Under the pieces are notes generated by a model. The model was not told where the DNA came from. It saw only the letters and a program-made list of their open reading frames with translations, and ran no database searches. Below, piece after piece: positions 1-64,000 of a DNA stretch of 64,000 bases (position 1 is its first letter; every line of letters begins with the position of its first letter). Origin of the DNA: Caldifarciminota bacterium. Lineage in GTDB: Bacteria > Hydrothermota > Tepidihabitantia > SM23-42. The position numbers and the translations under genes are program-made. Location of the stretch: positions 278,936 through 342,935 of the forward strand of contig CP070705.1 of NCBI GenBank assembly GCA_020349965.1, written 5' to 3'.

Positions 1-47
1 AGACCAAGAAATATCGGGACAACTATGACATAATATATTTCATTCAT
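1..47 (-). CDS. start of another complex I-like membrane subunit (partial)
   Basis: An ATG at 47, 2 nt after the stop of the upstream antiporter gene, opens a frame that runs off the window after 15 codons (MNEIYYVIVVPIFLG). The hydrophobic start resembles NuoL/M/N-type subunits, and its position in the hydrogenase operon fits a second antiporter-like subunit. Too little is visible to name it. Confidence 0.5.
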   Translation of the reverse strand, partial: MNEIYYVIVVPIFLG

Positions 48-49
48 TT

Positions 50-1258
50 CTACAATCCCCCTGCGGTCAGATAATGCCCCGGCTGATAGAAGAATATTCC
101 GAGCAGAAGTGATACGAAAGCAAGTATCAAGGCAACGGCGACACCCGCATAACTTGGCCGTTTTGCACGCAATTTGTAGACATCACACCGCTCACCGAAG
201 AAGAGTTCGTGGTAGAACCGCGTGTTGTACAGCAGCGTGAAAATAGCAGCTACTATTGCACCGATGCCAAAATAAGCGGTCTTTTCCACGGCGCCGATGA
301 CCACGGTCAGCTTCGAGAAAAACCCGACCATTGGGAAAAATCCGATGATCGAACCAACCAACATTGCCATCGAAACACCAAGCACCGGTGACAGTCTCAG
401 CAGGCAGGCGACATTTCTCAAGTCATCTTCACCAGTGGCATCCTCGATCACACCAACACCGAAGAAAAGACCCGATTTCGCAAGGGCATGAGCCGCAATG
501 TACAGGACGCCTCCGAGTATGCCATACGTTCCGCCGACGGCAAAGGCCAGCATGATGAAACCAAGCTGGCTTATGGTCGAAAACGCAAGTAGGCTGCGGA
601 GCTTATTGACGCGCAGAGCAACACCACCACCGATGATGCTCGAAACAATGGCTATCCAGGCAACCGTATTAAGAAAACCGCCTGCCCCGTAGGCACCGAC
701 CGTGAACAGACGTAGAAACAGAATAGCGCCAAGGTTCTCGGTTATTCCTGCAAGACTGGCACCGATCGCAGACGGTATAGCATTATACGCAGGCGCCAAC
801 CAGATATGGAGTGGGATCGTCACCGATTTCGTAAGTATGCCAACCAAGATCAGAATCGCCGCTGTATCACTTATTACATTGATCTCGAAGATATTGAAGG
901 TCCCGTTGTCGATGTACAATAACTGGATACCTATAAGCATCAATGTTGCTGCAGCAAAATTGATGAGAAAAGTGAAACTTGCCGCCGATATCTCCTTGTC
1001 TCCACGGTAGTAGGCTACTGCCCTCCACACCGAAAAAGTAGAAATCTCCCAAAGGATGAAGATCAATAACAGATTGTAGGAAAGAGCAACACCCACACCG
1101 GATCCGACAATGAGAAGCAACATCAAATAGTATTCCAGTCGGTGTCCCTTCTCTCGATTCGTAGCAAGACCGTATATGAGAGACATAAGACCAACAAAGA
1201 CGAATATGGCACTGAGGAACATGCCGTAGTGGTCAACGAAAAAATCAAATCCGATCAT
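50..1258 (-). CDS. NuoL/M/N-type proton (or Na+) antiporter subunit of group 4 hydrogenase
   Basis: A 402-residue, highly hydrophobic protein with about 12 predicted membrane segments. It carries the complex I antiporter signature: a Glu in a membrane helix (LLLIFILWEIST, ~residue 71), a Lys in the ILTKSVTIPLHIWLAPAYNAIPS stretch (~142-164) and a later Lys helix (AAHALAKSGLFF). Subunits of this family (MbhH, HyfB/F, NuoM) couple electron flow to ion pumping. The gene overlaps the hydrogenase large subunit gene by 4 nt (ATGA), so it belongs to the same transcript. It is shorter than NuoM (about 500), as in several energy-converting hydrogenases. Which ion is moved cannot be read from the sequence. 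Confidence 0.88.
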   Translation of the reverse strand: MIGFDFFVDHYGMFLSAIFVFVGLMSLIYGLATNREKGHRLEYYLMLLLIVGSGVGVALSYNLLLIFILWEISTFSVWRAVAYYRGDKEISAASFTFLINFAAATLMLIGIQLLYIDNGTFNIFEINVISDTAAILILVGILTKSVTIPLHIWLAPAYNAIPSAIGASLAGITENLGAILFLRLFTVGAYGAGGFLNTVAWIAIVSSIIGGGVALRVNKLRSLLAFSTISQLGFIMLAFAVGGTYGILGGVLYIAAHALAKSGLFFGVGVIEDATGEDDLRNVACLLRLSPVLGVSMAMLVGSIIGFFPMVGFFSKLTVVIGAVEKTAYFGIGAIVAAIFTLLYNTRFYHELFFGERCDVYKLRAKRPSYAGVAVALILAFVSLLLGIFFYQPGHYLTAGGL

Positions 1259-2430
1259 CGCCGATATCTCCTTCTTAGTACTTCGGTCTTTTGCCGCGAA
1301 AGTGTGAGCAAATCATTGCCTGTGAATTTCTTCTTACCGTTCTCGATAACGACGGTCCTTTCCGTACAGCAATAGCACGGATCGACTGCTGCAAGCACCA
1401 GGGCAGCATCGGCTATTGAATACCCCCGGACCGCAACTGCGTTCGACGGAATGTTCATGTAGCTAGGCGCCCTTATTTTGTGCCGCACCGGCATGTTCGA
1501 ACCGTCCGACCGAACGTAGTGAAAGACCTCGCCACGCGGCGCTTCATGCCGACCGATACCCTCACCAGACGGGATTTCGTCAACCCGGGCCGCGATGGGA
1601 CCATCAGGGATATCCTTCAAGCACTGACGGACTATCTTGATCGATTCAAAGCACTCGAGCAACCTCACCTTAGCCTTTGCCAGGATGTCGCCCTCATCGA
1701 ATGCAATCAAATCCCAATCTACCTTGTCGTATGCGTCATACGGATCGTCTTTGCGCACATCTATCGCGTACCCGGAACCACGGGCCGTGGGTCCGAGTAC
1801 TCCGTATGCGATGGCATCTTCCTTGGAGAGCACGCCGACGTTTTCGAGCCGGGCAAGTATGACCGGATCGTCGAGGACCGCTTTTGTGAACATATGCGTC
1901 TTCTCCTCGACGAGGTCCAGATATTCCTCGATCTTTCCGTAATGCTCGGGCAGGATGTCACGCCGTGCACCGCCGACCCTGTTTATCGCATAATGGTTGC
2001 GGTTGCCCATGATCAGTTCGAAAATATCGAGCAGAGGTTCACGGTAACGCCATACCCACATCCAGACGGTATTGTATCCGATGAAGTGACCGGCCAGCCC
2101 AACCCACAGGTAGTGTGAGTGAATCCTCTCTAACTCGCCGATGATCGTCCTGATATACTGACCCCGCGGAGGTACGGTAATTCCGGCCGCATCTTCGACC
2201 GCCATCACATAAGCATAAGGGTGGGAGTCAGAACAAATACCGCAAATTCTTTCGACAAGAAAAGGTATCTGATCATAGGTCATCTTCTGTGCAAGAAATT
2301 CGTGGCCGCGGTGGTTGTATCCGATGTTGATTTCGAGATCGATGACTTTTTCACCTTCGACAATGAGTTTAAAGAATTCGGGTTCCTCCTGCAAAGGATG
2401 ATACGGTCCAATCGGGACTATCCTCTTCAT
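1255..2430 (-). CDS. group 4 [NiFe] hydrogenase large (catalytic) subunit, NuoD-like
   Basis: A 391-residue protein of the HycE/EchE/MbhL family, the site of H2 production or oxidation facing the cytoplasm. Both nickel-binding pairs are present: RICGICSDSHPYAY near residue 62 and DPCYCCTER near residue 350. These four Cys separate a real hydrogenase from the metal-free NuoD of complex I. About 40 residues follow the second pair; in this family the tail is removed by a HycI-type protease, which is encoded nearby (8248-8724). The gene overlaps both neighbours by 4 nt. An extra Cys inside the C-terminal motif (CYCC instead of the usual CxxC with Ser or Ile) is unusual. Confidence 0.93.
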   Translation of the reverse strand: MKRIVPIGPYHPLQEEPEFFKLIVEGEKVIDLEINIGYNHRGHEFLAQKMTYDQIPFLVERICGICSDSHPYAYVMAVEDAAGITVPPRGQYIRTIIGELERIHSHYLWVGLAGHFIGYNTVWMWVWRYREPLLDIFELIMGNRNHYAINRVGGARRDILPEHYGKIEEYLDLVEEKTHMFTKAVLDDPVILARLENVGVLSKEDAIAYGVLGPTARGSGYAIDVRKDDPYDAYDKVDWDLIAFDEGDILAKAKVRLLECFESIKIVRQCLKDIPDGPIAARVDEIPSGEGIGRHEAPRGEVFHYVRSDGSNMPVRHKIRAPSYMNIPSNAVAVRGYSIADAALVLAAVDPCYCCTERTVVIENGKKKFTGNDLLTLSRQKTEVLRRRYRR

Positions 2431-2915
2431 CGTTCCTCCACGCTCTTTTGGATCTTCAAACCCTCGTGCTCATCTGCATAATCACGGCGCAGCGGATACA
2501 GATCCTCGGGCCATGTCTCCGCGGTAAGCAAGGGAACAAGATTCGGGTGTCCAGTGAACTTAACACCGAGCAGCTCGTGGATCTCACGCTCGATCCAATT
2601 CGCGGCAGGCAGAAAGTCAGCAAGGCTCTTGATCGTCGGTTCGTCTTTCGGTACCACGGTCTTTATGTTGTAGTATGTCCCGCTGGGATCGTGCGAGAAG
2701 TGATAGAGGATTTCTATACCTTCCCGCTTGTCGATCCCGGTTGCGATGGAAAGACGGCAACCTTTCTTCTCGAAAAGGAATTTTGCCAACTCGTACACAT
2801 CATCCCTCGGGACGCTGATATAGGTGCGGCGCGGAGCATGTATCTTCACTGATGCGTTGGCAAAGAGTGCGCCGATTTCATCCAAAATTTCTTTCGAATA
2901 TTCTTTCTTCATCAT
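2427..2915 (-). CDS. NuoC-like subunit of group 4 hydrogenase (30-kDa family)
   Basis: A 162-residue soluble subunit of the respiratory-chain 30-kDa/NuoC family. The hallmark stretch is at residues ~107-140: AANWIEREIHELLGVKFTGHPN followed by a run matching the family pattern LYPLRRDY. In complex I-like enzymes it docks the large subunit to the rest of the hydrophilic arm. It lies between the small- and large-subunit genes, overlapping both. Either of two adjacent ATGs (2915 or 2912) could be the start; the second fits the family equally well. Confidence 0.9.
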   Translation of the reverse strand: MMKKEYSKEILDEIGALFANASVKIHAPRRTYISVPRDDVYELAKFLFEKKGCRLSIATGIDKREGIEILYHFSHDPSGTYYNIKTVVPKDEPTIKSLADFLPAANWIEREIHELLGVKFTGHPNLVPLLTAETWPEDLYPLRRDYADEHEGLKIQKSVEER

Positions 2916-3328
2916 AACCTCTTGAGTGCCTTCACAACACCACTGATTATCGCCTCAGGTTTCGGTGGACAACCTGGGATATAGACATCAACCGGAAGGT
3001 ATTTGTCATATGGTCCCACCACATTGTATGAAGTAGCAAACATATGATTGTCGCATGTACATGTGCCTATGCAGATAACAAGACATGGTTTGGGAGTCTG
3101 TTCGTACACGCGAAGCACGCGGGACAGAGACTTTCGGTTAAGCACCCCGGTGACGAGTAAGGCATCAGCATGCCTGGGTGAACCGACCAACACGATGCCG
3201 AAACGCTCAACATCCCAGCGTGGGGTTATAACATCGAGTATCTCGATGTCACAGTTATTGCAGGATGCCGCTGCCACGTGAAATACCCAAGGCGATTTTT
3301 TCAATCCCCATAGTTTGGCATTCGCCAT
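2912..3328 (-). CDS. group 4 [NiFe] hydrogenase small subunit, NuoB-like
   Basis: A 138-residue protein of the NuoB/HycG/EchC/MbhJ family that carries the [4Fe-4S] cluster next to the NiFe site. The four cluster Cys are visible: two in AASCNNCDIEILD (~residues 24 and 27), one in ICIGTCTCDN (~88-92) and one in IPGCPPKPEAI (~118). It lacks the long N-terminal part of classical hydrogenase small subunits, as expected for group 4. It sits between the NuoH-like and NuoC-like genes with 11 nt to the former. Confidence 0.91.
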   Translation of the reverse strand: MANAKLWGLKKSPWVFHVAAASCNNCDIEILDVITPRWDVERFGIVLVGSPRHADALLVTGVLNRKSLSRVLRVYEQTPKPCLVICIGTCTCDNHMFATSYNVVGPYDKYLPVDVYIPGCPPKPEAIISGVVKALKRL

Positions 3329-3339
3329 ATCATTCTCCT

Positions 3340-4260
3340 TTATAAACCGTAAACTGCGAGGATCAATCCAGCGATCGACAAGACCCCTATCCCTAACCAG
3401 AAGAACCTGAGTGATTGGTCGATCCTGATCCGCGGATTGGTATTCTTAATCAGTACTATGAGTACCACTATCAGAAGGAATTTTGGAATTGCCCACCAGT
3501 TGCCGAAACCTCCCCAGAGAACCGAAATGAGAAACAGCGGCAAGAGAAATAACATCATCGCGCGCACAACACGGTACATCGCAAAAGCAACCCCCGAGTA
3601 TTCAATGTAAGGACCAGCCATGATCTCCTGCTCGGCCTCAGGCATATCGAACGGCACGAAACCCAACTTAGCCTGCGTCGAAAGCAGGATGACAATCGCA
3701 GCTATGACGCCCGAAATTGAGTACAGAAATGGCCCGCTCGCTTGCTGCGCGATAATAATATCGCCGAATCGTATGCTACCACCGGCTTTGAGGATGATGG
3801 ATGCCATGGTAATCAAGAAAGGAAGCTCATATGCAAAGTATTGAGTCATCTCACGTGATACACCGACGCTCGCCAGCGGGTTCTTCGATACCGAACCCCC
3901 CAGCATAATTCCCAATGGAGGAAGGGCAAGGAGATAGATCATGACGATCAAATCGCCCACGAAGGTACTGCCCGGGTCCATGTTCATCGAAAAAAGCATA
4001 ACCGCCAATATGCTCATCGCCACCAGACCGAGTACAGGTGCCAAGAGGAAGAGCACTTTGGAGACCCCTTCCGGGATGATGGTTTCCTTTAGTAGCAATT
4101 TCAGAAAATCAGCATACGGCTGATACCACGGCGGACCAACACGCCAATGAATCCGCGCCGTTACCTTTCGGTCAATCCATGTGAGGAAAAGACCTACAAC
4201 AGACGTGAAAAGGAAACCAGGGAATATTAGATATGAGAAAAGAATTCTGATTACGCTCAT
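3340..4260 (-). CDS. NuoH-like membrane anchor subunit of group 4 hydrogenase
   Basis: A 306-residue membrane protein with about 8 helices, of the NuoH/HycD/EchB/MbhM family that links the hydrophilic arm to the ion-pumping arm. Typical family stretches are DRKVTARIHWRVGPPWYQPYAD near the N-terminus and the acidic loop PFDMPEAEQEIMAG at ~200-215, which in complex I lines the quinone/ion channel entrance. The gene overlaps the ferredoxin-like gene upstream by 4 nt. No quinone-site diagnosis can be made. Confidence 0.92.
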   Translation of the reverse strand: MSVIRILFSYLIFPGFLFTSVVGLFLTWIDRKVTARIHWRVGPPWYQPYADFLKLLLKETIIPEGVSKVLFLLAPVLGLVAMSILAVMLFSMNMDPGSTFVGDLIVMIYLLALPPLGIMLGGSVSKNPLASVGVSREMTQYFAYELPFLITMASIILKAGGSIRFGDIIIAQQASGPFLYSISGVIAAIVILLSTQAKLGFVPFDMPEAEQEIMAGPYIEYSGVAFAMYRVVRAMMLFLLPLFLISVLWGGFGNWWAIPKFLLIVVLIVLIKNTNPRIRIDQSLRFFWLGIGVLSIAGLILAVYGL

Positions 4261-4727
4261 GCCTTTCTCCTGAAAAACAGATCCTTAGACACCATTCTCA
4301 TGCCGATTTCGTGTCGCTTTATTTCGTCGTCGGATAACCACTGCAAAGCACCCGAAGAACATGCCGCCACGCACCGTGGACCTCCTTCACGATCAGCACA
4401 GAGACTACACTTCTGGGAGATATGCCGGACGAGAGGTGCATCGATCACACCGAATGGACACGCAAACGCACAACTCTTGCATCCGATACAGACCATTGCC
4501 GAACGAATTACGAGCCCGGTTTTTTCATCCTTGGTGATCGCTTCGACCGGGCAGGAAGCAAGGCACAATGGTTGTTTACAGTGCTTGCACGCCAGCGGGA
4601 GGTAGGCAGCACCGGCTATGTCGCCGTGCCGAATGCGCGCCTCACCTTTGAATGCTGCCTTGCAGGCGGCCTCGCAGGACCGACACCCGCAACACAGATC
4701 AAGGTCCAATACTATTCTTCTCTGCAT
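4257..4727 (-). CDS. polyferredoxin-like 4x[4Fe-4S] electron-transfer subunit (HycB/HydN type)
   Basis: A 156-residue cytoplasmic iron-sulphur protein. Cys motifs for about four [4Fe-4S] clusters are visible: CCGCRSCEAACK (residues 12-23), CKHCKQPLCLASCPVEAI (~47-64), CIGCKSCAFACPFGVID (~81-97) and CSLCADREGGPRCVAACS (~106-123). This is the HycB/HydN arrangement that wires a molybdopterin-type subunit to hydrogenase. It starts 16 nt inside the end of the molybdopterin-fold gene, and a GAGGTG ribosome site precedes the ATG. Confidence 0.9.
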   Translation of the reverse strand: MQRRIVLDLDLCCGCRSCEAACKAAFKGEARIRHGDIAGAAYLPLACKHCKQPLCLASCPVEAITKDEKTGLVIRSAMVCIGCKSCAFACPFGVIDAPLVRHISQKCSLCADREGGPRCVAACSSGALQWLSDDEIKRHEIGMRMVSKDLFFRRKA

Positions 4728-6286
4728 ATTTTCACCTCGGTTGGAATGAAATTAACTGAACGGAGATCTGTATCGATATCGTATTCGAAAAGCTTCCTCG
4801 CACCCGGTGTCTCTGCTGGCACTGTAACGACACCCTGGCTGACATCTTCGGTCAATCTCACTGTCATGTGCTCGACACCCTGCTTCGAAGTGACTTTGAC
4901 GATATCATTGGACGCAATGTTCAATTCCATCGCGTCTGCAGGGTTCATCTTGAGCGATGCTTCCTCGAAGAAACCAAGGAAGTTAAAAGCTATCTTCTCA
5001 CCCATTAACCTCAAACCTTTCCCCTTGACCAGGGTCGCTTCTGATATTCGCCGTGCCCGTTCCTTGATATCCAGCTTGTGGTCGGGTACACTCAGCTGCT
5101 TACCCTTACCAGAACCACCAGACAAAGGCCCAATGATTTCTTCGATCGATCTCGCACCGCTCGGCGGTTCAATACCGCCGAGTAACTTCTTCTTCCCGAA
5201 CGAAGTATATACAGTACCCTCTTTCTCAAGCGTGAGCGGCACAGGAACCATCGTATAACCACTGTGCTTCAAAGTAGACGTAGCATACATTTCAAGGTTC
5301 TTTAAATCCGGTGCCACCTGGGGATAGTAGAAAGGAAAGAGTTCGCCAAAATTAACCAGGTATTTGATCTTCTTCTTTTTCGCCATCTCCATGATCGACC
5401 CAAAACCCTTATTGCCTTCATACCCCGCAAACTCGACCAACGGCACGATCTTCATGCGACCGTAGCCTTCCAATTCGCTGATGCCTTCGGCACAAAGCGC
5501 CGGATCGTATGTATGACCAAATGACAGACAAGCGAAAACAATGCTGTTCTTAGAATCTTTGATCCTGCGGGATACGTCTTTTATGATCGCTCGGTCGATC
5601 CCCGTCACCTTGGTTGCATCTATACCTTCGAAGTTTTTCTGCGCGAGTGCGAATAATAGCAGAGGTTCGGTACCGACATTCACTCTCAGGAATTGATCGG
5701 CAAACCCGGCAGTATGAGTGTGCAGCGAATCGATCACGATCAAACCGTTTTTTCGGTCTTTCAATTTCCAATCGATTATCGCCTGCGATACCATCGGGGT
5801 CTGATTGAACGGGTCGCCGAGGATGACGACAAGCTGCGTTTTCTGGAGATTGGACACATCAAAGGATTCGTCGAGAAAAGGCTCCAGATGACTCTCCGGC
5901 TCAAAGTATGTCGAAGCTATGTTTTCGATGCCGACCTTTTCACAGAAGCCGATTATTGCCGCATACTCCTCGGGTGTAACATTACGATCGAAAGTGACTG
6001 CAGTGCTCTTCGGGCTGCCGAACACTTTTGTCAAATCCTTCTTCATCTTAGCCCAAGCGACAGGCTTGCCGTCTTTCATCGGCACGGCCAACCTGCGTGG
6101 GTGATTGAGATACATTGCGGCTGCGCTGCCCCTCGGACATAACCTGCCACCGCTGCTCCCGTCTTTCGCGTATTCCACACCCTTGATTCCGAAATCATCG
6201 TAGATAACACCGAATTCGCAGCCGTAACTGCAGAATGGACAAAGTGCCTTCTTTATGGTGATCGCCTTGGGATTGATATTCTTCAT
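4712..6286 (-). CDS. molybdopterin-oxidoreductase-fold subunit (NuoG/FdhF-like), apparently without a Mo ligand
   Basis: About 524 residues with an N-terminal [4Fe-4S] motif CPFCSYGC...RLCPRGSAA (~residues 15-50), a central molybdopterin-binding fold and a C-terminal dinucleotide-binding domain (~420-520, MNPADAMELNIASNDIVKV). Formate dehydrogenases of this family have a Cys or Sec ligand around residue 140-190. I see neither there: the corresponding region reads NIASTYFEPES and no TGA interrupts the frame. It may therefore be a NuoG-like electron relay rather than a formate dehydrogenase. The start was set at the ATG at 6286, which overlaps the upstream stop as ATGA and has a GAGGAG site; a longer frame to 6322 exists but would overlap more. 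Confidence 0.82.
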   Translation of the reverse strand: MKNINPKAITIKKALCPFCSYGCEFGVIYDDFGIKGVEYAKDGSSGGRLCPRGSAAAMYLNHPRRLAVPMKDGKPVAWAKMKKDLTKVFGSPKSTAVTFDRNVTPEEYAAIIGFCEKVGIENIASTYFEPESHLEPFLDESFDVSNLQKTQLVVILGDPFNQTPMVSQAIIDWKLKDRKNGLIVIDSLHTHTAGFADQFLRVNVGTEPLLLFALAQKNFEGIDATKVTGIDRAIIKDVSRRIKDSKNSIVFACLSFGHTYDPALCAEGISELEGYGRMKIVPLVEFAGYEGNKGFGSIMEMAKKKKIKYLVNFGELFPFYYPQVAPDLKNLEMYATSTLKHSGYTMVPVPLTLEKEGTVYTSFGKKKLLGGIEPPSGARSIEEIIGPLSGGSGKGKQLSVPDHKLDIKERARRISEATLVKGKGLRLMGEKIAFNFLGFFEEASLKMNPADAMELNIASNDIVKVTSKQGVEHMTVRLTEDVSQGVVTVPAETPGARKLFEYDIDTDLRSVNFIPTEVKICREE

Positions 6287-7098
6287 AGAAACGGCTCCTC
6301 GATATCCTTTACGTCCTGCCATGTAAGGACCGGACCATCCTTACACACGTAGAATTTGCCAACGCGGCAGTGGTTGCACTTACCCAAACCGCACGACATG
6401 TTCTTTTCCATTGATAGATATATGTTCTCATGCCTGAACCCGGCTTCGATCAGTTTCTGTGTCGAGAATTTCATCATGAGCGGCGGGCCGCAAACGATGG
6501 TGGGCGAAGTCTTCACGTCGACCGGGATCTTATCTAGAATCACCGTGACCACGCCAACCCTGCCACGCCATGATCCATCGCCGACGTCCACGGTTAGCAG
6601 TAGGTCAACACGGTCGATCTTTTGCCACTCAGGAATCAGGTGTTTGTATACTATATCCTGCGGCGTTCTAGCTCCATACCTGATGTAAATCTTCTTGTAG
6701 CTTTTCAAGTCGTGTAGCAAAGCGAGAAACAGGGATCGCAGAGGAGCAAATCCGACGCCACCGCCAACGATGAACACCTCTTTACCTTTGAAGTGCTCCA
6801 GCGGATATGGTTTTCCAAAAGGTCCCCTCACTCCAACAAGGTCGCCCTCCTTCAGCTTGAATAGACCATCGGTCACGCGTCCCACCTTCATGATGGTGAA
6901 TTCAAGGTCTTTGTCGTAAGGAGAAGAAGACGGAGTGAACGGCGCTTCGCCGACACCGGGAATGGTCAATTCGGCGAATTGACCGGCCTCGAATTCTATC
7001 GGCTTACCTTCTAGGACGAAGGTGGTGATATTCGATGTCTCAGGCGTTATCTTCTTGATTTTGACCGGGATTGGATAATAGGGATTCATACGTTCCAT
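6283..7098 (-). CDS. FAD/NAD(P)-binding electron-transfer subunit, sulfhydrogenase gamma (HydG/AsrB) type
   Basis: About 271 residues of the ferredoxin-NADP reductase superfamily. It has an FAD-binding barrel (RGPFGKPYPLEHF), a nucleotide-binding Rossmann stretch (FIVGGGVGFAPLRSLF), a CGPPLMM motif and a C-terminal 2Fe-2S-type Cys set (MSCGLGKCNHCRVGKFYVCKDG). In sulfhydrogenases this subunit exchanges electrons with NAD(P)H. The ATG at 7098 was chosen because an AAGGGAG site lies 6-7 nt upstream; this gives a 13-nt overlap with the beta-type gene. Its presence suggests that this hydrogenase complex can use NAD(P)(H) rather than only ferredoxin. Confidence 0.88.
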   Translation of the reverse strand: MERMNPYYPIPVKIKKITPETSNITTFVLEGKPIEFEAGQFAELTIPGVGEAPFTPSSSPYDKDLEFTIMKVGRVTDGLFKLKEGDLVGVRGPFGKPYPLEHFKGKEVFIVGGGVGFAPLRSLFLALLHDLKSYKKIYIRYGARTPQDIVYKHLIPEWQKIDRVDLLLTVDVGDGSWRGRVGVVTVILDKIPVDVKTSPTIVCGPPLMMKFSTQKLIEAGFRHENIYLSMEKNMSCGLGKCNHCRVGKFYVCKDGPVLTWQDVKDIEEPFL

Positions 7099-8090
7099 AG
7101 GATCTCCCTTATGTCGATCTTTGACGAACAGCCTAATAGGCATCTGCCACAGCCTGAACAAGCGTAGACCTTCTCATATTTAGAGAAAAAGTCGAATTTG
7201 CATTGAAAGCGGTTCCAAAAACGCTCATCGATGCGGCTGCGCGGATTTGCGCCACCACCAACACGAGCGTACGCCGCATAGTAGCATGCATCCCACAATC
7301 TTACTCGTTCGATATCCTTCCCTCTCTTGTAGTCCCCAAGCAGAAAACAGTAGCATGTTGGACAACTATGAAGACATGCATGGCACTCAACACACTCGTC
7401 CCGCGCATCACGTATACGTTCTCTATCCGCGGCCGCGACCCGGTCGGGCAAATCCTTCTTGAAAGGTTTACTATTAATACTACTCAGTTTCTTGACCGCC
7501 TTTTCACGAGCCGCCTTGCGGTCCTTCTCATCTTCCTCCTTCGCTTCAACGAAAAGGCTTTTGTACGCATTTATTATCGCCTCGCCTCTCTTCGTGAATG
7601 CCTCAAACAACAATCCGCTGCCAACTTTGGTGAAGTTCAGATCACTAACGGCATCGCCATACGGGTTTAGTCCCAGGAGATTGCAGAAACATGAATCTTC
7701 GGGCTCTGGACAATCGGCTGAAATTATGATCGTCTTATCCCTGCGCGCTTTGTATAATGGGTCAACTGGATCCCAGCCCATGAAAACGCGGTCATATATG
7801 TCGATTCCCTTCAAATCACAATTCTTGACACCAAGAAGGTATCTTTTTTCGACCGGAATTGCCTCATCCTTGGGAAATTTCGCGACGGTACCGCGAACCG
7901 GAAAGAAGAATTGTTTTATGTTCTCTGCGGTTCTGATCCTGTCAAAACCTGGCTGGAACGGACTATTCTCGTCAAACCTGACGAGATGCGTCTTCCCTTC
8001 CTCGAACGTCGGGAAAAAAAGTGACCAATCTCTTGATAGCTCCTTTACAAATGTCAATAGTTTATCTGGGGATAGTAGATAGGATTTCAT
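7086..8090 (-). CDS. [4Fe-4S] electron-transfer subunit, sulfhydrogenase beta (HydB/AsrA) type
   Basis: A 334-residue protein, close to the length of archaeal HydB. The C-terminal half holds two ferredoxin-like Cys sets, CVECHACLHSCPTCYC (~residues 240-255) and CSGCGRCLLGCS (~314-325); the N-terminal half resembles the HydB/AsrA domain and carries two further Cys in DCPEPEDSCFC. It is the first gene of the hydrogenase operon. A TTGACA-16-TATAAT promoter ends 8 nt before its ATG, so its mRNA is predicted to be leaderless or nearly so. Confidence 0.87.
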   Translation of the reverse strand: MKSYLLSPDKLLTFVKELSRDWSLFFPTFEEGKTHLVRFDENSPFQPGFDRIRTAENIKQFFFPVRGTVAKFPKDEAIPVEKRYLLGVKNCDLKGIDIYDRVFMGWDPVDPLYKARRDKTIIISADCPEPEDSCFCNLLGLNPYGDAVSDLNFTKVGSGLLFEAFTKRGEAIINAYKSLFVEAKEEDEKDRKAAREKAVKKLSSINSKPFKKDLPDRVAAADRERIRDARDECVECHACLHSCPTCYCFLLGDYKRGKDIERVRLWDACYYAAYARVGGGANPRSRIDERFWNRFQCKFDFFSKYEKVYACSGCGRCLLGCSSKIDIREILWNV

Positions 8091-8098
8091 AGAAATGT

Positions 8099-8126
8099 AT
8101 TATACCAATTTTGCATACCCTGTCAA
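8099..8126 (-). promoter_or_regulatory. sigma70-type promoter of the hydrogenase operon
   Basis: On the minus strand TTGACA (8126-8121), a 16-nt spacer and TATAAT (8104-8099). The ATG at 8090 is 8 nt past the -10 box, so transcription should begin almost at the start codon. Confidence 0.8.
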
Positions 8127-8247
8127 CACTCTACGCCAAACAGAGCCTTGACCAATATGATCGAATGGCAACCTTGAAGTGTCGCGCGAATTAATATGAC
8201 ATTCCATGTAGGGGTCCAGTATCAGCTTGCGGTTTGATTCTAAGAGA

Positions 8248-8724
8248 TTATCTGAGTTGTTCAGATAATACCTCATACATTTTTATTATATCAAGTCCGT
8301 GCATGTTGTCAACATTGTTCAAAGCCGAAATCAAGCGGTCAGCCACTGCTCTGACCCCGGGTGAGATCTGCGAATAGGATTGCACAGGCACCCCCAGGAA
8401 AAGAATGTCCTTCACGCCATTTTCTCTTAAGAATTCATACATCGCAGCAAGAGACAGGCAATGGCCCGAAACCGAGGGAGGGGCCTTCCTGGCAATCTCG
8501 TCATTCCTCAATAGCACACTCTCCTTTTCACCTTGTCTGATAGTATCGAAGAATAGAACGATATCGGGCGAGTGCGAAACTATCACGTTCAGGTAGTTTT
8601 CCGGATGGATGCCGCAGTCAATCTTTCTGAGCGTGTCCCCTTCATGCAACCCATCTATGATGAAGGGCCCAAATGCATCGTCTCCACGTTCGATGTTACC
8701 GATCCCGCATGCTACAACTCGCAT
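8248..8724 (-). CDS. hydrogenase maturation protease (HycI/HyaD family)
   Basis: A 158-residue peptidase of family M52/HyaD that trims the C-terminal tail of the [NiFe] large subunit after nickel insertion. The family start GIGNIERGDDAFGPFIID (residues ~7-24) with its metal-binding Asp, the following DCGIHPENYL and the FFDTIR segment are visible. It is encoded upstream of and in the same direction as the hydrogenase operon, but from its own promoter 5 nt before its ATG. The likely substrate is the large subunit at 1255-2430. Confidence 0.88.
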   Translation of the reverse strand: MRVVACGIGNIERGDDAFGPFIIDGLHEGDTLRKIDCGIHPENYLNVIVSHSPDIVLFFDTIRQGEKESVLLRNDEIARKAPPSVSGHCLSLAAMYEFLRENGVKDILFLGVPVQSYSQISPGVRAVADRLISALNNVDNMHGLDIIKMYEVLSEQLR

Positions 8725-8729
8725 CTTTT

Positions 8730-8757
8730 ATTATAGCCAACGACCTTGAACTGTCAA
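8730..8757 (-). promoter_or_regulatory. promoter of the hydrogenase maturation protease gene
   Basis: Minus-strand TTGACA (8757-8752), 16-nt spacer, TATAAT (8735-8730), then 5 nt to the ATG at 8724. No room for a ribosome-binding site, so a leaderless mRNA is predicted. Confidence 0.8.
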
Positions 8758-8783
8758 TTGAGGAACGAAATTCCCGACAGATA

Positions 8784-8811
8784 TTGACAGGGCATACTAA
8801 ATAGCTATATT
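8784..8811 (+). promoter_or_regulatory. promoter of the cupin gene
   Basis: TTGACA (8784-8789), 16-nt spacer, TATATT (8806-8811), then 6 nt to a GTG at 8818. It is back-to-back with the protease promoter. Confidence 0.75.
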
Positions 8812-8817
8812 TGATTT

Positions 8818-9186
8818 GTGTTGGTCAAGAAGTTGGAAGAATGCAGGTCTTTCATCGCGGGCGACGGTTCACTGCTGAAAGAAATTCTGAATCCCCAAAA
8901 ACAGACGATTGCCATCCGTTACAGCCTGGCACACGCGGTCATAAGCCCGGGACAAAAAACCGCACCTCACGTACTCAGGCACGCCGAAGTATATTATGTC
9001 CTTTCCGGGAGGGGAATGATGCATATCGACAAGAAAACGAGGGAAGTCCGTACGAACGACACTATATACATCCCACCCAACCACGTCCAGTTCATAGAGA
9101 ATATGTCCGACGAGAACCTTCAATTCCTTTGCATCGTAGACCCGGCATGGCAGCCAGACATCGAGACTATCGTCGCCGGTGATTAG
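8818..9186 (+). CDS. small cupin-domain protein
   Basis: A 122-residue single-domain cupin. Motif 1 is seen as PHVLRHAEVYYVLSGRG (residues ~50-66, with His and Glu metal ligands) and motif 2 around DTIYIPPNHVQFIEN (~81-95). Such proteins are often sugar-nucleotide or mannose-6-phosphate isomerase-like enzymes or small-molecule binders; the substrate cannot be told. The GTG at 8818 was chosen because it falls exactly at the predicted transcription start of the upstream promoter. It heads the long plus-strand gene run. Confidence 0.82.
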   Translation: MLVKKLEECRSFIAGDGSLLKEILNPQKQTIAIRYSLAHAVISPGQKTAPHVLRHAEVYYVLSGRGMMHIDKKTREVRTNDTIYIPPNHVQFIENMSDENLQFLCIVDPAWQPDIETIVAGD

Positions 9187-9215
9187 GCAACAATAGAAGA
9201 GGCACCGAGGTCCCG

Positions 9216-9941
9216 ATGATTTCATTGATGTTCTTGATCCTAATGTCCGCGGACGAAGCGGTCACACTGACTGGCACTTTCGACCGGATGGAGTGTCACC
9301 AAAATACGCTCTACCTTGCACCGGCCATTGGAACGAGTATTTATCGCTACCAAGGGTCGAGCAACTTGAACTCATTCACCTTCACAGACGATGTGAATTA
9401 CCGAATACGCAGCTTCAAAATCACTCCGTTTGCATTCTACATCAACCGCGGTACCGCCATTGAGAAGTTCTATCGTGTATCGGGCAAGAAAGAAATTGTC
9501 TTTGCGGCAGCGGATATTACATCATTTGCACTGACGGACGCCGAGGAAGTGATCGTCGCTGACCGTCAAACCCGCGAACTGATCTTCCTCGATCGCGACC
9601 ACAGAATCAGATTCAAGATCGAGAATGTGTCTGCTGATGATATCCAGTGGTACGATAGTCTTCTATACGTGTTGGCGCGAAATGGCATTTACGTATATGA
9701 TGAGCATGGAACCCAAGTCGAAAGAAGACCGATACCACAGCGGTGCGATCGCATCATCATTTCCGACCGGCACTTATTTATCTTCGCAGCAAATGCGGAC
9801 CACCTATTCGAGGCTGATTCAATGTGGGTTAAGAAAGAACTCCCTTATGCAGTTGCGGATATTTGTGTGAAAGACGAATCGATCGTGACACTCGATGGAA
9901 CTGGGACTACTCTATATTTCCTTGATCGTAACGATTTCTGA
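9216..9941 (+). CDS. exported beta-propeller-like protein of unknown function
   Basis: 241 residues with a short hydrophobic N-terminus (MISLMFLILMSADEA), probably a signal peptide. It is followed by about five repeats of an aspartate- and tyrosine-rich beta pattern (e.g. LFIFAANADHLFEAD, ILYFLDRND-type ends) that suggests a small beta-propeller. A GAGGT site lies 4 nt before the ATG. Its end overlaps the next gene by 47 nt, so the two are probably translationally coupled and may work together at the outer membrane. I do not recognise a family. Confidence 0.65.
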   Translation: MISLMFLILMSADEAVTLTGTFDRMECHQNTLYLAPAIGTSIYRYQGSSNLNSFTFTDDVNYRIRSFKITPFAFYINRGTAIEKFYRVSGKKEIVFAAADITSFALTDAEEVIVADRQTRELIFLDRDHRIRFKIENVSADDIQWYDSLLYVLARNGIYVYDEHGTQVERRPIPQRCDRIIISDRHLFIFAANADHLFEADSMWVKKELPYAVADICVKDESIVTLDGTGTTLYFLDRNDF

Positions 9942-12612
9942 ATCGGCTGCGTTCGATCTTGACTCTGCATATTACATGTACGAACCGCTGCCGTTCGATA
10001 CGGGAGCGCTACTGAGGGAGGAACCGAGAGTACCGGATACGATCGGCGGCGATTCTGGGAAATTGAGGATAAGCGGTGCAAAGGATTTCTCATTTGACGT
10101 CAAGCAAGGTTTTGACCAGGGATTGAATGTCGATATAACGGGTGAGGTTGAAGGAGTCGGGATCGAAGGGAATCTCTCTGACAAAGCGACACCATCGTCG
10201 ACGGTTAGGATCTCTGAAGTCGAAAGAGTCAGCCTGAGAGCGTTCACGAGTAATTTCTCAGGAGGAATCGGCAACCTCACGCTCGATCTGCCCTTCGGAA
10301 TAAGGGACGAGATTCAGGGCGGGGAGATCGGCATCCATACCGAAGACCGGAAGAACGGCGTCAATGCAGCTTATGCAGCCAACCGTGGTACCTACACACG
10401 CACACAGTTCCCTGGTGAAGAGGGCAAACAAAGCCCCTATTTTCTTGAAGGTCCGGTCATTGCAGGAAGCGAACGCGTCTACCTAACGCAGGGTCTTACT
10501 CGACCAGTGGCACTCAAGCGCGAAACCGATTACAACATCGACTATGAAAGTGGGATAATATCTTTCACCAACAACAACATCATTACCACCCGCACACGTA
10601 TCGAAGTCGAATACCAGCGGGCGATCGAAGATTATCTAAATACCTACCGGCAAGCAAACGGTATGCTCAATGCAGGTCCTATGGAGATCCGTGGTTTGTA
10701 CAGAATCAGTTCGGACGAGAGGGATGACCCTCTCACTTTCACACTCAGCCCGGCAGAAATAGAGAGCCTATCGATGGCCGGGGACAGCGCAAGCGTTTTA
10801 CATACATACGCTGACACCTCATCAGAGGGAGATTATGTCTTGGAGGACGGCCACTTCGTATACGTCGGACAGGGCAATGGTACTTACACCGTGAATTTCT
10901 TCTATGTCGGTGAGGGAAACGGTGATTACATATATGACCCCATGCTGAGCGCCTTCTCCTACCAGGGGGCGGGATTCGGTAACTACACGCCGACGAAAAC
11001 GATCCCCCTTCCTCGCCAAGAAGAATTCTACGGTTTGAGCACCGAATTCTACAAGACATTCACATTATTCGTCTACGGTTCGCGTGTCGACAGAAATACC
11101 TTCTCGTCGATCGACGATCAGGACAACAGTGGATTCGGCTACCGCGCACTGCTCGATAGGACGATCGGTTATGCCTCTGTAAAATGTGATTACATAAAAT
11201 ACGAGGATGAATTCATATCGCCGAGCGGCCGTGAGGAAGTTGATTATCGGCACATATGGAACACCGCCGAACCGATGGAGGAGTTGGCAGATTTCTCAAT
11301 CGGTCTCGCGCCGACAGATTATTTCAGGTTGAATGGGGGATACGGCCTTCTCAATCGCCGATACCGACGCCGGTCCCTGACGATAGAACCATTCTTCTTT
11401 CTATTGGGTTTTGAGGGAATCGACAGCCTGAACAGGTACTTTGCCGGCTTTACGAAGAACTGGACACGTGTGACACTTGCCGGCAGGTACGAAAAATACG
11501 GCGCAGTACACATGGTGACCTACCGAACCCAATACACATTCGGCAAAACAACCAGCATCGGTCTGAATGGAAGTTATGACCAGGACAGCCTTTCGACAGG
11601 AGTCATGAACACTCTCAGATTCAGTACGACACCCCTCACTCTGACCGTCGGGCATAGATCTGTCAACGATACAAATTTCTATTTCGGTAATGCCGCCATC
11701 AGATATACCCACAAGGGACTCACTCTTTTCGGGGATCTGCAGCAAACCCAGCGATACTCGCAACGCCGGGATGAAGCATACATCAAAGTCGATGAGGGAC
11801 AAGGAGACTATGTATATGACCCCCTCACTGGAACATACATAAGGAAAGAGAATGGAGATTACATCCGAAAAATATTCCTGTTGCCGGACTTCATACGCGT
11901 CATTACAAGGAACTACGGTGTTGAGATCGGATACGCAACTGCATCTTTTGACGCGAACGGACGATTCTACTATGTAGACGAAAAGGATTTCCGCAGCCAC
12001 AGTGAAGATGTATCCCTCAACGTGAACTCCGCTGGTTACGATGTCACAATGAACCTCCGACAGAACATTCAAGATGATGCCCGGTATGCGCTTGGCATGA
12101 ACTCGATAATCGAACGGTCTGCCGCACTCATCCCTTCCATTGACGCCTTTGCCGGGCGCATCGAGATCCGTAATGCGACCGAAACGGTAGGTGAGTATGA
12201 AAAAGAACGAAGGAGCACGTACGGAGCCGAGATATCTTATGACATTCTGAGACAACCAATTGTACGGCCAAAAGCGGGATACGCCTACAGCATGATGCGA
12301 TCGCAGTACTTTGCCGAACTCGATGTCAGACAGCATGCACCGAAGACCGGCATTCTTATCAGTGTGCCCTTAAAGCGCATACGTGGAAAGATCGAAGCGA
12401 CCGCCGACTTCACGTACCGTATATATAATATAGAAGAAATGCCGTTCTTTTTCACGGCGAACGAACCACGGGGACTCACGACGATTTTAGGTGCAAACAC
12501 CAGCTTCGGCGTTGGCGCGAACACAGTCTTCAACTTGATCTACCGGATCGAATTCAGACGGAACGAAAAACCGAACCAAAACTTCAGACTGCAATCCAGG
12601 ATCAGATTTTGA
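9895..12612 (+). CDS. large outer-membrane beta-barrel-like protein
   Basis: 905 residues. The first ~18 are hydrophobic (LGLLYISLIVTISESAAF), consistent with export. The rest is rich in alternating hydrophobic/aromatic strands and ends in a strand closing with Phe (RLQSRIRF), as in outer-membrane barrels. A glycine-tyrosine repeat occurs twice: around residues 303-365 (GDYVLEDGHFVYVGQGNG, GEGNGDYIYDP) and again around 640-665 (GQGDYVYDPLTGTYIRKENG). It starts inside the preceding propeller gene and ends 4 nt into the next. A role as transporter, adhesin or secretion component is possible but unproven. Confidence 0.65.
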   Translation: MELGLLYISLIVTISESAAFDLDSAYYMYEPLPFDTGALLREEPRVPDTIGGDSGKLRISGAKDFSFDVKQGFDQGLNVDITGEVEGVGIEGNLSDKATPSSTVRISEVERVSLRAFTSNFSGGIGNLTLDLPFGIRDEIQGGEIGIHTEDRKNGVNAAYAANRGTYTRTQFPGEEGKQSPYFLEGPVIAGSERVYLTQGLTRPVALKRETDYNIDYESGIISFTNNNIITTRTRIEVEYQRAIEDYLNTYRQANGMLNAGPMEIRGLYRISSDERDDPLTFTLSPAEIESLSMAGDSASVLHTYADTSSEGDYVLEDGHFVYVGQGNGTYTVNFFYVGEGNGDYIYDPMLSAFSYQGAGFGNYTPTKTIPLPRQEEFYGLSTEFYKTFTLFVYGSRVDRNTFSSIDDQDNSGFGYRALLDRTIGYASVKCDYIKYEDEFISPSGREEVDYRHIWNTAEPMEELADFSIGLAPTDYFRLNGGYGLLNRRYRRRSLTIEPFFFLLGFEGIDSLNRYFAGFTKNWTRVTLAGRYEKYGAVHMVTYRTQYTFGKTTSIGLNGSYDQDSLSTGVMNTLRFSTTPLTLTVGHRSVNDTNFYFGNAAIRYTHKGLTLFGDLQQTQRYSQRRDEAYIKVDEGQGDYVYDPLTGTYIRKENGDYIRKIFLLPDFIRVITRNYGVEIGYATASFDANGRFYYVDEKDFRSHSEDVSLNVNSAGYDVTMNLRQNIQDDARYALGMNSIIERSAALIPSIDAFAGRIEIRNATETVGEYEKERRSTYGAEISYDILRQPIVRPKAGYAYSMMRSQYFAELDVRQHAPKTGILISVPLKRIRGKIEATADFTYRIYNIEEMPFFFTANEPRGLTTILGANTSFGVGANTVFNLIYRIEFRRNEKPNQNFRLQSRIRF

Positions 12613-13430
12613 TGCAGAGCAATTTTCGACATTTCTACGAATCGCTTGGGAGTAGGTACCCGGAGGACAGAACTGTATACAACACTCTCAGCGGAAGGAT
12701 AAGGAAGGACTGGATCACGCATAAATTGCAGGAAATGCCGCCAGGCAGCCTCCTCGATTGTGGTTGCAACATCGGAACCCTATCCAGAAAATGGAACAGG
12801 GGAATCGTATATGGTGTTGACATTGCACATTCAGTCCTCGAAAGAGGCAGAAGACATTCACCGCGTACGAATTTCTTCCAGGCCGATGTCCTCAACCTCG
12901 CAATGATCAAGAGTGATTCCATAACCAATGCCATTGCCTGTGAGGTCATCGAACATCTCCAACGACCCGAGGTATTCTTTGCACAGATACACCGAGTAAT
13001 GAAAAAGGACGGAGTGCTCCTCGTGACATCGCCGAATTTCACCGGTCAACGACCGTATAAAGTATCATTGGGCATCCTGCAAAGTTATGGAGTTACTGAG
13101 GGTACCGACGGAATCGAATACCTGCACACGGCATACAAACCGCACGAGTTGGCAGCGATGGCACAAGAAGCAGGATACACAATCGTCCTCCAGGGTAGTT
13201 TCGAATTCGAACTACGCGGCTGGCTGAAGATTCTGACACTGACAGAGAGAGTGATGGCTGAACTCGTCATGCGCCTCGCTCCTGCGTCTCGCATGAATTG
13301 CATGCTGGCGGCCTTTTTCAGACGATTAGAGATCGGCCTCTTCGGCATGCTCGATGTTTTCGGTTTCGGCCGATTACTAAGGCATCTATTCAAGGAAGGT
13401 CGCAGATCCTACATCTTAGCACGCAAATGA
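12609..13430 (+). CDS. class I SAM-dependent methyltransferase
   Basis: 273 residues with a Rossmann methyltransferase core. Motif I reads LLDCGCNIGTLS (~residues 45-56), motif II GVDIAHSVLERG, and later ACEVIEHLQRPEVFFAQIHRVMKKDGVL fits the UbiE/Methyltransf_11-type core. The C-terminal ~80 residues are more hydrophobic and may contact the membrane. It overlaps the upstream barrel gene by 4 nt and queA by 4 nt (ATGA at 13427). The substrate is unknown; lipid or glycan targets are plausible given the envelope neighbours. Confidence 0.8.
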   Translation: MMQSNFRHFYESLGSRYPEDRTVYNTLSGRIRKDWITHKLQEMPPGSLLDCGCNIGTLSRKWNRGIVYGVDIAHSVLERGRRHSPRTNFFQADVLNLAMIKSDSITNAIACEVIEHLQRPEVFFAQIHRVMKKDGVLLVTSPNFTGQRPYKVSLGILQSYGVTEGTDGIEYLHTAYKPHELAAMAQEAGYTIVLQGSFEFELRGWLKILTLTERVMAELVMRLAPASRMNCMLAAFFRRLEIGLFGMLDVFGFGRLLRHLFKEGRRSYILARK

Positions 13431-14422
13431 AACTGGAAGACTACCGATACGAATTGCCGGCCAGCCTTATCGCCCAGTATCCGCTTCGAGACCGTGCCGA
13501 CTCACGATTGATGGTCGTCGACCGCAAGACAGGCAGAATCTCACACACAATATTCCGCAGGATTAGAGACTATCTCCACAGCGGTGACGTGCTCATCGTA
13601 AACAACACCCGTGTCTTCAAAGCACGCCTGTTCGCCCGGAAGCAAACCGGCGGTAAGGTGGAAATCCTGCTCGTCAGACCATCATCCGCAAGAAAGTGGG
13701 AAGCAATGATTTCGCATGCAGCGCGTGTGAAAGAGGGACAACGATTCTTCCTTGACCAGGACACATACGCCACAGTAGAAGAAAAACTTGAAGGCGCAAG
13801 GGTCCTTATGACACTCAGTGATGAGGCGGACAAGATCATCGACAGATTCGGCCTTGTCCCACTCCCTCAATATATCAAGCGCCTGCCAGTGCTGGATGAT
13901 GAAACGGCATATCAAACGACCTTCGCGAAGAACGCGGGTTCGATCGCAGCACCCACAGCCGGGCTTCATTTCACTGAAGATATTCTGGCTTCAATTCGCG
14001 GTAAGGGCGTTGCCGTCTCTGAAATAACCCTCCATATCGGACCTGGCACATTCAAGCCAATACGGACTGCGCATGTCGAGCAACACACCATGGACTCTGA
14101 ATTCTACGAAATCACGAATGATTCGGCGCACCGTTTCGAGGCATCTAAGAGGATCGTTGCCGTCGGTACATCTGTCTGCAGGGCGCTCGAAACATATATC
14201 AGAACCGGTGAGAGGAGTGCCTGGTCACATCTTTTCATCTATCCGGGGGTCAAATTCCGGCTTGTCAACAGCATGATTACAAACTTTCATCTACCGTGCT
14301 CGACTCCCCTTCTGTTGGTTTGCGCCTTTGCCGGAAGAGACCTGATCTTCAAAGCCTACGAGGAGGCAATCAGCGAGAAATATCGTTTCCTCTCCTACGG
14401 TGACCCGATGCTAATTGTGTAA
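13427..14422 (+). CDS. queA: S-adenosylmethionine:tRNA ribosyltransferase-isomerase
   Basis: 331 residues from the ATG at 13427, which overlaps the previous stop (ATGA); the frame stays open further upstream but that part has no family similarity. QueA transfers and isomerises the ribosyl part of SAM onto preQ1-modified tRNA, making epoxyqueuosine at the wobble position. Family stretches are DYRYELPASLIAQYPLRDRADSRL at the start, VNNTRVFKARL (~54-64) and the C-terminal SMITNFHLPCSTPLLLVCAFAG. No other queuosine gene is in the window. Confidence 0.95.
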   Translation: MKLEDYRYELPASLIAQYPLRDRADSRLMVVDRKTGRISHTIFRRIRDYLHSGDVLIVNNTRVFKARLFARKQTGGKVEILLVRPSSARKWEAMISHAARVKEGQRFFLDQDTYATVEEKLEGARVLMTLSDEADKIIDRFGLVPLPQYIKRLPVLDDETAYQTTFAKNAGSIAAPTAGLHFTEDILASIRGKGVAVSEITLHIGPGTFKPIRTAHVEQHTMDSEFYEITNDSAHRFEASKRIVAVGTSVCRALETYIRTGERSAWSHLFIYPGVKFRLVNSMITNFHLPCSTPLLLVCAFAGRDLIFKAYEEAISEKYRFLSYGDPMLIV

Positions 14423-14442
14423 GCCCTCAACGGCATCGGCAA

Positions 14443-14470
14443 TTGACAATAAAACATCGCTATATATAAT
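14443..14470 (+). promoter_or_regulatory. promoter of the polyprenol-phosphate glycosyltransferase gene
   Basis: TTGACA (14443-14448), 16-nt spacer, TATAAT (14465-14470), 7 nt to the ATG at 14478. Leaderless transcription is predicted. Confidence 0.78.
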
Positions 14471-14477
14471 AATCTAT

Positions 14478-15209
14478 ATGCAGAAGGGGCTGGTTATTAT
14501 CCCGACCTATAACGAATCGGCAAACATCGAAAGGATCATCAACGTAATCCTCGCAGTTTCTCAGCAATTGGAAGTCCTCGTCATCGATGACAATTCACCG
14601 GACAAAACCGCAGAAATCGTCAAAGGCATGATGGCGAATGACAGACGCATTCATCTGAAGACGAGACCGCGGAAGATGGGTTTGGGTACCGCATATGTGC
14701 TCGGATTCGATTATGCACTGAAGAACGGTTACGATTATGCATTCGAAATGGATGCCGATTTCTCTCACGATCCCATCGAACTGCCGAATTTCATCAACTT
14801 GCTGCAGGCATATGATCTCATTATCGGATCCCGCTATGTCCAGGGCATAAGCGTCGTCAACTGGCCCATGAAGCGGTTGCTCCTCTCCTATGCCGCTTGC
14901 GTCTTTGCGCGGATCGTTACCGGCGTGCCGGTTCGCGATCTGACAAGCGGGTTCAAGTGTTACTCGAAAAACGCACTGGCGCGTGTCGACTGGCAGAAAT
15001 TCAATGTCGATGGATACGGATTCCAGATACAGAGTGTCTTCTCCGTCTACAAGGCCGGACTGCAGCTGAAAGAGATCCCGATAATATTCGTGGAGCGCAG
15101 GGCCGGAGAGTCCAAAATGTCAAGGAGAATAATATGGGAAGCATTCTGGCTCGTTTGGAAGCTCCGTATACTTTCGATTTTCAATGGCAAGAAATATATA
15201 AAAAAATAA
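14478..15209 (+). CDS. polyprenol-phosphate mannosyltransferase (DPM1-like GT2)
   Basis: 243 residues of the GT2 family, closest in pattern to dolichol/polyprenol-phosphate mannose synthases that charge a lipid carrier with a hexose at the inner face of the membrane. Seen are VIIPTYNESANIERII at the start, the nucleotide-binding VIDDNSPDKTAEIV, the catalytic-site EMDADFSHDP (~residue 92) and GSRYVQG. Like the short bacterial/eukaryotic type it lacks C-terminal membrane helices. The ATG at 14478 was chosen over an upstream frame because the promoter lies directly in front of it. The product could feed the GT39-like enzyme at 20680. Confidence 0.88.
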   Translation: MQKGLVIIPTYNESANIERIINVILAVSQQLEVLVIDDNSPDKTAEIVKGMMANDRRIHLKTRPRKMGLGTAYVLGFDYALKNGYDYAFEMDADFSHDPIELPNFINLLQAYDLIIGSRYVQGISVVNWPMKRLLLSYAACVFARIVTGVPVRDLTSGFKCYSKNALARVDWQKFNVDGYGFQIQSVFSVYKAGLQLKEIPIIFVERRAGESKMSRRIIWEAFWLVWKLRILSIFNGKKYIKK

Positions 15210-15224
15210 GCTGGAGGTTTTTCC

Positions 15225-17393
15225 TTGGCACAACTTATCCTCATCGTATTGGCGGTCAGTTTCAGAGCAGAATACTATACCAATACGAACTACATATATG
15301 ATATGACCGGTCTCGGCGACATCGTATACTGCGCGACGAATGGCGGGTTCATGTCTTTCAACACCCTTACCAACGACTTTGCGGTGCTCACTAATACCGA
15401 CGGGCTACAGAAGAACACACAAAACTGCGTCGCGCTGGATAGTTCGGGGCACATATGGGTCGGCAACGACCTGGGGTTGGTACTGATCGAGAACGATCTC
15501 GATACAATCCACGTTTACCCGGTAGAATGCCTTACCTGCACCAGGACGACAGACATCGTCTGTTTGAGGGATACTGTCTATGTCGGCTCCTCGAACGGTT
15601 TCCTCTTCATCGATACGCGAGGAACACCCACCGATTTCACTGACGACCGGCAAATAAAGATAGTCGAACTACCGTGCTACAGTATCACGTCCATTGCAGT
15701 CGACGACACGTCAATATGGGTAGGAACGGCTACCGGCGGCATCGTACAATTCTCCAAGGATATGACCCCGATAGGTTACTACACCGTCACCCATGGGCTC
15801 TTGAGCAATGAAATCAATGACATTATGTTCATCGGCTCACAATTGTACGCCGCCACGAATTCCGGTCTGAATAGGTTCGCAGACGATCATTTCGATACGC
15901 TGCTCACCAACTACGCAATAAGCGAAATATCGCATTTGCACGATTCCGTGGTGCTTGCCCTTGATCAATCCCGGCAAATCGGTCTGTTCGAAGGCGACAG
16001 CGTAGCGATCATCCGCCAAGGGCTGCCATGGGGCAGCAAGATACTCTGCCTGTTCAATCTCCAGGGCGAACTTCTGTGCGGCATGGGCAACCCCTACGTT
16101 CAAACCTATTATGGAGACGGCATCGGACGGTATGATGAGCAGAACAACCTGTGGTCTACCGTGAAGAATCAATGCATACCATCGAATCATATCGACGAGA
16201 TAACCGCGAATGAACATGGCGTCTTCGTGGCTTGCGGCAACCGGGCGCACGAATCCAGAGGTCTCGGCTGGCTGAACAACGAGTACCAGTGGACTAATTT
16301 CTCAACGGATTCGATGTTACCCTGGAATTACGTGCACCGATGTGCTACTGATCCCGATGGAAGGGTATGGCTCGGTTATAATGCATTTCCTGATGTAAGC
16401 GGATCGGTCATGCTATCATGCTTCGATCCCCGCGATAGCACATGGTTCTCCTTAAACAATCGGTACAACGGAATGGAAGGCACCGAAGCGATCTGGGATC
16501 TCGAATTCGACAGCCAGAAGAACATGTACCTCGCCCTTGGACGGCCCACGGATAAAATGTGGATCATCGATTCCTCGCTCAACACTGTCTACTACCTCAT
16601 CCCGCAGACAATTGAATTCAGGATCGAAGTAGCACTGGACTCTTCGGGCAGGATATGGCAAACCCATCCTGCTGCAGGATTATCCTTCACCGACACAAGG
16701 AATACCCTATTTGACCGCAATGATGATACATACAGTAACTACACCACTGCCGATGGGCTCATCTCAAACTACATGGGTGGATGTGTGGTCGATCGATATA
16801 ACACTCTCTACGCCACCGCGGACGAAGGGCTCGTCATACATGACGGCACAGGGTTCATTAACCGCACGGACATAACCGAATCGGCCTTGCTCGATGTCGC
16901 CATCGATTCACAAGACAGAATCTGGATCCTTGCGCGCGACGGTGTACACTACCTCGATCCACGATTGGCCGCCGTATTCCACTGGCGGTTTTCGGATCAT
17001 AATATCGATATCGACTTCCTCGAATCGATCGGCGAAATAACGCAGGTGCAGGGTTTTGAATTCGATCCGATCAGACACTGTTTTTGGATCGGCGGCGAAA
17101 CCGGTTTGCTGCAACTCTCCATCCCCTACGATTCCATGCCCCAAATCGGCGGCGCAACCGTCTATCCAAATCCCGCACGCCATGATGTCGTCAAAATCAA
17201 AGACATACCATTCGATGCATCCGTCGACATTTATACCATATCGGGCCGGCGCGTAGCCCACGATCTCATTATCGACAGCGCATTCGGTGAGGTCGTATGG
17301 CAGATACCGGACGATATTGGCAGCGGTCTATATATCGCTCTTGTGAAGTCGTCACAAGGCAATAACGCATACAAATTCGCTATCGTCAGATAG
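15225..17393 (+). CDS. secreted two-component-regulator-type propeller protein with C-terminal sorting domain
   Basis: 722 residues. After a signal-like start (MAQLILIVLAVSF) there are many ~40-residue propeller blades with the Reg_prop pattern (e.g. SSGHIWVGNDLGLVLIEN, DDTSIWVGTATGGIVQF, DPDGRVWLGYN). A C-terminal domain of ~80 residues (TVYPNPARHDVV...SVDIYTISGRRVAH...GSGLYIALV) matches type IX-like sorting/FlgD-Ig domains. The TTG start is set by a GGAGG at 15213-15217. Probably a cell-surface or secreted protein; its ligand is unknown. Confidence 0.8.
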   Translation: MAQLILIVLAVSFRAEYYTNTNYIYDMTGLGDIVYCATNGGFMSFNTLTNDFAVLTNTDGLQKNTQNCVALDSSGHIWVGNDLGLVLIENDLDTIHVYPVECLTCTRTTDIVCLRDTVYVGSSNGFLFIDTRGTPTDFTDDRQIKIVELPCYSITSIAVDDTSIWVGTATGGIVQFSKDMTPIGYYTVTHGLLSNEINDIMFIGSQLYAATNSGLNRFADDHFDTLLTNYAISEISHLHDSVVLALDQSRQIGLFEGDSVAIIRQGLPWGSKILCLFNLQGELLCGMGNPYVQTYYGDGIGRYDEQNNLWSTVKNQCIPSNHIDEITANEHGVFVACGNRAHESRGLGWLNNEYQWTNFSTDSMLPWNYVHRCATDPDGRVWLGYNAFPDVSGSVMLSCFDPRDSTWFSLNNRYNGMEGTEAIWDLEFDSQKNMYLALGRPTDKMWIIDSSLNTVYYLIPQTIEFRIEVALDSSGRIWQTHPAAGLSFTDTRNTLFDRNDDTYSNYTTADGLISNYMGGCVVDRYNTLYATADEGLVIHDGTGFINRTDITESALLDVAIDSQDRIWILARDGVHYLDPRLAAVFHWRFSDHNIDIDFLESIGEITQVQGFEFDPIRHCFWIGGETGLLQLSIPYDSMPQIGGATVYPNPARHDVVKIKDIPFDASVDIYTISGRRVAHDLIIDSAFGEVVWQIPDDIGSGLYIALVKSSQGNNAYKFAIVR

Positions 17394-17436
17394 ACTTCAT
17401 TACAATAGCGGATGAAAGATCCAACGAGATACGGCA

Positions 17437-17778
17437 ATGCATGAATTCAGCGTAACAAAGTCTCTGGTCGATCTATGCAACCAAGAAGCGGGCAGAAACA
17501 ACATCGAAGATGTCAAGAAGATACACCTCAAGGTGGGAAAATTCACAGGATTCTCCCCTGATTCGATTAAGTTCTACTTTGAACATCTGAAGGTCAACAC
17601 GAGATGCCGCCACGCATCCATCGTCTTTGAAGAGATCGCGATCAAAATCAAATGCAATGATTGCGGCAAAGACCACACAATCGAGGACCCGGTGTTGCTA
17701 TGTCCGGACTGCGGCAGCGATCGAATCAGACTCATATCCGGGCGTGAATTCTATGTTGCGTCCATTGAGGGCGAATGA
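17437..17778 (+). CDS. hypA: hydrogenase nickel-insertion protein HypA
   Basis: 113 residues. HypA binds nickel through the N-terminal Met-His (MHEFSVTKSLVDLC) and delivers it to the [NiFe] hydrogenase large subunit with HypB. The structural zinc site is visible as CNDCGK (~72-77) and CPDCGSD (~88-94). It is followed by hypB 19 nt later and hypF; the target hydrogenase is at the left end of the window. Confidence 0.94.
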   Translation: MHEFSVTKSLVDLCNQEAGRNNIEDVKKIHLKVGKFTGFSPDSIKFYFEHLKVNTRCRHASIVFEEIAIKIKCNDCGKDHTIEDPVLLCPDCGSDRIRLISGREFYVASIEGE

Positions 17779-17797
17779 GACCAAAAGGAGACCGATA

Positions 17798-18466
17798 ATG
17801 AAAAGAGTTAGAATCCTTAAACCGGTGCTCGTTTCGAATCAACAACGGGCAAGAGAAAACCGAACCTTCTTCGACCAAATGGGCAGCCTTGTGATCAACA
17901 TAATAGCCTCTCCTGGCGCAGGCAAGACATCCTTTATCACGAACCTTGTCAAGAGAATGAAAAACACACACAGAATACTGGTCGTGGAAGGCGACATAAA
18001 AGGTAAAATCGACAGCCAGATAATCTCACGGCTGGGTATCGATGTCATCCAGATAAATACAGCTACCGAGTGCCACCTCGACGCGTTCATGACCGCCCAG
18101 ATATTGCCCGAAATAAGGAAAAGATATGACCTCATCCTGGTCGAAAACGTGGGTAACCTCGTATGCCCGGCCGAATTTGAAATTGGAGAAGATTACAAAT
18201 TGGCGATACTCTCCACACCTGAGGGTGATGACAAACCACTGAAATATCCGTTGCTCTTCCACCTTTCCAGGGTAGTGGTTTTCAATAAGTGCGATCTGCT
18301 GCCGTATGTTGACTTCAGTATCGATAGAGCCAAGAAGAGCATCAGGAAGGAAAATCCAAAAGCACTGATATTCAAAGTATCGGCAAAGACTGGAGAAGGT
18401 TTTGGAGAAGTCATTGCACACATAGAAAAAGAAATAAATGCCAGGAAGAAAAAAAATCAGCATTAA
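17798..18466 (+). CDS. hypB: hydrogenase nickel-insertion GTPase HypB
   Basis: 222 residues from the ATG at 17798, which has an AAAAGGAG site; the open frame extends upstream over hypA without family similarity. The GTPase shows a P-loop (IASPGAGKTSFI), a switch/metal region (ENVGNLVCPAEFEIGED) with the conserved Cys, and the NKCDLLP guanine-specificity motif. There is no His-rich nickel-storage tail at the N-terminus. HypB uses GTP hydrolysis to help HypA load nickel. Its end overlaps hypF by 29 nt. Confidence 0.94.
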   Translation: MKRVRILKPVLVSNQQRARENRTFFDQMGSLVINIIASPGAGKTSFITNLVKRMKNTHRILVVEGDIKGKIDSQIISRLGIDVIQINTATECHLDAFMTAQILPEIRKRYDLILVENVGNLVCPAEFEIGEDYKLAILSTPEGDDKPLKYPLLFHLSRVVVFNKCDLLPYVDFSIDRAKKSIRKENPKALIFKVSAKTGEGFGEVIAHIEKEINARKKKNQH

Positions 18467-20678
18467 AGGAATCGTCCAGGGTGTCGGCTTCCGACCTTTC
18501 GTCTACCGTCTGGCAAAGAGTCTTAACCTCAAAGGATTTGTCCGGAACACTACAGACGGCGTCGAGATCGAGATCGAAGGCGCGGATCGTGACATCTCCG
18601 AATTCATCCGGGCACTGCCGGAAAAGAAACCTCCGGCCGCCCGAATCGACAGCATATCCACCAAAGACCCGCAGGATATTCGGCGATATGATGAGTTTTC
18701 CATCGTGGAGAGTAAGGTCTCCAAAGGCTTCACACAAATAAGCCCCGACATCGCGACATGCTCCGACTGCCTCGGTGAGATGGCGGATCCCCAAGACCGC
18801 CGCTACGCTTTTGCCTTCATCAACTGTACTAATTGCGGCCCGCGCTTTTCGATAATCACAGAAACACCGTATGACCGCGCACGCACTTCGATGCGGACGT
18901 TCAAGATGTGCACTACCTGCACCGAAGAATTCCATGAAGTTTCGGACCGCAGGTTCCACGCACAGCCTGATTGTTGTCACAAATGCGGCCCAGAGTACCG
19001 CCTATTCTCCATCGCCGGCAGAGAAATCAAAACCGATGATCCAATAGGAAAGACTGCAGGATTGATCAAAGAAGGTGAAATCGTTGCGATAAAAGGAATC
19101 GGAGGCTTCCACATCGCCTGTGATGCACAGAACTGCAAGACCGTAGCACGGTTGAGAGAACTGAAGAACAGACCTACAAAACCCTTGGCAGTGATGGCAC
19201 GGTCCGATTTTGCAGATACGGTCGCCCAAGTAAGTAACTGCGAAAGGAAGATCCTCGAATCCCCGGTCGCGCCCATCATGCTGCTCAAGAAAAGAAAGGG
19301 CGGATTATGCGAAAACATCGCGCCAAAGAACCCTTACCTCGGTATCATGTTCCCCTACGCGCCTGTCCACCACCTACTTTTGAGAGAAATACCGTGCCTC
19401 GTAATGACAAGCGGGAATATCCAAGATGAACCCATCGCCAAGCACCGAGCCAGTGTCACCAAGAAATTGCGTTCAATCGTTTCTTTTTACCTCGATCATG
19501 ACCGCAACATCGAAAATCGAAACGATGATTCGATCGGATATTACATACCGAAGCGCGGCTTCTCGATGATCCGAAGATCCCGGGGATATGTGCCCATACC
19601 AATCCGGATGCCGATCAGCGCAAGACCGACCTTGGCCGTAGGACCTTTCTTGAAAAACACGTTCACCCTCGCACGAAGGCGAGATGCATATGTATCTCCT
19701 CACATTGGTGATCTCGACAACCTCGATACGATGGAATTCTTCGAGGAAATGGTCGCGAAATACAGACGCTGGTTCAGAATCGATCCGCGTCTCATCGTCC
19801 ACGACCTACATCCGGATTACCTTTCGACAAAGATTGCCAAGAACATGCCTGGCAACAAGATAGGCGTGCAGCACCACGTTGCCCATTTTGTTTCGTGCCT
19901 GGCAGAGAATAATGTGTTGGAGAAGAGCATAGGCATCATCTTCGACGGGACGGGGTATGGGTCCGACGGCAAAGTCTGGGGGGGAGAATTTTTCATTGGC
20001 GACATCTATCAACAACGGAGAGCAGCGCATCTGCAATATCTGCCTTTGCCCGGCGGCGAATCGAGTATCAATAAGCCGTATCGAATAGCGGTTGCATATG
20101 TACACACTCTACTGCAGGAAAGATTACACATCGCCCCCGAGAGTGAAATTGAAACCATACTCAGGATGATCGATTCAAAGCACAGTGTGATCAACACATC
20201 GAGCATGGGCAGGCTATTTGATTGTGTTTCCGCAATGCTCGGGATAACGACTGAGATAACGTATGAGGCGGAGGCTGCGATAAACCTCGAACACGCCGCG
20301 GATCCGACTGTAATTGATCACTATCCGTACTCGCTACGCGAAACGGAACCGATGATCATCGAAATAGAGAAAACTCTAAGGTCCATCAGAAAACATATCG
20401 AGTCCGGAATCCCCTCAGCGGCCATCTCTGCCAGATTTCATCGCACGATCGGAGAATTCTCGTATGAGGTGGCGGACAGGCTGAGAGAAAAACACGATCT
20501 CCATTCTGTTTGCCTGTCAGGCGGCGTATTCCAGAATCGCCATCTTCTAAGTTTGATGATCGAGCGGTTCGAGAAAGGCGGGTTCAAGATCTACACGCAC
20601 CGCAACCTTCCGACCAACGACGGGTGCATATCTTATGGCCAGGTGATCGCTGCAAACGCACAAGAGAGGTCAAGATAA
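18438..20678 (+). CDS. hypF: carbamoyltransferase HypF
   Basis: 746 residues, full length. Domains in order: acylphosphatase (GIVQGVGFRPFVYRLA, residues ~10-25), two zinc-finger pairs (CSDC...CTNC, CTTC...CHKC, ~105-185), a YrdC-like domain (~200-380) and a Kae1/TobZ-like C-terminal domain with HHVAH (~475) and SLSGGVFQNRHLL-type stretches (~695). HypF makes the thiocarbamate that becomes the CN ligands of the NiFe centre. hypD and hypE are not in this window; hypC follows at 22197. Confidence 0.95.
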   Translation: MPGRKKISIKGIVQGVGFRPFVYRLAKSLNLKGFVRNTTDGVEIEIEGADRDISEFIRALPEKKPPAARIDSISTKDPQDIRRYDEFSIVESKVSKGFTQISPDIATCSDCLGEMADPQDRRYAFAFINCTNCGPRFSIITETPYDRARTSMRTFKMCTTCTEEFHEVSDRRFHAQPDCCHKCGPEYRLFSIAGREIKTDDPIGKTAGLIKEGEIVAIKGIGGFHIACDAQNCKTVARLRELKNRPTKPLAVMARSDFADTVAQVSNCERKILESPVAPIMLLKKRKGGLCENIAPKNPYLGIMFPYAPVHHLLLREIPCLVMTSGNIQDEPIAKHRASVTKKLRSIVSFYLDHDRNIENRNDDSIGYYIPKRGFSMIRRSRGYVPIPIRMPISARPTLAVGPFLKNTFTLARRRDAYVSPHIGDLDNLDTMEFFEEMVAKYRRWFRIDPRLIVHDLHPDYLSTKIAKNMPGNKIGVQHHVAHFVSCLAENNVLEKSIGIIFDGTGYGSDGKVWGGEFFIGDIYQQRRAAHLQYLPLPGGESSINKPYRIAVAYVHTLLQERLHIAPESEIETILRMIDSKHSVINTSSMGRLFDCVSAMLGITTEITYEAEAAINLEHAADPTVIDHYPYSLRETEPMIIEIEKTLRSIRKHIESGIPSAAISARFHRTIGEFSYEVADRLREKHDLHSVCLSGGVFQNRHLLSLMIERFEKGGFKIYTHRNLPTNDGCISYGQVIAANAQERSR

Positions 20679-20679
20679 G

Positions 20680-22092
20680 ATGCTCAACCGGACATTGAAA
20701 GACTTCCTGCGTCTCGATTGGACGACGATGCCCAACCTGCCCTGGTTCATTCTGATTTTCCTTTGCTCGCACATTCCGATGCTCTTTCTCGGGTTCGGAC
20801 TCGATCCAGACGCCTGGCGCATTGCCAACACGGCTTTTGACTTGAGACACCATCTGGTCTACCATGCATCACGGTTTCCCGGTTACCCGGTACCTGAATT
20901 CTTGAATACAGTGGTAATCGATTTCGGATATCATGCAACAAACAGCCTGACAATGCTGCTGTCACTTCTCTCCGCCCTTGCCTTCGGCAGGATCCTCAGA
21001 GAGGCCGACAACGAAGAAAAAGGGCTCCTTGTACTCACCTATGCATTCCTGCCTCTGGTGTGGATTAACAGCACCAACACCATGGACTACATGTGGTCGC
21101 TGAGCTTCATCATCCTCACCTGGCTGTTCATTATAAAGGAAAGGTACGTCGTTGCCGGACTCCTACTGGCCATGGCCGCCGGCTCGCGAGCGGCATCGGC
21201 GGCGTTCGTCATACCTTTTTTTTATCTCCTCCACAGCCGGGGTTCCGCAAGAGCACCAATCGTAAGATTTTTGCTCACTTTTTTCGCAACCTCTGTATTC
21301 ATCTATATGCCTTTGTTAGTGACATACGGTTTGTCTTTCATCCACCGCTACCCCTCCCATACAGGGATACTGCAGATCGGCTACCAGGCACTGAAGTATT
21401 ACGGCCTGCCCTCCATCATACTGCTGACGATCATTCTATTGGCTGTGGCTCGAAACCTCAACAAGGTAAGCGTGAAACTCGACAAGGTCGGCATTTTCTC
21501 CTTGCTGTCAATCACCACAATTCTCGTCACATTCTTCCTTGCACCCTATCAGATCGAATACCTGATCCCGCTTGTTCCGTTCGGTCTCATGTTGACCCAG
21601 CACTTGGGAAGAAGATCCCTCTTCATCTTACTTTGCTGCGCACTGATGCTCCACTCTTTCGTGAACATCGGTAGCATCGAGCATACCGGTGATGGACGCA
21701 TTACGATCCAGACCCTTGACGCGGGTGCAGTGATCAAGAATTTTGCGGCACGAAGAAAACAGTTGGCATATGCTCGTATGCTCGCGAAGGTTGAGCTGCC
21801 AAAGAACAGTGTAGCAATCGTCGGAACCTGGTTGCCCATCGTAGCGTATCTCGACGAAAGGATCTCCTCATCCGCGAAGGCAAAGCAAATGTTCGACAGC
21901 AACCTGCCGCGGGCAGGTCTTTGGAACTTTGCAAAAAACATTCACTACAGATACCTGATCGACCGCGACGAGTTAAGACAACTGCAGCAGAGCGGCCACC
22001 TTATATTCTATACAGAGGGTATTCGCGCATTCACACGGGACATATATGGCTACGACATTAATGAATATGGAGCAATACTGCTCGACATCTGA
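20680..22092 (+). CDS. polytopic membrane protein, GT39/ArnT-like glycosyltransferase
   Basis: 470 residues with about 10-11 predicted membrane helices. The first periplasmic loop has an acidic LGFGLDPDAWRIANTAFDL stretch, as in polyprenol-phosphate-sugar-dependent GT-C transferases, where an Asp is catalytic. A C-terminal soluble part (~350-470) follows. It starts 1 nt after the hypF stop. The polyprenol-phosphate mannosyltransferase at 14478 could make its donor; the acceptor is unknown. The family assignment rests on topology and the acidic loop only. Confidence 0.6.
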   Translation: MLNRTLKDFLRLDWTTMPNLPWFILIFLCSHIPMLFLGFGLDPDAWRIANTAFDLRHHLVYHASRFPGYPVPEFLNTVVIDFGYHATNSLTMLLSLLSALAFGRILREADNEEKGLLVLTYAFLPLVWINSTNTMDYMWSLSFIILTWLFIIKERYVVAGLLLAMAAGSRAASAAFVIPFFYLLHSRGSARAPIVRFLLTFFATSVFIYMPLLVTYGLSFIHRYPSHTGILQIGYQALKYYGLPSIILLTIILLAVARNLNKVSVKLDKVGIFSLLSITTILVTFFLAPYQIEYLIPLVPFGLMLTQHLGRRSLFILLCCALMLHSFVNIGSIEHTGDGRITIQTLDAGAVIKNFAARRKQLAYARMLAKVELPKNSVAIVGTWLPIVAYLDERISSSAKAKQMFDSNLPRAGLWNFAKNIHYRYLIDRDELRQLQQSGHLIFYTEGIRAFTRDIYGYDINEYGAILLDI

Positions 22093-22140
22093 CAGTATCG
22101 ACGCCCGCCTTGTCTGATCTAGGAAGAAAGAACACTCTGC

Positions 22141-22168
22141 TTGAATTGTGGCCACGCATGTATATAAT
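22141..22168 (+). promoter_or_regulatory. promoter of hypC
   Basis: TTGAAT (22141-22146), 16-nt spacer, TATAAT (22163-22168). The ATG lies 28 nt further on, so the mRNA should have a ~20-nt leader with an AAAGGA element. Confidence 0.65.
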
Positions 22169-22196
22169 AAATGGAAGAAAGGACGGTTATTGACAT

Positions 22197-22418
22197 ATGT
22201 GTTTGGGTGTTGTTGGACGGATCGATGAAATCCACGGTGAAACTGCAACTGCCGAGATCCTTGGTGTTAGACGTCAAATATCCATTGTGCTCGTTCCTGA
22301 GGCTAAGATCAATGACTACGTCATGATACATGCCGGCTTCGCCATTAACATCATGGATGCCAGAGACGCACGCGAAACCGAAGAACTGATCAGCGAGGTA
22401 CTGAAGTACTCAAGGTAG
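22197..22418 (+). CDS. hypC: hydrogenase assembly chaperone HypC
   Basis: 73 residues. The N-terminal MCLGVVGRI is diagnostic of HypC/HybG: Cys2 carries the Fe(CN)2CO precursor in a complex with HypD and then binds the large subunit. The later DYVMIHAGFAINIMD stretch also matches. It has its own promoter, about 100 nt after the hypABF-GT39 run. Confidence 0.93.
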   Translation: MCLGVVGRIDEIHGETATAEILGVRRQISIVLVPEAKINDYVMIHAGFAINIMDARDARETEELISEVLKYSR

Positions 22419-22455
22419 AATAGTCGGCTCCACGCATGGCAGCAGGAGGTAATTC

Positions 22456-23712
22456 ATTCTTATTTTCTTGGCCGTAATACTGGGAATTGACTTCCCAATT
22501 TCTGTCAATATCGAATCGCAACACGGTTCGGCCGTGCAGTATGCCACAGACAAGTTCTACGTATTCTGGCAAGACCTTCGTTTTTACCCATCCGACCGCT
22601 CGACATTTGTCGCGAGGGTCAGCGAGGAAGGACAGGTACTCGACCCCGATGGTATCGTGCTAATGCGTGATCGAACCGTGAGCGTCGATGCCGCTTATGA
22701 CGGCATCAATTTCCTGGTCGTCGTCCAGGACAGTTGCTGAAGTATGGCAGACATCTTCGGCGTGCGTGCCACGGCCGACCTGGAGATTCTCGACACGCTG
22801 ATCATCATCTGCAACAACCCAGGCGCTCAGACCCATCCCGCAGTCGTTTTCGACGGACAGAACTATGTCGTGGTATACCTTGAAGGTGTCATCGATTCAC
22901 GCAGCGGTTCCGTCAAGGTTCAACGTATCAGCCCTCACGGTATTGTCATGGACAACGGCATCAACATCGGAGTCGGCGATGACCAACCGGATATCGCTTT
23001 TGACGGAAATCGATGCCTCGTTGTCTGGCCACAAGAATACGTCGGGCTCCAGGGACGTTTCATCAATGGTTCTGGCCAGCCTGAAGGACCGGTCATTGAT
23101 ATATCCACCACGCAAGCCATTTCAACCCTGCCGACCTTAGACTTCGGATCTCAGTACTACCTCGTGGTATGGTCTGATTTCTGCGACGCCGGCACAGATC
23201 TCGACGTATACGGCCAACTCATATCCCCGACCGGCAATCTCGTCGGGATCCGGATTGGAATTGCCGATGGTATTCAGAGTCAACATTCCCCGTACGCGAT
23301 CTGGGCCAATGGCCGTTATCTGGTGGTATGGACAGAGGGTGCAAATACGATATACGGACGCTTCATCACTGCCCAAGGCGCGCCTCAGGGCCTCCCATTC
23401 CCTATTTCAGATATCACACCATACGAGCGGCAGCATCCGGCAGTCACTGCCGGTTCACAAAATTACCTGGTAGTTTGGAATGAATTCCACGATGACTTTG
23501 ATCTCTACGGAAACCTCGATACGAACGTCGGCATAGAGGAATGCCACTTCAGTACACCTCGGATCACGACCCAAGTCGGAAAGTACGTCCGGCAAGGCAG
23601 CAGGATGTATGACATAAATGGAAGGGTCGTCTCAAAGATCAATGTCGGCCCTGGAGTCTATTTCATTGAGGGTGAAGATAAGACAATCAGCAAGATCGTC
23701 GTCGTTAGATGA
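22456..23712 (+). pseudogene. secreted repeat protein with sorting domain, interrupted by one in-frame TGA
   Basis: A single reading frame encodes two parts split by TGA at 22738-22740. Both sides carry the same repeat (P-x-hydrophobic-x-DGxNYLVVWxD...DIYGxxx), and the stop falls inside one unit: FLVVVQDSC, stop, SMADIFGVRA. The C-terminal end (SRMYDINGRVVSKINVGPGVYFIE...KIVVVR) is a type IX-like sorting domain. The first part alone would be ~94 residues with no sorting signal. An AGGAGG at 22444-22449 is 6 nt before an ATT at 22456, which gives a good signal peptide (ILIFLAVILG); TTG at 22468 is the alternative. A recent nonsense mutation, a sequencing error or read-through are all possible. 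Confidence 0.7.
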
Positions 23713-23730
23713 CGATATGCCGATACGACA

Positions 23731-24483
23731 CTAGTGGGATAGGAAACGCAGAATCTCGGGCAGAGCAGTGCCGGCTTTTGCCCGCACTGAAACATGGACG
23801 ATTTCGCTGATCGGAGTAGGTTCCGGGTTTACCTCAATTGTCTTTAACCCCTGCCTTATCGCAATTTCAGGGATACCTGCAGCCGGCCAGACCACACCCG
23901 AGGTTCCGCAGAACAGTGCAACCCCCGCCGTTCTCAGGAAGGTCAACGCTTCATTCCATATTTCGGAAGGAATGATTTCACCGAACCAAACGACATCGGG
24001 CCTCAACAAAGCTCCGCACGTACACCTGGGCAGACTGTCCTTAACCGAGCGCACGTCCTTGGAATCCCGCTTCGCTCCACATCTGGAGCACTTCTTACGG
24101 AAGATATTGCCATGAATTTCGCGCACGTTTCGAGTCCCTGCACGACGATGTAGATCGTCGACATTCTGCGTGAGCAGTAGGAAATTTTCCATTCGTCTTT
24201 CCAATCGGACGAGAGCATGATGCGCGGCGTTCGGCTTCGCTCTCAGAATAATATCCTGACGCCACCGGTACCATTCCCACACCAGCGCCGGATTGCGGGC
24301 AAAAGCATGAGGAGTTGCCAGGTCTTGTACAGAATATTTCCTCCAGAGACCATTGGCTCCGCGGAATGTCGGAATACCGCTTTCTGCCGAGATCCCGGCA
24401 CCGGTCATGACGAACAGGGAATCCGTGTCCTGCAGAAACTCCGCTGCCCGACGAATAACGTTTTCGTTCGGATCAATTGCCAT
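23731..24483 (-). CDS. cobB: NAD-dependent protein deacylase, sirtuin family
   Basis: 250 residues, Sir2 class. Visible are the NAD-binding GAGISAESGIPTFRGANGLW (~residues 22-41), TQNVDDLHRRAG with the catalytic-site His in REIHGNIF (~118), a four-Cys zinc site (CSRCG...CTCG) and RPDVVWFGE. It removes acetyl or acyl groups from lysines and uses NAD. No promoter is seen directly upstream, and it probably shares the transcript of the two genes before it. Confidence 0.92.
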   Translation of the reverse strand: MAIDPNENVIRRAAEFLQDTDSLFVMTGAGISAESGIPTFRGANGLWRKYSVQDLATPHAFARNPALVWEWYRWRQDIILRAKPNAAHHALVRLERRMENFLLLTQNVDDLHRRAGTRNVREIHGNIFRKKCSRCGAKRDSKDVRSVKDSLPRCTCGALLRPDVVWFGEIIPSEIWNEALTFLRTAGVALFCGTSGVVWPAAGIPEIAIRQGLKTIEVNPEPTPISEIVHVSVRAKAGTALPEILRFLSH

Positions 24484-24544
24484 TTACTGCGTCACGCATT
24501 TCGCACTGATCCCCGTCAGCAGTATCGATCGAATGCGGGGAGAA

Positions 24545-25138
24545 TCAGAATTTGTAGTAGAGGCCTATCTTGCCATCACTCGTATCGAACCCGAACCTGT
24601 CGGTCTGGGCGAAGACAAGTACATCGACGACAGAAATGATACGATTTATGATCGCAAATCCGGGCATGAAGGAGGCGCGACGCCTGTGCTCGCGTGATTG
24701 CCTCCGCTTGTCCCAATAGGAACTGCGGCTCGTAAGACTGTCCCATGCCCACTCGTCGTCTCCGAAGTAGGAGTGCATCTCTATGTATTCCTGCTGCAGC
24801 TCCGGATTGTCAGGGTAATAGAGGCTGGCGTACCGTTCCACAGAAAGATTGTAATCAGCAGAGGTCAGGTAATCCTCGACGGCATCGAAATACTCATCGT
24901 CACTACGCCCAGGATTTGCACCGGCATGCTCCACGGCAAATGCTCTTGCCGAGCCATCAAGACGATCACCCCAGTAGTTGAATCCGATATACGACAACCA
25001 GATCGCTCCTTCAACGACGAAAAAGGTCTGGGCCTTTGCCCGCTCTCCATTGACCATCTGACCTAGACCGGGAATGAAAATCGACGCCATCACAGGGTTC
25101 AGCCCCTGCATAATTATGAGTGAAATACCTAACAGCAC
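24545..25138 (-). CDS. small membrane protein, DUF5683-like
   Basis: 197 residues with a hydrophobic segment at the N-terminus containing IPGLGQMVNGERAKAQTFFVVEGAIWLSYIG. This PGLGQ-x-Y/V-x-G-(x)n-G pattern resembles DUF5683-type small membrane proteins of Bacteroidota/Fibrobacterota-like diderms. A charged middle (~60-150) and a last hydrophobic segment with an aromatic end (LYYKF) follow. The GTG start is supported by AGGAGG at 25144-25149, which overlaps the end of the protease gene. Function unknown. Confidence 0.65.
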   Translation of the reverse strand: MLLGISLIIMQGLNPVMASIFIPGLGQMVNGERAKAQTFFVVEGAIWLSYIGFNYWGDRLDGSARAFAVEHAGANPGRSDDEYFDAVEDYLTSADYNLSVERYASLYYPDNPELQQEYIEMHSYFGDDEWAWDSLTSRSSYWDKRRQSREHRRRASFMPGFAIINRIISVVDVLVFAQTDRFGFDTSDGKIGLYYKF

Positions 25139-25146
25139 AAAACCTC

Positions 25147-28100
25147 CTATCTTAGAACGGCGAATTTCTTGAATTTGACTTCACTCCTGTTCCCATTCTG
25201 TGCTTTCACGCGAAGGATGTACATACCATTGGTCTGCCTGGTGAAATCGAATTCAACCTCATTATATTCATTTCCGGTCACACTCGATAACCTTGCTTCA
25301 CCGATCATACGACCCGTAATATCGAGTATTTGGACGGTCACGTCGGCAGCTTCACTGACAAAGAACCGTGCATATGCAAAGTTCCTGACGGGTGAAGGAT
25401 ACATGTAGAGATTCCCCAGCAGTGTACTTGCAACCTGGACCTCTGGCAGCACGCCGGTATAGAGTCCCGCGTTATTCGGCGCGTTCATGTAACCATTCCA
25501 CGAATAACCGCTGCCAGGGAAATCCCAAACGTAAAGTTTACCGAGATTGCTGCCACATGCAAGCTCGATATCACCATCACCGTCGAGGTCAAGGATCACC
25601 CCGGGACTGGAAAAACCACCCGTACCGAACAGCGGGGAGAAACTGAATTCGCGGTTACGGTCATTTACGATCTTCAAACAGCCGCTGCCCAAGGAATCCG
25701 TCGTTCCCATTCCGAAGGCGATCTCCTCGCTACCGCTGCCATCAAGGTCGGCGACCAACAAAGGATACAGTAAAACATCGTCATAGTGCACAGGAAAATT
25801 GTTGACCAAAGTACCATTTCTGTTGGTCGCATAGAGCGTCCTGCTGCTATTCGGCATTATGATCTCAAGATATCCGTCCCCGTCGATATCTGCCAGGGCA
25901 GGGGTGTAGTAGAAGGTGGTATCGATCAAGATATCGAATTTCGCCTCGAGCGTATCTTGATCATATACATATATTGTGCCGTAGCCGTTGATAATTACCG
26001 CCTCACTGTCACCGTCACGGTCGATATCACCGACCACCGGCGATGCGTAGGTGAGCATATTATGGCTCGCCTCGGTAAATTCACGGATGACCCCCTGTCC
26101 GTCGAGGAACCAGAATCGGCCGTCAGAACCCAGGACGCCGATCCGGCGATCCGCCTCACTGAATACGCACGGCGTAGAGAGCAGCTCCGTATTCAAATAG
26201 ATGGGATAGTCACCGAAATTCTGGCCGCTGCCTGTGAGACAATAAAGATAACGATCCTTGCTTCCGAAGATGATCTCACCTACCTCATCACCATTGATGT
26301 CGAAAATCAGGGGTGCACCGACGATGGCATCGCCAGCGCTAAATGGAAAGCCGGTCAGTGTGGTGAGGTCATGACCATCCAGGCATAACATATCAAAACC
26401 CGACCCGAATGCGATGTCATCGGCACCATCGCCGTTGACATCGCCGACGGCTAGGAACGTCGATATCGACCCGACGAGGCGGCTGGCGTATGGTGTCCCG
26501 TCGTCATTGAATACGTATATCCGATTAGCAGTGGTTGCGACCACGAGTTCCCGATCACCATTCCCATCCAGATCACCGTAGGTTACTTCGCGTATTGCTA
26601 CGCCGTTTTGCACCGTAAGAGGGAACCCGACCTGATATGCGTTGAAACCCAGCGTAATGTCCATCAACGTATCGAGCATCGAAAGAACGTTGATGTCGAT
26701 CATTGATTTGCCGTAGTATGAATCGGAATTGGGTTCTGTAAAAGGACCGAAGTGATGATTGGAACGATTGCTGTCGTCGACAAAAAATAAATCATATCTG
26801 GAGCCGTAGTACTCAAGTGAATCACCAAAAAAATACGCATCAAAATGCTGAATCCCGTCGGCTTCTTCGAGATCGACCCCTTTGTGGAAAGGGTCGACCT
26901 GTATCTCATTCGATGCATAGTATGCATCGACGATGTTGTCATCGATGTGCCAGATCGCGATACCACTTGCCGGCAGAAAGAAATCGTACTCTCCGTTGTC
27001 GACATAGATGGGTACACCGTCTTCGGCGTCGATGATGATCGTATCCGGATGTAGTATGTCCTGTTGACGGTTTTCTATGAGATAGAATTCGGTTTCCGAA
27101 ATGGGTACCTTGATCATCGTCTGGCCGGCCAACCCATATTGGGTGGTATCAATTGAAGATGCACGTATCGACAGGGCGGCTGTGGGTTCGGTCACCACCT
27201 GCGGACTGACCCAACCCATATCATACCTGGTCCAGGCACCCATGTTCGCCGGGATGGAACCTTCGGGGGCCCCCGCACCAGGACTGCCAACCCATCCGCC
27301 TGTGCCCATCAAATCAAAAGCGCCGACTCCATTTGACCATCCGGTGATATCGTAAAGGTCTGGCAAATTAAGGATGTGGCCGAACTCATGGACAATAGTT
27401 CCGACCGCGCCAACCATATATTGGTCCACGCGTGCCATCTCGGAATTCACGCTAACCGGAGAGTTGATCGTATCAGTGCCAGCATTCGCAAGGATATACG
27501 GTACGCCCAGATAAAATTCGAGTGCGCCGGGTGGTATTGTCGCCGAGGGGATATCACAAAACCGCATAAAATTGATACTGGTCTGCCATTGTGTCCCGGC
27601 ATGGAAGATGATGATTGCATCGTAATCTGAAAAATCGACGGACTCATCCTGATCAGCAGCAGCAATGGCATCGGAGAGTATTCTAACTAACCCCATCTCC
27701 ATCGCGTAGGTATTGTAGTAGATAAGACCGTTGTCCGCATCATATTCGACGAAGCCACTGTAATAACGCATCTTGTGCGGCAATTGATAGCTTTGCAGAT
27801 TGTGGTCCGGTTTCACCGTGTACGTTACGTTGCACTGGCCAAACGAGTTAACCCTGTAGTAATTGCTCAGGAATTCCATCTGACGCGAGAAATAGACACC
27901 GCTGTGCGGTGGATCGTAGTAAAGGCCATCATCCGGTGTGCCATATCCCGTCATATCCATTTTGCCGTCGCCGGTCGTACACACCTCATCATCCTCGACA
28001 AATTCAACCTTGAGCACGAGTATGTTCAGGTCCTGCCTTCCTTTGACAGGAGGCAGTTTTGGAAAACCTCCGAACAACTTCGGGCTGGTGAACCGACGGA

Positions 28101-28260
28101 CAGGCATCGTATAGGTCTCCATTTGGGAAGAAAATTGCAGTGTCAAATTGGGGGCCGGCGGCGGTGTCTGCATAATACCGCCCGGCGCGTTTCTGACGAT
28201 TTTGACCTGGATTGAAAATCCCAAGTGCGTTAGAAACAGCAATATCAACATCCTATTCAA
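25147..28260 (-). CDS. secreted M6-type metalloprotease with FG-GAP repeats and sorting domain
   Basis: About 1037 residues. After a signal peptide (LILLFLTHLGFSI) comes a peptidase of the immune-inhibitor-A/M6 type with the zinc motif HEFGHILNLPD near residue 290. From ~560 to 900 there are FG-GAP/VCBS-type repeats with Ca-loop patterns (DLDGNGDREL, DVNGDGADDIAFG, DIDGDGYLEI). The last ~85 residues (MYPSPVRNFAYARFF...VQILDITGRMIGEA...NGMYILRV) are a type IX-like sorting domain. I prefer the TTG at 28260 because GGAGGT lies just upstream; ATG at 28272 would place that site inside the gene. It probably digests external protein. Confidence 0.85.
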   Translation of the reverse strand: MNRMLILLFLTHLGFSIQVKIVRNAPGGIMQTPPPAPNLTLQFSSQMETYTMPVRRFTSPKLFGGFPKLPPVKGRQDLNILVLKVEFVEDDEVCTTGDGKMDMTGYGTPDDGLYYDPPHSGVYFSRQMEFLSNYYRVNSFGQCNVTYTVKPDHNLQSYQLPHKMRYYSGFVEYDADNGLIYYNTYAMEMGLVRILSDAIAAADQDESVDFSDYDAIIIFHAGTQWQTSINFMRFCDIPSATIPPGALEFYLGVPYILANAGTDTINSPVSVNSEMARVDQYMVGAVGTIVHEFGHILNLPDLYDITGWSNGVGAFDLMGTGGWVGSPGAGAPEGSIPANMGAWTRYDMGWVSPQVVTEPTAALSIRASSIDTTQYGLAGQTMIKVPISETEFYLIENRQQDILHPDTIIIDAEDGVPIYVDNGEYDFFLPASGIAIWHIDDNIVDAYYASNEIQVDPFHKGVDLEEADGIQHFDAYFFGDSLEYYGSRYDLFFVDDSNRSNHHFGPFTEPNSDSYYGKSMIDINVLSMLDTLMDITLGFNAYQVGFPLTVQNGVAIREVTYGDLDGNGDRELVVATTANRIYVFNDDGTPYASRLVGSISTFLAVGDVNGDGADDIAFGSGFDMLCLDGHDLTTLTGFPFSAGDAIVGAPLIFDINGDEVGEIIFGSKDRYLYCLTGSGQNFGDYPIYLNTELLSTPCVFSEADRRIGVLGSDGRFWFLDGQGVIREFTEASHNMLTYASPVVGDIDRDGDSEAVIINGYGTIYVYDQDTLEAKFDILIDTTFYYTPALADIDGDGYLEIIMPNSSRTLYATNRNGTLVNNFPVHYDDVLLYPLLVADLDGSGSEEIAFGMGTTDSLGSGCLKIVNDRNREFSFSPLFGTGGFSSPGVILDLDGDGDIELACGSNLGKLYVWDFPGSGYSWNGYMNAPNNAGLYTGVLPEVQVASTLLGNLYMYPSPVRNFAYARFFVSEAADVTVQILDITGRMIGEARLSSVTGNEYNEVEFDFTRQTNGMYILRVKAQNGNRSEVKFKKFAVLR

Positions 28261-28382
28261 AATAACCTCCATAATTTATCTCAGTAGACCATCCAATAAA
28301 AACTTCGAGCGGGCTTCATCTTACATACAATTGTGCATTCTCTTCGTCATCTGCGGGAAAGCGAAGCATCTCCATTGGCCTA

Positions 28383-28410
28383 ATTATAGTAACATACCAT
28401 ATGCTGTCAA
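28383..28410 (-). promoter_or_regulatory. promoter of the M6 protease operon
   Basis: Minus-strand TTGACA (28410-28405), 16-nt spacer, TATAAT (28388-28383). The predicted start gives a ~115-nt leader ending in GGAGGT. Confidence 0.75.
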
Positions 28411-28464
28411 GATGAAGAACGCACGCAAAGATGCCCCGCCAGGAAAACACCCGGCGCCGGACTA

Positions 28465-31400
28465 TTAGAACCTTAACCGATATTGATACTGCAGGCTGAA
28501 TTCGCCCGTATCATCACGTTCGACGTGTATCTTATTTTTATCATCAATGAAATATTCAACATTGAACTCATTTGAAAATGTCGTTATGTCATAAGTATAA
28601 GTCACGAAGAGATTACGCGAGATGTATTTACCGACTGTCAGTTTCGTCCTCTCATCTGCTTCGAAGAAAGGAGCCTCAATGCGAAAATAATCGAGTCCCG
28701 TATACTCTCTGATCGCCCTCGAGACATCACCCTCAAGCCAGGAGAGCAGACTGCGCGGTATTATCTTGCTCATGTATTCACCGCGCTTTATCTGTTCCAG
28801 CTCTTGCCAGGTGATGTTGAGATTCAGGTACGTGAGGATATCCTGTTCAGTATACTGGCCTGGAGGTTCTGTGAAGAATTCAAAGATAGGCTCGGAAATG
28901 GGTCCGAACATATGCAGAATCACTTTCACCCCTTCCCTCGTATCCATCTCCGCCCAGAAGTCTACGTCAGGATCTATTTCATCTTCTGGTGCAAAAGTCA
29001 CCTTTCCCTGGGTGATCGAAAGGATATGATTGAGCCAGTAATAATTTCCTCGCTCGGTTTCAAGTACGCCGGATAGCTGCACCGGACCGGTCTCTTTTGT
29101 AATGTTGAGTTCGCCGCCGAACCCGATATCCGCGTCACGGTTTCTGAGCCATATGTCCCTTTCTCCCCTCAGAGTAAGGTTCATGCGCCAGTTGTCATCA
29201 CGTGTCGCCTGTTCCTCTTCAATCTTCATTCCGAATTCAATAGGCACAATGGCTTCCTTTATCCTGATGTTTCCGTTGTAGTGCGTGATGCGATCACGCA
29301 TATTCAGCGAGAAATTGCCGCTGCCGATACCATATGCGAAAGGGGGAAACTGGATCGGTGCATCAATGAAACTGAAATCGAAATTGAGGTTATTGACGCC
29401 GAACCGTCTCTCAAGCTTCACTACACCTCCGCCGCTTATCCACTGGCCAGTCAGTTTTCGTCCGTTCATGGGTGACATGATTCCCTTCCCGGAGGTGAAC
29501 AGGATCCGATCTCCTTCGAATCTGACGTCCGTTATGATCGAATCGAACCTCGAAGCAATGATCCCAACCGAGAATGATGCATCATGGATCTTGCCGCCAC
29601 CACCGAATTCAAACCTTTCAATGTTACCCCTGAACGTCACTTCGCCCGTCATCAAACCGGAAGGCTCGCCGAGAAACTTCTCAAGAAACGCCAGCACCCA
29701 CACGCCGACATCCTTGAAATTCGCACGGAGATCCGAGTGCTCGAGAGAAACTATACCACGCGCGTCGAGGATCTGATTCATAGCATCGTGAATATGGAGC
29801 GAGTCGATGGTGATACCCTTGTCCGCGTATCGGCCCCTGAACTCAAGATATCCATTTTCAAGGCCCATGAACGTTATATCGCGACCGTACATGGTGATGC
29901 TATCTCGGACAAAGACGACGTCAAGTGAACCGCGCACATCCGCTCTGAGCCCAAGAAGTTTTCCCATTTTATGCAGATCGATGCCATCCAGCCGGAAAGT
30001 CAAAGGGATCTTTGAGAATTCAAGTGTACCGTCGGCAAACGCGAGTTGGACATCGCCTACCATACCGGTCACGATGTCGAAATCGATCGGCTTCGTGTTT
30101 CTAGTGAGAACACGATTATAATTCACGATCAAAGAGTGAATGGTGCCACCCAGGTCATCCCGTAATATTCCATCAATTAGGATGGTGTCGGCCTTCTCGA
30201 ACGCAGCGAAATTGAACGTGCTGTCACTTATCCAGAACTGGGTGCGCTCGAAGGCATAGTTCCTGTATCGAATACCCTCCATTGCGACCGAAAGATCGCG
30301 CTCTTTTCGGTGCCGCTGGAAATCCTTCGTCTTCAGAGTGACCGTATCGGCGCTGAAACCATGAATGTATAGGTCCCTCACTGTCAAATCCGAGGTCAGA
30401 CTCAGACCCAGCAGGTCGCGCGGTTCACCGACGATCTGAGCAGTGCCGCTCAAGTTGCCGCGCAATCCGAAAAACTCTTCAAAGCGAGTGAAATCAAAAT
30501 CGGCAAAAGCCAGGTGCAGATCGACCTTCGGTATAACGGCACCGCGGGCGCTTAAAGTCCTTTCTTCTTCAATGACAAAGAGCGAATCCAAATACAATTC
30601 GGACCCGGAAAACGTTCCATAGTACACGACCGAATCGAGGCCGAAACCGCGTTCGGATTGTGTGCTGATGAATCCGCGAAATCTATCTTGCGAATAGGCA
30701 AGGTATCCATTGGTTATTACCGGATTAGTAGTACCGAGAAACCTGCTGATATCCAAATCCCGGAAGTTCGCAGCGAGTTCAACGCCGCGCATCCGCACAA
30801 CTTTCAATTGTGCAAACAATAATCCTTCGAGTAATTCAGCGTCGAACACGTTGACCCAGATCGTATCCGCAGCCGCATTCGTCTCGAAACCAAACCTGTC
30901 CAACGGCAGAACACCGTATGCATTGCCCCGGATTTGCGGCATCAGGTTACCCCTGGAGTACGTCACGTTGCCTACGAACTCAACGACCCCGTCATGCAAA
31001 TCCAACTTTTTCAATTCCACGCGTGCTTCCTTAATATCCAATGAAAGACTTTCCGGGTCGAAGATGTAGATACCGCTGCCTCTCAGAATAAATCCATCGC
31101 CGTTCATTTTCAGCGACTTCACTCTTACCATTTCATTATCTACATCGGCATCGAGGTTCAGTGACCTTACGGCTAACGAGTATTCTGGTGAATGGAGCGA
31201 AAGATTCCGTGTTAAAAGATGGATCCGTGATCCGACGAAATCAGCAAAGACGATACCTGATATCCTTTCCGCTTCGTACACTCTCTCGTTCTTGTATCTC
31301 ACCTTTCCGTTCTTCAGATTGACCCTCAAACCGAGTCTGATATTCGGCAGACCTCCAACACGTCTCTCCCTCCCTTCCTTCTTCGCCTCGATCTCAATCG

Positions 31401-31710
31401 TCGGTTCTGTGAGATTAACCTCGAAGAGATTCGGTAGCTGTAGCATGAAGAGGTTGAAGCGATAGTATATGCCCGCCCTTTTACCGTAGACACTGTCTGT
31501 CTCGGATAACTTCACGCTGTAGTCATCGATACGGAATCCCTGAAGGATATTGCCTTCAATATTTCGGTACTCGACGCTGAACCCGCCTACCCACTCCACA
31601 ATGTCGATCGTCAGCTTGCCGAAACCTGTACTGGTAACGAAATACACGGTAGCGCCCATTATTATCAAAAAAGCGATCGGACCGACAATGTGCCTGAAGT
31701 ATCTTCTCAT
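28465..31710 (-). CDS. tamB: translocation and assembly module protein TamB (DUF490)
   Basis: 1081 residues: an N-terminal membrane anchor (residues ~8-25), a very long beta-rich repetitive body and a C-terminal DUF490 domain (~850-1081). That domain contains LSGVLETERGNYYWLNHI, EPPGQYTEQDILTYL and a last strand ending FSLQYQYRLRF. TamB-like proteins bridge the inner membrane and an outer-membrane BamA/TamA partner for lipid or barrel traffic. The gene follows the TamA-like gene directly (5 nt), the usual tamA-tamB order. It is somewhat shorter than E. coli TamB (1259). Confidence 0.88.
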   Translation of the reverse strand: MRRYFRHIVGPIAFLIIMGATVYFVTSTGFGKLTIDIVEWVGGFSVEYRNIEGNILQGFRIDDYSVKLSETDSVYGKRAGIYYRFNLFMLQLPNLFEVNLTEPTIEIEAKKEGRERRVGGLPNIRLGLRVNLKNGKVRYKNERVYEAERISGIVFADFVGSRIHLLTRNLSLHSPEYSLAVRSLNLDADVDNEMVRVKSLKMNGDGFILRGSGIYIFDPESLSLDIKEARVELKKLDLHDGVVEFVGNVTYSRGNLMPQIRGNAYGVLPLDRFGFETNAAADTIWVNVFDAELLEGLLFAQLKVVRMRGVELAANFRDLDISRFLGTTNPVITNGYLAYSQDRFRGFISTQSERGFGLDSVVYYGTFSGSELYLDSLFVIEEERTLSARGAVIPKVDLHLAFADFDFTRFEEFFGLRGNLSGTAQIVGEPRDLLGLSLTSDLTVRDLYIHGFSADTVTLKTKDFQRHRKERDLSVAMEGIRYRNYAFERTQFWISDSTFNFAAFEKADTILIDGILRDDLGGTIHSLIVNYNRVLTRNTKPIDFDIVTGMVGDVQLAFADGTLEFSKIPLTFRLDGIDLHKMGKLLGLRADVRGSLDVVFVRDSITMYGRDITFMGLENGYLEFRGRYADKGITIDSLHIHDAMNQILDARGIVSLEHSDLRANFKDVGVWVLAFLEKFLGEPSGLMTGEVTFRGNIERFEFGGGGKIHDASFSVGIIASRFDSIITDVRFEGDRILFTSGKGIMSPMNGRKLTGQWISGGGVVKLERRFGVNNLNFDFSFIDAPIQFPPFAYGIGSGNFSLNMRDRITHYNGNIRIKEAIVPIEFGMKIEEEQATRDDNWRMNLTLRGERDIWLRNRDADIGFGGELNITKETGPVQLSGVLETERGNYYWLNHILSITQGKVTFAPEDEIDPDVDFWAEMDTREGVKVILHMFGPISEPIFEFFTEPPGQYTEQDILTYLNLNITWQELEQIKRGEYMSKIIPRSLLSWLEGDVSRAIREYTGLDYFRIEAPFFEADERTKLTVGKYISRNLFVTYTYDITTFSNEFNVEYFIDDKNKIHVERDDTGEFSLQYQYRLRF

Positions 31711-31715
31711 ACCGC

Positions 31716-33383
31716 TCAGAATGTGTGATATATTCCGAAATAGAGTTCGCTGCCCTCTTCCTGTAGCGGAAAACCGAGATCGAGTCTCAGAGGTCCAATA
31801 GGAGTGAAATAACGAACACCAAAACCTGCTGTCGTCTTGAGGTAATCGCTGTCGTTGAAATCTATTTCATTGTCAAGGTACCCGGCGTCAAAGAACGCGA
31901 CGAGGCCAAAATTAAGCGGCAAACGGATACGATATTCAAGATTGAAATTGAAGAGTATTCTACCGTATCTCTCGTCAACGATCGAGTCAGGCCCCAGCGA
32001 CCGCTCAGGGTACCCACGCAGTGTATATTGGCCGCCAAGGTAAAATTCCTCGTACACAGCCGCGCCATCGGTCGGAATGAACCTTCCCACCTTAAATCGC
32101 TGTGCAACCGTATTGTTCAGAATGGTGAAGAAGACTCGCTCTTCTGCCTCCAAACGTATGAAGTGATTTTCACCGCCGAATACGCCCCCGGCGTACTGGA
32201 TCGAAGGCACGAAATAAACACCACGCCTTGGGTCGAAAAACTCATCGCGGAGGTCAAGGAGAAATTGCGTCCTTACGCTATTGGTCACCCCCCTGATCGT
32301 ATCCGGGAGCAGGACCTTGGGATCGATGCGGACGTACTTGTACTGATGGGAGACATTGAGCGCTGCTTCCTCTGTAAAAACTTTGGCAATTCTGAATTCA
32401 TTACCCCTCGTGCGCCGCGAAAAGTCATTCTTTTCCTCGAACCATACAAACGGTAGCACAGAGAATTGGAGACCCAGCGAAGTCACATAGGGAAGCGTAT
32501 ATCTACCCTCAACCTTTACTTCCCATTCTCTATCGATATTGACCTTGAACATGGGGGTTATATTGGCACGATGGCCAAGATTTGCGAAATTCAATTCCTC
32601 GAGGCCGAATGACATCAAGAAACTGAGCGGCAGAGAAATACCGACACCAAAATTGAGGATGCGTGATCTCAACTCTTTGACACTGAAAATAAGATCGAGG
32701 CTGTCCGGCGCGACCCGAGGTGTTTCCACGTTCAGAGTGCTGAAAAACCCGAGTGCATATATCCTGCGCTGGCTGTTATATACTTTCTCTTTGCTATAAA
32801 GGTCACCCGCCTTCAACTCTACTTCACGGCAGACCACGTGGGGTCGCGCTTTTGTCAAACCCCGCACTTCTATCTTCCTTATATAACACAGCGCACCTTT
32901 CTCTATCTGCAGCAAGAGAATACCAGAATCTGGCAAAGCAGAGTGCTCGACGTCGGCAAAAGGAAACCCCCTATCCTTGAAATAGTCCTCCATGCTGCGC
33001 TCGGTTTCGTTCAACTTTGGCAGAATGAAGAATCCACCTTCCCGCACATGCATATATCGTCTCGTGTTTGGCATGCTGTCACCATGTATCACGATCCTCT
33101 CAATGCGCGGCCTTTTGCCTTCCTCGATTTGGAATAATATCGTTACCTCATCCCGGCATATCGAGACTTCGGGGGTGACCTTTGTATCGAAGAAACCTAG
33201 GCTTGTGTAGAACCGTCCGATGCGTTCGACATCATAACTAATGTTAAGATCACCGTATTCATCACCTACTTTGGAGATAATTTCTGCGCGCAAATGGCGT
33301 TCCGCAATTGAGACATTACCCGTGAATCCTACTTCAGTGATTGGGAAACTTATGAGTACAAAAGAAAAGAATATACCGACCAA
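31716..33383 (-). CDS. tamA: BamA/TamA-family outer-membrane assembly protein
   Basis: 555 residues: a short signal sequence (VGIFFSFVLISFP), about three POTRA repeats (residues ~20-235, e.g. YTSLGFFDTKV, YKDRG-type units) and a C-terminal 16-strand barrel with the lid-loop motif TLRGYPER (~450) and an aromatic terminus (YFGIYHTF). The three-POTRA length and the following tamB argue for TamA rather than BamA (five POTRA). The start is TTG at 33383, 3 nt after the peptidase stop; no strong ribosome site is visible. Confidence 0.85.
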   Translation of the reverse strand: MVGIFFSFVLISFPITEVGFTGNVSIAERHLRAEIISKVGDEYGDLNISYDVERIGRFYTSLGFFDTKVTPEVSICRDEVTILFQIEEGKRPRIERIVIHGDSMPNTRRYMHVREGGFFILPKLNETERSMEDYFKDRGFPFADVEHSALPDSGILLLQIEKGALCYIRKIEVRGLTKARPHVVCREVELKAGDLYSKEKVYNSQRRIYALGFFSTLNVETPRVAPDSLDLIFSVKELRSRILNFGVGISLPLSFLMSFGLEELNFANLGHRANITPMFKVNIDREWEVKVEGRYTLPYVTSLGLQFSVLPFVWFEEKNDFSRRTRGNEFRIAKVFTEEAALNVSHQYKYVRIDPKVLLPDTIRGVTNSVRTQFLLDLRDEFFDPRRGVYFVPSIQYAGGVFGGENHFIRLEAEERVFFTILNNTVAQRFKVGRFIPTDGAAVYEEFYLGGQYTLRGYPERSLGPDSIVDERYGRILFNFNLEYRIRLPLNFGLVAFFDAGYLDNEIDFNDSDYLKTTAGFGVRYFTPIGPLRLDLGFPLQEEGSELYFGIYHTF

Positions 33384-33386
33384 GCG

Positions 33387-34343
33387 TCAAGAGTACAAAA
33401 ACTTACCTTTTCTTATGATCAGTCTGTCGTCGAGCCAAACACTGGGTTTCCGTATCACCGCATCGAGGTGAATATTAGCTCTGTTCCTGCCCCCAAATGC
33501 CAGATTGTTGCCGAAAGCAACGTGTATCGTCCCGAGCACCTTTTCATCTTCAAGGACGTTGCCGGTGATCCGCGCTCTGTAATTCGTGCCGATGCCAAAC
33601 TCGCAGAGCGTTCTCTCGCCTCTGCCATACCTCCTGAAGATGGAGCTCATACGCTGGTTGCCTCTTAGATTTGTGATCCGGCCGCCCTCGACCTCAATGG
33701 TCAAAGGTTTGTTGATCTCTCCTATCGGCGCGAATGAACCATCGACAACCACCACGCCCCCGCTCTTCGTTTCAACAGGTGCAATATAGGCTTCGCCCGC
33801 AGGTAGATTGGAGAAACTACCCTTGTGCCTCACCATCCCGGTGTCGAGACAGCATATCCTGCTCCTAAGATCCATTTTCAATTTTGTGCCCGTCTCTGAC
33901 TCTACGTGAGCCCACTGCGCATTATTCAGCATCCGGCCGACCTTCCTGGTGAGACGGTCGATTTTCGAATAGTCTGCATTGAGCGCACGAAACATCATGT
34001 CCACAGTTATCCCTGGCATCGTTGCGCCCCTGGCTCCATTTCTGTTGGCGACTATCCTTGCCTGTGTATGAGTGAGGGAACGGCTTGCCGGTACGATGAA
34101 GACATCGCAATTCTTAAGTGCCTGCGCCACGATCTCCGGTGGTTCTTCACCATGGATCTTCCGTGGCATCATCTCGATTAACAGAGGGTCGGTCTTCCTT
34201 TGTAGCGAAGTCCATATCGCAACGCCGACCTCGCGGCACGGTTCATCCGTTATCACCACTGCCCTTTCGCCAGTCCTCACAGCCAGGCATTCATCGATCA
34301 CGATGTTGGCCGCTCGGATCAGTCCTCGCTCCACTTTCTTCAT
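33387..34343 (-). CDS. aminopeptidase, M29-like (leucyl aminopeptidase)
   Basis: 318 residues resembling the M29 thermophilic aminopeptidase family. The C-terminal half shows the expected metal-ligand pattern: ERTLCEFGIGTNYRARITG (Glu), GTIHVAFGNNLAFGGRNRANIHLD (His...His-Leu-Asp) and the preceding NLPAGEAYIAPVE loop. These enzymes remove N-terminal residues and need two divalent metal ions. It lies between rpsG and tamA with 22 nt and 3 nt gaps and is probably expressed with both. Confidence 0.8.
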   Translation of the reverse strand: MKKVERGLIRAANIVIDECLAVRTGERAVVITDEPCREVGVAIWTSLQRKTDPLLIEMMPRKIHGEEPPEIVAQALKNCDVFIVPASRSLTHTQARIVANRNGARGATMPGITVDMMFRALNADYSKIDRLTRKVGRMLNNAQWAHVESETGTKLKMDLRSRICCLDTGMVRHKGSFSNLPAGEAYIAPVETKSGGVVVVDGSFAPIGEINKPLTIEVEGGRITNLRGNQRMSSIFRRYGRGERTLCEFGIGTNYRARITGNVLEDEKVLGTIHVAFGNNLAFGGRNRANIHLDAVIRKPSVWLDDRLIIRKGKFLYS

Positions 34344-34365
34344 GAGATTTTACTGCGGGGTTTTG

Positions 34366-34836
34366 TTACCAACGGAAATGTGCGAAGGCGCGATTCGCCT
34401 CGGCCATTTTATGTACTTCTTCCCGTTTCTTAATTGCACCGCCTTCGTTGCGACTGGCGGCAATGATCTCTTGCGCGAGCCTATCCTCCATCCGGTATTC
34501 TGACCTACCACGCGCTACCCTGATCAACCATTTTATGGCAAGACTCTCTTTCCTCGCCGGCCGGACCTCCATCGGGATTTGATACGTCGCTCCCCCGACT
34601 CGACGCGGTCTCACTTCGAGCACGGGTTTGACATTGCCCAATGCTTTCTCGAAAACGGCAAGGCCATCTTCCTTCGTGGCCTTTTCGATTCTTTCGAGTG
34701 CACCGTAGAAGATCTTTTGGGCAACGCTTCTCTTACCGTCCCACATCAGGTTACTGATGAACTTGCTGACCACGATACTGTTGAATTTCGGATCAGGCTG
34801 TACCTTCCGCATCTGAGCTCTTCTTCTTCTTCCCAT
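34366..34836 (-). CDS. rpsG: 30S ribosomal protein S7
   Basis: 156 residues, usual length. Start [20 protein letters not shown] and the family stretch [19 protein letters not shown] (~78-96) identify it. S7 nucleates the 30S head on 16S rRNA. It follows rpsL by 10 nt, but fusA and tuf, which normally come next in the str operon, are replaced by a peptidase and tamAB. An AGAGGTG site precedes the ATG. Confidence 0.97.
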
Positions 34837-34846
34837 ACTGGCACCT

Positions 34847-35236
34847 CTATGATGTTACGGGTGTTTCTTTCGGTCTTTTAACACCGTAGAGAGAACGACT
34901 CTTTTTCCTGCCTTCCACACCGGCAGTATCATATTTGCCGCGTACTATATGATATCGAACGCCGGGCAGATCCTTCACCCTGCCACCGCGGACCAGCACG
35001 ATAGAATGCTCCTGCAAATTGTGGCCCTCTCCAGGTATATACGAGGTCACTTCATAACCGTTGGTGAGCCTAACTTTACACACTTTACGTAGCGCAGAGT
35101 TCGGTTTCTTGGGCGTTGTAGTGTAAACGCGCGTACACACGCCCCGACGCTGGGGATTACTCTGGAGGGCCGGGGCCTTGCTTTTCGAGCCGACCTTCTG
35201 TCTTCCCTTTCTAATAAGTTGATTAATCGTTGGCAT
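34847..35236 (-). CDS. rpsL: 30S ribosomal protein S12
   Basis: 129 residues from the ATG at 35236 ([13 protein letters not shown]); a frame four codons longer has no support. The decoding-centre loops [12 protein letters not shown] and [11 protein letters not shown] are intact, with Lys at both positions where streptomycin-resistance changes are known. A GAGGAGG site precedes the start and a TTGACA-16-TATAAT promoter lies ~40 nt upstream. Confidence 0.97.
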
Positions 35237-35275
35237 TTGCCTCCTCAATTGACCGTCTTTTCATCATAACCTGTT

Positions 35276-35303
35276 ATTATAATCACAAAACTAAGACTGT
35301 CAA
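35276..35303 (-). promoter_or_regulatory. promoter of the rpsL-rpsG-tamAB operon
   Basis: Minus-strand TTGACA (35303-35298), 16-nt spacer, TATAAT (35281-35276). Predicted leader ~33 nt with a GAGGAGG ribosome site. Its -35 box is 10 bp from the -35 box of the divergent asnS promoter. Confidence 0.8.
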
Positions 35304-35313
35304 CCCACAACAC

Positions 35314-35342
35314 TTGACTTTCTACACGGCGTTGTATATCAT
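35314..35342 (+). promoter_or_regulatory. promoter of asnS
   Basis: TTGACT (35314-35319), 17-nt spacer, TATCAT (35337-35342), 5 nt to the ATG at 35348. Leaderless transcription is predicted. Confidence 0.72.
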
Positions 35343-35347
35343 AACCG

Positions 35348-36637
35348 ATGCACGTTTACATTGAGGATATCGGAAAGTACGAAGGCCGCGAGGTCACGGT
35401 CAAAGGATGGCTGTACAATAAACGTTCGAGCGGAAAGATACGGTTCATTCTGATCCGCGACGGCACGGGCATCATTCAATCGGTCATCGCAGAGGGCGAC
35501 GTCGATGATAGTGTATTCGAGGTAGCTGACCGGATCACGCAGGAATCTTCTGTCATCCTGAACGGGACGGTCAGAAAAGATGAAAGGGCGCCAGGTGGTT
35601 ACGAAATCGTTGCGGAGAGTATCGAAATCGTCCAGGCTGCCCAAGATTATCCGATAACACCGAAAGAACACTCTATCGAATATCTCCTCCCCCTCAGGCA
35701 CCTATGGCTTCGTTCGAAGAAACAAAACTCAATAATGCACATTAGACACGAGCTGATCAAAGCGTGCCGCGATTTTCTCGATGGCCGCGGTTTCATCAAT
35801 GCGGATACGCCCATCCTTACCCCTGCGTCGGTTGAAGGTACGACAACCCTCTTCCCGGTCGATTACTACGGCGACAAAGTATACCTGGCGCAAAGTGGAC
35901 AACTCTATAACGAAGCGACAATAGGAGCCCTAGGAAAAGTATACTGCTTCGGTCCGACATTCCGGGCCGAAAAATCCAAAACGCGACGCCATCTGACCGA
36001 ATTCTGGATGCTAGAGCCTGAAGTTGCATTTCTCGACCTCGACGGCGTCATGAAACTCGCCGAAGAAATGATCTTATATGTCATCGGACAGATTCTGGAG
36101 AAACGCGGCAACGACCTTAAGACGCTCGAAAGAGACACAGCCAAGCTCACGAGAATCAAGAAACCATTCCCACGTATCACCTACAGGGAAGCCGTCGATA
36201 TCATCAAGAAGAAGGACAAGAAATTTGAATACGGAGAAGACTTCGGTGCACCGCATGAAACGATCATTTCCGAGAGTTTTGACAAGCCGGTCTTCATACA
36301 CCACTATCCGGCAGGGATCAAGGCATTCTATATGAAACGTGATCCAAAAGACGAATCGCTGTCATTGAGCGTCGACATGATAGGGCCCGAAGGCATCGGC
36401 GAACTAATCGGCGGTGGTCAACGCGAGGATGACTACGATATTCTTCTGGAGCGGGTCAGAGAGAACAAACTTCCAGAAGGTGCGTATCAATGGTATCTTG
36501 ATCTGAGGAAATACGGCACCTGCCCCCACAGCGGTTTTGGCTTGGGTATCGAACGTGCAATCGCCTGGATATGTGGTATCAAGCATGTCAGGGAAACCAT
36601 ACCTTTTCCGAGAATGCTGGAGCGAGTCTACCCCTGA
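35348..36637 (+). CDS. asnS: asparaginyl-tRNA synthetase
   Basis: 429 residues, class IIb synthetase. The N-terminal OB-fold (residues 1-~105) binds the anticodon. Motif 2 is seen in FRAEKSKTRRHLTEFWMLEPE (~200-220) and motif 3 in GFGLGIERAIAWICGI (~397-412). The ending HVRETIPFPRM is typical of AsnRS (AspRS has a different insert and is larger). It charges tRNA-Asn with asparagine. Confidence 0.93.
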   Translation: MHVYIEDIGKYEGREVTVKGWLYNKRSSGKIRFILIRDGTGIIQSVIAEGDVDDSVFEVADRITQESSVILNGTVRKDERAPGGYEIVAESIEIVQAAQDYPITPKEHSIEYLLPLRHLWLRSKKQNSIMHIRHELIKACRDFLDGRGFINADTPILTPASVEGTTTLFPVDYYGDKVYLAQSGQLYNEATIGALGKVYCFGPTFRAEKSKTRRHLTEFWMLEPEVAFLDLDGVMKLAEEMILYVIGQILEKRGNDLKTLERDTAKLTRIKKPFPRITYREAVDIIKKKDKKFEYGEDFGAPHETIISESFDKPVFIHHYPAGIKAFYMKRDPKDESLSLSVDMIGPEGIGELIGGGQREDDYDILLERVRENKLPEGAYQWYLDLRKYGTCPHSGFGLGIERAIAWICGIKHVRETIPFPRMLERVYP

Positions 36638-36919
36638 TACTTTAGATCCTGAATACAAACAGCCTAAATTTAAACAATCAGAAATCCCAAACGAAAATTA
36701 ATCCTATAGCAGCGGGGGCGATAGCAGTATTGGACTGGCGCACCCCGGCCGACTGCGAAATGCGGTTCCGGATAAGTCTGCAAGGATGGTGAACCGGATA
36801 TTGCACCCGATCACCCGTCTTCTGTCTGCGCAATCTCGCATTTACACTTTCACAACGAATGGATTAAAATATTGTAATTTTACCCCTTGACAAATTGAAT
36901 ATTTTGATTATAATAAGGC
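36638..36919 (+). other. intergenic region with a GC-rich, possibly structured patch
   Basis: The flanks (36640-36705, 36850-36919) are AT-rich, but 36708-36840 is clearly richer in G+C and has no convincing frame. A 6-bp inverted repeat CGGTTC/GAACCG can be seen within ~36771-36800. It could be an unrecognised small RNA or a degenerated gene; it matches no RNA family I know. The right end holds the promoter of the next gene. Confidence 0.3.
36887..36914 (+). promoter_or_regulatory. promoter of the DUF2089 regulator operon
   Basis: TTGACA (36887-36892), 16-nt spacer, TATAAT (36909-36914), 5 nt to the ATG at 36920. Consensus boxes; leaderless mRNA predicted. Confidence 0.82.
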
Positions 36920-37285
36920 ATGAAAATTAAATTATTTAATTGCCCATCATGCGGAGATAAGATGGTTATCAGCGAACTAAAGTGCCCAAAATGCGACTTA
37001 CGGGTTAAAAAAGACTTTGAATCGTGTGATTTCTGCAAATTACCCGAAGATGACTATGAATTCCTTCTCATATTCTTACGCACTCAAGGGAGGATAACAG
37101 AAATGGAGAGGCTGCTCGGTATCTCCTATCCGACGATCAAATCTAAGATCGATAACCTGCTCAATAACCTTGGCCTCTCCCCCATTGGCATCCCTGAGGA
37201 ACAAGAACCGCTTGAGGCACTTGCCCAGGGCAAGATATCAGTTGATGAAGCAGTCGCCATACTGAAACAGAGGAAGAAGAAATGA
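36920..37285 (+). CDS. DUF2089-family zinc-ribbon/HTH regulator
   Basis: 121 residues. A double zinc ribbon is seen at the N-terminus (CPSCGDKMVISELKCPKC, ~8-25, and CDFC, ~36-39). A helix-turn-helix follows (RITEMERLLGISYPTIKSKIDNLL, ~57-80), then a charged C-terminal helix (ISVDEAVAILKQRKKK) like the SHOCT-like segments of the next two proteins. DUF2089 proteins often stand in front of genes of the DUF4097 type and are taken to be their regulators. Confidence 0.85.
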   Translation: MKIKLFNCPSCGDKMVISELKCPKCDLRVKKDFESCDFCKLPEDDYEFLLIFLRTQGRITEMERLLGISYPTIKSKIDNLLNNLGLSPIGIPEEQEPLEALAQGKISVDEAVAILKQRKKK

Positions 37286-37367
37286 TAATGGAAAATCACA
37301 CGGCGAGCGGCAACGATGCCTGTATCGCCATACGTGGTCGCTTTACGATACTTAAATAGGAGGATAA

Positions 37368-37766
37368 ATGTCTGAAGAGAGAAGAAAAATACTGAACATG
37401 GTCGCCGAAGGAAGATTGACGCCCGAAGAAGCGGACCGTCTACTCAACGCGCTGAGCGACGCGCACGGGAAAAAACGTTTCTTCAAGGTAAGGGTGTATG
37501 AGAAAAATAACCGAGAAAAACCGACGGTGAAAATGGACATTCCGGTTTCCGTACTGAGAATCGCATCGAGGATTGGTGCCGCGTTCAAAGGCATCATACC
37601 CGAAGGAATGAAAGTAAGTATGCAGGACAAACAGATTGCACTCGACGAATTCACTCCTGAGATGATTGATAGCATAATCGAAAGTCTTGGTGACGAAGAA
37701 AAATTCACTCTCGCAGAAGTAACCGATGAGGAAAAGGGTGAGTATGTGGAGGTATACATTGAATGA
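37368..37766 (+). CDS. SHOCT-like/YvlB N-terminal domain protein
   Basis: 132 residues. The first ~30 (ERRKILNMVAEGRLTPEEADRLLNAL) form the short helical domain also found at the N-terminus of the next protein and of YvlB/LiaX-like envelope-stress proteins. The rest (~35-132) is a soluble alpha/beta region without a name that I know, with a VKMDIPVSVLRIASRIGAAF stretch. An AGGAGG site precedes the ATG. It overlaps the next gene by 8 nt. Confidence 0.7.
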   Translation: MSEERRKILNMVAEGRLTPEEADRLLNALSDAHGKKRFFKVRVYEKNNREKPTVKMDIPVSVLRIASRIGAAFKGIIPEGMKVSMQDKQIALDEFTPEMIDSIIESLGDEEKFTLAEVTDEEKGEYVEVYIE

Positions 37767-38547
37767 GCGAATGCAGATTTTGAAGATGCTTGAACAAGGA
37801 AAGATAAACGCCCAGGAAGCGGAACGGCTGCTTGAAGCAGTCACTCAGTCAGAAGCAAAGGAAAGGAAGGGAAAGCACAAGATATGGAGCTCAATCGAAG
37901 GTATACCCAAGGTCATCAGTGCCGTGATCGGTAATGCCATCGATGATGCACAATGTCAACGTGAAGGCCCGTTACAATATCCAAAAAAGAAGAAACTGTC
38001 ATTCAACAGCATTAGCGGCGATCTTCAAATCATCGGAACGGATACCGACAAGATCGAGGTTCAGAAGGACGGTCTTGCAAGAATTAGACATGACGATGAA
38101 GCACTGTATATAAAGACACTTAGCGGCGACATACAGATCTCCCTGCCCCGCGCAACAGAGATCTCCATTGCCGGAATATCAGGTGATATGGACATTTCAG
38201 ACACCGCAGGCCCACTGCATATTGAGTCGGTTTCCGGCGACGTCACAGGAAAGAATCTCTCCGGAAGTTTTTCCGGAGAATTTGTTTCGGGCGACATCGA
38301 TCTTGAATACAACAAGGTCGATGAGATCAACATAAGATCGCGGAGCGGTGATGTGAACCTCATTCTCAGCAAGAAAGTGGAGGCGAAAATCGAGCTCGAA
38401 AGCAGAGCCGGAAACATCTCCTGTGAATTCGAATTAAAGGATGAAGAAAGAACCGACCATGAGGTCAAGGGTATCATCAACAGGGCAACTGGTGAGATTG
38501 AAATAAAAAGCAAATCCGGCAATATTTCCGTCAGGGAGAAGGCGTAG
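37759..38547 (+). CDS. DUF4097 beta-helix protein with SHOCT-like N-terminus (YvlB/LiaX-like)
   Basis: About 262 residues. The N-terminal segment (ERMQILKMLEQGKINAQEAERLLEAV) is paralogous to that of the preceding protein. Residues ~85-260 hold at least seven repeats of a SISGDx-hydrophobic-x-hydrophobic pattern (FNSISGDLQI, KTLSGDIQI, AGISGDMDI, ESVSGDVTG, RSRSGDVNL, KSKSGNISV) typical of DUF4097 beta-solenoids. The TTG at 37759 was chosen because GGAGGT ends 5 nt before it; 37726 would overlap the upstream gene by 41 nt. In Firmicutes such proteins act in cell-envelope stress sensing; here the role is inferred. Confidence 0.78.
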   Translation: MNERMQILKMLEQGKINAQEAERLLEAVTQSEAKERKGKHKIWSSIEGIPKVISAVIGNAIDDAQCQREGPLQYPKKKKLSFNSISGDLQIIGTDTDKIEVQKDGLARIRHDDEALYIKTLSGDIQISLPRATEISIAGISGDMDISDTAGPLHIESVSGDVTGKNLSGSFSGEFVSGDIDLEYNKVDEINIRSRSGDVNLILSKKVEAKIELESRAGNISCEFELKDEERTDHEVKGIINRATGEIEIKSKSGNISVREKA

Positions 38548-38659
38548 GCCCCGGACACACCAAAGGAATGGAAGGCCGCTTAAATCAGGGGGCTTCATTA
38601 CTTGCTATATGCATGATCCTCCCTTTGCCGACGGTTAAATACTGGCTTTGACGCAAGTA

Positions 38660-38687
38660 TTGACAAACACGCCGGATTGTGTATATT
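38660..38687 (+). promoter_or_regulatory. distal promoter P1 of the tuf-S10 operon
   Basis: TTGACA (38660-38665), 16-nt spacer, TATATT (38682-38687). The predicted leader is ~143 nt and contains the hairpin at 38737-38760. Confidence 0.7.
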
Positions 38688-38736
38688 AAGATATAATTCT
38701 GGTGAGTAGAGATTCAAGGGCTGCCTCTTACAGCAC

Positions 38737-38760
38737 GTCCAGGGCAATTGGTGCCTGGAC
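38737..38760 (+). other. hairpin in the tuf leader
   Basis: A perfect 7-bp inverted repeat GTCCAGG/CCTGGAC with a 10-nt loop lies between the two tuf promoters, so only P1 transcripts carry it. It is not followed by a T run directly, so it is not a clear terminator; it may be a protein-binding or attenuation element. Confidence 0.5.
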
Positions 38761-38770
38761 TATATCCCTA

Positions 38771-38798
38771 TTGACTTATTTATATTTTTATATATAAT
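38771..38798 (+). promoter_or_regulatory. proximal promoter P2 of the tuf-S10 operon
   Basis: TTGACT (38771-38776), 16-nt AT-rich spacer, TATAAT (38793-38798). Predicted leader ~32 nt with an AAGGAGG ribosome site at 38824-38830 before the ATG at 38837. Confidence 0.8.
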
Positions 38799-38836
38799 AA
38801 TTGTTTGTGTAAAAAGCAAGGCTAAGGAGGCATATT

Positions 38837-39875
38837 ATGGCGAAACAGAAGTTTGAGCGGACGAAGCCGCATGTTAACATTGGGACGATTGGGCATGTTG
38901 ATCATGGTAAGACGGCTTTGACGGCGGCGATTACGAAGGCGTTGGAGAAGAAGGGTTTAGCGCATTTTATGAGTTATGATGAGGTGGCGAAGGCTTCGGA
39001 GGCGCATGGTCGGCGGGATGAGACGAAGATTTTGACGATTGCGATCAGTCATGTTGAGTATGAGACGGACAATCGGCATTATGCGCACATTGATTGTCCG
39101 GGGCATGCTGATTATATTAAGAATATGATTACTGGTGCGGCGCAGATGGATGGGGCGATTTTGGTGGTTAGTGCGGTTGATGGTCCGATGCCGCAGACGC
39201 GGGAGCATATTTTGTTGGCGCGTCAGGTGAATGTGCCGGCGATTGTTGTTTTTATCAACAAGGTGGATTTGGTGACCGATCCGGAGATTTTGGATTTAGT
39301 GGAGTTGGAGGTGCGGGAGTTGTTATCGAAGTATGAGTTTCCGGGGGATGATATTCCGGTGATTCGGGGTAGTGCGTTAGCGGCGATGCAGGCTTCGGGT
39401 GGGGTTGATGATGCGGTCTTTGAGCCGGTTTGGAAGTTGATGGCGGCGGTTGACAGTTATATTCCGACCCCGGAGCGGGATGTTGACAAGCCGTTTTTGT
39501 TAGCGATTGAGGATATTTTTTCGATTACTGGTCGGGGGACGGTGGTGACTGGTCGTGTTGAGCGGGGTCAATTGAAGCCGGGTGAGGAGATTGAGATTGT
39601 TGGTTTTGGTAAGCGTTTTAAGACGGTGGCGACTTCGTTGGAGATGTTTCGTAAGATTTTGGATTCGGGTGAGGCGGGTGACAATGTTGGTATTTTGTTG
39701 CGTGGTGTTGGTAAGGATGATGTTTATCGTGGGATGGTGGTGAGTAAGCCGGGCAGTATCAATCCGCATCATCGTTTCAATGCTGAGGTTTATGTTTTGA
39801 AGCAGGAGGAGGGTGGTCGTCATACGCCGTTTTTCAATGGTTATCGGCCGCAGTTTTATGTTCGGACGACCGATG
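38837..39875 (+). other. tuf segment with aberrant G/T-ending codon use
   Basis: Leu is almost only TTG/TTA, Val GTT/GTG, Ala GCG, Ile ATT and Gly GGT/GGG through this segment, while the last ~57 codons of the same gene use GTC, ATC, GGC, GCC and CTC. The switch falls near the codons for [10 protein letters not shown]. It looks like a mosaic or gene-conversion boundary, though assembly chimerism cannot be excluded. Confidence 0.75.
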
Positions 39876-40048
39876 TTACCGGCGTTGTCAAGTTGCCGCA
39901 GGGCGTCGAGATGGTCATGCCGGGCGACAATGCCAATCTTGAGATCGAGCTGATCAGTCCGGTGGCGATCGAGCAAGGCCTCCGCTTCGCCATCCGCGAA
40001 GGCGGACGCACCGTCGGCGCCGGCGTCGTCACTAAAATACTCGAATAA
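38837..40048 (+). CDS. tuf: translation elongation factor EF-Tu
   Basis: 403 residues, full length. GTP-binding motifs GHVDHGKT (19-26), DCPGHAD (~80-86) and NKVD (~135-138) are intact. It carries aminoacyl-tRNA to the ribosome. The region before HVEYET reads [20 protein letters not shown] instead of the common KARGITINTS: the Mg-binding Thr is kept but the RGITI consensus is not. It heads the S10 operon rather than following fusA. Most striking is its codon use: until about 39875 nearly all codons end in G or T (GCG, TTG, GTT, ATT, CGG), then it switches to the C-rich style of the neighbours. Confidence 0.96.
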
Positions 40049-40353
40049 TGAATAAACTAAGAATAAGACTGAAATCATACGACCACCGTATCCTTGACCA
40101 GTCGGTGAAATCTATCGTCGAGACCGTCAAGCGTTTCGGTGTCAACATGTCCGGACCAGTGCCGCTGCCAACGGAGCGTTCACTCTACACGGTCCTACGT
40201 TCACCTCACGTCGACAAGAAATCACGCGAGCAATTCGAACTACGCGTCCACAAGAGGCTCATTGAATTGAGCGACGTCACACCCGATATCATTGACGCTT
40301 TGAATAAACTCGAGATACCTGCGGGCGTTTACATTGAAGTAAAGGCAATGTGA
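40048..40353 (+). CDS. rpsJ: 30S ribosomal protein S10
   Basis: 101 residues ([15 protein letters not shown] start; [29 protein letters not shown] core), normal length. S10 is in the 30S head and, as NusE, joins antitermination complexes. The ATG shares one base with the tuf stop (TAATG), so translation is coupled. Confidence 0.97.
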
Positions 40354-40355
40354 TC

Positions 40356-40970
40356 ATGATTGGTATTGTTGGCAAGAAGATTGGAATGTCCCAGATATTC
40401 ACCGAAAAAGGTGAATTGACTCCGGTCAGCATCGTGCAAGCAGGCCCTTGTCCGATCCTTCAGGTGAAGAATGAGGACCACGATGGCTACAAAGCAATAC
40501 AACTTGGGTTCGGGACGAAGAAACGAGTGAACAAACCTATGGCCGGACATCTGAAGAAATCAAAAATTGCTTCGGCAGCCCGTATTTTGGAAATAAATGT
40601 CGAGGAACCCGGAAAGTACAAGGTCGGCGATAGCATCGATGTCACGGTTTTCGCAAATGGCGACAAGGTATCGGTCATCGGCTGGACCAAGGGCCGAGGT
40701 TTCACGGGCGGCGTCAAAAGATGGGGATGGAAAGGCGGTCCGGCGACCCACGGGTCGATGGCACATCGAAGAATCGGTTCTGCCGGCGCGGGCTCTGCAC
40801 CAGGCAGGATATGGAAGAACAAAACGATGCCCGGCAGGTACGGTAACGAGCGGGTGACGGTGAAGAACCTGCGCGTTGTCAAAGTGGAGAAAGAAAAGAA
40901 TATGCTCTACCTCAAAGGCGCGGTACCAGGAGCGCGCAACGGCTACCTCATAATAACAAAGGATGAATGA
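40356..40970 (+). CDS. rplC: 50S ribosomal protein L3
   Basis: About 204 residues. GIVGKKIGMSQIF at the start and KGRGFTGGVKRWGWKGGPATHG (two halves around residues 115-136) identify L3, an early-assembling 50S protein. I set the start at the ATG at 40356 (MIGIVGKK, as in most L3 proteins) rather than the GTG at 40350; both are in frame. Confidence 0.95.
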   Translation: MIGIVGKKIGMSQIFTEKGELTPVSIVQAGPCPILQVKNEDHDGYKAIQLGFGTKKRVNKPMAGHLKKSKIASAARILEINVEEPGKYKVGDSIDVTVFANGDKVSVIGWTKGRGFTGGVKRWGWKGGPATHGSMAHRRIGSAGAGSAPGRIWKNKTMPGRYGNERVTVKNLRVVKVEKEKNMLYLKGAVPGARNGYLIITKDE

Positions 40971-41602
40971 TGCAGACGAAGTTATTCGACAAAAATGGTA
41001 AGGAAAGCGGAACCGTCGAACTGGGTGAGAAAATATTCAACCGGAAGGTGAACAAAACCCTGCTATGGGAAGCGGTCAATGCAATCCGTGACAATATGAG
41101 AAACGGTAATGCCAGCACCAAAATGAAGGCAGAAGTGAGAGGTGGCGGCAAGAAACCCTGGCGACAGAAGGGTATCGGCTGGGCAAGGCATGGCAGCATA
41201 CGCTCGCCTCTCTGGAAAGGTGGCGGCGTGGTCTTCGGTCCGAAACCTAGAGATTACTCGACTTCAATACCGAAAAAGAAGAGAATTGGTGCACTCTTGG
41301 CGTCTTTGAGCGTAAAGGCACAAGAAAACAAGGTTCTGGTCATCGAGGATCTCGTTCTCGATGCACCCAAAACTAAGAATTTTATCCAGATAATGAAAGA
41401 CATAAATATCGGCAAAGCCAAGATCCTCGTAACAGTTGATGAAGTCAACAAGAATACGTTGCTCGCAAGCCGCAACGTACCCAATATCTATTTGAAGAGA
41501 GCCAACGATATCAATTGTTATGATGTGCTATTGGCCGAGTACATACTCATCACACGGAAAGGACTGGAAAAATTGGAGCAGCGATGCGTACCGAAAAAGT
41601 AA
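40967..41602 (+). CDS. rplD: 50S ribosomal protein L4
   Basis: 211 residues. The extended loop with GGGKKPWRQKGIGWARHGSIRSP (~residues 60-82) that reaches into the exit tunnel identifies L4. In some bacteria L4 represses its own S10 operon; no leader target is obvious here. ATG at 40967 or the adjacent ATG at 40970, which has better spacing to AAAGGA, could be used. Confidence 0.95.
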   Translation: MMQTKLFDKNGKESGTVELGEKIFNRKVNKTLLWEAVNAIRDNMRNGNASTKMKAEVRGGGKKPWRQKGIGWARHGSIRSPLWKGGGVVFGPKPRDYSTSIPKKKRIGALLASLSVKAQENKVLVIEDLVLDAPKTKNFIQIMKDINIGKAKILVTVDEVNKNTLLASRNVPNIYLKRANDINCYDVLLAEYILITRKGLEKLEQRCVPKK

Positions 41603-41868
41603 TCAAGAAAGCACTTATAACGGAAAAGGCAGATCGAATGCGGGAGATCAATTGCTACCAGTTCGAAGTGGCAAAGCAAGCGAACAAACGCGAAATCAAG
41701 AATGCCGTTGAGAAGCTATTCGGGGTAGACGTCATAGACGTCAAGACGGCAAACTTCCGCGGCAAGCCGAAGAGAATGGGGATCTCATTCGGGTACAAGA
41801 CGGGTTACAAGAAAGCAACGGTGACGCTCAAGCCCGGCCAGAAAATAGAATTGATAGAGGGTGTGTGA
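41584..41868 (+). CDS. rplW: 50S ribosomal protein L23
   Basis: 94 residues; [21 protein letters not shown] at the start and [19 protein letters not shown] are typical. L23 sits at the tunnel exit and docks trigger factor and SRP. It overlaps rplD by 19 nt. Confidence 0.95.
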
Positions 41869-42689
41869 TGGCGACCAAAAAGTACAAACCCACTTCACCG
41901 GCGCGCCGCTTTTACAGTGTGAACAAGCCAGCGGTTACCAGGGCCAAACCGGAGAAGTCACTCTCCTTCAGCAAGAGGAAGAGCGGAGGGCGTAACAACC
42001 TCGGGAGAATCACGGCGAGGCACCGTGGCGGAGGTCATCGAAAGAAGATCAGGGTCGTAGATTTTCGCAGAGACAAGGTCGACATTCCGGCACAGGTTCA
42101 GGCGATCGAGTATGATCCAAATCGCAGCGCTCTACTCGCCCTACTCAGTTACAAAGACGGTGAAAAGCGCTATATCATCGCCCCCGACGGACTTCAGGTA
42201 GGAGACACCATCGTTTCTGGCGACAACACACAGATAAAGATCGGCAATTGCATGCCGCTCGCCAACATTCCTCTCGGTGTCGAGATCCATGCGGTCGAAT
42301 TGACACCCATGAAGGGTGCTCAGCTCGTAAGAGGCGCCGGCCTCTCATGTCAGATACTCGCCAAAGAGGGCAAGTATGCTCATATAAAGTTGCCATCAGG
42401 TGAACTCAGATTGATCGATTCGAGATGCCGTGCAACGATCGGCAAAGTATCCAATACCCTTCATTCGAGTATATCGATCGGTAAAGCTGGAAGAAAACGC
42501 CACATGGGCGTCAGGCCGCATGTTCGGGGTGTCGCCATGAACCCGATCGACCACCCCATGGGCGGCGGAGAAGGACGTTCACACGGCGGCCGTCAACCCA
42601 CATCGCCGTGGGGATGGCTCACCAAAGGCAAGAAAACGCGCAAACCGAACAAGCCATCAGCCAAATTTATCTTGAAAAGGAGAAAGTAA
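41868..42689 (+). CDS. rplB: 50S ribosomal protein L2
   Basis: 273 residues from the ATG at 41868, which overlaps the rplW stop as TGATG; an in-frame GTG 3 nt earlier is less likely. The C-terminal [21 protein letters not shown] segment carries the conserved His needed near the peptidyl-transferase centre, and [18 protein letters not shown] is seen early. Confidence 0.97.
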
Positions 42690-42982
42690 TGTCGAGAGCC
42701 CTGAAGAAAGGTCCTTACGTCGACGCGAAATTGATGAAGAAGATTACCCGGTTGATCGACAGCGGCGAAAAGAAGATCATCAAAACGTGGGCACGGAATT
42801 CGATCATCCCACCCGAGTTCGTTGGATTTACTGTTGCCGTCCACAATGGAAATCGGTTCATTCCAGTGTACATAACGGAAAGGATGGTTGGCCATAAGCT
42901 GGGCGAGTTTGCATCCACAAGAACGTTCCGTATCCACTCAGGAACGAGAAAGGCAGAGAAAGAAAGAGAGTTTGAGAAATGA
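42689..42982 (+). CDS. rpsS: 30S ribosomal protein S19
   Basis: 97 residues from [35 protein letters not shown] is the family core. The ATG overlaps the rplB stop (TAATG). The frame is open upstream over rplB but without similarity. S19 binds the 30S head with S13. Confidence 0.97.
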
Positions 42983-43344
42983 TCGCCCGTGCGATAAAGA
43001 GGTATGAACGGATTTCTCCGCGGAAAGTAAAAATGATACTCGATGTGATCAGGGGAAAGGGTATTCTCGAGGCCCGCGCATTACTCCAGTTCCATCCATC
43101 CCGGTCCAAGATCCCCGTTCTCAAAACCCTCAATTCCGCCGTAGCGAATTTCAAGAGTAACGTCGGCACGATCCGCGTTGACGATAGTGAGCTGTTCGTG
43201 AAGGAAGCAAGTGTCGATGCAGGACCGGCGCTCAAGCGCTGGAGACCAGGATTCCGCGGCACCGCTGACATGATACGAAGAAGAACCTGTCACATCAAAG
43301 TAACCGTCGATTCACTCGAACCGATCGTGAAGAAGGGAGGCTAA
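42979..43344 (+). CDS. rplV: 50S ribosomal protein L22
   Basis: 121 residues, slightly longer than usual. [22 protein letters not shown] and the tunnel-loop region [18 protein letters not shown] identify L22. It overlaps rpsS by 4 nt (ATGA). Confidence 0.96.
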
Positions 43345-43967
43345 TGGGTCAGAAAACGCATCCGATTGGATTCCGGCTGGGAATTACCAAGGATTGGAAA
43401 TCCAAATGGTTTGATCAACAGAATTACGGCAAGCTCATTGCCGAAGATTATTCGGTGCGCCGCTATTTATATCAGAGACTTTCTGATGCGATGCTGTCCG
43501 ATATCGTAATTAGAAGACTTTCAAATCGTGTCATCATTTCCATCTATACTGCCCAGCCGGGCAAGGTCATCGGCAAGGGCGGTGAAGAGATCAAAAAGCT
43601 GCGTGAAGAGGTCAAGAGTCTGATCGACAAAGACGTTGCGATCAATATCGAGGAGATCAGAATGCCCGAACTCGATGCGTTCTTGGTCGCGCAGAATATC
43701 GCGCGGCAGATCAAACAGAGAATTTCCCACCGGCGCGCCATGAAACGTGCGATTATCTCGGCAATGAAGATTGGTGCGCGTGGCATAAAGGTCGCCTGTT
43801 CAGGCAGGCTAGGGGGATCTGAAATCGCTCGGACCGAATGGTACCCGGAAGGAAGAGTCCCGCTACAGACGATCAATGCAGATATCGATTATGCATGTTC
43901 AACCGCGTTCACCATATACGGCACGGTTGGGGTGAAGGTCTGGATCTACAAAGGAGAAGCGCACTAA
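43344..43967 (+). CDS. rpsC: 30S ribosomal protein S3
   Basis: 207 residues. [22 protein letters not shown] start, a KH domain with [15 protein letters not shown] (~73-87) and the C-terminal [24 protein letters not shown]3 forms the mRNA entry helicase site with S4 and S5. It shares one base with the rplV stop. Confidence 0.97.
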
Positions 43968-44398
43968 TGCTCGAACCAAAGAAAACGAAATACCGCAAGC
44001 ACCATCGAGGACGCCGTAGCGGAAAGGCGACAAGCGGTAATTCCATTGCATTTGGCGAGTATGGCCTCGTCGCACTGGAACCGGCATGGATCACGGCCCG
44101 GCAGATCGAAGCTTCCCGTGTGGCAATAGCGCATCAGATGAAGAAGGGCGGAAAACTCTGGGTCAGGATATTCCCGGATAAACCAGTGACGAAGAAACCT
44201 GCAGAAACGAGGATGGGAAAAGGTAAGGGCGCTCCCGAATTCTGGGTGAGCGTCGTCAAACCAGGGCGTATAATATTTGAACTCGAAGGCATGGCTGCAG
44301 GTGATGCTCAGCATCTTCTGCGACTCGCGGCGAATAAATTGCCGATGAAAACAAGATTTGTCAGACGAGAAGTGGGTATAAGATATGAAGGTTTTTGA
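43967..44398 (+). CDS. rplP: 50S ribosomal protein L16
   Basis: 143 residues from [38 protein letters not shown] and [20 protein letters not shown] are family cores. An upstream open frame overlaps rpsC and is not L16. It organises the A-site side of the 50S and reaches the tRNA elbow. Confidence 0.96.
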
Positions 44399-44639
44399 AC
44401 TGAGAGAGAAGACACGCGAAGAATTGAAGGATATGCTGAACGGTCTCCACCGCGAACTGTTCAATCTCCACCTTCGTCGCGGTGCTCAGGAACTGCCGAA
44501 TCCACTAAGATTACGTACCCTGCGCCGTGAAATTGCACGCATAAAGACGATTCTACGTGAGGATGAAATGGGCCTAAAAACACTGCTGCAACCCTCGAAG
44601 GTAGCGCCGAAAACCAAGAAAGGAGACAAAGGTGCGTAG
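44385..44639 (+). CDS. rpmC: 50S ribosomal protein L29
   Basis: 84 residues. [25 protein letters not shown] and [17 protein letters not shown] fit L29. A basic C-terminal extension (~18 residues, ending [10 protein letters not shown]) makes it longer than the typical 60-70. It overlaps rplP by 14 nt and rpsQ by 8 nt. Confidence 0.93.
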
Positions 44640-44865
44640 AAGGAGAACCGGCACAGTGACCAGCGACAAACCGAACAAGACCGTCGTCGTCAGAATCACG
44701 ACTTACGACAAGCACCCCCTCTACAAGAAGTATATCAGGAAGCGAACGAATGTGTACGCACACGACGAGAAGAATGAGTACAAGAAGGGCGAAAAGGTCA
44801 TGATCGAAGAGACGCGGCCCCTCTCCAAACTCAAACGCTGGCGGGTGATTAGGAGAATCAAGTGA
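44632..44865 (+). CDS. rpsQ: 30S ribosomal protein S17
   Basis: 77 residues from a GTG preceded by [26 protein letters not shown] and the later [21 protein letters not shown] are the OB-fold cores of S17, an early 16S rRNA binder. Confidence 0.95.
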
Positions 44866-45230
44866 TCCAGATCTACTCCCGGCTCAAGGTTTGTGACAAT
44901 ACAGGAGCGCGGGTCGCAATGTGCATACGCGTCAGCGGAAGTTCGAAAACACGCTATGGCTATATCGGAGACATAATCAATGTTTCAATAAAGGATGCCA
45001 TGCCCAACGCCCCGGTCAAGAAGGGAGACAAGGGAAGGGCGGTCATCGTCCGCACAAAGAAAGAGTACAGGCGTGTCGATGGTTCGTACGTAAGGTTCGA
45101 TGACAACGCCTGCGTGCTCATAACGGAGCAGAGGGAACCGAAAGGCACAAGGGTGTTCGGTCCTGTGGCGCGCGAGCTAAGGGAAAAAGGATTCACAAAG
45201 ATCATGTCCTTGGCGAGCGAAGTGGTTTAG
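44862..45230 (+). CDS. rplN: 50S ribosomal protein L14
   Basis: 122 residues, usual length, from a GTG that overlaps the rpsQ stop. [15 protein letters not shown] and the later [22 protein letters not shown] identify it. L14 lies at the subunit interface and contacts L19. Confidence 0.96.
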
Positions 45231-45239
45231 GAAGCGAGC

Positions 45240-45590
45240 ATGAAGACCAAACAAGGGAAGACCAGAAACAAGCAGCAAACATTCCACATCAGGAAGAACG
45301 ACCTTGTCGAAGTGATAACCGGTGAAGAAAATGAGCGGCGTGGCCGCGTATTAGAAGTTATCCCGGAAAACGCAGCGGCGATCGTTGAAGGCGTTAACCT
45401 CGTCAAAAAACACCAGCGCGCGCGTTCGCAGACAAAGCCATCGGGGATCGTTACTGTTCCTGCCCCGATCCACATCTCCAACCTCGTGCTGATATGCCCG
45501 AGGTGTGGGAAGCAAGCGAAAGTCCGCATGGAAAAAATCGAGAACAAACGCGTAAGAATTTGCAAGAAATGTGGAGAGAGCATTGAATAA
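45240..45590 (+). CDS. rplX: 50S ribosomal protein L24
   Basis: 116 residues. A KOW motif ([21 protein letters not shown], split around residues 17-37) and [21 protein letters not shown] with two CxxC pairs (CPRC, CKKC) that could bind zinc. L24 starts 50S assembly. Confidence 0.95.
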
Positions 45591-46155
45591 GCACAAAGTC
45601 AGTGATTACAAACCGAGATTGAAGCGCTATTACAATGACGAACTGCGGCAGGTACTGATGAAGCAGCTTAGTTACAAAAACGTGTACCAGGTACCGGCAC
45701 TCAAGAAGGTCGTTATAAATGTCGGGCTTGGAGAGGCCGTGAACGATCCCAAGGTCCTCGAAATAGTACGCGATGACCTTGCCCGCGTGACCGGTCAGAT
45801 CCCCGTACAGACACGTGCCAAGCGCCCGATATCCAATTTCAAGATACGGAAGGGAATGGTCATTGGACTCAAGATAACGCTCAGGGGAACACGAATGTAT
45901 GAATTCTTCGACCGCTTCGTCAATTTTGCGGCGCCGAGAATAAGAGACTTCCGTGGTTTTTCGAGGGATTCTTTCGACGGACGCGGCAGTTACAATATCG
46001 GGCTTTCAGAACAAACGATATTCCCGGAAATTGAATATGATAAGATAAAGAAGGTATTCGGCATGGACATAGCAATCGTCACTTCCGCAAAAAAAGATGA
46101 AGACGCTTTGGCATTGCTGGAAGGACTGGGCATGCCTTTTGAACGAAAAAAATAG
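45583..46155 (+). CDS. rplE: 50S ribosomal protein L5
   Basis: 190 residues from a TTG at 45583 preceded by GGAGAGAG; a GTG at 45571 is the alternative. [21 protein letters not shown] and [24 protein letters not shown] (in two parts) are family cores. L5 binds 5S rRNA and the P-site tRNA. Confidence 0.95.
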
Positions 46156-46164
46156 AGGAGCCGA

Positions 46165-46350
46165 ATGGCAACATTAGCGTTAATAAATAAGCAGAAGAAA
46201 ACACCAAAACACAAGACTCGAAGATATAACCGTTGCTTCCGGTGCGGCAGAGCCCGCGCATACTATCGCCGGTTCGGCCTGTGCCGTATCTGTTTTCGCG
46301 AGCTTGCCCTCAAAGGTGAATTACCAGGGGTAAGAAAAGCAACCTGGTAG
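46165..46350 (+). CDS. rpsZ: 30S ribosomal protein S14, zinc-binding type
   Basis: 61 residues with the zinc ribbon [20 protein letters not shown] (residues ~24-43), so it is the short C+ type that needs zinc. An AGGAG site precedes it by 6 nt. It is the last ribosomal gene here: rpsH, rplF, rplR, rpsE and the rest of the spc operon do not follow. Confidence 0.96.
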
Positions 46351-46370
46351 AACTCGCTGCGCTCGTCAAA

Positions 46371-46497
46371 CTCTAAATCCTAATCTCTAAATTCTAAATA
46401 GTCTCATAATTCAAATAATAAAATCCAAGCAGTTTTGAGAATTAGGATTTTAGCTATTTGGATCAGTTTAGAATTAAGGATTTAGCACTTAGGATTT
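46371..46497. repeat. AT-rich imperfect inverted repeat after the truncated spc operon
   Basis: Left arm 46371-46400 (CTCTAAATCCTAATCTCTAA then ATTCTAAATA) is matched on the other strand by the right arm 46466-46497 (AAATCCTAAGTGCTAAATCC...ATTCTAAAC). A further AAAATCC/GGATTTT pair lies inside. The base composition differs sharply from the genes around it. It may be a MITE-like or other repetitive intergenic element, and it marks the break in ribosomal gene order. Confidence 0.6.
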
Positions 46498-46519
46498 GAC
46501 CTTTGATTTTCTCCACAAA

Positions 46520-47107
46520 TCAAAGGTCGCTCCTTCCTTCGAGCGCCCTCGTAAGTGTTGTCGTATCTGCGAGGTCCAGATCACTGCCCATGGGCAGACC
46601 GCGTGCGATCCTAGTCACCCGTACGCCCAATGGTTTCACCAATTTGGCTATATACATAGCGGTCACATCACCCTCGGTCGTCGGGTTAGTAGCAATGATC
46701 ACCTCGGATATATTATTGGTCCTCAACCTGTTGACGAGCGTATCAATGCGCAAGTCTTCGGGTCCTACATTGTCGATCGGCGAAATCACACCGTGGACCA
46801 CATGATATACTCCTCGATACTCGCTCGTTTTCTCGATGACCATAACATCGGAAGGCTGTTCGACAACGCATATTTTATCCGTCTCGCGTGCGCCATCGGA
46901 ACAGATTTCGCACGGGTTCTTTTCGCTCAGATTATGGCAGATCGAGCACTCTCTTAACCTGGTTCGTGCTTTAACCATGGCTTCGGCCAACTCCTGAACT
47001 CTTGCTGCATCCATTTTCTGCAAATAGAACGCAATACGCTGAGCAGACTTGCGCCCGATACCAGGTAACCATTGTAGTTTTTCGATGAGATCCCTGAGCA
47101 AAGCCAT
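46520..47107 (-). CDS. recR: recombination mediator protein RecR
   Basis: 195 residues. An N-terminal helix-hairpin-helix (LPGIGRKSAQRIAFYL), a Cys4 zinc finger (CSICHNLSEKNPCEIC, ~57-72) and a Toprim domain (ICVVEQPSDVMVIEKT...GVYHVVHGVISPIDNVGP, ~80-120) identify RecR, which loads RecA with RecO. A TTGACT-16-TAGAAT promoter ends 5 nt before the ATG. Confidence 0.95.
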   Translation of the reverse strand: MALLRDLIEKLQWLPGIGRKSAQRIAFYLQKMDAARVQELAEAMVKARTRLRECSICHNLSEKNPCEICSDGARETDKICVVEQPSDVMVIEKTSEYRGVYHVVHGVISPIDNVGPEDLRIDTLVNRLRTNNISEVIIATNPTTEGDVTAMYIAKLVKPLGVRVTRIARGLPMGSDLDLADTTTLTRALEGRSDL

Positions 47108-47112
47108 GGCCT

Positions 47113-47140
47113 ATTCTAGCGAAATAACACGAATAGTCAA
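47113..47140 (-). promoter_or_regulatory. promoter of recR
   Basis: Minus-strand TTGACT (47140-47135), 16-nt spacer, TAGAAT (47118-47113), 5 nt to the ATG. Leaderless mRNA predicted. Confidence 0.7.
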
Positions 47141-47157
47141 CACCGACTAAGACGGTC

Positions 47158-47185
47158 TTGATTTTAGCGATGGATATGCTATAAT
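47158..47185 (+). promoter_or_regulatory. promoter of the metallo-hydrolase/fumarase operon
   Basis: TTGATT (47158-47163), 16-nt spacer, TATAAT (47180-47185). The gene start at 47249 gives a ~57-nt leader with GAAAGGAG. Confidence 0.68.
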
Positions 47186-47248
47186 AATATGATTCACTCG
47201 TTCATGAAACGATGGAGACACTCAGTTGTCCAACGAAAGGAGTCAATT

Positions 47249-47896
47249 ATGAAGATAAAATTCCTTGGCCATGCAGCATTCCTTATCACATCGAAAGATG
47301 GTGTCAGAATCATTACCGACCCATATAAACCGGGGTGCTTCGACGGAGGCATTAAGTATGAACCGATTACGGAAGAAGCCAATATCGTATCGATATCCCA
47401 TGAACACGACGATCATAATGAGACAGCAATAGCGGGCCATCCTTCTTTCGTAAGGGAAGCCGTAGAAAAGGACATCGAAGGCATCAAGATGAAGGGCATC
47501 CGGGTTCATCATGACGAAAGTGGGGGCAAAGAGAGGGGCATGAACACGATCTATAACATGCTCATCGACGATCTGAATGTAGTCCATCTCGGCGATCTCG
47601 GCCACGCTCTGTCTAAAGAGGATGCCGCAAAAATAGGGAAAGTCGATATTCTATTGATCCCCGTAGGCGGGCATTTTACAATCGATGCAAAAAGCGCAGA
47701 CGCTGTCATCAAGCTTCTAAAACCCAGGGTGGCGATACCCATGCATTTCAAAACCGACAAATGCGGTTTTCCGATCGCCCCCGTGGAAGATTTCACAAAG
47801 GGCAAAGACGTCAGGAAAATAGACGGGGAATTGGAACTGAGCAAGGAAACGCTTCCCCCGGAAACGACGATCTACGTGCTCCCGCCGAGCAAGTGA
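47249..47896 (+). CDS. metallo-beta-lactamase-fold hydrolase (UPF0173/YtkL-like)
   Basis: 215 residues from the ATG at 47249, which has GAAAGGAG 8 nt upstream. The MBL-fold metal ligands are present in SHEHDDHNE (~50-58) and the GDLGH motif (~115), and a late MHFKTDKCGFP holds the last His. This short single-domain type resembles UPF0173/UlaG-like hydrolases; the substrate is unknown. It shares an operon with the two fumarase genes. Confidence 0.82.
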   Translation: MKIKFLGHAAFLITSKDGVRIITDPYKPGCFDGGIKYEPITEEANIVSISHEHDDHNETAIAGHPSFVREAVEKDIEGIKMKGIRVHHDESGGKERGMNTIYNMLIDDLNVVHLGDLGHALSKEDAAKIGKVDILLIPVGGHFTIDAKSADAVIKLLKPRVAIPMHFKTDKCGFPIAPVEDFTKGKDVRKIDGELELSKETLPPETTIYVLPPSK

Positions 47897-47950
47897 CCTG
47901 CCACGGTTCGCCGAAAGATCAAGAGGTCAATCAGGCCAAAAGGAGATCAA

Positions 47951-48790
47951 ATGAGGGAAGTGTCATCTCAGGTTATCGTTGATACAGTTGCACGCCTCTG
48001 CATGGAGGCGAATTACTATTTGGGTGACGATGTAATCAAGGCGTTCGAGCAAGGATTGCAGAAAGAAGAATCACCGACTGGCAAAGACATCCTGAATCAG
48101 CTGCTGAAAAATGCACAAATCGCCAAGAATGAGAATATCCCCATATGTCAGGATTGTGGGTTCGCCGTCGTATTTCTCGACCTCGGTACCGACGCCTGTG
48201 TAAAGGGGAATATTATTGAAGCCGTCAATGAAGGTGTTCGCAAGGGCTACACCGAGGGATACTTGAGAAAGTCCATCGTATCAGATCCAATCAGAGGGAA
48301 GAATACCGGAGACAATACACCTGCGATAATTCACACGACCTTTATCCCCGGTGATAAGATAAAGATAACGGTCGCTCCAAAGGGAGGCGGCAGCGAGAAT
48401 ATGAGCGAGGTCAGAATGGGAAAACCAGCCGATGGCATAGAGGGAGTAAAAACATTCGTCATCGACCGGGTATTACGCTCAAGCGCAAATCCATGTCCGC
48501 CCATTGTTGTCGGTGTCGGCATCGGTGGTACATTTGAATACGTGGCATTTCTTGCCAAGAAAGCTTTGCTGCGAAACGTCGGGGAAAGACACCCTGACCC
48601 CTTCTATGCGGACGTAGAGAAAGAGCTTTTGCAGAGTATAAACAATCTCGGCATAGGACCCATGGGATTAGGCGGCAGAATCACGGCCCTCGATGTATTC
48701 ATCGAAACTCACCCCAGACATATCGCCTCGTTCCCGGTGGCAGTTAATATCAACTGCCACGTTGCCAGGCACAAAAGTGCGGTAATATAA
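47951..48790 (+). CDS. class I fumarate hydratase, alpha subunit
   Basis: 279 residues of the fumarase N-terminal ([4Fe-4S] hydro-lyase) family. Cluster ligands are likely in ICQDCGFAVVF (~63) and in the SSANPCPPIVVGVGIGGT stretch (~180-196). Together with the next gene it interconverts fumarate and malate and is oxygen-sensitive. Tartrate dehydratase is a close relative and cannot be excluded. AAAGGAG precedes the ATG. Confidence 0.88.
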   Translation: MREVSSQVIVDTVARLCMEANYYLGDDVIKAFEQGLQKEESPTGKDILNQLLKNAQIAKNENIPICQDCGFAVVFLDLGTDACVKGNIIEAVNEGVRKGYTEGYLRKSIVSDPIRGKNTGDNTPAIIHTTFIPGDKIKITVAPKGGGSENMSEVRMGKPADGIEGVKTFVIDRVLRSSANPCPPIVVGVGIGGTFEYVAFLAKKALLRNVGERHPDPFYADVEKELLQSINNLGIGPMGLGGRITALDVFIETHPRHIASFPVAVNINCHVARHKSAVI

Positions 48791-48799
48791 GGAGGCACA

Positions 48800-49354
48800 A
48801 TGACTGACGCAATCAGGATCAAAGCTCCCTTGACCGACGATGATGTATTGAAATTGAAAATAGGTGACAGTGTGCTTATCACGGGAAAGATATATACTGC
48901 ACGAGATGCGGCACACAAACGACTGTTCGAACTTGCACAAAAGGGCGAAAAACTACCGATCGAATTGAAAGGAAATGTAATCTACTACGCAGGCCCGGCG
49001 CCGACAAAACCTGGCTACATTATCGGACCAGCTGGTCCGACAACGTCTGGTCGTTGTGATCCTTATACACCGACTCTCCTTGCCCATGGTCTGAAGGGTA
49101 TGATCGGTAAAGGCGTTCGGTCCAAAGAGGTACGCGATGCGATGCAAAAATACAAGGCGGTGTATTTCACTGCAACCGGAGGTGCTGCCGCCCTGATTTC
49201 AAAGAACATCAAAGCGGTCAAGATCGTCGCCTACGAAGATCTTGGACCGGAGGCTATCCGCGAGCTCGAGGTTGATAATTTCCCGGTAATCGTTGCCAAC
49301 GATGCTTTTGGCGGTGATCTCTACCAGGAGGGAATTAAGAAATACAAACGGTAG
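48800..49354 (+). CDS. class I fumarate hydratase, beta subunit
   Basis: 184 residues of the fumarase C-terminal family. YYAGPAPTKPGYIIGPAGPT followed by TSGRCDPYTP (~residues 64-90) and YFTATGGAAALISKNIK are typical. It lies 9 nt after the alpha subunit with a GGAGG site. Two-gene fumarases of this kind are common in anaerobes and thermophiles. Confidence 0.9.
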   Translation: MTDAIRIKAPLTDDDVLKLKIGDSVLITGKIYTARDAAHKRLFELAQKGEKLPIELKGNVIYYAGPAPTKPGYIIGPAGPTTSGRCDPYTPTLLAHGLKGMIGKGVRSKEVRDAMQKYKAVYFTATGGAAALISKNIKAVKIVAYEDLGPEAIRELEVDNFPVIVANDAFGGDLYQEGIKKYKR

Positions 49355-49356
49355 AA

Positions 49357-49452
49357 CTACTTTTTTTCCTTAATCTTAAAAAGACAAAGTATTATGCCGC
49401 CAAAAAGGACCAGGGCGGTCACCCCGAACATAATCCATGCGGAAATGGGCAT
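49357..49452 (-). CDS. MetS-like small subunit of the NSS transporter
   Basis: A 31-residue frame: MPISAWIMFGVTALVLFGG, then a short basic tail ending IKEKK. It is one membrane helix with a GG pair, the size and pattern of MetS, the small subunit of the methionine/alanine NSS transporter MetPS. Its ATG overlaps the TAA of the transporter gene, and AAAGGGAG lies 6 nt before it, so the two are coupled. Confidence 0.8.
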   Translation of the reverse strand: MPISAWIMFGVTALVLFGGIILCLFKIKEKK

Positions 49453-50912
49453 TACGCTCTCCCTTTCTTCTTGAATAACAGAATCGCAACGATCACAAAG
49501 GCGATGATAACCAACCAGCCACCCAGAAACTCAGCGACTCGAGAATATCCGCCATAGGCAGCCTTCACTCGGTCAATGACGTTCGTAATGAACAATGCGC
49601 CGACCACTATCGGCGTAAAATATTTGATAGAAAAATCCCACCATTTACCTATTTTGAAATCTGATTTACTATTTGCGTACTCGCGTATTTCTTCGTGTTT
49701 GTAGAACCAACCTACGGCAATACACATCAAGATACCAACAACGAGCAGACCGAAGTTATTCATAAAATGGTCGACGATATCAAGCCAGTAGAGACCACTT
49801 CGCGTAGTATAAATCAGACCGATCAGCCCTGCAATAAGGGCAAAACCGATATTCACGTGGACGCGTTTCAACTTGAATTTCTCGATCAGGGACGCAGCAC
49901 CCGCCTCCACCAGAGAGAACGCAGAATCTATGCCCAGGGTCAAGAGCATCAAGAAGAAGAGTGTGCCGAATATGATAGACCCAAAAGGAAGTAACCGGAT
50001 GATCGTCGGGTAGGTGACAAACGCCAGTTGCGGACCCGATTGTACTACCTCGCTCACAGGCAACCCGGTTTGATTTGCATAGTAGCCTAAAGTTGAAAAT
50101 ACCGCGAAGCCACCGATGAATGCCGTTGCGGCATCTGCGAGGCTCACCAAGAAGGCGTTGTTCACAACATCGGAATCCCGCGGCAGAAAACTCGCATAGG
50201 TTATCTGCACACCAAAACCTATGGTCAAAGAAAAGAAGACCTGTGAATATGCATGTAGCCAAACGCGGTAATTCAGCAGTGCGCTGAAGTTGGGCGTCAG
50301 GTAATACTTCAGGCCTTCGAGCGCACCGGGCAGTGTCAGCCCCCGGGCGACGAATACGAGCAAGATCAGCCAGGGTATGATTACTGTGAAGTATACAACT
50401 TTGCCGACTGTCTTTGCTCCTTTCCAGATGGATGCAACGATGGCTATCCACGTAAGTATCAGACCCAGTGCGATCATCCACTGCACAGAACCCAACTGCA
50501 TCGGTGATTCCGATAATTTCAGGAATTGTTCAAAGAAAAAAGCCTGCGTGTTATCGCCCCATGCAATATTGAACGAGTACCCGAGATAGTTGAAGGCCCA
50601 ACCCATTATCACCGCATAGTAGGTTGCTATTCCAAAACCAATGAGGAGCGCAAACCACCCCAGTATTTCAAAACCTTTCTTCAGATTTCCTAACGCAAGA
50701 GGAGCAGGTTTGGAGAATTTGTGTCCAACCGAGTATTCCAGCACCATCAGTGGTATGCCTGCGGTAAGGAGTGCAACGAGAAAAGGAATGAGAAATGCAC
50801 CTCCGCCGCACTCGTAGCACACGTAGGGGAAACGCCATATATTCCCCAACCCTATTGCTGAGCCTATAGAGGCCAGCACAAATGACGTCCTACTTTGCCA
50901 CAGTTCTTTCAT
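49452..50912 (-). CDS. sodium-dependent amino-acid transporter, NSS family (MetP-like)
   Basis: 486 residues with about 11-12 helices. The helix 1 signature SIGSAIGLGNIWRFPYVCYECGG (split around residues 15-37) and the Na-site stretch in helix 6 (FFSLTIGFGVQITYASF) are typical of neurotransmitter:sodium symporters. It probably imports a small neutral amino acid with Na+; methionine or alanine is suggested by the MetS-like partner. It is leaderless by prediction (promoter 5 nt before the ATG). Confidence 0.9.
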   Translation of the reverse strand: MKELWQSRTSFVLASIGSAIGLGNIWRFPYVCYECGGGAFLIPFLVALLTAGIPLMVLEYSVGHKFSKPAPLALGNLKKGFEILGWFALLIGFGIATYYAVIMGWAFNYLGYSFNIAWGDNTQAFFFEQFLKLSESPMQLGSVQWMIALGLILTWIAIVASIWKGAKTVGKVVYFTVIIPWLILLVFVARGLTLPGALEGLKYYLTPNFSALLNYRVWLHAYSQVFFSLTIGFGVQITYASFLPRDSDVVNNAFLVSLADAATAFIGGFAVFSTLGYYANQTGLPVSEVVQSGPQLAFVTYPTIIRLLPFGSIIFGTLFFLMLLTLGIDSAFSLVEAGAASLIEKFKLKRVHVNIGFALIAGLIGLIYTTRSGLYWLDIVDHFMNNFGLLVVGILMCIAVGWFYKHEEIREYANSKSDFKIGKWWDFSIKYFTPIVVGALFITNVIDRVKAAYGGYSRVAEFLGGWLVIIAFVIVAILLFKKKGRA

Positions 50913-50917
50913 TCAAA

Positions 50918-50945
50918 ATTATAGCAATAACGAATATTGTGTCAA
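50918..50945 (-). promoter_or_regulatory. promoter of the NSS transporter
   Basis: Minus-strand TTGACA (50945-50940), 16-nt spacer, TATAAT (50923-50918), 5 nt to the ATG at 50912. Consensus boxes and no space for a ribosome site. Confidence 0.82.
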
Positions 50946-50960
50946 TCGTCAATAATACTA

Positions 50961-50989
50961 TTGACTCACAAAGCTTCTCGGTATAGACT
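50961..50989 (+). promoter_or_regulatory. promoter of mgtE
   Basis: TTGACT (50961-50966), 17-nt spacer, TAGACT (50984-50989), or TATAGA two bases earlier; 5-7 nt to the ATG at 50995. No Mg2+ riboswitch is possible in so short a leader. Confidence 0.6.
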
Positions 50990-50994
50990 CATCC

Positions 50995-52338
50995 ATGCGC
51001 GTCATGCTCCCCGAGATAAAGGAATTGCTCTCAACCAGACAGAAGCGAATGGTCAGAAAGGTCGTATCCTATTTCGAGCCGGCGGACATTGCAGAAGCAT
51101 GGTCTGAATTCTCTCACGACGAAAGGCTAAAATTGTTTAACATCCTGGATGCGAAGTTCGCTGCCGATATCTTCGAGTTCCTTCGAGAAGACCAGATGAT
51201 AGAACTACTTACCGACCTACCGACCGCGAAGATGATAAGCGTCCTCAACGAAATGTCACCGGACGATCGCACCGACTTATTCGCGGCCCTTCCGACCGAA
51301 GAAGTCGAGAAGATAATACCGCTGCTGGATGCCGACGAGCAGAAAAGAGCCCGTGAGCTCCTCGCCTACAAGGGAAATACTGCCGGCGGTTTGATGACCA
51401 TTGATTATATCACCATTCCGGAGAATGCAAACATCGCCGATGCCTTCAGGGAATTGAGGACACGCGGCAGGGATATAGATTTCGTACAGAACATCTACGT
51501 CGTCGATAAAGTGAACCGGCTTCAGGGCATCATCCCACTGAAGGATCTTCTGACTGCTACGCCGCGAAAGAAAGTCCAGCGTGTTATGGACTCCCATTTT
51601 CCTAATGTGGGACTTGAGATGGACCAGGAAGATGTCGCCCGTATCTTTGAGAAATACGATGTCGCATCACTCCCTGTCTTGGATAAAATCGGACGTATGA
51701 AGGGCGTCATTACGGTTGATGACGTGATCGATGTAATCAAAGAGGAAGCGAGCGAGGATATATACAGGTTCGGAGCATCAGAAGTGACCGAGCAATATCT
51801 CTCAGCGAACCCGATCAGTATCGCGCAGAAACGTGTGATATGGCTCATCGTCCTTGCTTTTGCCGGATTCATCTCCGGCACTGTGCTCGAGCATTATTCA
51901 TATCTCCTTGCCAATATCGTGACACTCAGTTTCTTCATTCCGATACTGATGAATACTAGCGGCAGCGCGGGAACGCAGGCAGCCACGGTTGTGGTAAGGG
52001 GATTGGCTACGGGCGAGATAAAATTACGTGACATCTGGCGCGTGGTGCGCAAGGAATTCTTCATCGGAATACTGATGGGCATAGTAGCCGGGGCTATAAC
52101 GGCGATGCGGGCAGTGATCATGCAAGGTGATGCCGCACTCGGTCTGACCGTGGCCATAGCCATGATCGTAGCGATCGTTATCGCTACATCAATCGGCGGT
52201 ATGCTACCGATCGTTTTCAAGAAACTCGGCGTTGACCCGGCACTCATGTCCGGTCCATTGATCGCCACGATACTCGATACGACGACCCTCCTCATCTATT
52301 TCAATGTTACAATATTACTGCTGTACAGGTTCGGGTGA
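50995..52338 (+). CDS. mgtE: magnesium transporter MgtE
   Basis: 447 residues, full length. Domains: N-terminal superhelical domain (~15-130, EMSPDDRTDLFAALP), a CBS pair (~135-260) that senses Mg2+, and five membrane helices (~285-447) with the PILMNTSGSAGTQAATVVVRGLATGEI stretch (two parts) and the pore-side GGMLPIVFKKLGVDPA segment. The gene overlaps cutA by 4 nt. Confidence 0.94.
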   Translation: MRVMLPEIKELLSTRQKRMVRKVVSYFEPADIAEAWSEFSHDERLKLFNILDAKFAADIFEFLREDQMIELLTDLPTAKMISVLNEMSPDDRTDLFAALPTEEVEKIIPLLDADEQKRARELLAYKGNTAGGLMTIDYITIPENANIADAFRELRTRGRDIDFVQNIYVVDKVNRLQGIIPLKDLLTATPRKKVQRVMDSHFPNVGLEMDQEDVARIFEKYDVASLPVLDKIGRMKGVITVDDVIDVIKEEASEDIYRFGASEVTEQYLSANPISIAQKRVIWLIVLAFAGFISGTVLEHYSYLLANIVTLSFFIPILMNTSGSAGTQAATVVVRGLATGEIKLRDIWRVVRKEFFIGILMGIVAGAITAMRAVIMQGDAALGLTVAIAMIVAIVIATSIGGMLPIVFKKLGVDPALMSGPLIATILDTTTLLIYFNVTILLLYRFG

Positions 52339-52652
52339 AAAACGAATTCCTGGTCATATACACGACGTTCCCGACGATGCGTATTGCAAAAGAGATCGTC
52401 GATGGCCTCGTGAGGACAAAACGTGCGGCCTGCGGCAACATATTCAAGCTTTCTTCGATCTACCGGTGGAAAGGCAAGATCGAGAAATGTACGGAGTATG
52501 GGGCGTTCATAAAGACAAGAAAATCAAAATATCGTTCCGTGCAGAGATACATAGAGGAAAATCATCCCTATGATGTCCCCGAGATCATTGCCCTCAACAT
52601 TGATAGAGGGCAGCGTGATTATCTGAATTGGCTCAAACGAGCAACGGAGTGA
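52335..52652 (+). CDS. cutA: divalent-cation tolerance protein CutA
   Basis: 105 residues from a GTG overlapping the mgtE stop. VIYTTFPTMRIAKEIVDGLV, KRAACGNIF, YRWKGKIE and YIEENHPYDVPEIIALNI are the CutA1 pattern of a small trimeric protein linked to metal tolerance. Coupling to mgtE fits a metal theme. Confidence 0.93.
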   Translation: MKNEFLVIYTTFPTMRIAKEIVDGLVRTKRAACGNIFKLSSIYRWKGKIEKCTEYGAFIKTRKSKYRSVQRYIEENHPYDVPEIIALNIDRGQRDYLNWLKRATE

Positions 52653-52666
52653 ATAGCCGACAAACC

Positions 52667-53479
52667 CTAAAAGTAAGGAAATCCGACGACATTCTGGTAC
52701 GCGTATAGAATAGCGATCGTACCGTTGATTGTATCGATCGCTTCGATACGCATCTTCACATAGTTGTCGTCCTGGGTCTTGCCGATCACCAGTTCACCGA
52801 CGGCAACCTCTGAATCTTCCGTATTCGGCTCAAGGGTTACCACCGCGATCGAATCGAAATCACCGGATCCCATGTTGACGAACATCGTCTCACGTGGAAG
52901 GAGCAACCCCGGATATTCTGCAGGAGACACGACCCAGACCGTATCTCCCGAAGCTCTTATCCACATGTCTGCAGCGCTGTCGCCCATCAGCGAATCGGCA
53001 ACGATCAGCGCGTCGTAAAACCTGATGGCACAGCTGTCCGTCGGGCTTCCGGGGTCGAACGAGACGTACAGGGTGACCTCGAACTCAGGGCGGGGCGAAG
53101 CCGTCATGAATGGCGTTTCATCATTGTAACCGCCAACCTTATCCTCTATATTGACCGCCCGCACTTGGAAATAGTATATGCTATCCTGCGACAGACCATA
53201 CACATGAAACATCGTATCCGTGACTACCTGACCGTTGAATTTGTTAAGATCTTCGCCATCGAGATTCACAAGAGCACTGGAATCGGTATATACATAAACA
53301 TTATACCCAGCAAACTCGCTGCTGCCCTCGATCTCATCATTCCTTTCCCAGAATACGGTAACACCGCTGATGTCCATGATAACGGAGTTCATCTTCGGCG
53401 CCCGGATGATAACCGCGCCGTTGCAGCCTATGAGTACGATTGCACATGCTGCTAAGAAATACAAGAATGATCTCTTCAA
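52667..53479 (-). CDS. lipoprotein with a fibronectin III-like domain
   Basis: 270 residues. The start KRSFLYFLAACAIVLIGC carries a lipobox with Cys19, so it should be lipid-anchored. Residues ~38-130 (ISGVTVFWERNDEIEGSSEFAGYNVYVYTD, YYFQVRAVNIEDKVG, in parts) look like an Fn3 domain; the C-terminal half is beta-rich without a name. The TTG start is fixed by AGGAGG 5 nt upstream. Function unknown. Confidence 0.75.
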   Translation of the reverse strand: MKRSFLYFLAACAIVLIGCNGAVIIRAPKMNSVIMDISGVTVFWERNDEIEGSSEFAGYNVYVYTDSSALVNLDGEDLNKFNGQVVTDTMFHVYGLSQDSIYYFQVRAVNIEDKVGGYNDETPFMTASPRPEFEVTLYVSFDPGSPTDSCAIRFYDALIVADSLMGDSAADMWIRASGDTVWVVSPAEYPGLLLPRETMFVNMGSGDFDSIAVVTLEPNTEDSEVAVGELVIGKTQDDNYVKMRIEAIDTINGTIAILYAYQNVVGFPYF

Positions 53480-53589
53480 ACATTCCTCCTTATTGGTATT
53501 TTGTCCGTCCCGTTCCGCTGCTGAGATTCACAGTACAAATCAATAGTGCAGACGCTGCACCACTTTGTCTCATGCAAACCATCGTCCTC

Positions 53590-53617
53590 ATTATAGATGC
53601 ACGGACAGACTTGTCAA
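53590..53617 (-). promoter_or_regulatory. promoter of the lipoprotein gene
   Basis: Minus-strand TTGACA (53617-53612), 16-nt spacer, TATAAT (53595-53590); it overlaps the last codons of the helicase gene. Predicted leader ~104 nt ending in AGGAGG. Confidence 0.75.
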
Positions 53618-55635
53618 GCATCCCTGCCGAACTCACCCAGGAGCCTGCGAAAATCTTCGGGATTCGTGCAAACCAGTCTCAGCCCGGCAAGAAAATCGAG
53701 GAAACCTTCAAGGTCCATATTCAGGAAGTGATCCTCGACCTGGTACTCAGGAGGCAGATCATAGAAGAAGGCACCACTGCCCAAAGCATCCTCGAGCCGC
53801 CGGATGTTGTCATGGAGCACCTTATTGACGGCATCTTTGCTGGGGATGGGAAAACGTTCGCCGGATGGCACATACTCTTTGAGCACGAGCAGTCTTCCCT
53901 CGACATCCATGGCATCGACGCCTTCACGGAAGAGAGCATCTGCCCATATGAATCCATACAGAGAGCCGAAGAGATGTAGGATGTGTGTATCCTTACCTTC
54001 AACGACGCACGGAAATTCCTCAAGGCCCAGGCCAGGAATGTATCTGCTCTTGATCACCGGAGCGAGCCTGAAGTTGTAAGAACCGGCACCTTTTCCTTCG
54101 AAGATCTTGGTGACTGCCGGGGCTTCGCCGACACACCGAGCGTAGACTTTCTTATCCTTCTCAATGATCTGACTGACCTGCCAACACTTGCCGCCGAGGA
54201 CGAACCGTTCCCGCAGATGAAATATGCGACCCACGTGTGTGCCCAACATCTCACTGAAAACATCATATTCGCCGAATGATGTTTCCGCGATATTCGAGTG
54301 GATCCTACCCCATTCAATCTTCTTCTCCAAGCGCGAAGAGTTGTAATACACACCCGGCCTCGTCTCCTCAATGTTGCCGCATTCATGCAAATGCCCGAAT
54401 ACCGCTCTCACCTTGTCCTCACCGAATACCGGGAATAACATACTCGCCAGACTGTTCACCGTCGTGCCGATGCGACGCCTCTGATGGAGATAAGAATATA
54501 CCTGCTGAGGAATGACCGACAATGCCGGTGTGTAACGCTTCTCATAGAACATCCCCTCCTTCGCACAATCGAAAAATGTATTGAAAAGTGATCGCTCCCA
54601 ACCGTTGGTGAAGATTCCGACCGCAAAGAGCTTTTGCGTACGGCGATTGCCACGACCGATCCTCTGGAGTAGTGATGAGACATTGAACGGTGGTCTGAAG
54701 AGGACGACGCAATCAACCGAGCCGATATCGATCCCCAATTCCAAGGTCGATGTTGCACACAGAATAGCGCGGTCGCTGTTGTTCATTGCCTGCTCGACCT
54801 CTTCCCTCTTGACCCTGGGCAGGCTTGCATGATGGACATGGACGAGACCGGTGAACGGTGGCACGTTCAACTTCTGCGAATGTAGTTCGGCAAGACTGCG
54901 CGCATTGAAGAAGACCAGAATTTTTTTCAAGTGTCGTTCTCTAACCAATTCCATTAATGTGGGCACGAATCTCTTGGCTTCCAATAGAAGGTATTCGATC
55001 TCGCGCGGCATCCTCAACAAGCAGACTTTGCTCGATGAGAAATAACGGTCTCCAATGGCCAGATCGTCGACCGTTGCGGAAAGAATGCAATATTGCACCC
55101 CTCCTTTGATCTTCCGCAAACGGTTCAGGAGGATGCGCAGCTGATCGCCGCGCGGCGTATTGTCGAGCAGATGTATTTCATCGAGTATTACGGCCTCGAT
55201 CTCCAGAAAGAACGCCGGATGCCGTGCAAGGAGGGAATCGAATGATTCAGGTGTGGTCAATAATACATTCGGGATCTTCTTTACAGTCAACTGTGGGCGG
55301 TCACCGGTCTTAATGCCGATTGTCAAACCCAGATATTCTACTGGGTCGCGCAACCTACGGTAGAGATCATTGACGAGCGCGCGCGTTGGAGAAACATAAA
55401 GAACTAGTAACTTGCCGGCCCGGGTGTCGGCGGTCCCCTTCTCCAGAAGGTTCTCAATGACCGGCGCAATCACCGATTCGGTCTTACCTGATGCTGCGGG
55501 CGATATGACGACTACATTATCCTTCTCCAGGATTCGCGGTATTACCAGTTCTTGTATCGGCAAGAGATCGCCAAAGTGGCCGAAGAAGGGCATCCATGTC
55601 CTGCGCAGAGATTCTTTGATCTTCCCGCTGTCCAT
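53614..55635 (-). CDS. Lhr/BrxHI-like DEAD/DEAH-box helicase
   Basis: 673 residues. Superfamily 2 motifs: Walker A SPAASGKTES (~47-56), DEIH in VILDEIHLLD (~151-154), SAT in CILSATV, and LELGIDIGSVDCVV with QRIGRGNRR (~300-345). A winged-helix and beta-rich part (~385-560) resembles Lhr-type helicases rather than RecQ or UvrB. It is the last gene of a four-gene minus-strand operon with two BrxD-like ATPases. The BrxHI helicase of type 2 BREX is the nearest relative I can name, but BREX methylase (PglX) and PglZ genes are absent here. Confidence 0.83.
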   Translation of the reverse strand: MDSGKIKESLRRTWMPFFGHFGDLLPIQELVIPRILEKDNVVVISPAASGKTESVIAPVIENLLEKGTADTRAGKLLVLYVSPTRALVNDLYRRLRDPVEYLGLTIGIKTGDRPQLTVKKIPNVLLTTPESFDSLLARHPAFFLEIEAVILDEIHLLDNTPRGDQLRILLNRLRKIKGGVQYCILSATVDDLAIGDRYFSSSKVCLLRMPREIEYLLLEAKRFVPTLMELVRERHLKKILVFFNARSLAELHSQKLNVPPFTGLVHVHHASLPRVKREEVEQAMNNSDRAILCATSTLELGIDIGSVDCVVLFRPPFNVSSLLQRIGRGNRRTQKLFAVGIFTNGWERSLFNTFFDCAKEGMFYEKRYTPALSVIPQQVYSYLHQRRRIGTTVNSLASMLFPVFGEDKVRAVFGHLHECGNIEETRPGVYYNSSRLEKKIEWGRIHSNIAETSFGEYDVFSEMLGTHVGRIFHLRERFVLGGKCWQVSQIIEKDKKVYARCVGEAPAVTKIFEGKGAGSYNFRLAPVIKSRYIPGLGLEEFPCVVEGKDTHILHLFGSLYGFIWADALFREGVDAMDVEGRLLVLKEYVPSGERFPIPSKDAVNKVLHDNIRRLEDALGSGAFFYDLPPEYQVEDHFLNMDLEGFLDFLAGLRLVCTNPEDFRRLLGEFGRDA

Positions 55636-55687
55636 TATGCTAATGCTCTGCCATCAAAATGCCACACAGCATACGCCCATCCACGAA

Positions 55688-56977
55688 CTATCCGCCCGGT
55701 CTGCCGAACCTGAACCAGTCAAACGCTTCAACCGAGAATTTTATGAATTCCCGCAACTCGCCGTAACTTCGCTTCAACGCAGCATTGCATACATTCTCTC
55801 GTTGCGGCACGATGACGGAAAAATCCGGGTATGCACAGATATAGACATCGTAGAGGTTGTTGAAAATCAATTCCAATTCAGGCTTGCTGAATTTACGCAA
55901 GAGAATCCGCCTTTCGACAAGATCCCGAACCGCCGAAAACCCACGCAAACCATGGATCGGTGTCGAGGAAAGAATGAGCAGGATATGTGGCTCACGATAG
56001 AGGTACGGTGTGGGGCGAACACGGTTGTGCAACATCTTTCTGTCGATCGACTTCAGATCATCATTATCGAGTGCACTCTGGATCAACCCCTCGAGAAAAT
56101 TCAACCCCCGCGAATGCTCGACATAGTTCCAGATATGGGCCAGCGTCTCAACTTCATCCAGGATTATCACGAGTCCACCCAGACCAGCCTTGTCGGTAAG
56201 ATGACTCAACCCGCTCAGGATGTACGTGTAATAATCAGCCGCGGTTGAATAGTCATAGAGGGCCGGTATCTTCTGTCCGCCGCGTACCCTGAATGGCGAC
56301 AGGGGGTCGATCGCATACTCCTTTGTCGATTCGCCTTCGATCCACTGCCAGAAGACCTCATTCCTCAAGGTGTCATCCTCAAGATCTCTGAGGTAGTTCA
56401 GAACAGGAGTGAAGAAACAGTGGTCCCCGATCTGTGTCTGCGCGATCTCCCGTAACAGATCCCGGAATCTGTATTCACAACCATCTTTAATGTATCGGAG
56501 ATTGTGTACCAACTCGCGGTAGACACGCTTCGGCCGGTACAGAGGCGTTTCCGGGATGCTCAATTCGCAATAAGTTGTAATAAAACCATACTTCAAACAC
56601 ATATGGTGCATGTACTCAAGAAGATGTGTCTTGCCCGAACCATAACTGCCTTCGACGAGGTATACGCTCCCTTCCCCGGCTTTCAGGTCTTTCAAACCCT
56701 TCTCCAGTTCAGACAGTTCATAACTCCGCCCGAAAGTGAAGTATTCTATGTCCTGGTGAGGTACAATACCCAGACGGAATGCTTCCAGAAGTCGCTTCGA
56801 CGAGATTTGATCTAGTTGGATATGTTTCGCGGTAATCGGCCTGAACCATTTTGCCGGCAACCATAATTCCAGTCCGCTGCGGAACTTGACCTTCAACTCA
56901 GCGCCGTCCCATCTCGCCGCTTCGACTACACCCTCGCCGAACACGGGATGCGCTACCAATCTATCTCTTTCACCCAT
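55688..56977 (-). CDS. BrxD-like (DUF2791) P-loop ATPase with N-terminal Tudor-like domain
   Basis: 429 residues. Residues ~8-47 (LVAHPVFGEGVVEAARWDGA, then VKFRSGLELWLPAKWFRPI) match the small beta-barrel at the C-terminus of PcrA/UvrD helicases, which in PcrA contacts RNA polymerase. Then follow an FGRSYEL segment, Walker A VEGSYGSGKTHLLEYM (~107-122) and Walker B GGLVIILDEVETLAHIW (~262-278). The ATPase part resembles BrxD/DUF2791 proteins of BREX. It shares an operon with a second such ATPase (46 nt upstream) and a helicase (52 nt downstream). The Tudor-like domain is missing in the paralogue. Confidence 0.78.
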   Translation of the reverse strand: MGERDRLVAHPVFGEGVVEAARWDGAELKVKFRSGLELWLPAKWFRPITAKHIQLDQISSKRLLEAFRLGIVPHQDIEYFTFGRSYELSELEKGLKDLKAGEGSVYLVEGSYGSGKTHLLEYMHHMCLKYGFITTYCELSIPETPLYRPKRVYRELVHNLRYIKDGCEYRFRDLLREIAQTQIGDHCFFTPVLNYLRDLEDDTLRNEVFWQWIEGESTKEYAIDPLSPFRVRGGQKIPALYDYSTAADYYTYILSGLSHLTDKAGLGGLVIILDEVETLAHIWNYVEHSRGLNFLEGLIQSALDNDDLKSIDRKMLHNRVRPTPYLYREPHILLILSSTPIHGLRGFSAVRDLVERRILLRKFSKPELELIFNNLYDVYICAYPDFSVIVPQRENVCNAALKRSYGELREFIKFSVEAFDWFRFGRPGG

Positions 56978-57023
56978 GAGAGCTATTTGATCCTCGGGGA
57001 TGTAGTGCGGTTATCGACAATAC

Positions 57024-58280
57024 TCAGAATTCTTCACTTTCGATTTCAGTCTTCTCGATGTCGGCCAGCATACGCACCTTCGAACGGAAAATATCCCTTG
57101 CTTCGTCCCTATTGATCACTGACATCCGCTCCTTCAGACGATGGAAAATACCTATAACACTTACGACGAAAATCCTTCGATAGCTGACATCGAGCGTTTG
57201 GAATTCCAATGCAGCCTCGATCATATTCTTTAGAGATTCATTGGACACATCGTGTTCCAGTGTCGAACCATAGGCGGTTTCGAAGACGGTCTGGAGTTTG
57301 CCACCCAGGTCCTTGAGAAAGTCGTGCGCGCTCATACCGATCTCTTCCATATTGATTCTCACGCCCATCGGATTAACCCTCGTAAAACTGGAACGCAACC
57401 TTTGCTTCAGTGCCTCGTACACACCACCGCTTCCTTCAAGGAGAAGATTCTCGTCAGGGATCGCATAGAAGAACATCGCGCCGGGAAGTCTTGAATTACC
57501 GCATTCATCGACCAGCTGTCTCAGATTATCAAGGGCACGGCGCTTATCACGCGCCGACGATATGCTCATCCCTCTTTCCGCTTCGTCAAAAAGCAAGAGC
57601 ACGCCGGAATAACCTATCGAATTAACAAATTGCACAAGGCTACGCAACATCCTGAAGGCATTGCTCCGATCCACACGTTCAGAAATTCGATATCGAAGTT
57701 TCAGCTCACGTGGCAGATCCTCACCCTTCAACCACTGGACAACTTCGAGAAACCCTTCGTCATCGTCATTCAATAGATTCATCGTAGCGGCTTTAATGGC
57801 ATTCGTAAAGCTTGAGCTCTCATAACTTCTGATATGTTCGAGCACATTGCCTTGTGCCGATTTCACAAAAGCCCGAAGAAGTATCTCGATACCAGTTTCC
57901 CATGGTTCTTCCCAGCGCAGTTCGCTCGCCGGTATCCTCAGATTCTGCACAACCGCCCTGTAGACTAATTCGAGTCGATCAAACGGACACTCGGTCGGAC
58001 TGAGCGTAACGTAACTGGAGAGATAGTTGTTCCGCCAGCCGATATTGCGAACGAGGTAGAGAAAGTGAGTCTTTCCACCACCGTAGTTGCCTGTGATAAG
58101 TTTGAAAGATGATAGATTGAACTTCAGGATGCCCTGCAGGTACTCTTCCTCAATTGCCGTGAGGTAGTTATCGACTCCCACACTGAAATATTCGATCCCA
58201 AACTCGGGCGGTGTCCCGAAACTTCCCAATTTGTGAATTATCGCCTTCGCAAGTTTTGGGTCTAAGTCTTTGCTGCCCAT
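57024..58280 (-). CDS. second BrxD-like (DUF2791) P-loop ATPase
   Basis: 418 residues. Walker A ITGNYGGGKTHFLYLV (~62-77) and Walker B SGVLLLFDEAERGMSI (~229-244) are intact. The LGSFGTPPEFGIEYFSVGVDNYL start parallels the IVPHQDIEYFTFGRSYEL stretch of the first ATPase, so the two are diverged paralogues and might form a hetero-oligomer. It begins 17 nt after the coiled-coil gene. No known target-recognition domain is visible. Confidence 0.78.
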   Translation of the reverse strand: MGSKDLDPKLAKAIIHKLGSFGTPPEFGIEYFSVGVDNYLTAIEEEYLQGILKFNLSSFKLITGNYGGGKTHFLYLVRNIGWRNNYLSSYVTLSPTECPFDRLELVYRAVVQNLRIPASELRWEEPWETGIEILLRAFVKSAQGNVLEHIRSYESSSFTNAIKAATMNLLNDDDEGFLEVVQWLKGEDLPRELKLRYRISERVDRSNAFRMLRSLVQFVNSIGYSGVLLLFDEAERGMSISSARDKRRALDNLRQLVDECGNSRLPGAMFFYAIPDENLLLEGSGGVYEALKQRLRSSFTRVNPMGVRINMEEIGMSAHDFLKDLGGKLQTVFETAYGSTLEHDVSNESLKNMIEAALEFQTLDVSYRRIFVVSVIGIFHRLKERMSVINRDEARDIFRSKVRMLADIEKTEIESEEF

Positions 58281-58297
58281 GCTACTCGGGATTCCAA

Positions 58298-59146
58298 CTA
58301 GCGCGTTTCCTCAAAGGAAATATACTCGTAATGTGTTCCGTCACCGTCCTCGTTGTCCGGCACCCAGAAAGAACGAGATTTGTCGACGGTCGCGTCGAAT
58401 GTGGCGACATGCAGTCGCATGCTCTGTTCTGCTATCCTGTTAGCTCTCAATTGAAACAACATGTAGCTCAGTTTAATTCGAGGATACTCCCGAAAATTTT
58501 CCCGTCGCGCGTCGATTGCAAACTGCCTGGGCTGCCTCATGAATACATACTCCCTCAGTACCTCCGAAATCAGTAGCTTGTCGCCGCCTGACCTGCCCGA
58601 TATCTTGAGACACCGTTGATAGGCACGGATCAGATCGTGATAGGCCGAATCCAGGTCCGCAGGTCTGGTTCTCATTTCAGAATCATATTGCTTAACCGTA
58701 TCGTAAATGGCCTTCGGATGCAAGGGTATTTTCGATCTTATCTTCTCCACTTCAGGACCGAAAAAGAGTACTGCATCGCCAAACTCGAAACTGAGTTTCA
58801 AGGTAAACATGCCAAGGCGTAAAACGGGATACTGGCCGCGAAGCTTGATACCATCCTTCGCAAACATCGTTTTCAACTGCTGCCCTAACCGGAAGCGCAG
58901 ATCTTCAGTTGCTTTCAGGATGGCCGCTTTTTCATCCTCCACCCACCCAGCCAGGGAACTCTTCAGGTCAGGGGTAGGTGAAGCGGACAGTATTTTTTCA
59001 ATTTCTACCATCTTTTTCTGCAGAAGGTAGGCATTTTCGACCCGATCGTCGAGTATTTTCTCGTATTCCTGGAGTGTTTTGACTATTCTCTTTGTGTGCT
59101 TGCTTAGGGTCTTAATGCGTTCTATTATTTCTCGTATATCTGCCAC
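58298..59146 (-). CDS. coiled-coil protein of unknown function, first gene of the helicase/ATPase cluster
   Basis: 282 residues. The first ~100 are strongly helical and charged (REIIERIKTLSKHTKRIVKT, VEIEKILS, KAAILKATEDLRFRL), a probable coiled coil. The rest is mixed alpha/beta with a HYEYISFEE end. I recognise no family. It starts with GTG, directly at the predicted transcription start of a TTGACA-16-TATAAT promoter. As the leading gene it may be the sensor, scaffold or substrate adaptor for the ATPases behind it. Confidence 0.7.
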   Translation of the reverse strand: MADIREIIERIKTLSKHTKRIVKTLQEYEKILDDRVENAYLLQKKMVEIEKILSASPTPDLKSSLAGWVEDEKAAILKATEDLRFRLGQQLKTMFAKDGIKLRGQYPVLRLGMFTLKLSFEFGDAVLFFGPEVEKIRSKIPLHPKAIYDTVKQYDSEMRTRPADLDSAYHDLIRAYQRCLKISGRSGGDKLLISEVLREYVFMRQPRQFAIDARRENFREYPRIKLSYMLFQLRANRIAEQSMRLHVATFDATVDKSRSFWVPDNEDGDGTHYEYISFEETR

Positions 59147-59151
59147 CCCTC

Positions 59152-59179
59152 ATTATAACCCGCCGAGTAAGCCTGTCAA
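59152..59179 (-). promoter_or_regulatory. promoter of the helicase/ATPase cluster
   Basis: Minus-strand TTGACA (59179-59174), 16-nt spacer, TATAAT (59157-59152), 5 nt to the GTG at 59146. Full consensus boxes suggest steady expression from a leaderless mRNA. Confidence 0.8.
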
Positions 59180-59265
59180 GCTAAGCAGCGCATTTCGTAT
59201 GTACAACGACCCAATGGGTTCGCAGGTTTGAGGAGCTACAAATAGTACTATCTATCGCTTATTGC

Positions 59266-61065
59266 TCATTCCAAGACGACGAGCTTGTGCGTCGTTAAAT
59301 GCCCTTCATCTTGAATATTCAACAAGTAAACACCCCGGGGAACCAACCGACCGGCATTGTCCCGGCGATCCCAGACGACCACTCCCCGTCCATCCTGGTA
59401 TGTGATATCCTTCAATTCACAGATCAAGGCACCGTCGATACCATATATCTTTGCCGAAGCCTTCCCGCTACTGCAATGGAAACTCAGTTCGGCGGTTCGA
59501 ACGATCGGATTGGGCACACAATTGACGCCATCGTCTTGAACGATAGGTGCAGTTGGCGTATAGGTTACCCGCACTTCTTCGAGCGTGGGCAAATGGCATG
59601 GATTCGTATATTTCAACTGGGCTTTATACTGCAGATAACGCCCGATGAATGTCCGTGGTATCGAAGCATTACTCTTTACCGACATCCACTCCGTCCATGA
59701 ATCCGCTGCGTCGTCCGTATCCCCTGTTCTGATCCAGAATAGGATCGACGTGCCGGATGGCAGAATGGCATCCCATTCGAATCTATTCCAATGGACCGTT
59801 GTCTGCGCATCGAAAATAGACGATACATACTCTTCGTAATACCCACGATCGTAGACATTGCCGATTTCCCGGAATCTGCCGTGATGATCTCTCACGCTCG
59901 GCAGAGAATACTGCGGCACATAACCCGGCCCCATCAAGAGATAGCTCGGTTCGGGCGGATATGCGTAATTATGGATCATCAGATCATAATGGCCGTCATT
60001 GTTATAATCGGCGGCGAGTATACCGCTCGCATCAACCGGAACACCAATCAGGCTCTGGTTCGAATCAGAATACCCGGTACTGCTGCCCCAATAGACGAGC
60101 GGCTTCATTTCGACTCCATAACCTCTCGCACAGACGATGTCCAGGTGCCCATCCTTGTTCAGGTCAGCGATCGTCGTTCCTCCGTAGCATGGACCAGGCA
60201 CTAGCGCTTTCCACAGATGAAAACCGCTATTGCTTCCTGAGTATATGAATAAAGAATCGCCACCAAAACAGGTCAGGACTATATCGAGCCAATTGTTCTT
60301 GTCGAGGTCGGCGACCGAGCATCCGTGCGTATGCCAACCGGGATTCCTCAGTGCCGTTACATTGTTCGGATCGAACCCCGAAACATCTCCCCAATAGATC
60401 AATGAATTCAGATACAATTGCTGCGTGAACAGCAGGTCAAGCCAACCATTCTTGTCGAAATCTGCAACTTCAAAATTATGCCGCCCGCCACCTGGCAGCA
60501 GTGTGTAATTATTGGCGGCGAAGCCGGTTGAACCGCCCCAGAAAACCGCACCGTTCGCGCCATCGTAATGGCCGACGGCAATGTCGAGGTAGCCATCCTT
60601 GTTGAAATCAGCCACGTAGCATGTCTCATTCCACGAATTTATCGGAAGATCCGTGAACTCGTCCGGATCCGGTCCGTTCGCCGTGCCCCAGAAGATACGG
60701 ATAAGATTCTCGATACTCGCGAAAACGAGGTCCGGATATCCGTCGGAGTTCAGGTCAGCCGACTCGCAATTCCCGCCATTGACCAATGGATAACCGGTCC
60801 GCTGCAATGCACTGAAACCGGACGCGCTTCCCCAGTAGACGTATGACGTGCATGCCATTTCGTTGGACACGACGACATCCAGATACCCATCGCCGTTCAG
60901 ATCCCACGGTGTATTGAATCCCATGGCCCCGCCATCCATATGTGAAGCGTAAATATTGCATTCATATTGACTGTCTCGGAATTCCATCTGCGTCGTTTCA
61001 ATCCACATGCTGGCCGACGAAATGCCGGCGCACACGAGAGCTACAAGGTATCTACACACCTTCAT
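59266..61065 (-). CDS. secreted FG-GAP/VCBS-repeat protein with sorting domain
   Basis: 599 residues. A signal-like start (KVCRYLVALVCAGISSASM) is followed by about nine FG-GAP/VCBS-type repeats with Ca-loop patterns (DLNGDGYLDVVVSNE, DLNSDGYPDLVFASI, DFNKDGYLDIAVG, DLDKNNWLDIVL), probably a seven-bladed propeller. The last ~90 residues (NPIVRTAELSFHCSSGKASA, IYGIDGALICE, GRLVPRGVYLLNI) are a sorting domain. GGAGG precedes the ATG. Likely a surface or secreted binding protein. Confidence 0.85.
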   Translation of the reverse strand: MKVCRYLVALVCAGISSASMWIETTQMEFRDSQYECNIYASHMDGGAMGFNTPWDLNGDGYLDVVVSNEMACTSYVYWGSASGFSALQRTGYPLVNGGNCESADLNSDGYPDLVFASIENLIRIFWGTANGPDPDEFTDLPINSWNETCYVADFNKDGYLDIAVGHYDGANGAVFWGGSTGFAANNYTLLPGGGRHNFEVADFDKNGWLDLLFTQQLYLNSLIYWGDVSGFDPNNVTALRNPGWHTHGCSVADLDKNNWLDIVLTCFGGDSLFIYSGSNSGFHLWKALVPGPCYGGTTIADLNKDGHLDIVCARGYGVEMKPLVYWGSSTGYSDSNQSLIGVPVDASGILAADYNNDGHYDLMIHNYAYPPEPSYLLMGPGYVPQYSLPSVRDHHGRFREIGNVYDRGYYEEYVSSIFDAQTTVHWNRFEWDAILPSGTSILFWIRTGDTDDAADSWTEWMSVKSNASIPRTFIGRYLQYKAQLKYTNPCHLPTLEEVRVTYTPTAPIVQDDGVNCVPNPIVRTAELSFHCSSGKASAKIYGIDGALICELKDITYQDGRGVVVWDRRDNAGRLVPRGVYLLNIQDEGHLTTHKLVVLE

Positions 61066-61115
61066 GATCCCTCCTCTATTTGTGCCTACGAGTCACCCAT
61101 AAAGGCTCTATCTAT

Positions 61116-61143
61116 ATTATAGTAGCGTACAGCCGTCTGTCAA
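61116..61143 (-). promoter_or_regulatory. promoter of the FG-GAP protein gene
   Basis: Minus-strand TTGACA (61143-61138), 16-nt spacer, TATAAT (61121-61116). Predicted leader ~45 nt with a GAGGAGGG ribosome site. Confidence 0.78.
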
Positions 61144-61169
61144 GGGATGGAGCAAACAAAGCGGACGTC

Positions 61170-61198
61170 TTGACTGTGCACCGCTACCCGACTATATT
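61170..61198 (+). promoter_or_regulatory. promoter of the C25 peptidase-like gene
   Basis: TTGACT (61170-61175), 17-nt spacer, TATATT (61193-61198), 6 nt to the ATG at 61205. A leaderless mRNA is predicted; no ribosome site is visible. Confidence 0.7.
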
Positions 61199-61204
61199 AT
61201 ATTG

Positions 61205-64000
61205 ATGTTCAGTAATACGGCGATCGTCTTTCTGATCCTGACTTCCATCGGTCCCGCGCGGGAAACGGGCGCGCGTTACTTGGTAATAACGCATGACTCT
61301 TTCTATAATAGCATCCTTCCCCTCGCTGAATGGAAGCACAAGAAGGGTATGCGCACCCACATCGAAAAGCTTTCACAGATCGGTACATCTGCCGCTGAAA
61401 TCAGAAATTACATAGTGAATGCCTACAACACCTGGGATATTCCCCCTGAATACGTGCTCCTGGTCGGCGCACCGAATTTCATAGAATTACCCAGTGTGGG
61501 CGGAACGATATCGGACAATTACTACACCGACATGAACAACGATCTCTTCAATGACATTCTCTCCGGCCGGTTGACCGTCCACGACACGATTGAGGCGCAG
61601 ACAGTGGTCAACAAGATATTGCTCTATGAAAGGACCCCTTATCTCGAGGATACCCTATGGTACACCAATGCTTGCTTGATCGCCAATGAAGACTACGGAG
61701 TGTATCCTCCAATCTACAACGATAGTGTCTACTGGAACGACGTCCGCCACGCGAAGACACACATGCTCGCAAATGGTTACAACATTATCGATACCCTGTC
61801 GTGCGGGCTTGGTAACAGTGCAACCGATGTTGTACAGGCAGTGAACGACGGCCGCGGTTTCGTGCTCTATCGCGGCAGCGCAATCAATAACTGGTGGTCA
61901 CCCTTTGGCGTCGTTCCCGACCAAACGGCAAACGGCGCGAAGTTACCCATCGTTTTGTCGATAACATGCTGTACCATGGGCACCGGCAGCACTCCCGCGG
62001 TTGCCGAAAAATGGCTATTGACCGGGACACCGACGCTCCCCCGCGGTGCCGCTGGCTACTTTGCAACGACCACCGTAGGCGGCGGATTCATCACTTTCCT
62101 GCGCAGTGCCATATGCCGCGGCTTCTTCAATGCATTGTTTGCCGACGGCAAGCAGACCTTTGGCCAGGCCTGCGAAGGCGGAAGGAGGCACGTCTACGCA
62201 CTGTACAACAGCGCGAGTGAGTACAGAGGATTTACCACACTCGGCGATCCTGAAATGAACATCTGGACCGACACACCATGCCTGTTGACCGTTATCCACC
62301 CGCAGGCTGCCCAGGTGGGTGCCGCCGAATTTGTGGTTAACGTCAGAAAGGCAGCAGGCTTATCCCCGGTCAGCGGAGCAATGGTATGCATCACTGCCAA
62401 GTCTGACACTACACTCTACGCAGTAAACCCCACGGATGCAACGGGCAACGCGTATTTTAACATCACCCCACAGATTGTGGCAGATACGCTGTATGTTACG
62501 GTGACCGGCAGGAATCTCAAACCCTACGAAGGATCGATGATCACATTCACGGCAGGCGCGTATGTCGTCCATCTGAAATCTTCGATCGACGATCTGACCG
62601 GAGGAAATAACGACGGCACGATTAACCCCGGCGAGCATATAAATCTCCCCTTGTGGGTAAAGAATTACGGAGATAGCATTGCCCATGATGTTACCGGCAC
62701 TCTTCGCTCGACCGATCCTCTCGTCACAGTTACCGATTCGGTGATATCATTTGGTTCACCCGGCCCCGGTGATTCGGCATTCACCGGCAGGGATGGCTAT
62801 AATTTCGAAGTTTCACAGGATGCTCCTGACCTGCATCCCATATCATTCGGACTCGAGTGCCGTGATCTTAACGATTCGACATGGACATCGTCTTTTACCA
62901 AAGTCGTCCACGCACCCAACCTGATGTTCAGTTCCGCAACGATACAAGGCGGTAACGGCAACACCATATTCGAACCGGGTGAGACCGTAACCGTCGTTGT
63001 CACCTTGAGAAACGAAGGAACTGCCGGGATAGAAACGTTCACGGCATACCTGCACTGTTCCTCACCATATGTCGGTATCATCGATTCGATGAGCTCATAT
63101 GCTCCGCTTCCGCCAGAAAGCATCTCGACGAACATTGCAGATCCATTCTCGGCGTTTTCCGCGCCAGAGACTCCTACCGGTACTGCTGTCGGTTTCCAAG
63201 TAATCGTCACCGGTGAATCGTACAACGACACACTCGAATTCTCATTGTCCATCGGCGGTAAGCAATACTACATATGGAATCATGATGTGACACCGGCACC
63301 GGGAGCGAATATGCACAGTATTTTGACCAACCTGGGCTATGTCGGTGATCACGGCACGACCCTGACCGCGGAGATCGACCTATACGGATCACTCTGGGTG
63401 TGTCTAGGCGTGTGGCCGAACAACCAGACCATCTCAATTAACAGTCCTGAAGCAACAGCGTTGGTCGACTACATGCAGGACGGCGGCTGTGTTTACATGG
63501 AAGGTGGAGATGTCTGGTATTATGACCCGATGGGAGGCGGACACAACTTCTGCCCGCTCTTCGGCATTGAAGCGACGGATGACGGCTCTGACAATCTCGG
63601 GCCGGTGGCAGGACTAACCAACACGTTCACTACCGGAATGAACTTCAATTATGGTGGCGAGAACAATTTCATGGATCACATAAGCCCGGTAAGCGCAAAT
63701 GCCTTCTTAATATTTCGTGACAGCAACGACAATTATGACTGCGCAGTAGCATATGACGCCGGCAGTTATCGTACTGTCGGCAGTGCCTTCGAACTCGGGC
63801 TGTTGTACGACGGCTCTCCTCCAACCACACGAAGCGCGCTCCTCGATTCGATCATGCATTTCTTCGGCATCGCGACCGGCATCGAGGAGGTAAAAGATCT
63901 TGAAGCGAGAATGATCTCCCTTCGAGTCTCACCGAATCCGTCCTCGAATCTGACGAACATACGATTCACGATTCACGATCCAGGATACACGATAGAACAT
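61205..64000 (+). CDS. secreted C25 (gingipain-type) peptidase homologue, 3' end beyond the window
   Basis: The frame is open from an ATG at 61205 to the window end (932 codons seen). A short signal segment (IVFLILTSIGPA) is followed by a C25-like domain (~25-340) with YLVITHDSFYNSILPLAEWK, the propeptide-free ARYLVI start and PIVLSITCCTMGTG holding the catalytic-type Cys (255). The usual GHGS stretch with the catalytic His is replaced by YRGSAINNWW (222-231), so activity is doubtful. After Ig/CARDB-like parts (~420-650) and a second alpha/beta region, a sorting domain begins near the edge (LRVSPNPSSNLTNIRFTI). The neighbouring FG-GAP gene is divergent. Confidence 0.82.
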   Translation, partial: MFSNTAIVFLILTSIGPARETGARYLVITHDSFYNSILPLAEWKHKKGMRTHIEKLSQIGTSAAEIRNYIVNAYNTWDIPPEYVLLVGAPNFIELPSVGGTISDNYYTDMNNDLFNDILSGRLTVHDTIEAQTVVNKILLYERTPYLEDTLWYTNACLIANEDYGVYPPIYNDSVYWNDVRHAKTHMLANGYNIIDTLSCGLGNSATDVVQAVNDGRGFVLYRGSAINNWWSPFGVVPDQTANGAKLPIVLSITCCTMGTGSTPAVAEKWLLTGTPTLPRGAAGYFATTTVGGGFITFLRSAICRGFFNALFADGKQTFGQACEGGRRHVYALYNSASEYRGFTTLGDPEMNIWTDTPCLLTVIHPQAAQVGAAEFVVNVRKAAGLSPVSGAMVCITAKSDTTLYAVNPTDATGNAYFNITPQIVADTLYVTVTGRNLKPYEGSMITFTAGAYVVHLKSSIDDLTGGNNDGTINPGEHINLPLWVKNYGDSIAHDVTGTLRSTDPLVTVTDSVISFGSPGPGDSAFTGRDGYNFEVSQDAPDLHPISFGLECRDLNDSTWTSSFTKVVHAPNLMFSSATIQGGNGNTIFEPGETVTVVVTLRNEGTAGIETFTAYLHCSSPYVGIIDSMSSYAPLPPESISTNIADPFSAFSAPETPTGTAVGFQVIVTGESYNDTLEFSLSIGGKQYYIWNHDVTPAPGANMHSILTNLGYVGDHGTTLTAEIDLYGSLWVCLGVWPNNQTISINSPEATALVDYMQDGGCVYMEGGDVWYYDPMGGGHNFCPLFGIEATDDGSDNLGPVAGLTNTFTTGMNFNYGGENNFMDHISPVSANAFLIFRDSNDNYDCAVAYDAGSYRTVGSAFELGLLYDGSPPTTRSALLDSIMHFFGIATGIEEVKDLEARMISLRVSPNPSSNLTNIRFTIHDPGYTIEH
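63961..63981 (+). repeat. short tandem heptamer in the sorting-domain coding region
   Basis: Three copies of a 7-mer (ACGATTC, ACGATTC, ACGATCC) in tandem, with a related ACACGAT just after. It lies within the coding frame of the C25-like protein. It may be chance, slippage or the edge of a repeat element that continues past the window. Confidence 0.4.

Follow-up and report, generated by a model that had tools for sequence, protein, structure and literature searches.

Four genes, here called A, B1, B2 and C, form an operon that sequence comparison places as a third sister system beside BREX-2 and Shango. In our preferred reading, to which we assign a probability of roughly 0.45, their products would form an ATP-driven complex for helicase loading and remodelling. 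It would work on the DNA of the cell itself in genome maintenance, possibly linked to transcription, and have defence derivatives. This reading draws on intact motifs, the ORC/Cdc6 match of B2, the gene order shared across phyla, the retention of C elsewhere in the genome, vertical inheritance with wide presence among relatives, housekeeping neighbours, the lack of copies in phages or viral contigs, the link of C to DNA processing in one Desulfobacterota clade, and the kinship of a B2 domain to the UvrD/PcrA Tudor.

Organisation of the operon

The analysed window is a stretch of 64,000 nucleotides; the host, a member of a candidate phylum, belongs to WOR-3 (Caldifarciminota). An ORF check of the window recovered all four minus-strand genes between 53614 and 59146 (Table 1), and the coordinates bear out the operon described by the initial annotation, with intergenic gaps of 17, 46 and 52 nt.

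Table 1. Features of the operon and its surroundings, in window coordinates.
Feature	Position	Strand	Description
Predicted operon promoter	59179-59152	-	sigma-70 consensus 12/12, TTGACA-N16-TATAAT
Gene A	59146-58298	-	GTG start, 282 aa
Gene B1	58280-57024	-	418 aa, BrxD/SngB-type AAA+ ATPase
Gene B2	56977-55688	-	429 aa, second BrxD-like AAA+ ATPase, separate clade
B2 N-terminal Tudor/SH3-like beta domain	56834-56959	-	residues about 7-48
Gene C	55635-53614	-	673 aa, SF2 DEAD/DEAH helicase, BrxHI/SngC/Lhr group
Second perfect sigma-70 consensus	53617-53590	-	overlaps C stop; predicted promoter of next gene
Next gene beyond C	53479-52667	-	lipoprotein-like

A promoter scan found four sites in the region, a count not above that in shuffled sequences, and two of the four matched the consensus perfectly. 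One of these precedes gene A, in partial agreement with the single strong promoter proposed initially, and the same TTGACA/TATAAT arrangement stands before A in most of the relatives examined. Because the -10 box ends 6 nt ahead of the GTG, the transcript of gene A is probably leaderless. The other perfect site would mark the end of the module.

Helicase C

C is predicted to be an Lhr/Ski2-like SF2 helicase, with DEAD and Helicase_C domains, conserved motifs and Lhr-type relatives. It matches the PADLOC profiles of BrxHI (5.1e-62) and Shango SngC (3.5e-59), as expected from its original description as Lhr/BrxHI-like, and its top PDB match is 5v9x, an Lhr-size ATP-dependent DNA helicase. The motifs ASGKT, DEIH and QRIGRGNRR are intact, and the family alignment shows strong conservation of the protein. 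Its length is 673 aa in WOR-3, about 530 aa in many Myxococcota and, together with an SF1B helicase, up to 2,034 aa in Desulfobacterota. One Desulfobacterota clade has C either joined in a single protein with an SF1B helicase or followed by one, with a weak PD-(D/E)XK match between the two, which suggests an association with DNA processing. Where C was not adjacent to the other genes, a full-length orthologue was present elsewhere in the genome in four of the seven cases searched; C usually stays with B1 and B2 even where its gene has moved.

ATPases B1 and B2

The two BrxD-like ATPases named by the initial annotation were recovered by PF10923 (BrxC_BrxD), which matches B1 with E 9.9e-45 and B2 with E 5.8e-31. 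Both have the P-loop of AAA+ proteins with intact Walker A and Walker B motifs (GNYGGGKT and LLFDEAE in B1; EGSYGSGKT and IILDEVE in B2), and the family alignments show the ATPase and helicase motifs of B1, B2 and C to be invariant or near-invariant. The AF2 model of B2 (pLDDT 88) has an ORC/Cdc6-like fold, with Foldseek matches to archaeal Orc1 and eukaryotic ORC subunits; matches to proteasome ATPases were set aside as generic AAA+ similarity. We class both as predicted BrxD-like AAA+ proteins of the ORC/Cdc6 class with intact active sites. Within the BrxD/ORC-Cdc6 class they are paralogues of ancient origin that have been inherited together.

Tudor domain of B2

B2 starts with a Tudor-like domain related to the C-terminal domain of UvrD/PcrA, with beta strands at residues 7-41 in the AF2 model. 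A profile of this N-terminal region matched the PDB entries 6yi2 (E 2.6e-4), 7egs (5e-4) and 7egt (0.004), and Pfam matches among B2 members were PcrA_UvrD_tudor (0.0017) and CarD_TRCF_RID (0.0021). The closest solved relatives are thus the Tudor domains of UvrD and PcrA, which bind RNA polymerase (PMC7585439, PMC5397179). The domain is usual at the N-terminus of B2, and is absent from the plasmid versions and some Desulfobacterota versions.

Several findings argue against docking to the transcription machinery. Lysine K712 of G. stearothermophilus PcrA is required for binding RNA polymerase (PMC5397179), and the profile alignment places a leucine at the equivalent position of B2. The helicase-interaction motif [VIL]DxxTGE[VIL][VILT] is absent from the host RpoB, so PcrA-style docking on RpoB was rejected, and the Tudor domain is missing in some versions of B2. 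A compensatory loss of the Tudor domain from the WOR-3 UvrD was considered too, but the pattern supports no conclusion: that domain is missing in four genomes with the module, but also in a module-free relative.

The RpoB result would suit a role in replication or chromosome maintenance, in which B1 and B2 would load an accessory helicase at forks or origins in the manner of Orc1/Cdc6. The Tudor domain would then bind some partner that is not RNA polymerase, perhaps UvrB, which the PcrA Tudor also binds via the same motif (PMC8318588). The class of the ATPases and the conservation of the helicase beside its loaders fit such a role. We nevertheless consider it quite unlikely, since a whole family of the class lacks the module, which is therefore not essential for replication, and no link to replication genes was seen in the examined neighbourhoods.

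Gene A

The product of gene A is a confidently predicted protein (AF2 pLDDT 94, pTM 0.85) that is unmatched among solved structures. The model has a three-helix N-terminal segment (residues 4-96) followed by an alpha/beta domain; the initial description as a coiled-coil protein needs correction, since the helical part is limited to the first ~96 residues. Foldseek found no PDB match below E 0.5 and no match below E 0.001 in BFVD, and the sequence had no Pfam, PADLOC or PDB match. Matches of the A profile to influenza haemagglutinin and similar PDB entries were dismissed as coiled-coil artefacts, and a TerB protein, a coiled-coil toxin and a phage protein were ruled out by the lack of a sequence or fold match. 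A belongs to a conserved family, has no recognisable catalytic residues, and evolves about four times as fast as ribosomal proteins in the WOR-3 comparison. We regard it as a candidate adaptor or scaffold.

Distribution and inheritance

A search across genomes, as suggested earlier, found the order A-B1-B2-C in at least nine bacterial phyla, with occurrences in WOR-3, Latescibacterota, Zixibacteria, Myxococcota, Desulfobacterota, Nitrospinota, Elusimicrobiota, Bacillota, Chloroflexota and Cyanobacteria, in the last of these on plasmids. As the same order is kept in dozens of genomes, the arrangement is far beyond chance, and the view of the operon as a self-contained module stands. The module occurs in 47 of the 61 class-level relatives, including all eight genomes of the genus, and is near-fixed in several WOR-3 families; one family of the same class lacks it altogether. 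Within WOR-3, Mantel correlations with ribosomal proteins were 0.85 for A, 0.86 for B1, 0.93 for B2 and 0.90 for C (as high in 0 of 999 permutations). The module is inherited vertically with the ribosomal genes in this group.

None of the neighbours in the window matched PADLOC, and no PglX, PglZ, PglW, methylase or nuclease was found among them, as the initial annotation had stated, nor any BrxC; the genome-wide search covered BrxC and BrxD. In WOR-3 and Myxococcota the module is surrounded by housekeeping genes, a setting that speaks against mobile defence of the typical kind, and the 92 immediate neighbours in other clades were mostly housekeeping genes as well (RluA, LonB, PepF, cardiolipin synthase). 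Apparent DrmC and GajB matches among neighbours proved to be cardiolipin synthases and an ordinary UvrD. Phages and viral contigs, searched with B1, yielded no orthologue. Among the plasmid versions is one from Desulfomonile tiedjei. Two diverged plasmid copies showed the traits of mobile defence islands, which were not seen in WOR-3 and Myxococcota: one lies directly downstream of a BREX-2 tail (PglZ-BrxD-BrxHI) and the other near an AbiE pair, so that a defence function can be entertained. On the whole, the module is mostly inherited and chromosomal rather than mobile defence. The initial annotation had named a conserved order in housekeeping contexts, free of defence association, as grounds against its defence proposal; this is largely the situation in WOR-3 and Myxococcota, but not on plasmids, where one copy follows the BREX-2 tail.

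A possible rival account is that of a defence system which is constitutive, passed on with the chromosome and a sister of Shango and of the BREX-2 dyad. In it A would sense a phage protein or a DNA structure of the invader, B1 and B2 would signal, and C would unwind or translocate on foreign DNA. The nearest characterised relatives are defensive: Shango protects against phage when expressed (PMC10250203), and SngC, BrxHI, DruE and DpdJ form one defence-linked SF2 clade (PMC12278908). The plasmid copies and the fast evolution of A point the same way, as does the clade in which C is combined with an SF1B helicase and a nuclease-like match. However, vertical inheritance, near-fixation in several WOR-3 families, housekeeping neighbours and the absence from phages speak against this account, as does the lack of any known Shango or BREX partner gene; nor does the WOR-3 version include a toxin, a modification enzyme or a nuclease as effector. 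The proposal of a new defence system is upheld as to novelty, but defence, though possible, is not the role we favour in this genome.

Proposed role

Under the genome-maintenance reading, B1 and B2 would form a hetero-oligomeric loader or switch that places C on DNA and controls it, in the manner proposed for BrxD, an ATPase classed as ORC-Cdc6 AAA+ and a putative loader of BrxHI (PMC12839542). A may link loader and helicase to a target structure, as an adaptor or a sensor, and the Tudor domain of B2 might dock the complex to a transcription or repair partner, with RNA polymerase as first candidate. In WOR-3 and Myxococcota the complex would maintain the genome constitutively, for instance by removing R-loops, conflicts or transcription complexes that have stalled. 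The plasmid versions, Shango with SngB-SngC and BREX-2 with BrxD-BrxHI would represent related defence uses of the same core. A DNA repair or transcription-coupled machine was among the options of the initial annotation. Replacement of Mfd or UvrD by the module was rejected, since genomes that have the module and genomes that lack it both encode Mfd and UvrD-type helicases.

Points against genome maintenance are the defensive nature of BREX-2 and Shango, the diverged plasmid copies, one of them behind PglZ-BrxD-BrxHI, the fast evolution of A, as might be expected of a sensor engaged in conflict, and the family without the module. A bolder version, which we consider rather unlikely, is that a heteromeric Orc1/Cdc6-like B1-B2 loader ties an Lhr-like helicase and a new-fold protein to the transcription machinery. 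The whole would then be a core complex of genome surveillance in several phyla, and the resident housekeeping relative of the BREX-2 and Shango defence cores.

As a sister system that is widespread, mostly chromosomal and equipped with two ATPases and a Tudor-bearing subunit, the module offers a clean comparison for the function of ATPase-helicase pairs such as BrxD-BrxHI and SngB-SngC. It may reveal that two defence systems share their stock with a resident machine of genome maintenance or, conversely, that a module of defence has become fixed.

Comparison with known systems

The B2 domain resembles the C-terminal Tudor of UvrD/PcrA in its significant profile similarity and in a His and an aromatic residue conserved at interface positions; within B2, His10 is invariant and Trp39 nearly so. 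It differs in sitting on an AAA+ ATPase instead of a helicase, in the leucine that replaces the critical lysine, and in a host RpoB without the PcrA motif. C shares the helicase core and BrxHI/Lhr-type family matches with the Lhr/BrxHI/SngC helicases, but forms a clade of its own, varies in length and is combined with an SF1B helicase in some Desulfobacterota.

The ATPase and helicase trees separate C, B2, BrxHI, SngC, BrxD and SngB into different clades (SngB and SngC with support of 100 each). Because C forms one clade outside BrxHI and SngC (100/100) and B2 one clade (96/95), the module appears to be neither a stripped BREX nor a Shango. Furthermore, both B1 (127.7) and B2 (91.6) score below the cut-off of 350 for the BrxD equivalog NF033438, and PF10923 finds no BrxC or BrxD in the genome beyond these two. 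The stripped BREX-like system suggested at first was abandoned on these grounds. Derivation from a BREX-2 or Shango locus by loss of the other genes, which would make the operon a stripped or degenerate remnant, would account for the shared ATPase and helicase families and the Shango-like gene order, yet it is very improbable in view of the separate clades, an A protein that is not TerB-like by sequence or fold, the four-gene order over many phyla, the intact active sites and the strong conservation of C; the trees and the missing defining parts led us to rule it out. The four-gene set was not found in the databases and openly accessible journal papers searched.

The closest known layout is that of Shango (TerB - ATPase - helicase), which the initial annotation had missed. 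In both systems the gene of an accessory protein precedes those of a BrxD-like ATPase and a BrxHI/Lhr-like helicase, and the ATPases and helicases are homologous. In contrast to the module, Shango has a single SngB-type ATPase with an SngC-type helicase, resides on mobile elements and in defence hotspots, and branches separately in both trees. Its SngA is a TerB-domain protein of about 760 aa, unrelated to the much shorter A: A had no PADLOC or fold match, and the A profile finds the plasmid A proteins, not SngA.

Like the BrxD-BrxHI dyad of BREX-2, the module has an ORC/Cdc6-class ATPase adjoining an SF2 helicase with Lhr-like C-terminal parts, and a loader-helicase relation is proposed for both. 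Unlike the dyad, it has no BREX core (BrxC, PglX, PglZ, PglW) around it and no further BrxC or BrxD in the genome, and it combines two ATPases and clades of its own with vertical inheritance.

Operon structure and promoters

The four minus-strand open reading frames of the module (A, the ATPases B1 and B2, and the helicase C) claimed by the initial annotation were all present, with gaps of 17, 46 and 52 nt. Its naming of the ATPase pair as BrxD-like and of the helicase as BrxHI-like was also borne out. B1 and B2 matched PF10923 (BrxC_BrxD) with E-values of 9.9e-45 and 5.8e-31, respectively, and C, with DEAD and Helicase_C as its domain matches, was matched in PADLOC by BrxHI (5e-62) and also by Shango SngC (3.5e-59). 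The same family-model searches, including Pfam and PADLOC, returned no match for A.

Because the operon promoter lies so close to the start codon of A, the transcript of A is probably leaderless. This placement was the same in most relatives inspected, and the closeness of the -10 box to the start of A suggests leaderless expression in the WOR-3 phylum. Several genera had a consensus promoter with the -10 box ending a few bases ahead of A. The second promoter indicates that C is the last gene of the module. The window contained no tRNA.

Coordinates of the module and its promoters (positions in the window) and of selected loci in other genomes
Feature	Position	Strand	Remark
Operon promoter, perfect TTGACA-N16-TATAAT	59179-59152	minus	six bases upstream of the A start codon (GTG)
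Genes A-B1-B2-C	53614-59146	minus	
Second perfect promoter	overlaps stop of C		serves the next gene
SF1B IGHMBP2/RecD-like helicase attached to C or encoded after it	L217:6503-12385; L219:13131-19235; L216:11662-18208		
BREX-2 tail (PglZ-BrxD-BrxHI) and four-gene module in tandem	L174:1-11557		conjugative cyanobacterial plasmid
Second, diverged B1-B2-C	L063 (G017 contig 72, 272-4051)		the same genome has the normal operon too

Domains of the four proteins

In the alignments, the Walker A and B motifs of B1 (GNYGGGKT, LLFDEAE) and B2 (EGSYGSGKT, IILDEVE) and the helicase motifs of C (ASGKT, DEIH, QRIGRGNRR) were kept and conserved across the respective families. The predicted model of B2 (pLDDT 88) matched ORC/Cdc6 AAA+ proteins, which agrees with the class to which BrxD has been assigned (PMC12839542). 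The structure of A, for which model confidence was very high (pLDDT 94), is predicted to be helical in its N-terminal third and alpha/beta in the remainder; it matched nothing below E 0.5 in the PDB and nothing below 0.001 among viral models. The relation proposed for BrxD and BrxHI (PMC12839542) suggests by analogy that the AAA+ subunits B1 and B2 would load or switch the SF2 helicase C, with A as a putative adaptor. This mechanical core is the part of our reading that we hold most firmly, with a probability of about 0.65.

The first ~50 residues of B2 form an extra domain. The best solved relatives of its profile (27 sequences from several phyla) were UvrD/PcrA C-terminal Tudor domains (6yi2, 2.6e-4; 7egs, 5e-4; 7egt, 0.004), and single members matched PcrA_UvrD_tudor (0.0017) and CarD_TRCF_RID (0.0021) in Pfam. 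A Tudor fold is supported. The domain is widespread, and absent from the plasmid version and one Desulfobacterota version of the module. UvrD/PcrA C-terminal Tudor domains bind RNA polymerase (PMC5397179, PMC7585439, PMC8318588). A histidine and one aromatic of the PcrA interface are also present in B2, whereas the interface lysine (K712) is a leucine. Since, moreover, the PcrA interaction motif is absent from the host RpoB, PcrA-style docking of B2 is unsupported. A putative link of the module to transcription, resting on this one domain, is the weakest step of our reading. UvrD of four module-bearing WOR-3 genomes (L249-L252) ends without the usual C-terminal Tudor, as does UvrD of a module-free relative (L253).

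In one Desulfobacterota clade, C either reaches 1.9-2.0 kaa and carries an SF1B (IGHMBP2-like) helicase at its C terminus, or precedes a separate one. PD-(D/E)XK/Cas4-like matches between C and this helicase were weak (E 0.003-0.007), and the combination is possibly a Dna2-like fusion.

Distribution and inheritance

Among named relatives, B1 is closest (98% identity) to one on a chromosome of candidate division WOR-3 (phylum Caldifarciminota). Of the 61 relatives, 47 carried B1; they belong to 23 of 31 genera, and within the genus itself each of the eight genomes had it. In the whole phylum B1 was present in 57 of 133, and in family f4 of the same class the module was not found. Throughout the 61 relatives B2 essentially always came next after B1, and A-B1-B2-C was the usual gene order in WOR-3. 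In some genomes C was away from B2. Four of seven such genomes searched (G155, G153, G144, G152) had a full-length C orthologue elsewhere, so that the parts of the module are usually retained together without linkage; the other three had no C at the threshold used.

Extra genes between B2 and C push C several kilobases off in genus g2 (L043, L065), with the rest of the operon intact. One WOR-3 lineage (L109-L113) keeps B1-B2 with an accD-like gene where A should be, and a search of one of its genomes (L109) located C at another site. The second copy at L063 looks decayed, as its B1 match has an in-frame stop.

Across 19-23 WOR-3 genomes, Mantel correlations with concatenated ribosomal proteins were 0.85 (A), 0.86 (B1), 0.93 (B2) and 0.90 (C), with 0 of 999 permutations reaching the observed r. 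Relative to ribosomal proteins, B1 evolved 1.75 times and A 4 times as fast within the order. The genus shares the order of its flanking genes (MgtE, CutA, a symporter, fumarase subunits), and PADLOC matched none of nine window neighbours.

The A-B1-B2-C order, with all four profiles matched, also occurred in Latescibacterota, Zixibacteria, Clostridia, Nitrospinota, Myxococcota, Desulfobacterota, Elusimicrobiota and Chloroflexota. Myxococcota had a close version in about 18 of 334 genomes and a second version in about 35, as assigned by score band, bands below 200 bits being mainly BrxD. In several genomes the close version is flanked by an RluA pseudouridine synthase on one side and a LonB-like protease on the other; the second adjoins cardiolipin synthase and an M3 peptidase. 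In Chloroflexota the module was rare, and the same search found true Shango-like loci. Among 92 immediate neighbours of non-WOR-3 loci only a handful had strong PADLOC matches, several being ordinary enzymes.

The plasmid search yielded only two copies, both diverged: one close to an AbiE pair on the 27-kb plasmid pDESTI.01 of Desulfomonile tiedjei, and one directly after the PglZ-BrxD-BrxHI tail of a BREX-2 locus, on a conjugative plasmid from Aulosira laxa, a cyanobacterium. The A profile matched A of both plasmids (E about 1e-9). No copy was found in the phages and viral contigs searched.

Physiological role

We infer function from sequences, structure predictions and gene neighbourhoods. 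Tentatively, we propose genome maintenance as the physiological role, in view of the vertical inheritance of the module, its near-fixation and its housekeeping surroundings. A constitutive defence role ranks not far behind; it would fit the kin of the module, the plasmid copies and the fast evolution of A. Mfd and UvrD-family helicases were present in 61 of 61 relatives irrespective of the module, which is therefore not a replacement for them.

Relation to BREX-2 and Shango

In unrooted maximum-likelihood trees, which give no direction of descent, C of all versions formed one clade (100/100) separate from BrxHI and SngC, and all B2 formed one clade (96/95), with B1, BrxD and SngB across that branch. 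The earlier suggestion of a stripped BREX does not hold, given these separate C and B2 clades, the failure of B1 and B2 to reach the BrxD equivalog cut-offs, and a host genome in which no further PF10923 protein was found. Shango identity was likewise rejected: C is apart from SngC and B2 from SngB, and the A profile did not match SngA, which is TerB-like, unlike A. No model for A exists in PADLOC, NCBIfam or Pfam, the literature search found no paper describing the four-gene set, and a 2026 BREX survey treats the BrxD-BrxHI dyad only (PMC12839542). The split of the ATPase tree implies that the module holds two anciently separated ATPases, B1 and B2, whereas BREX-2 and Shango each employ only a B1-type ATPase.
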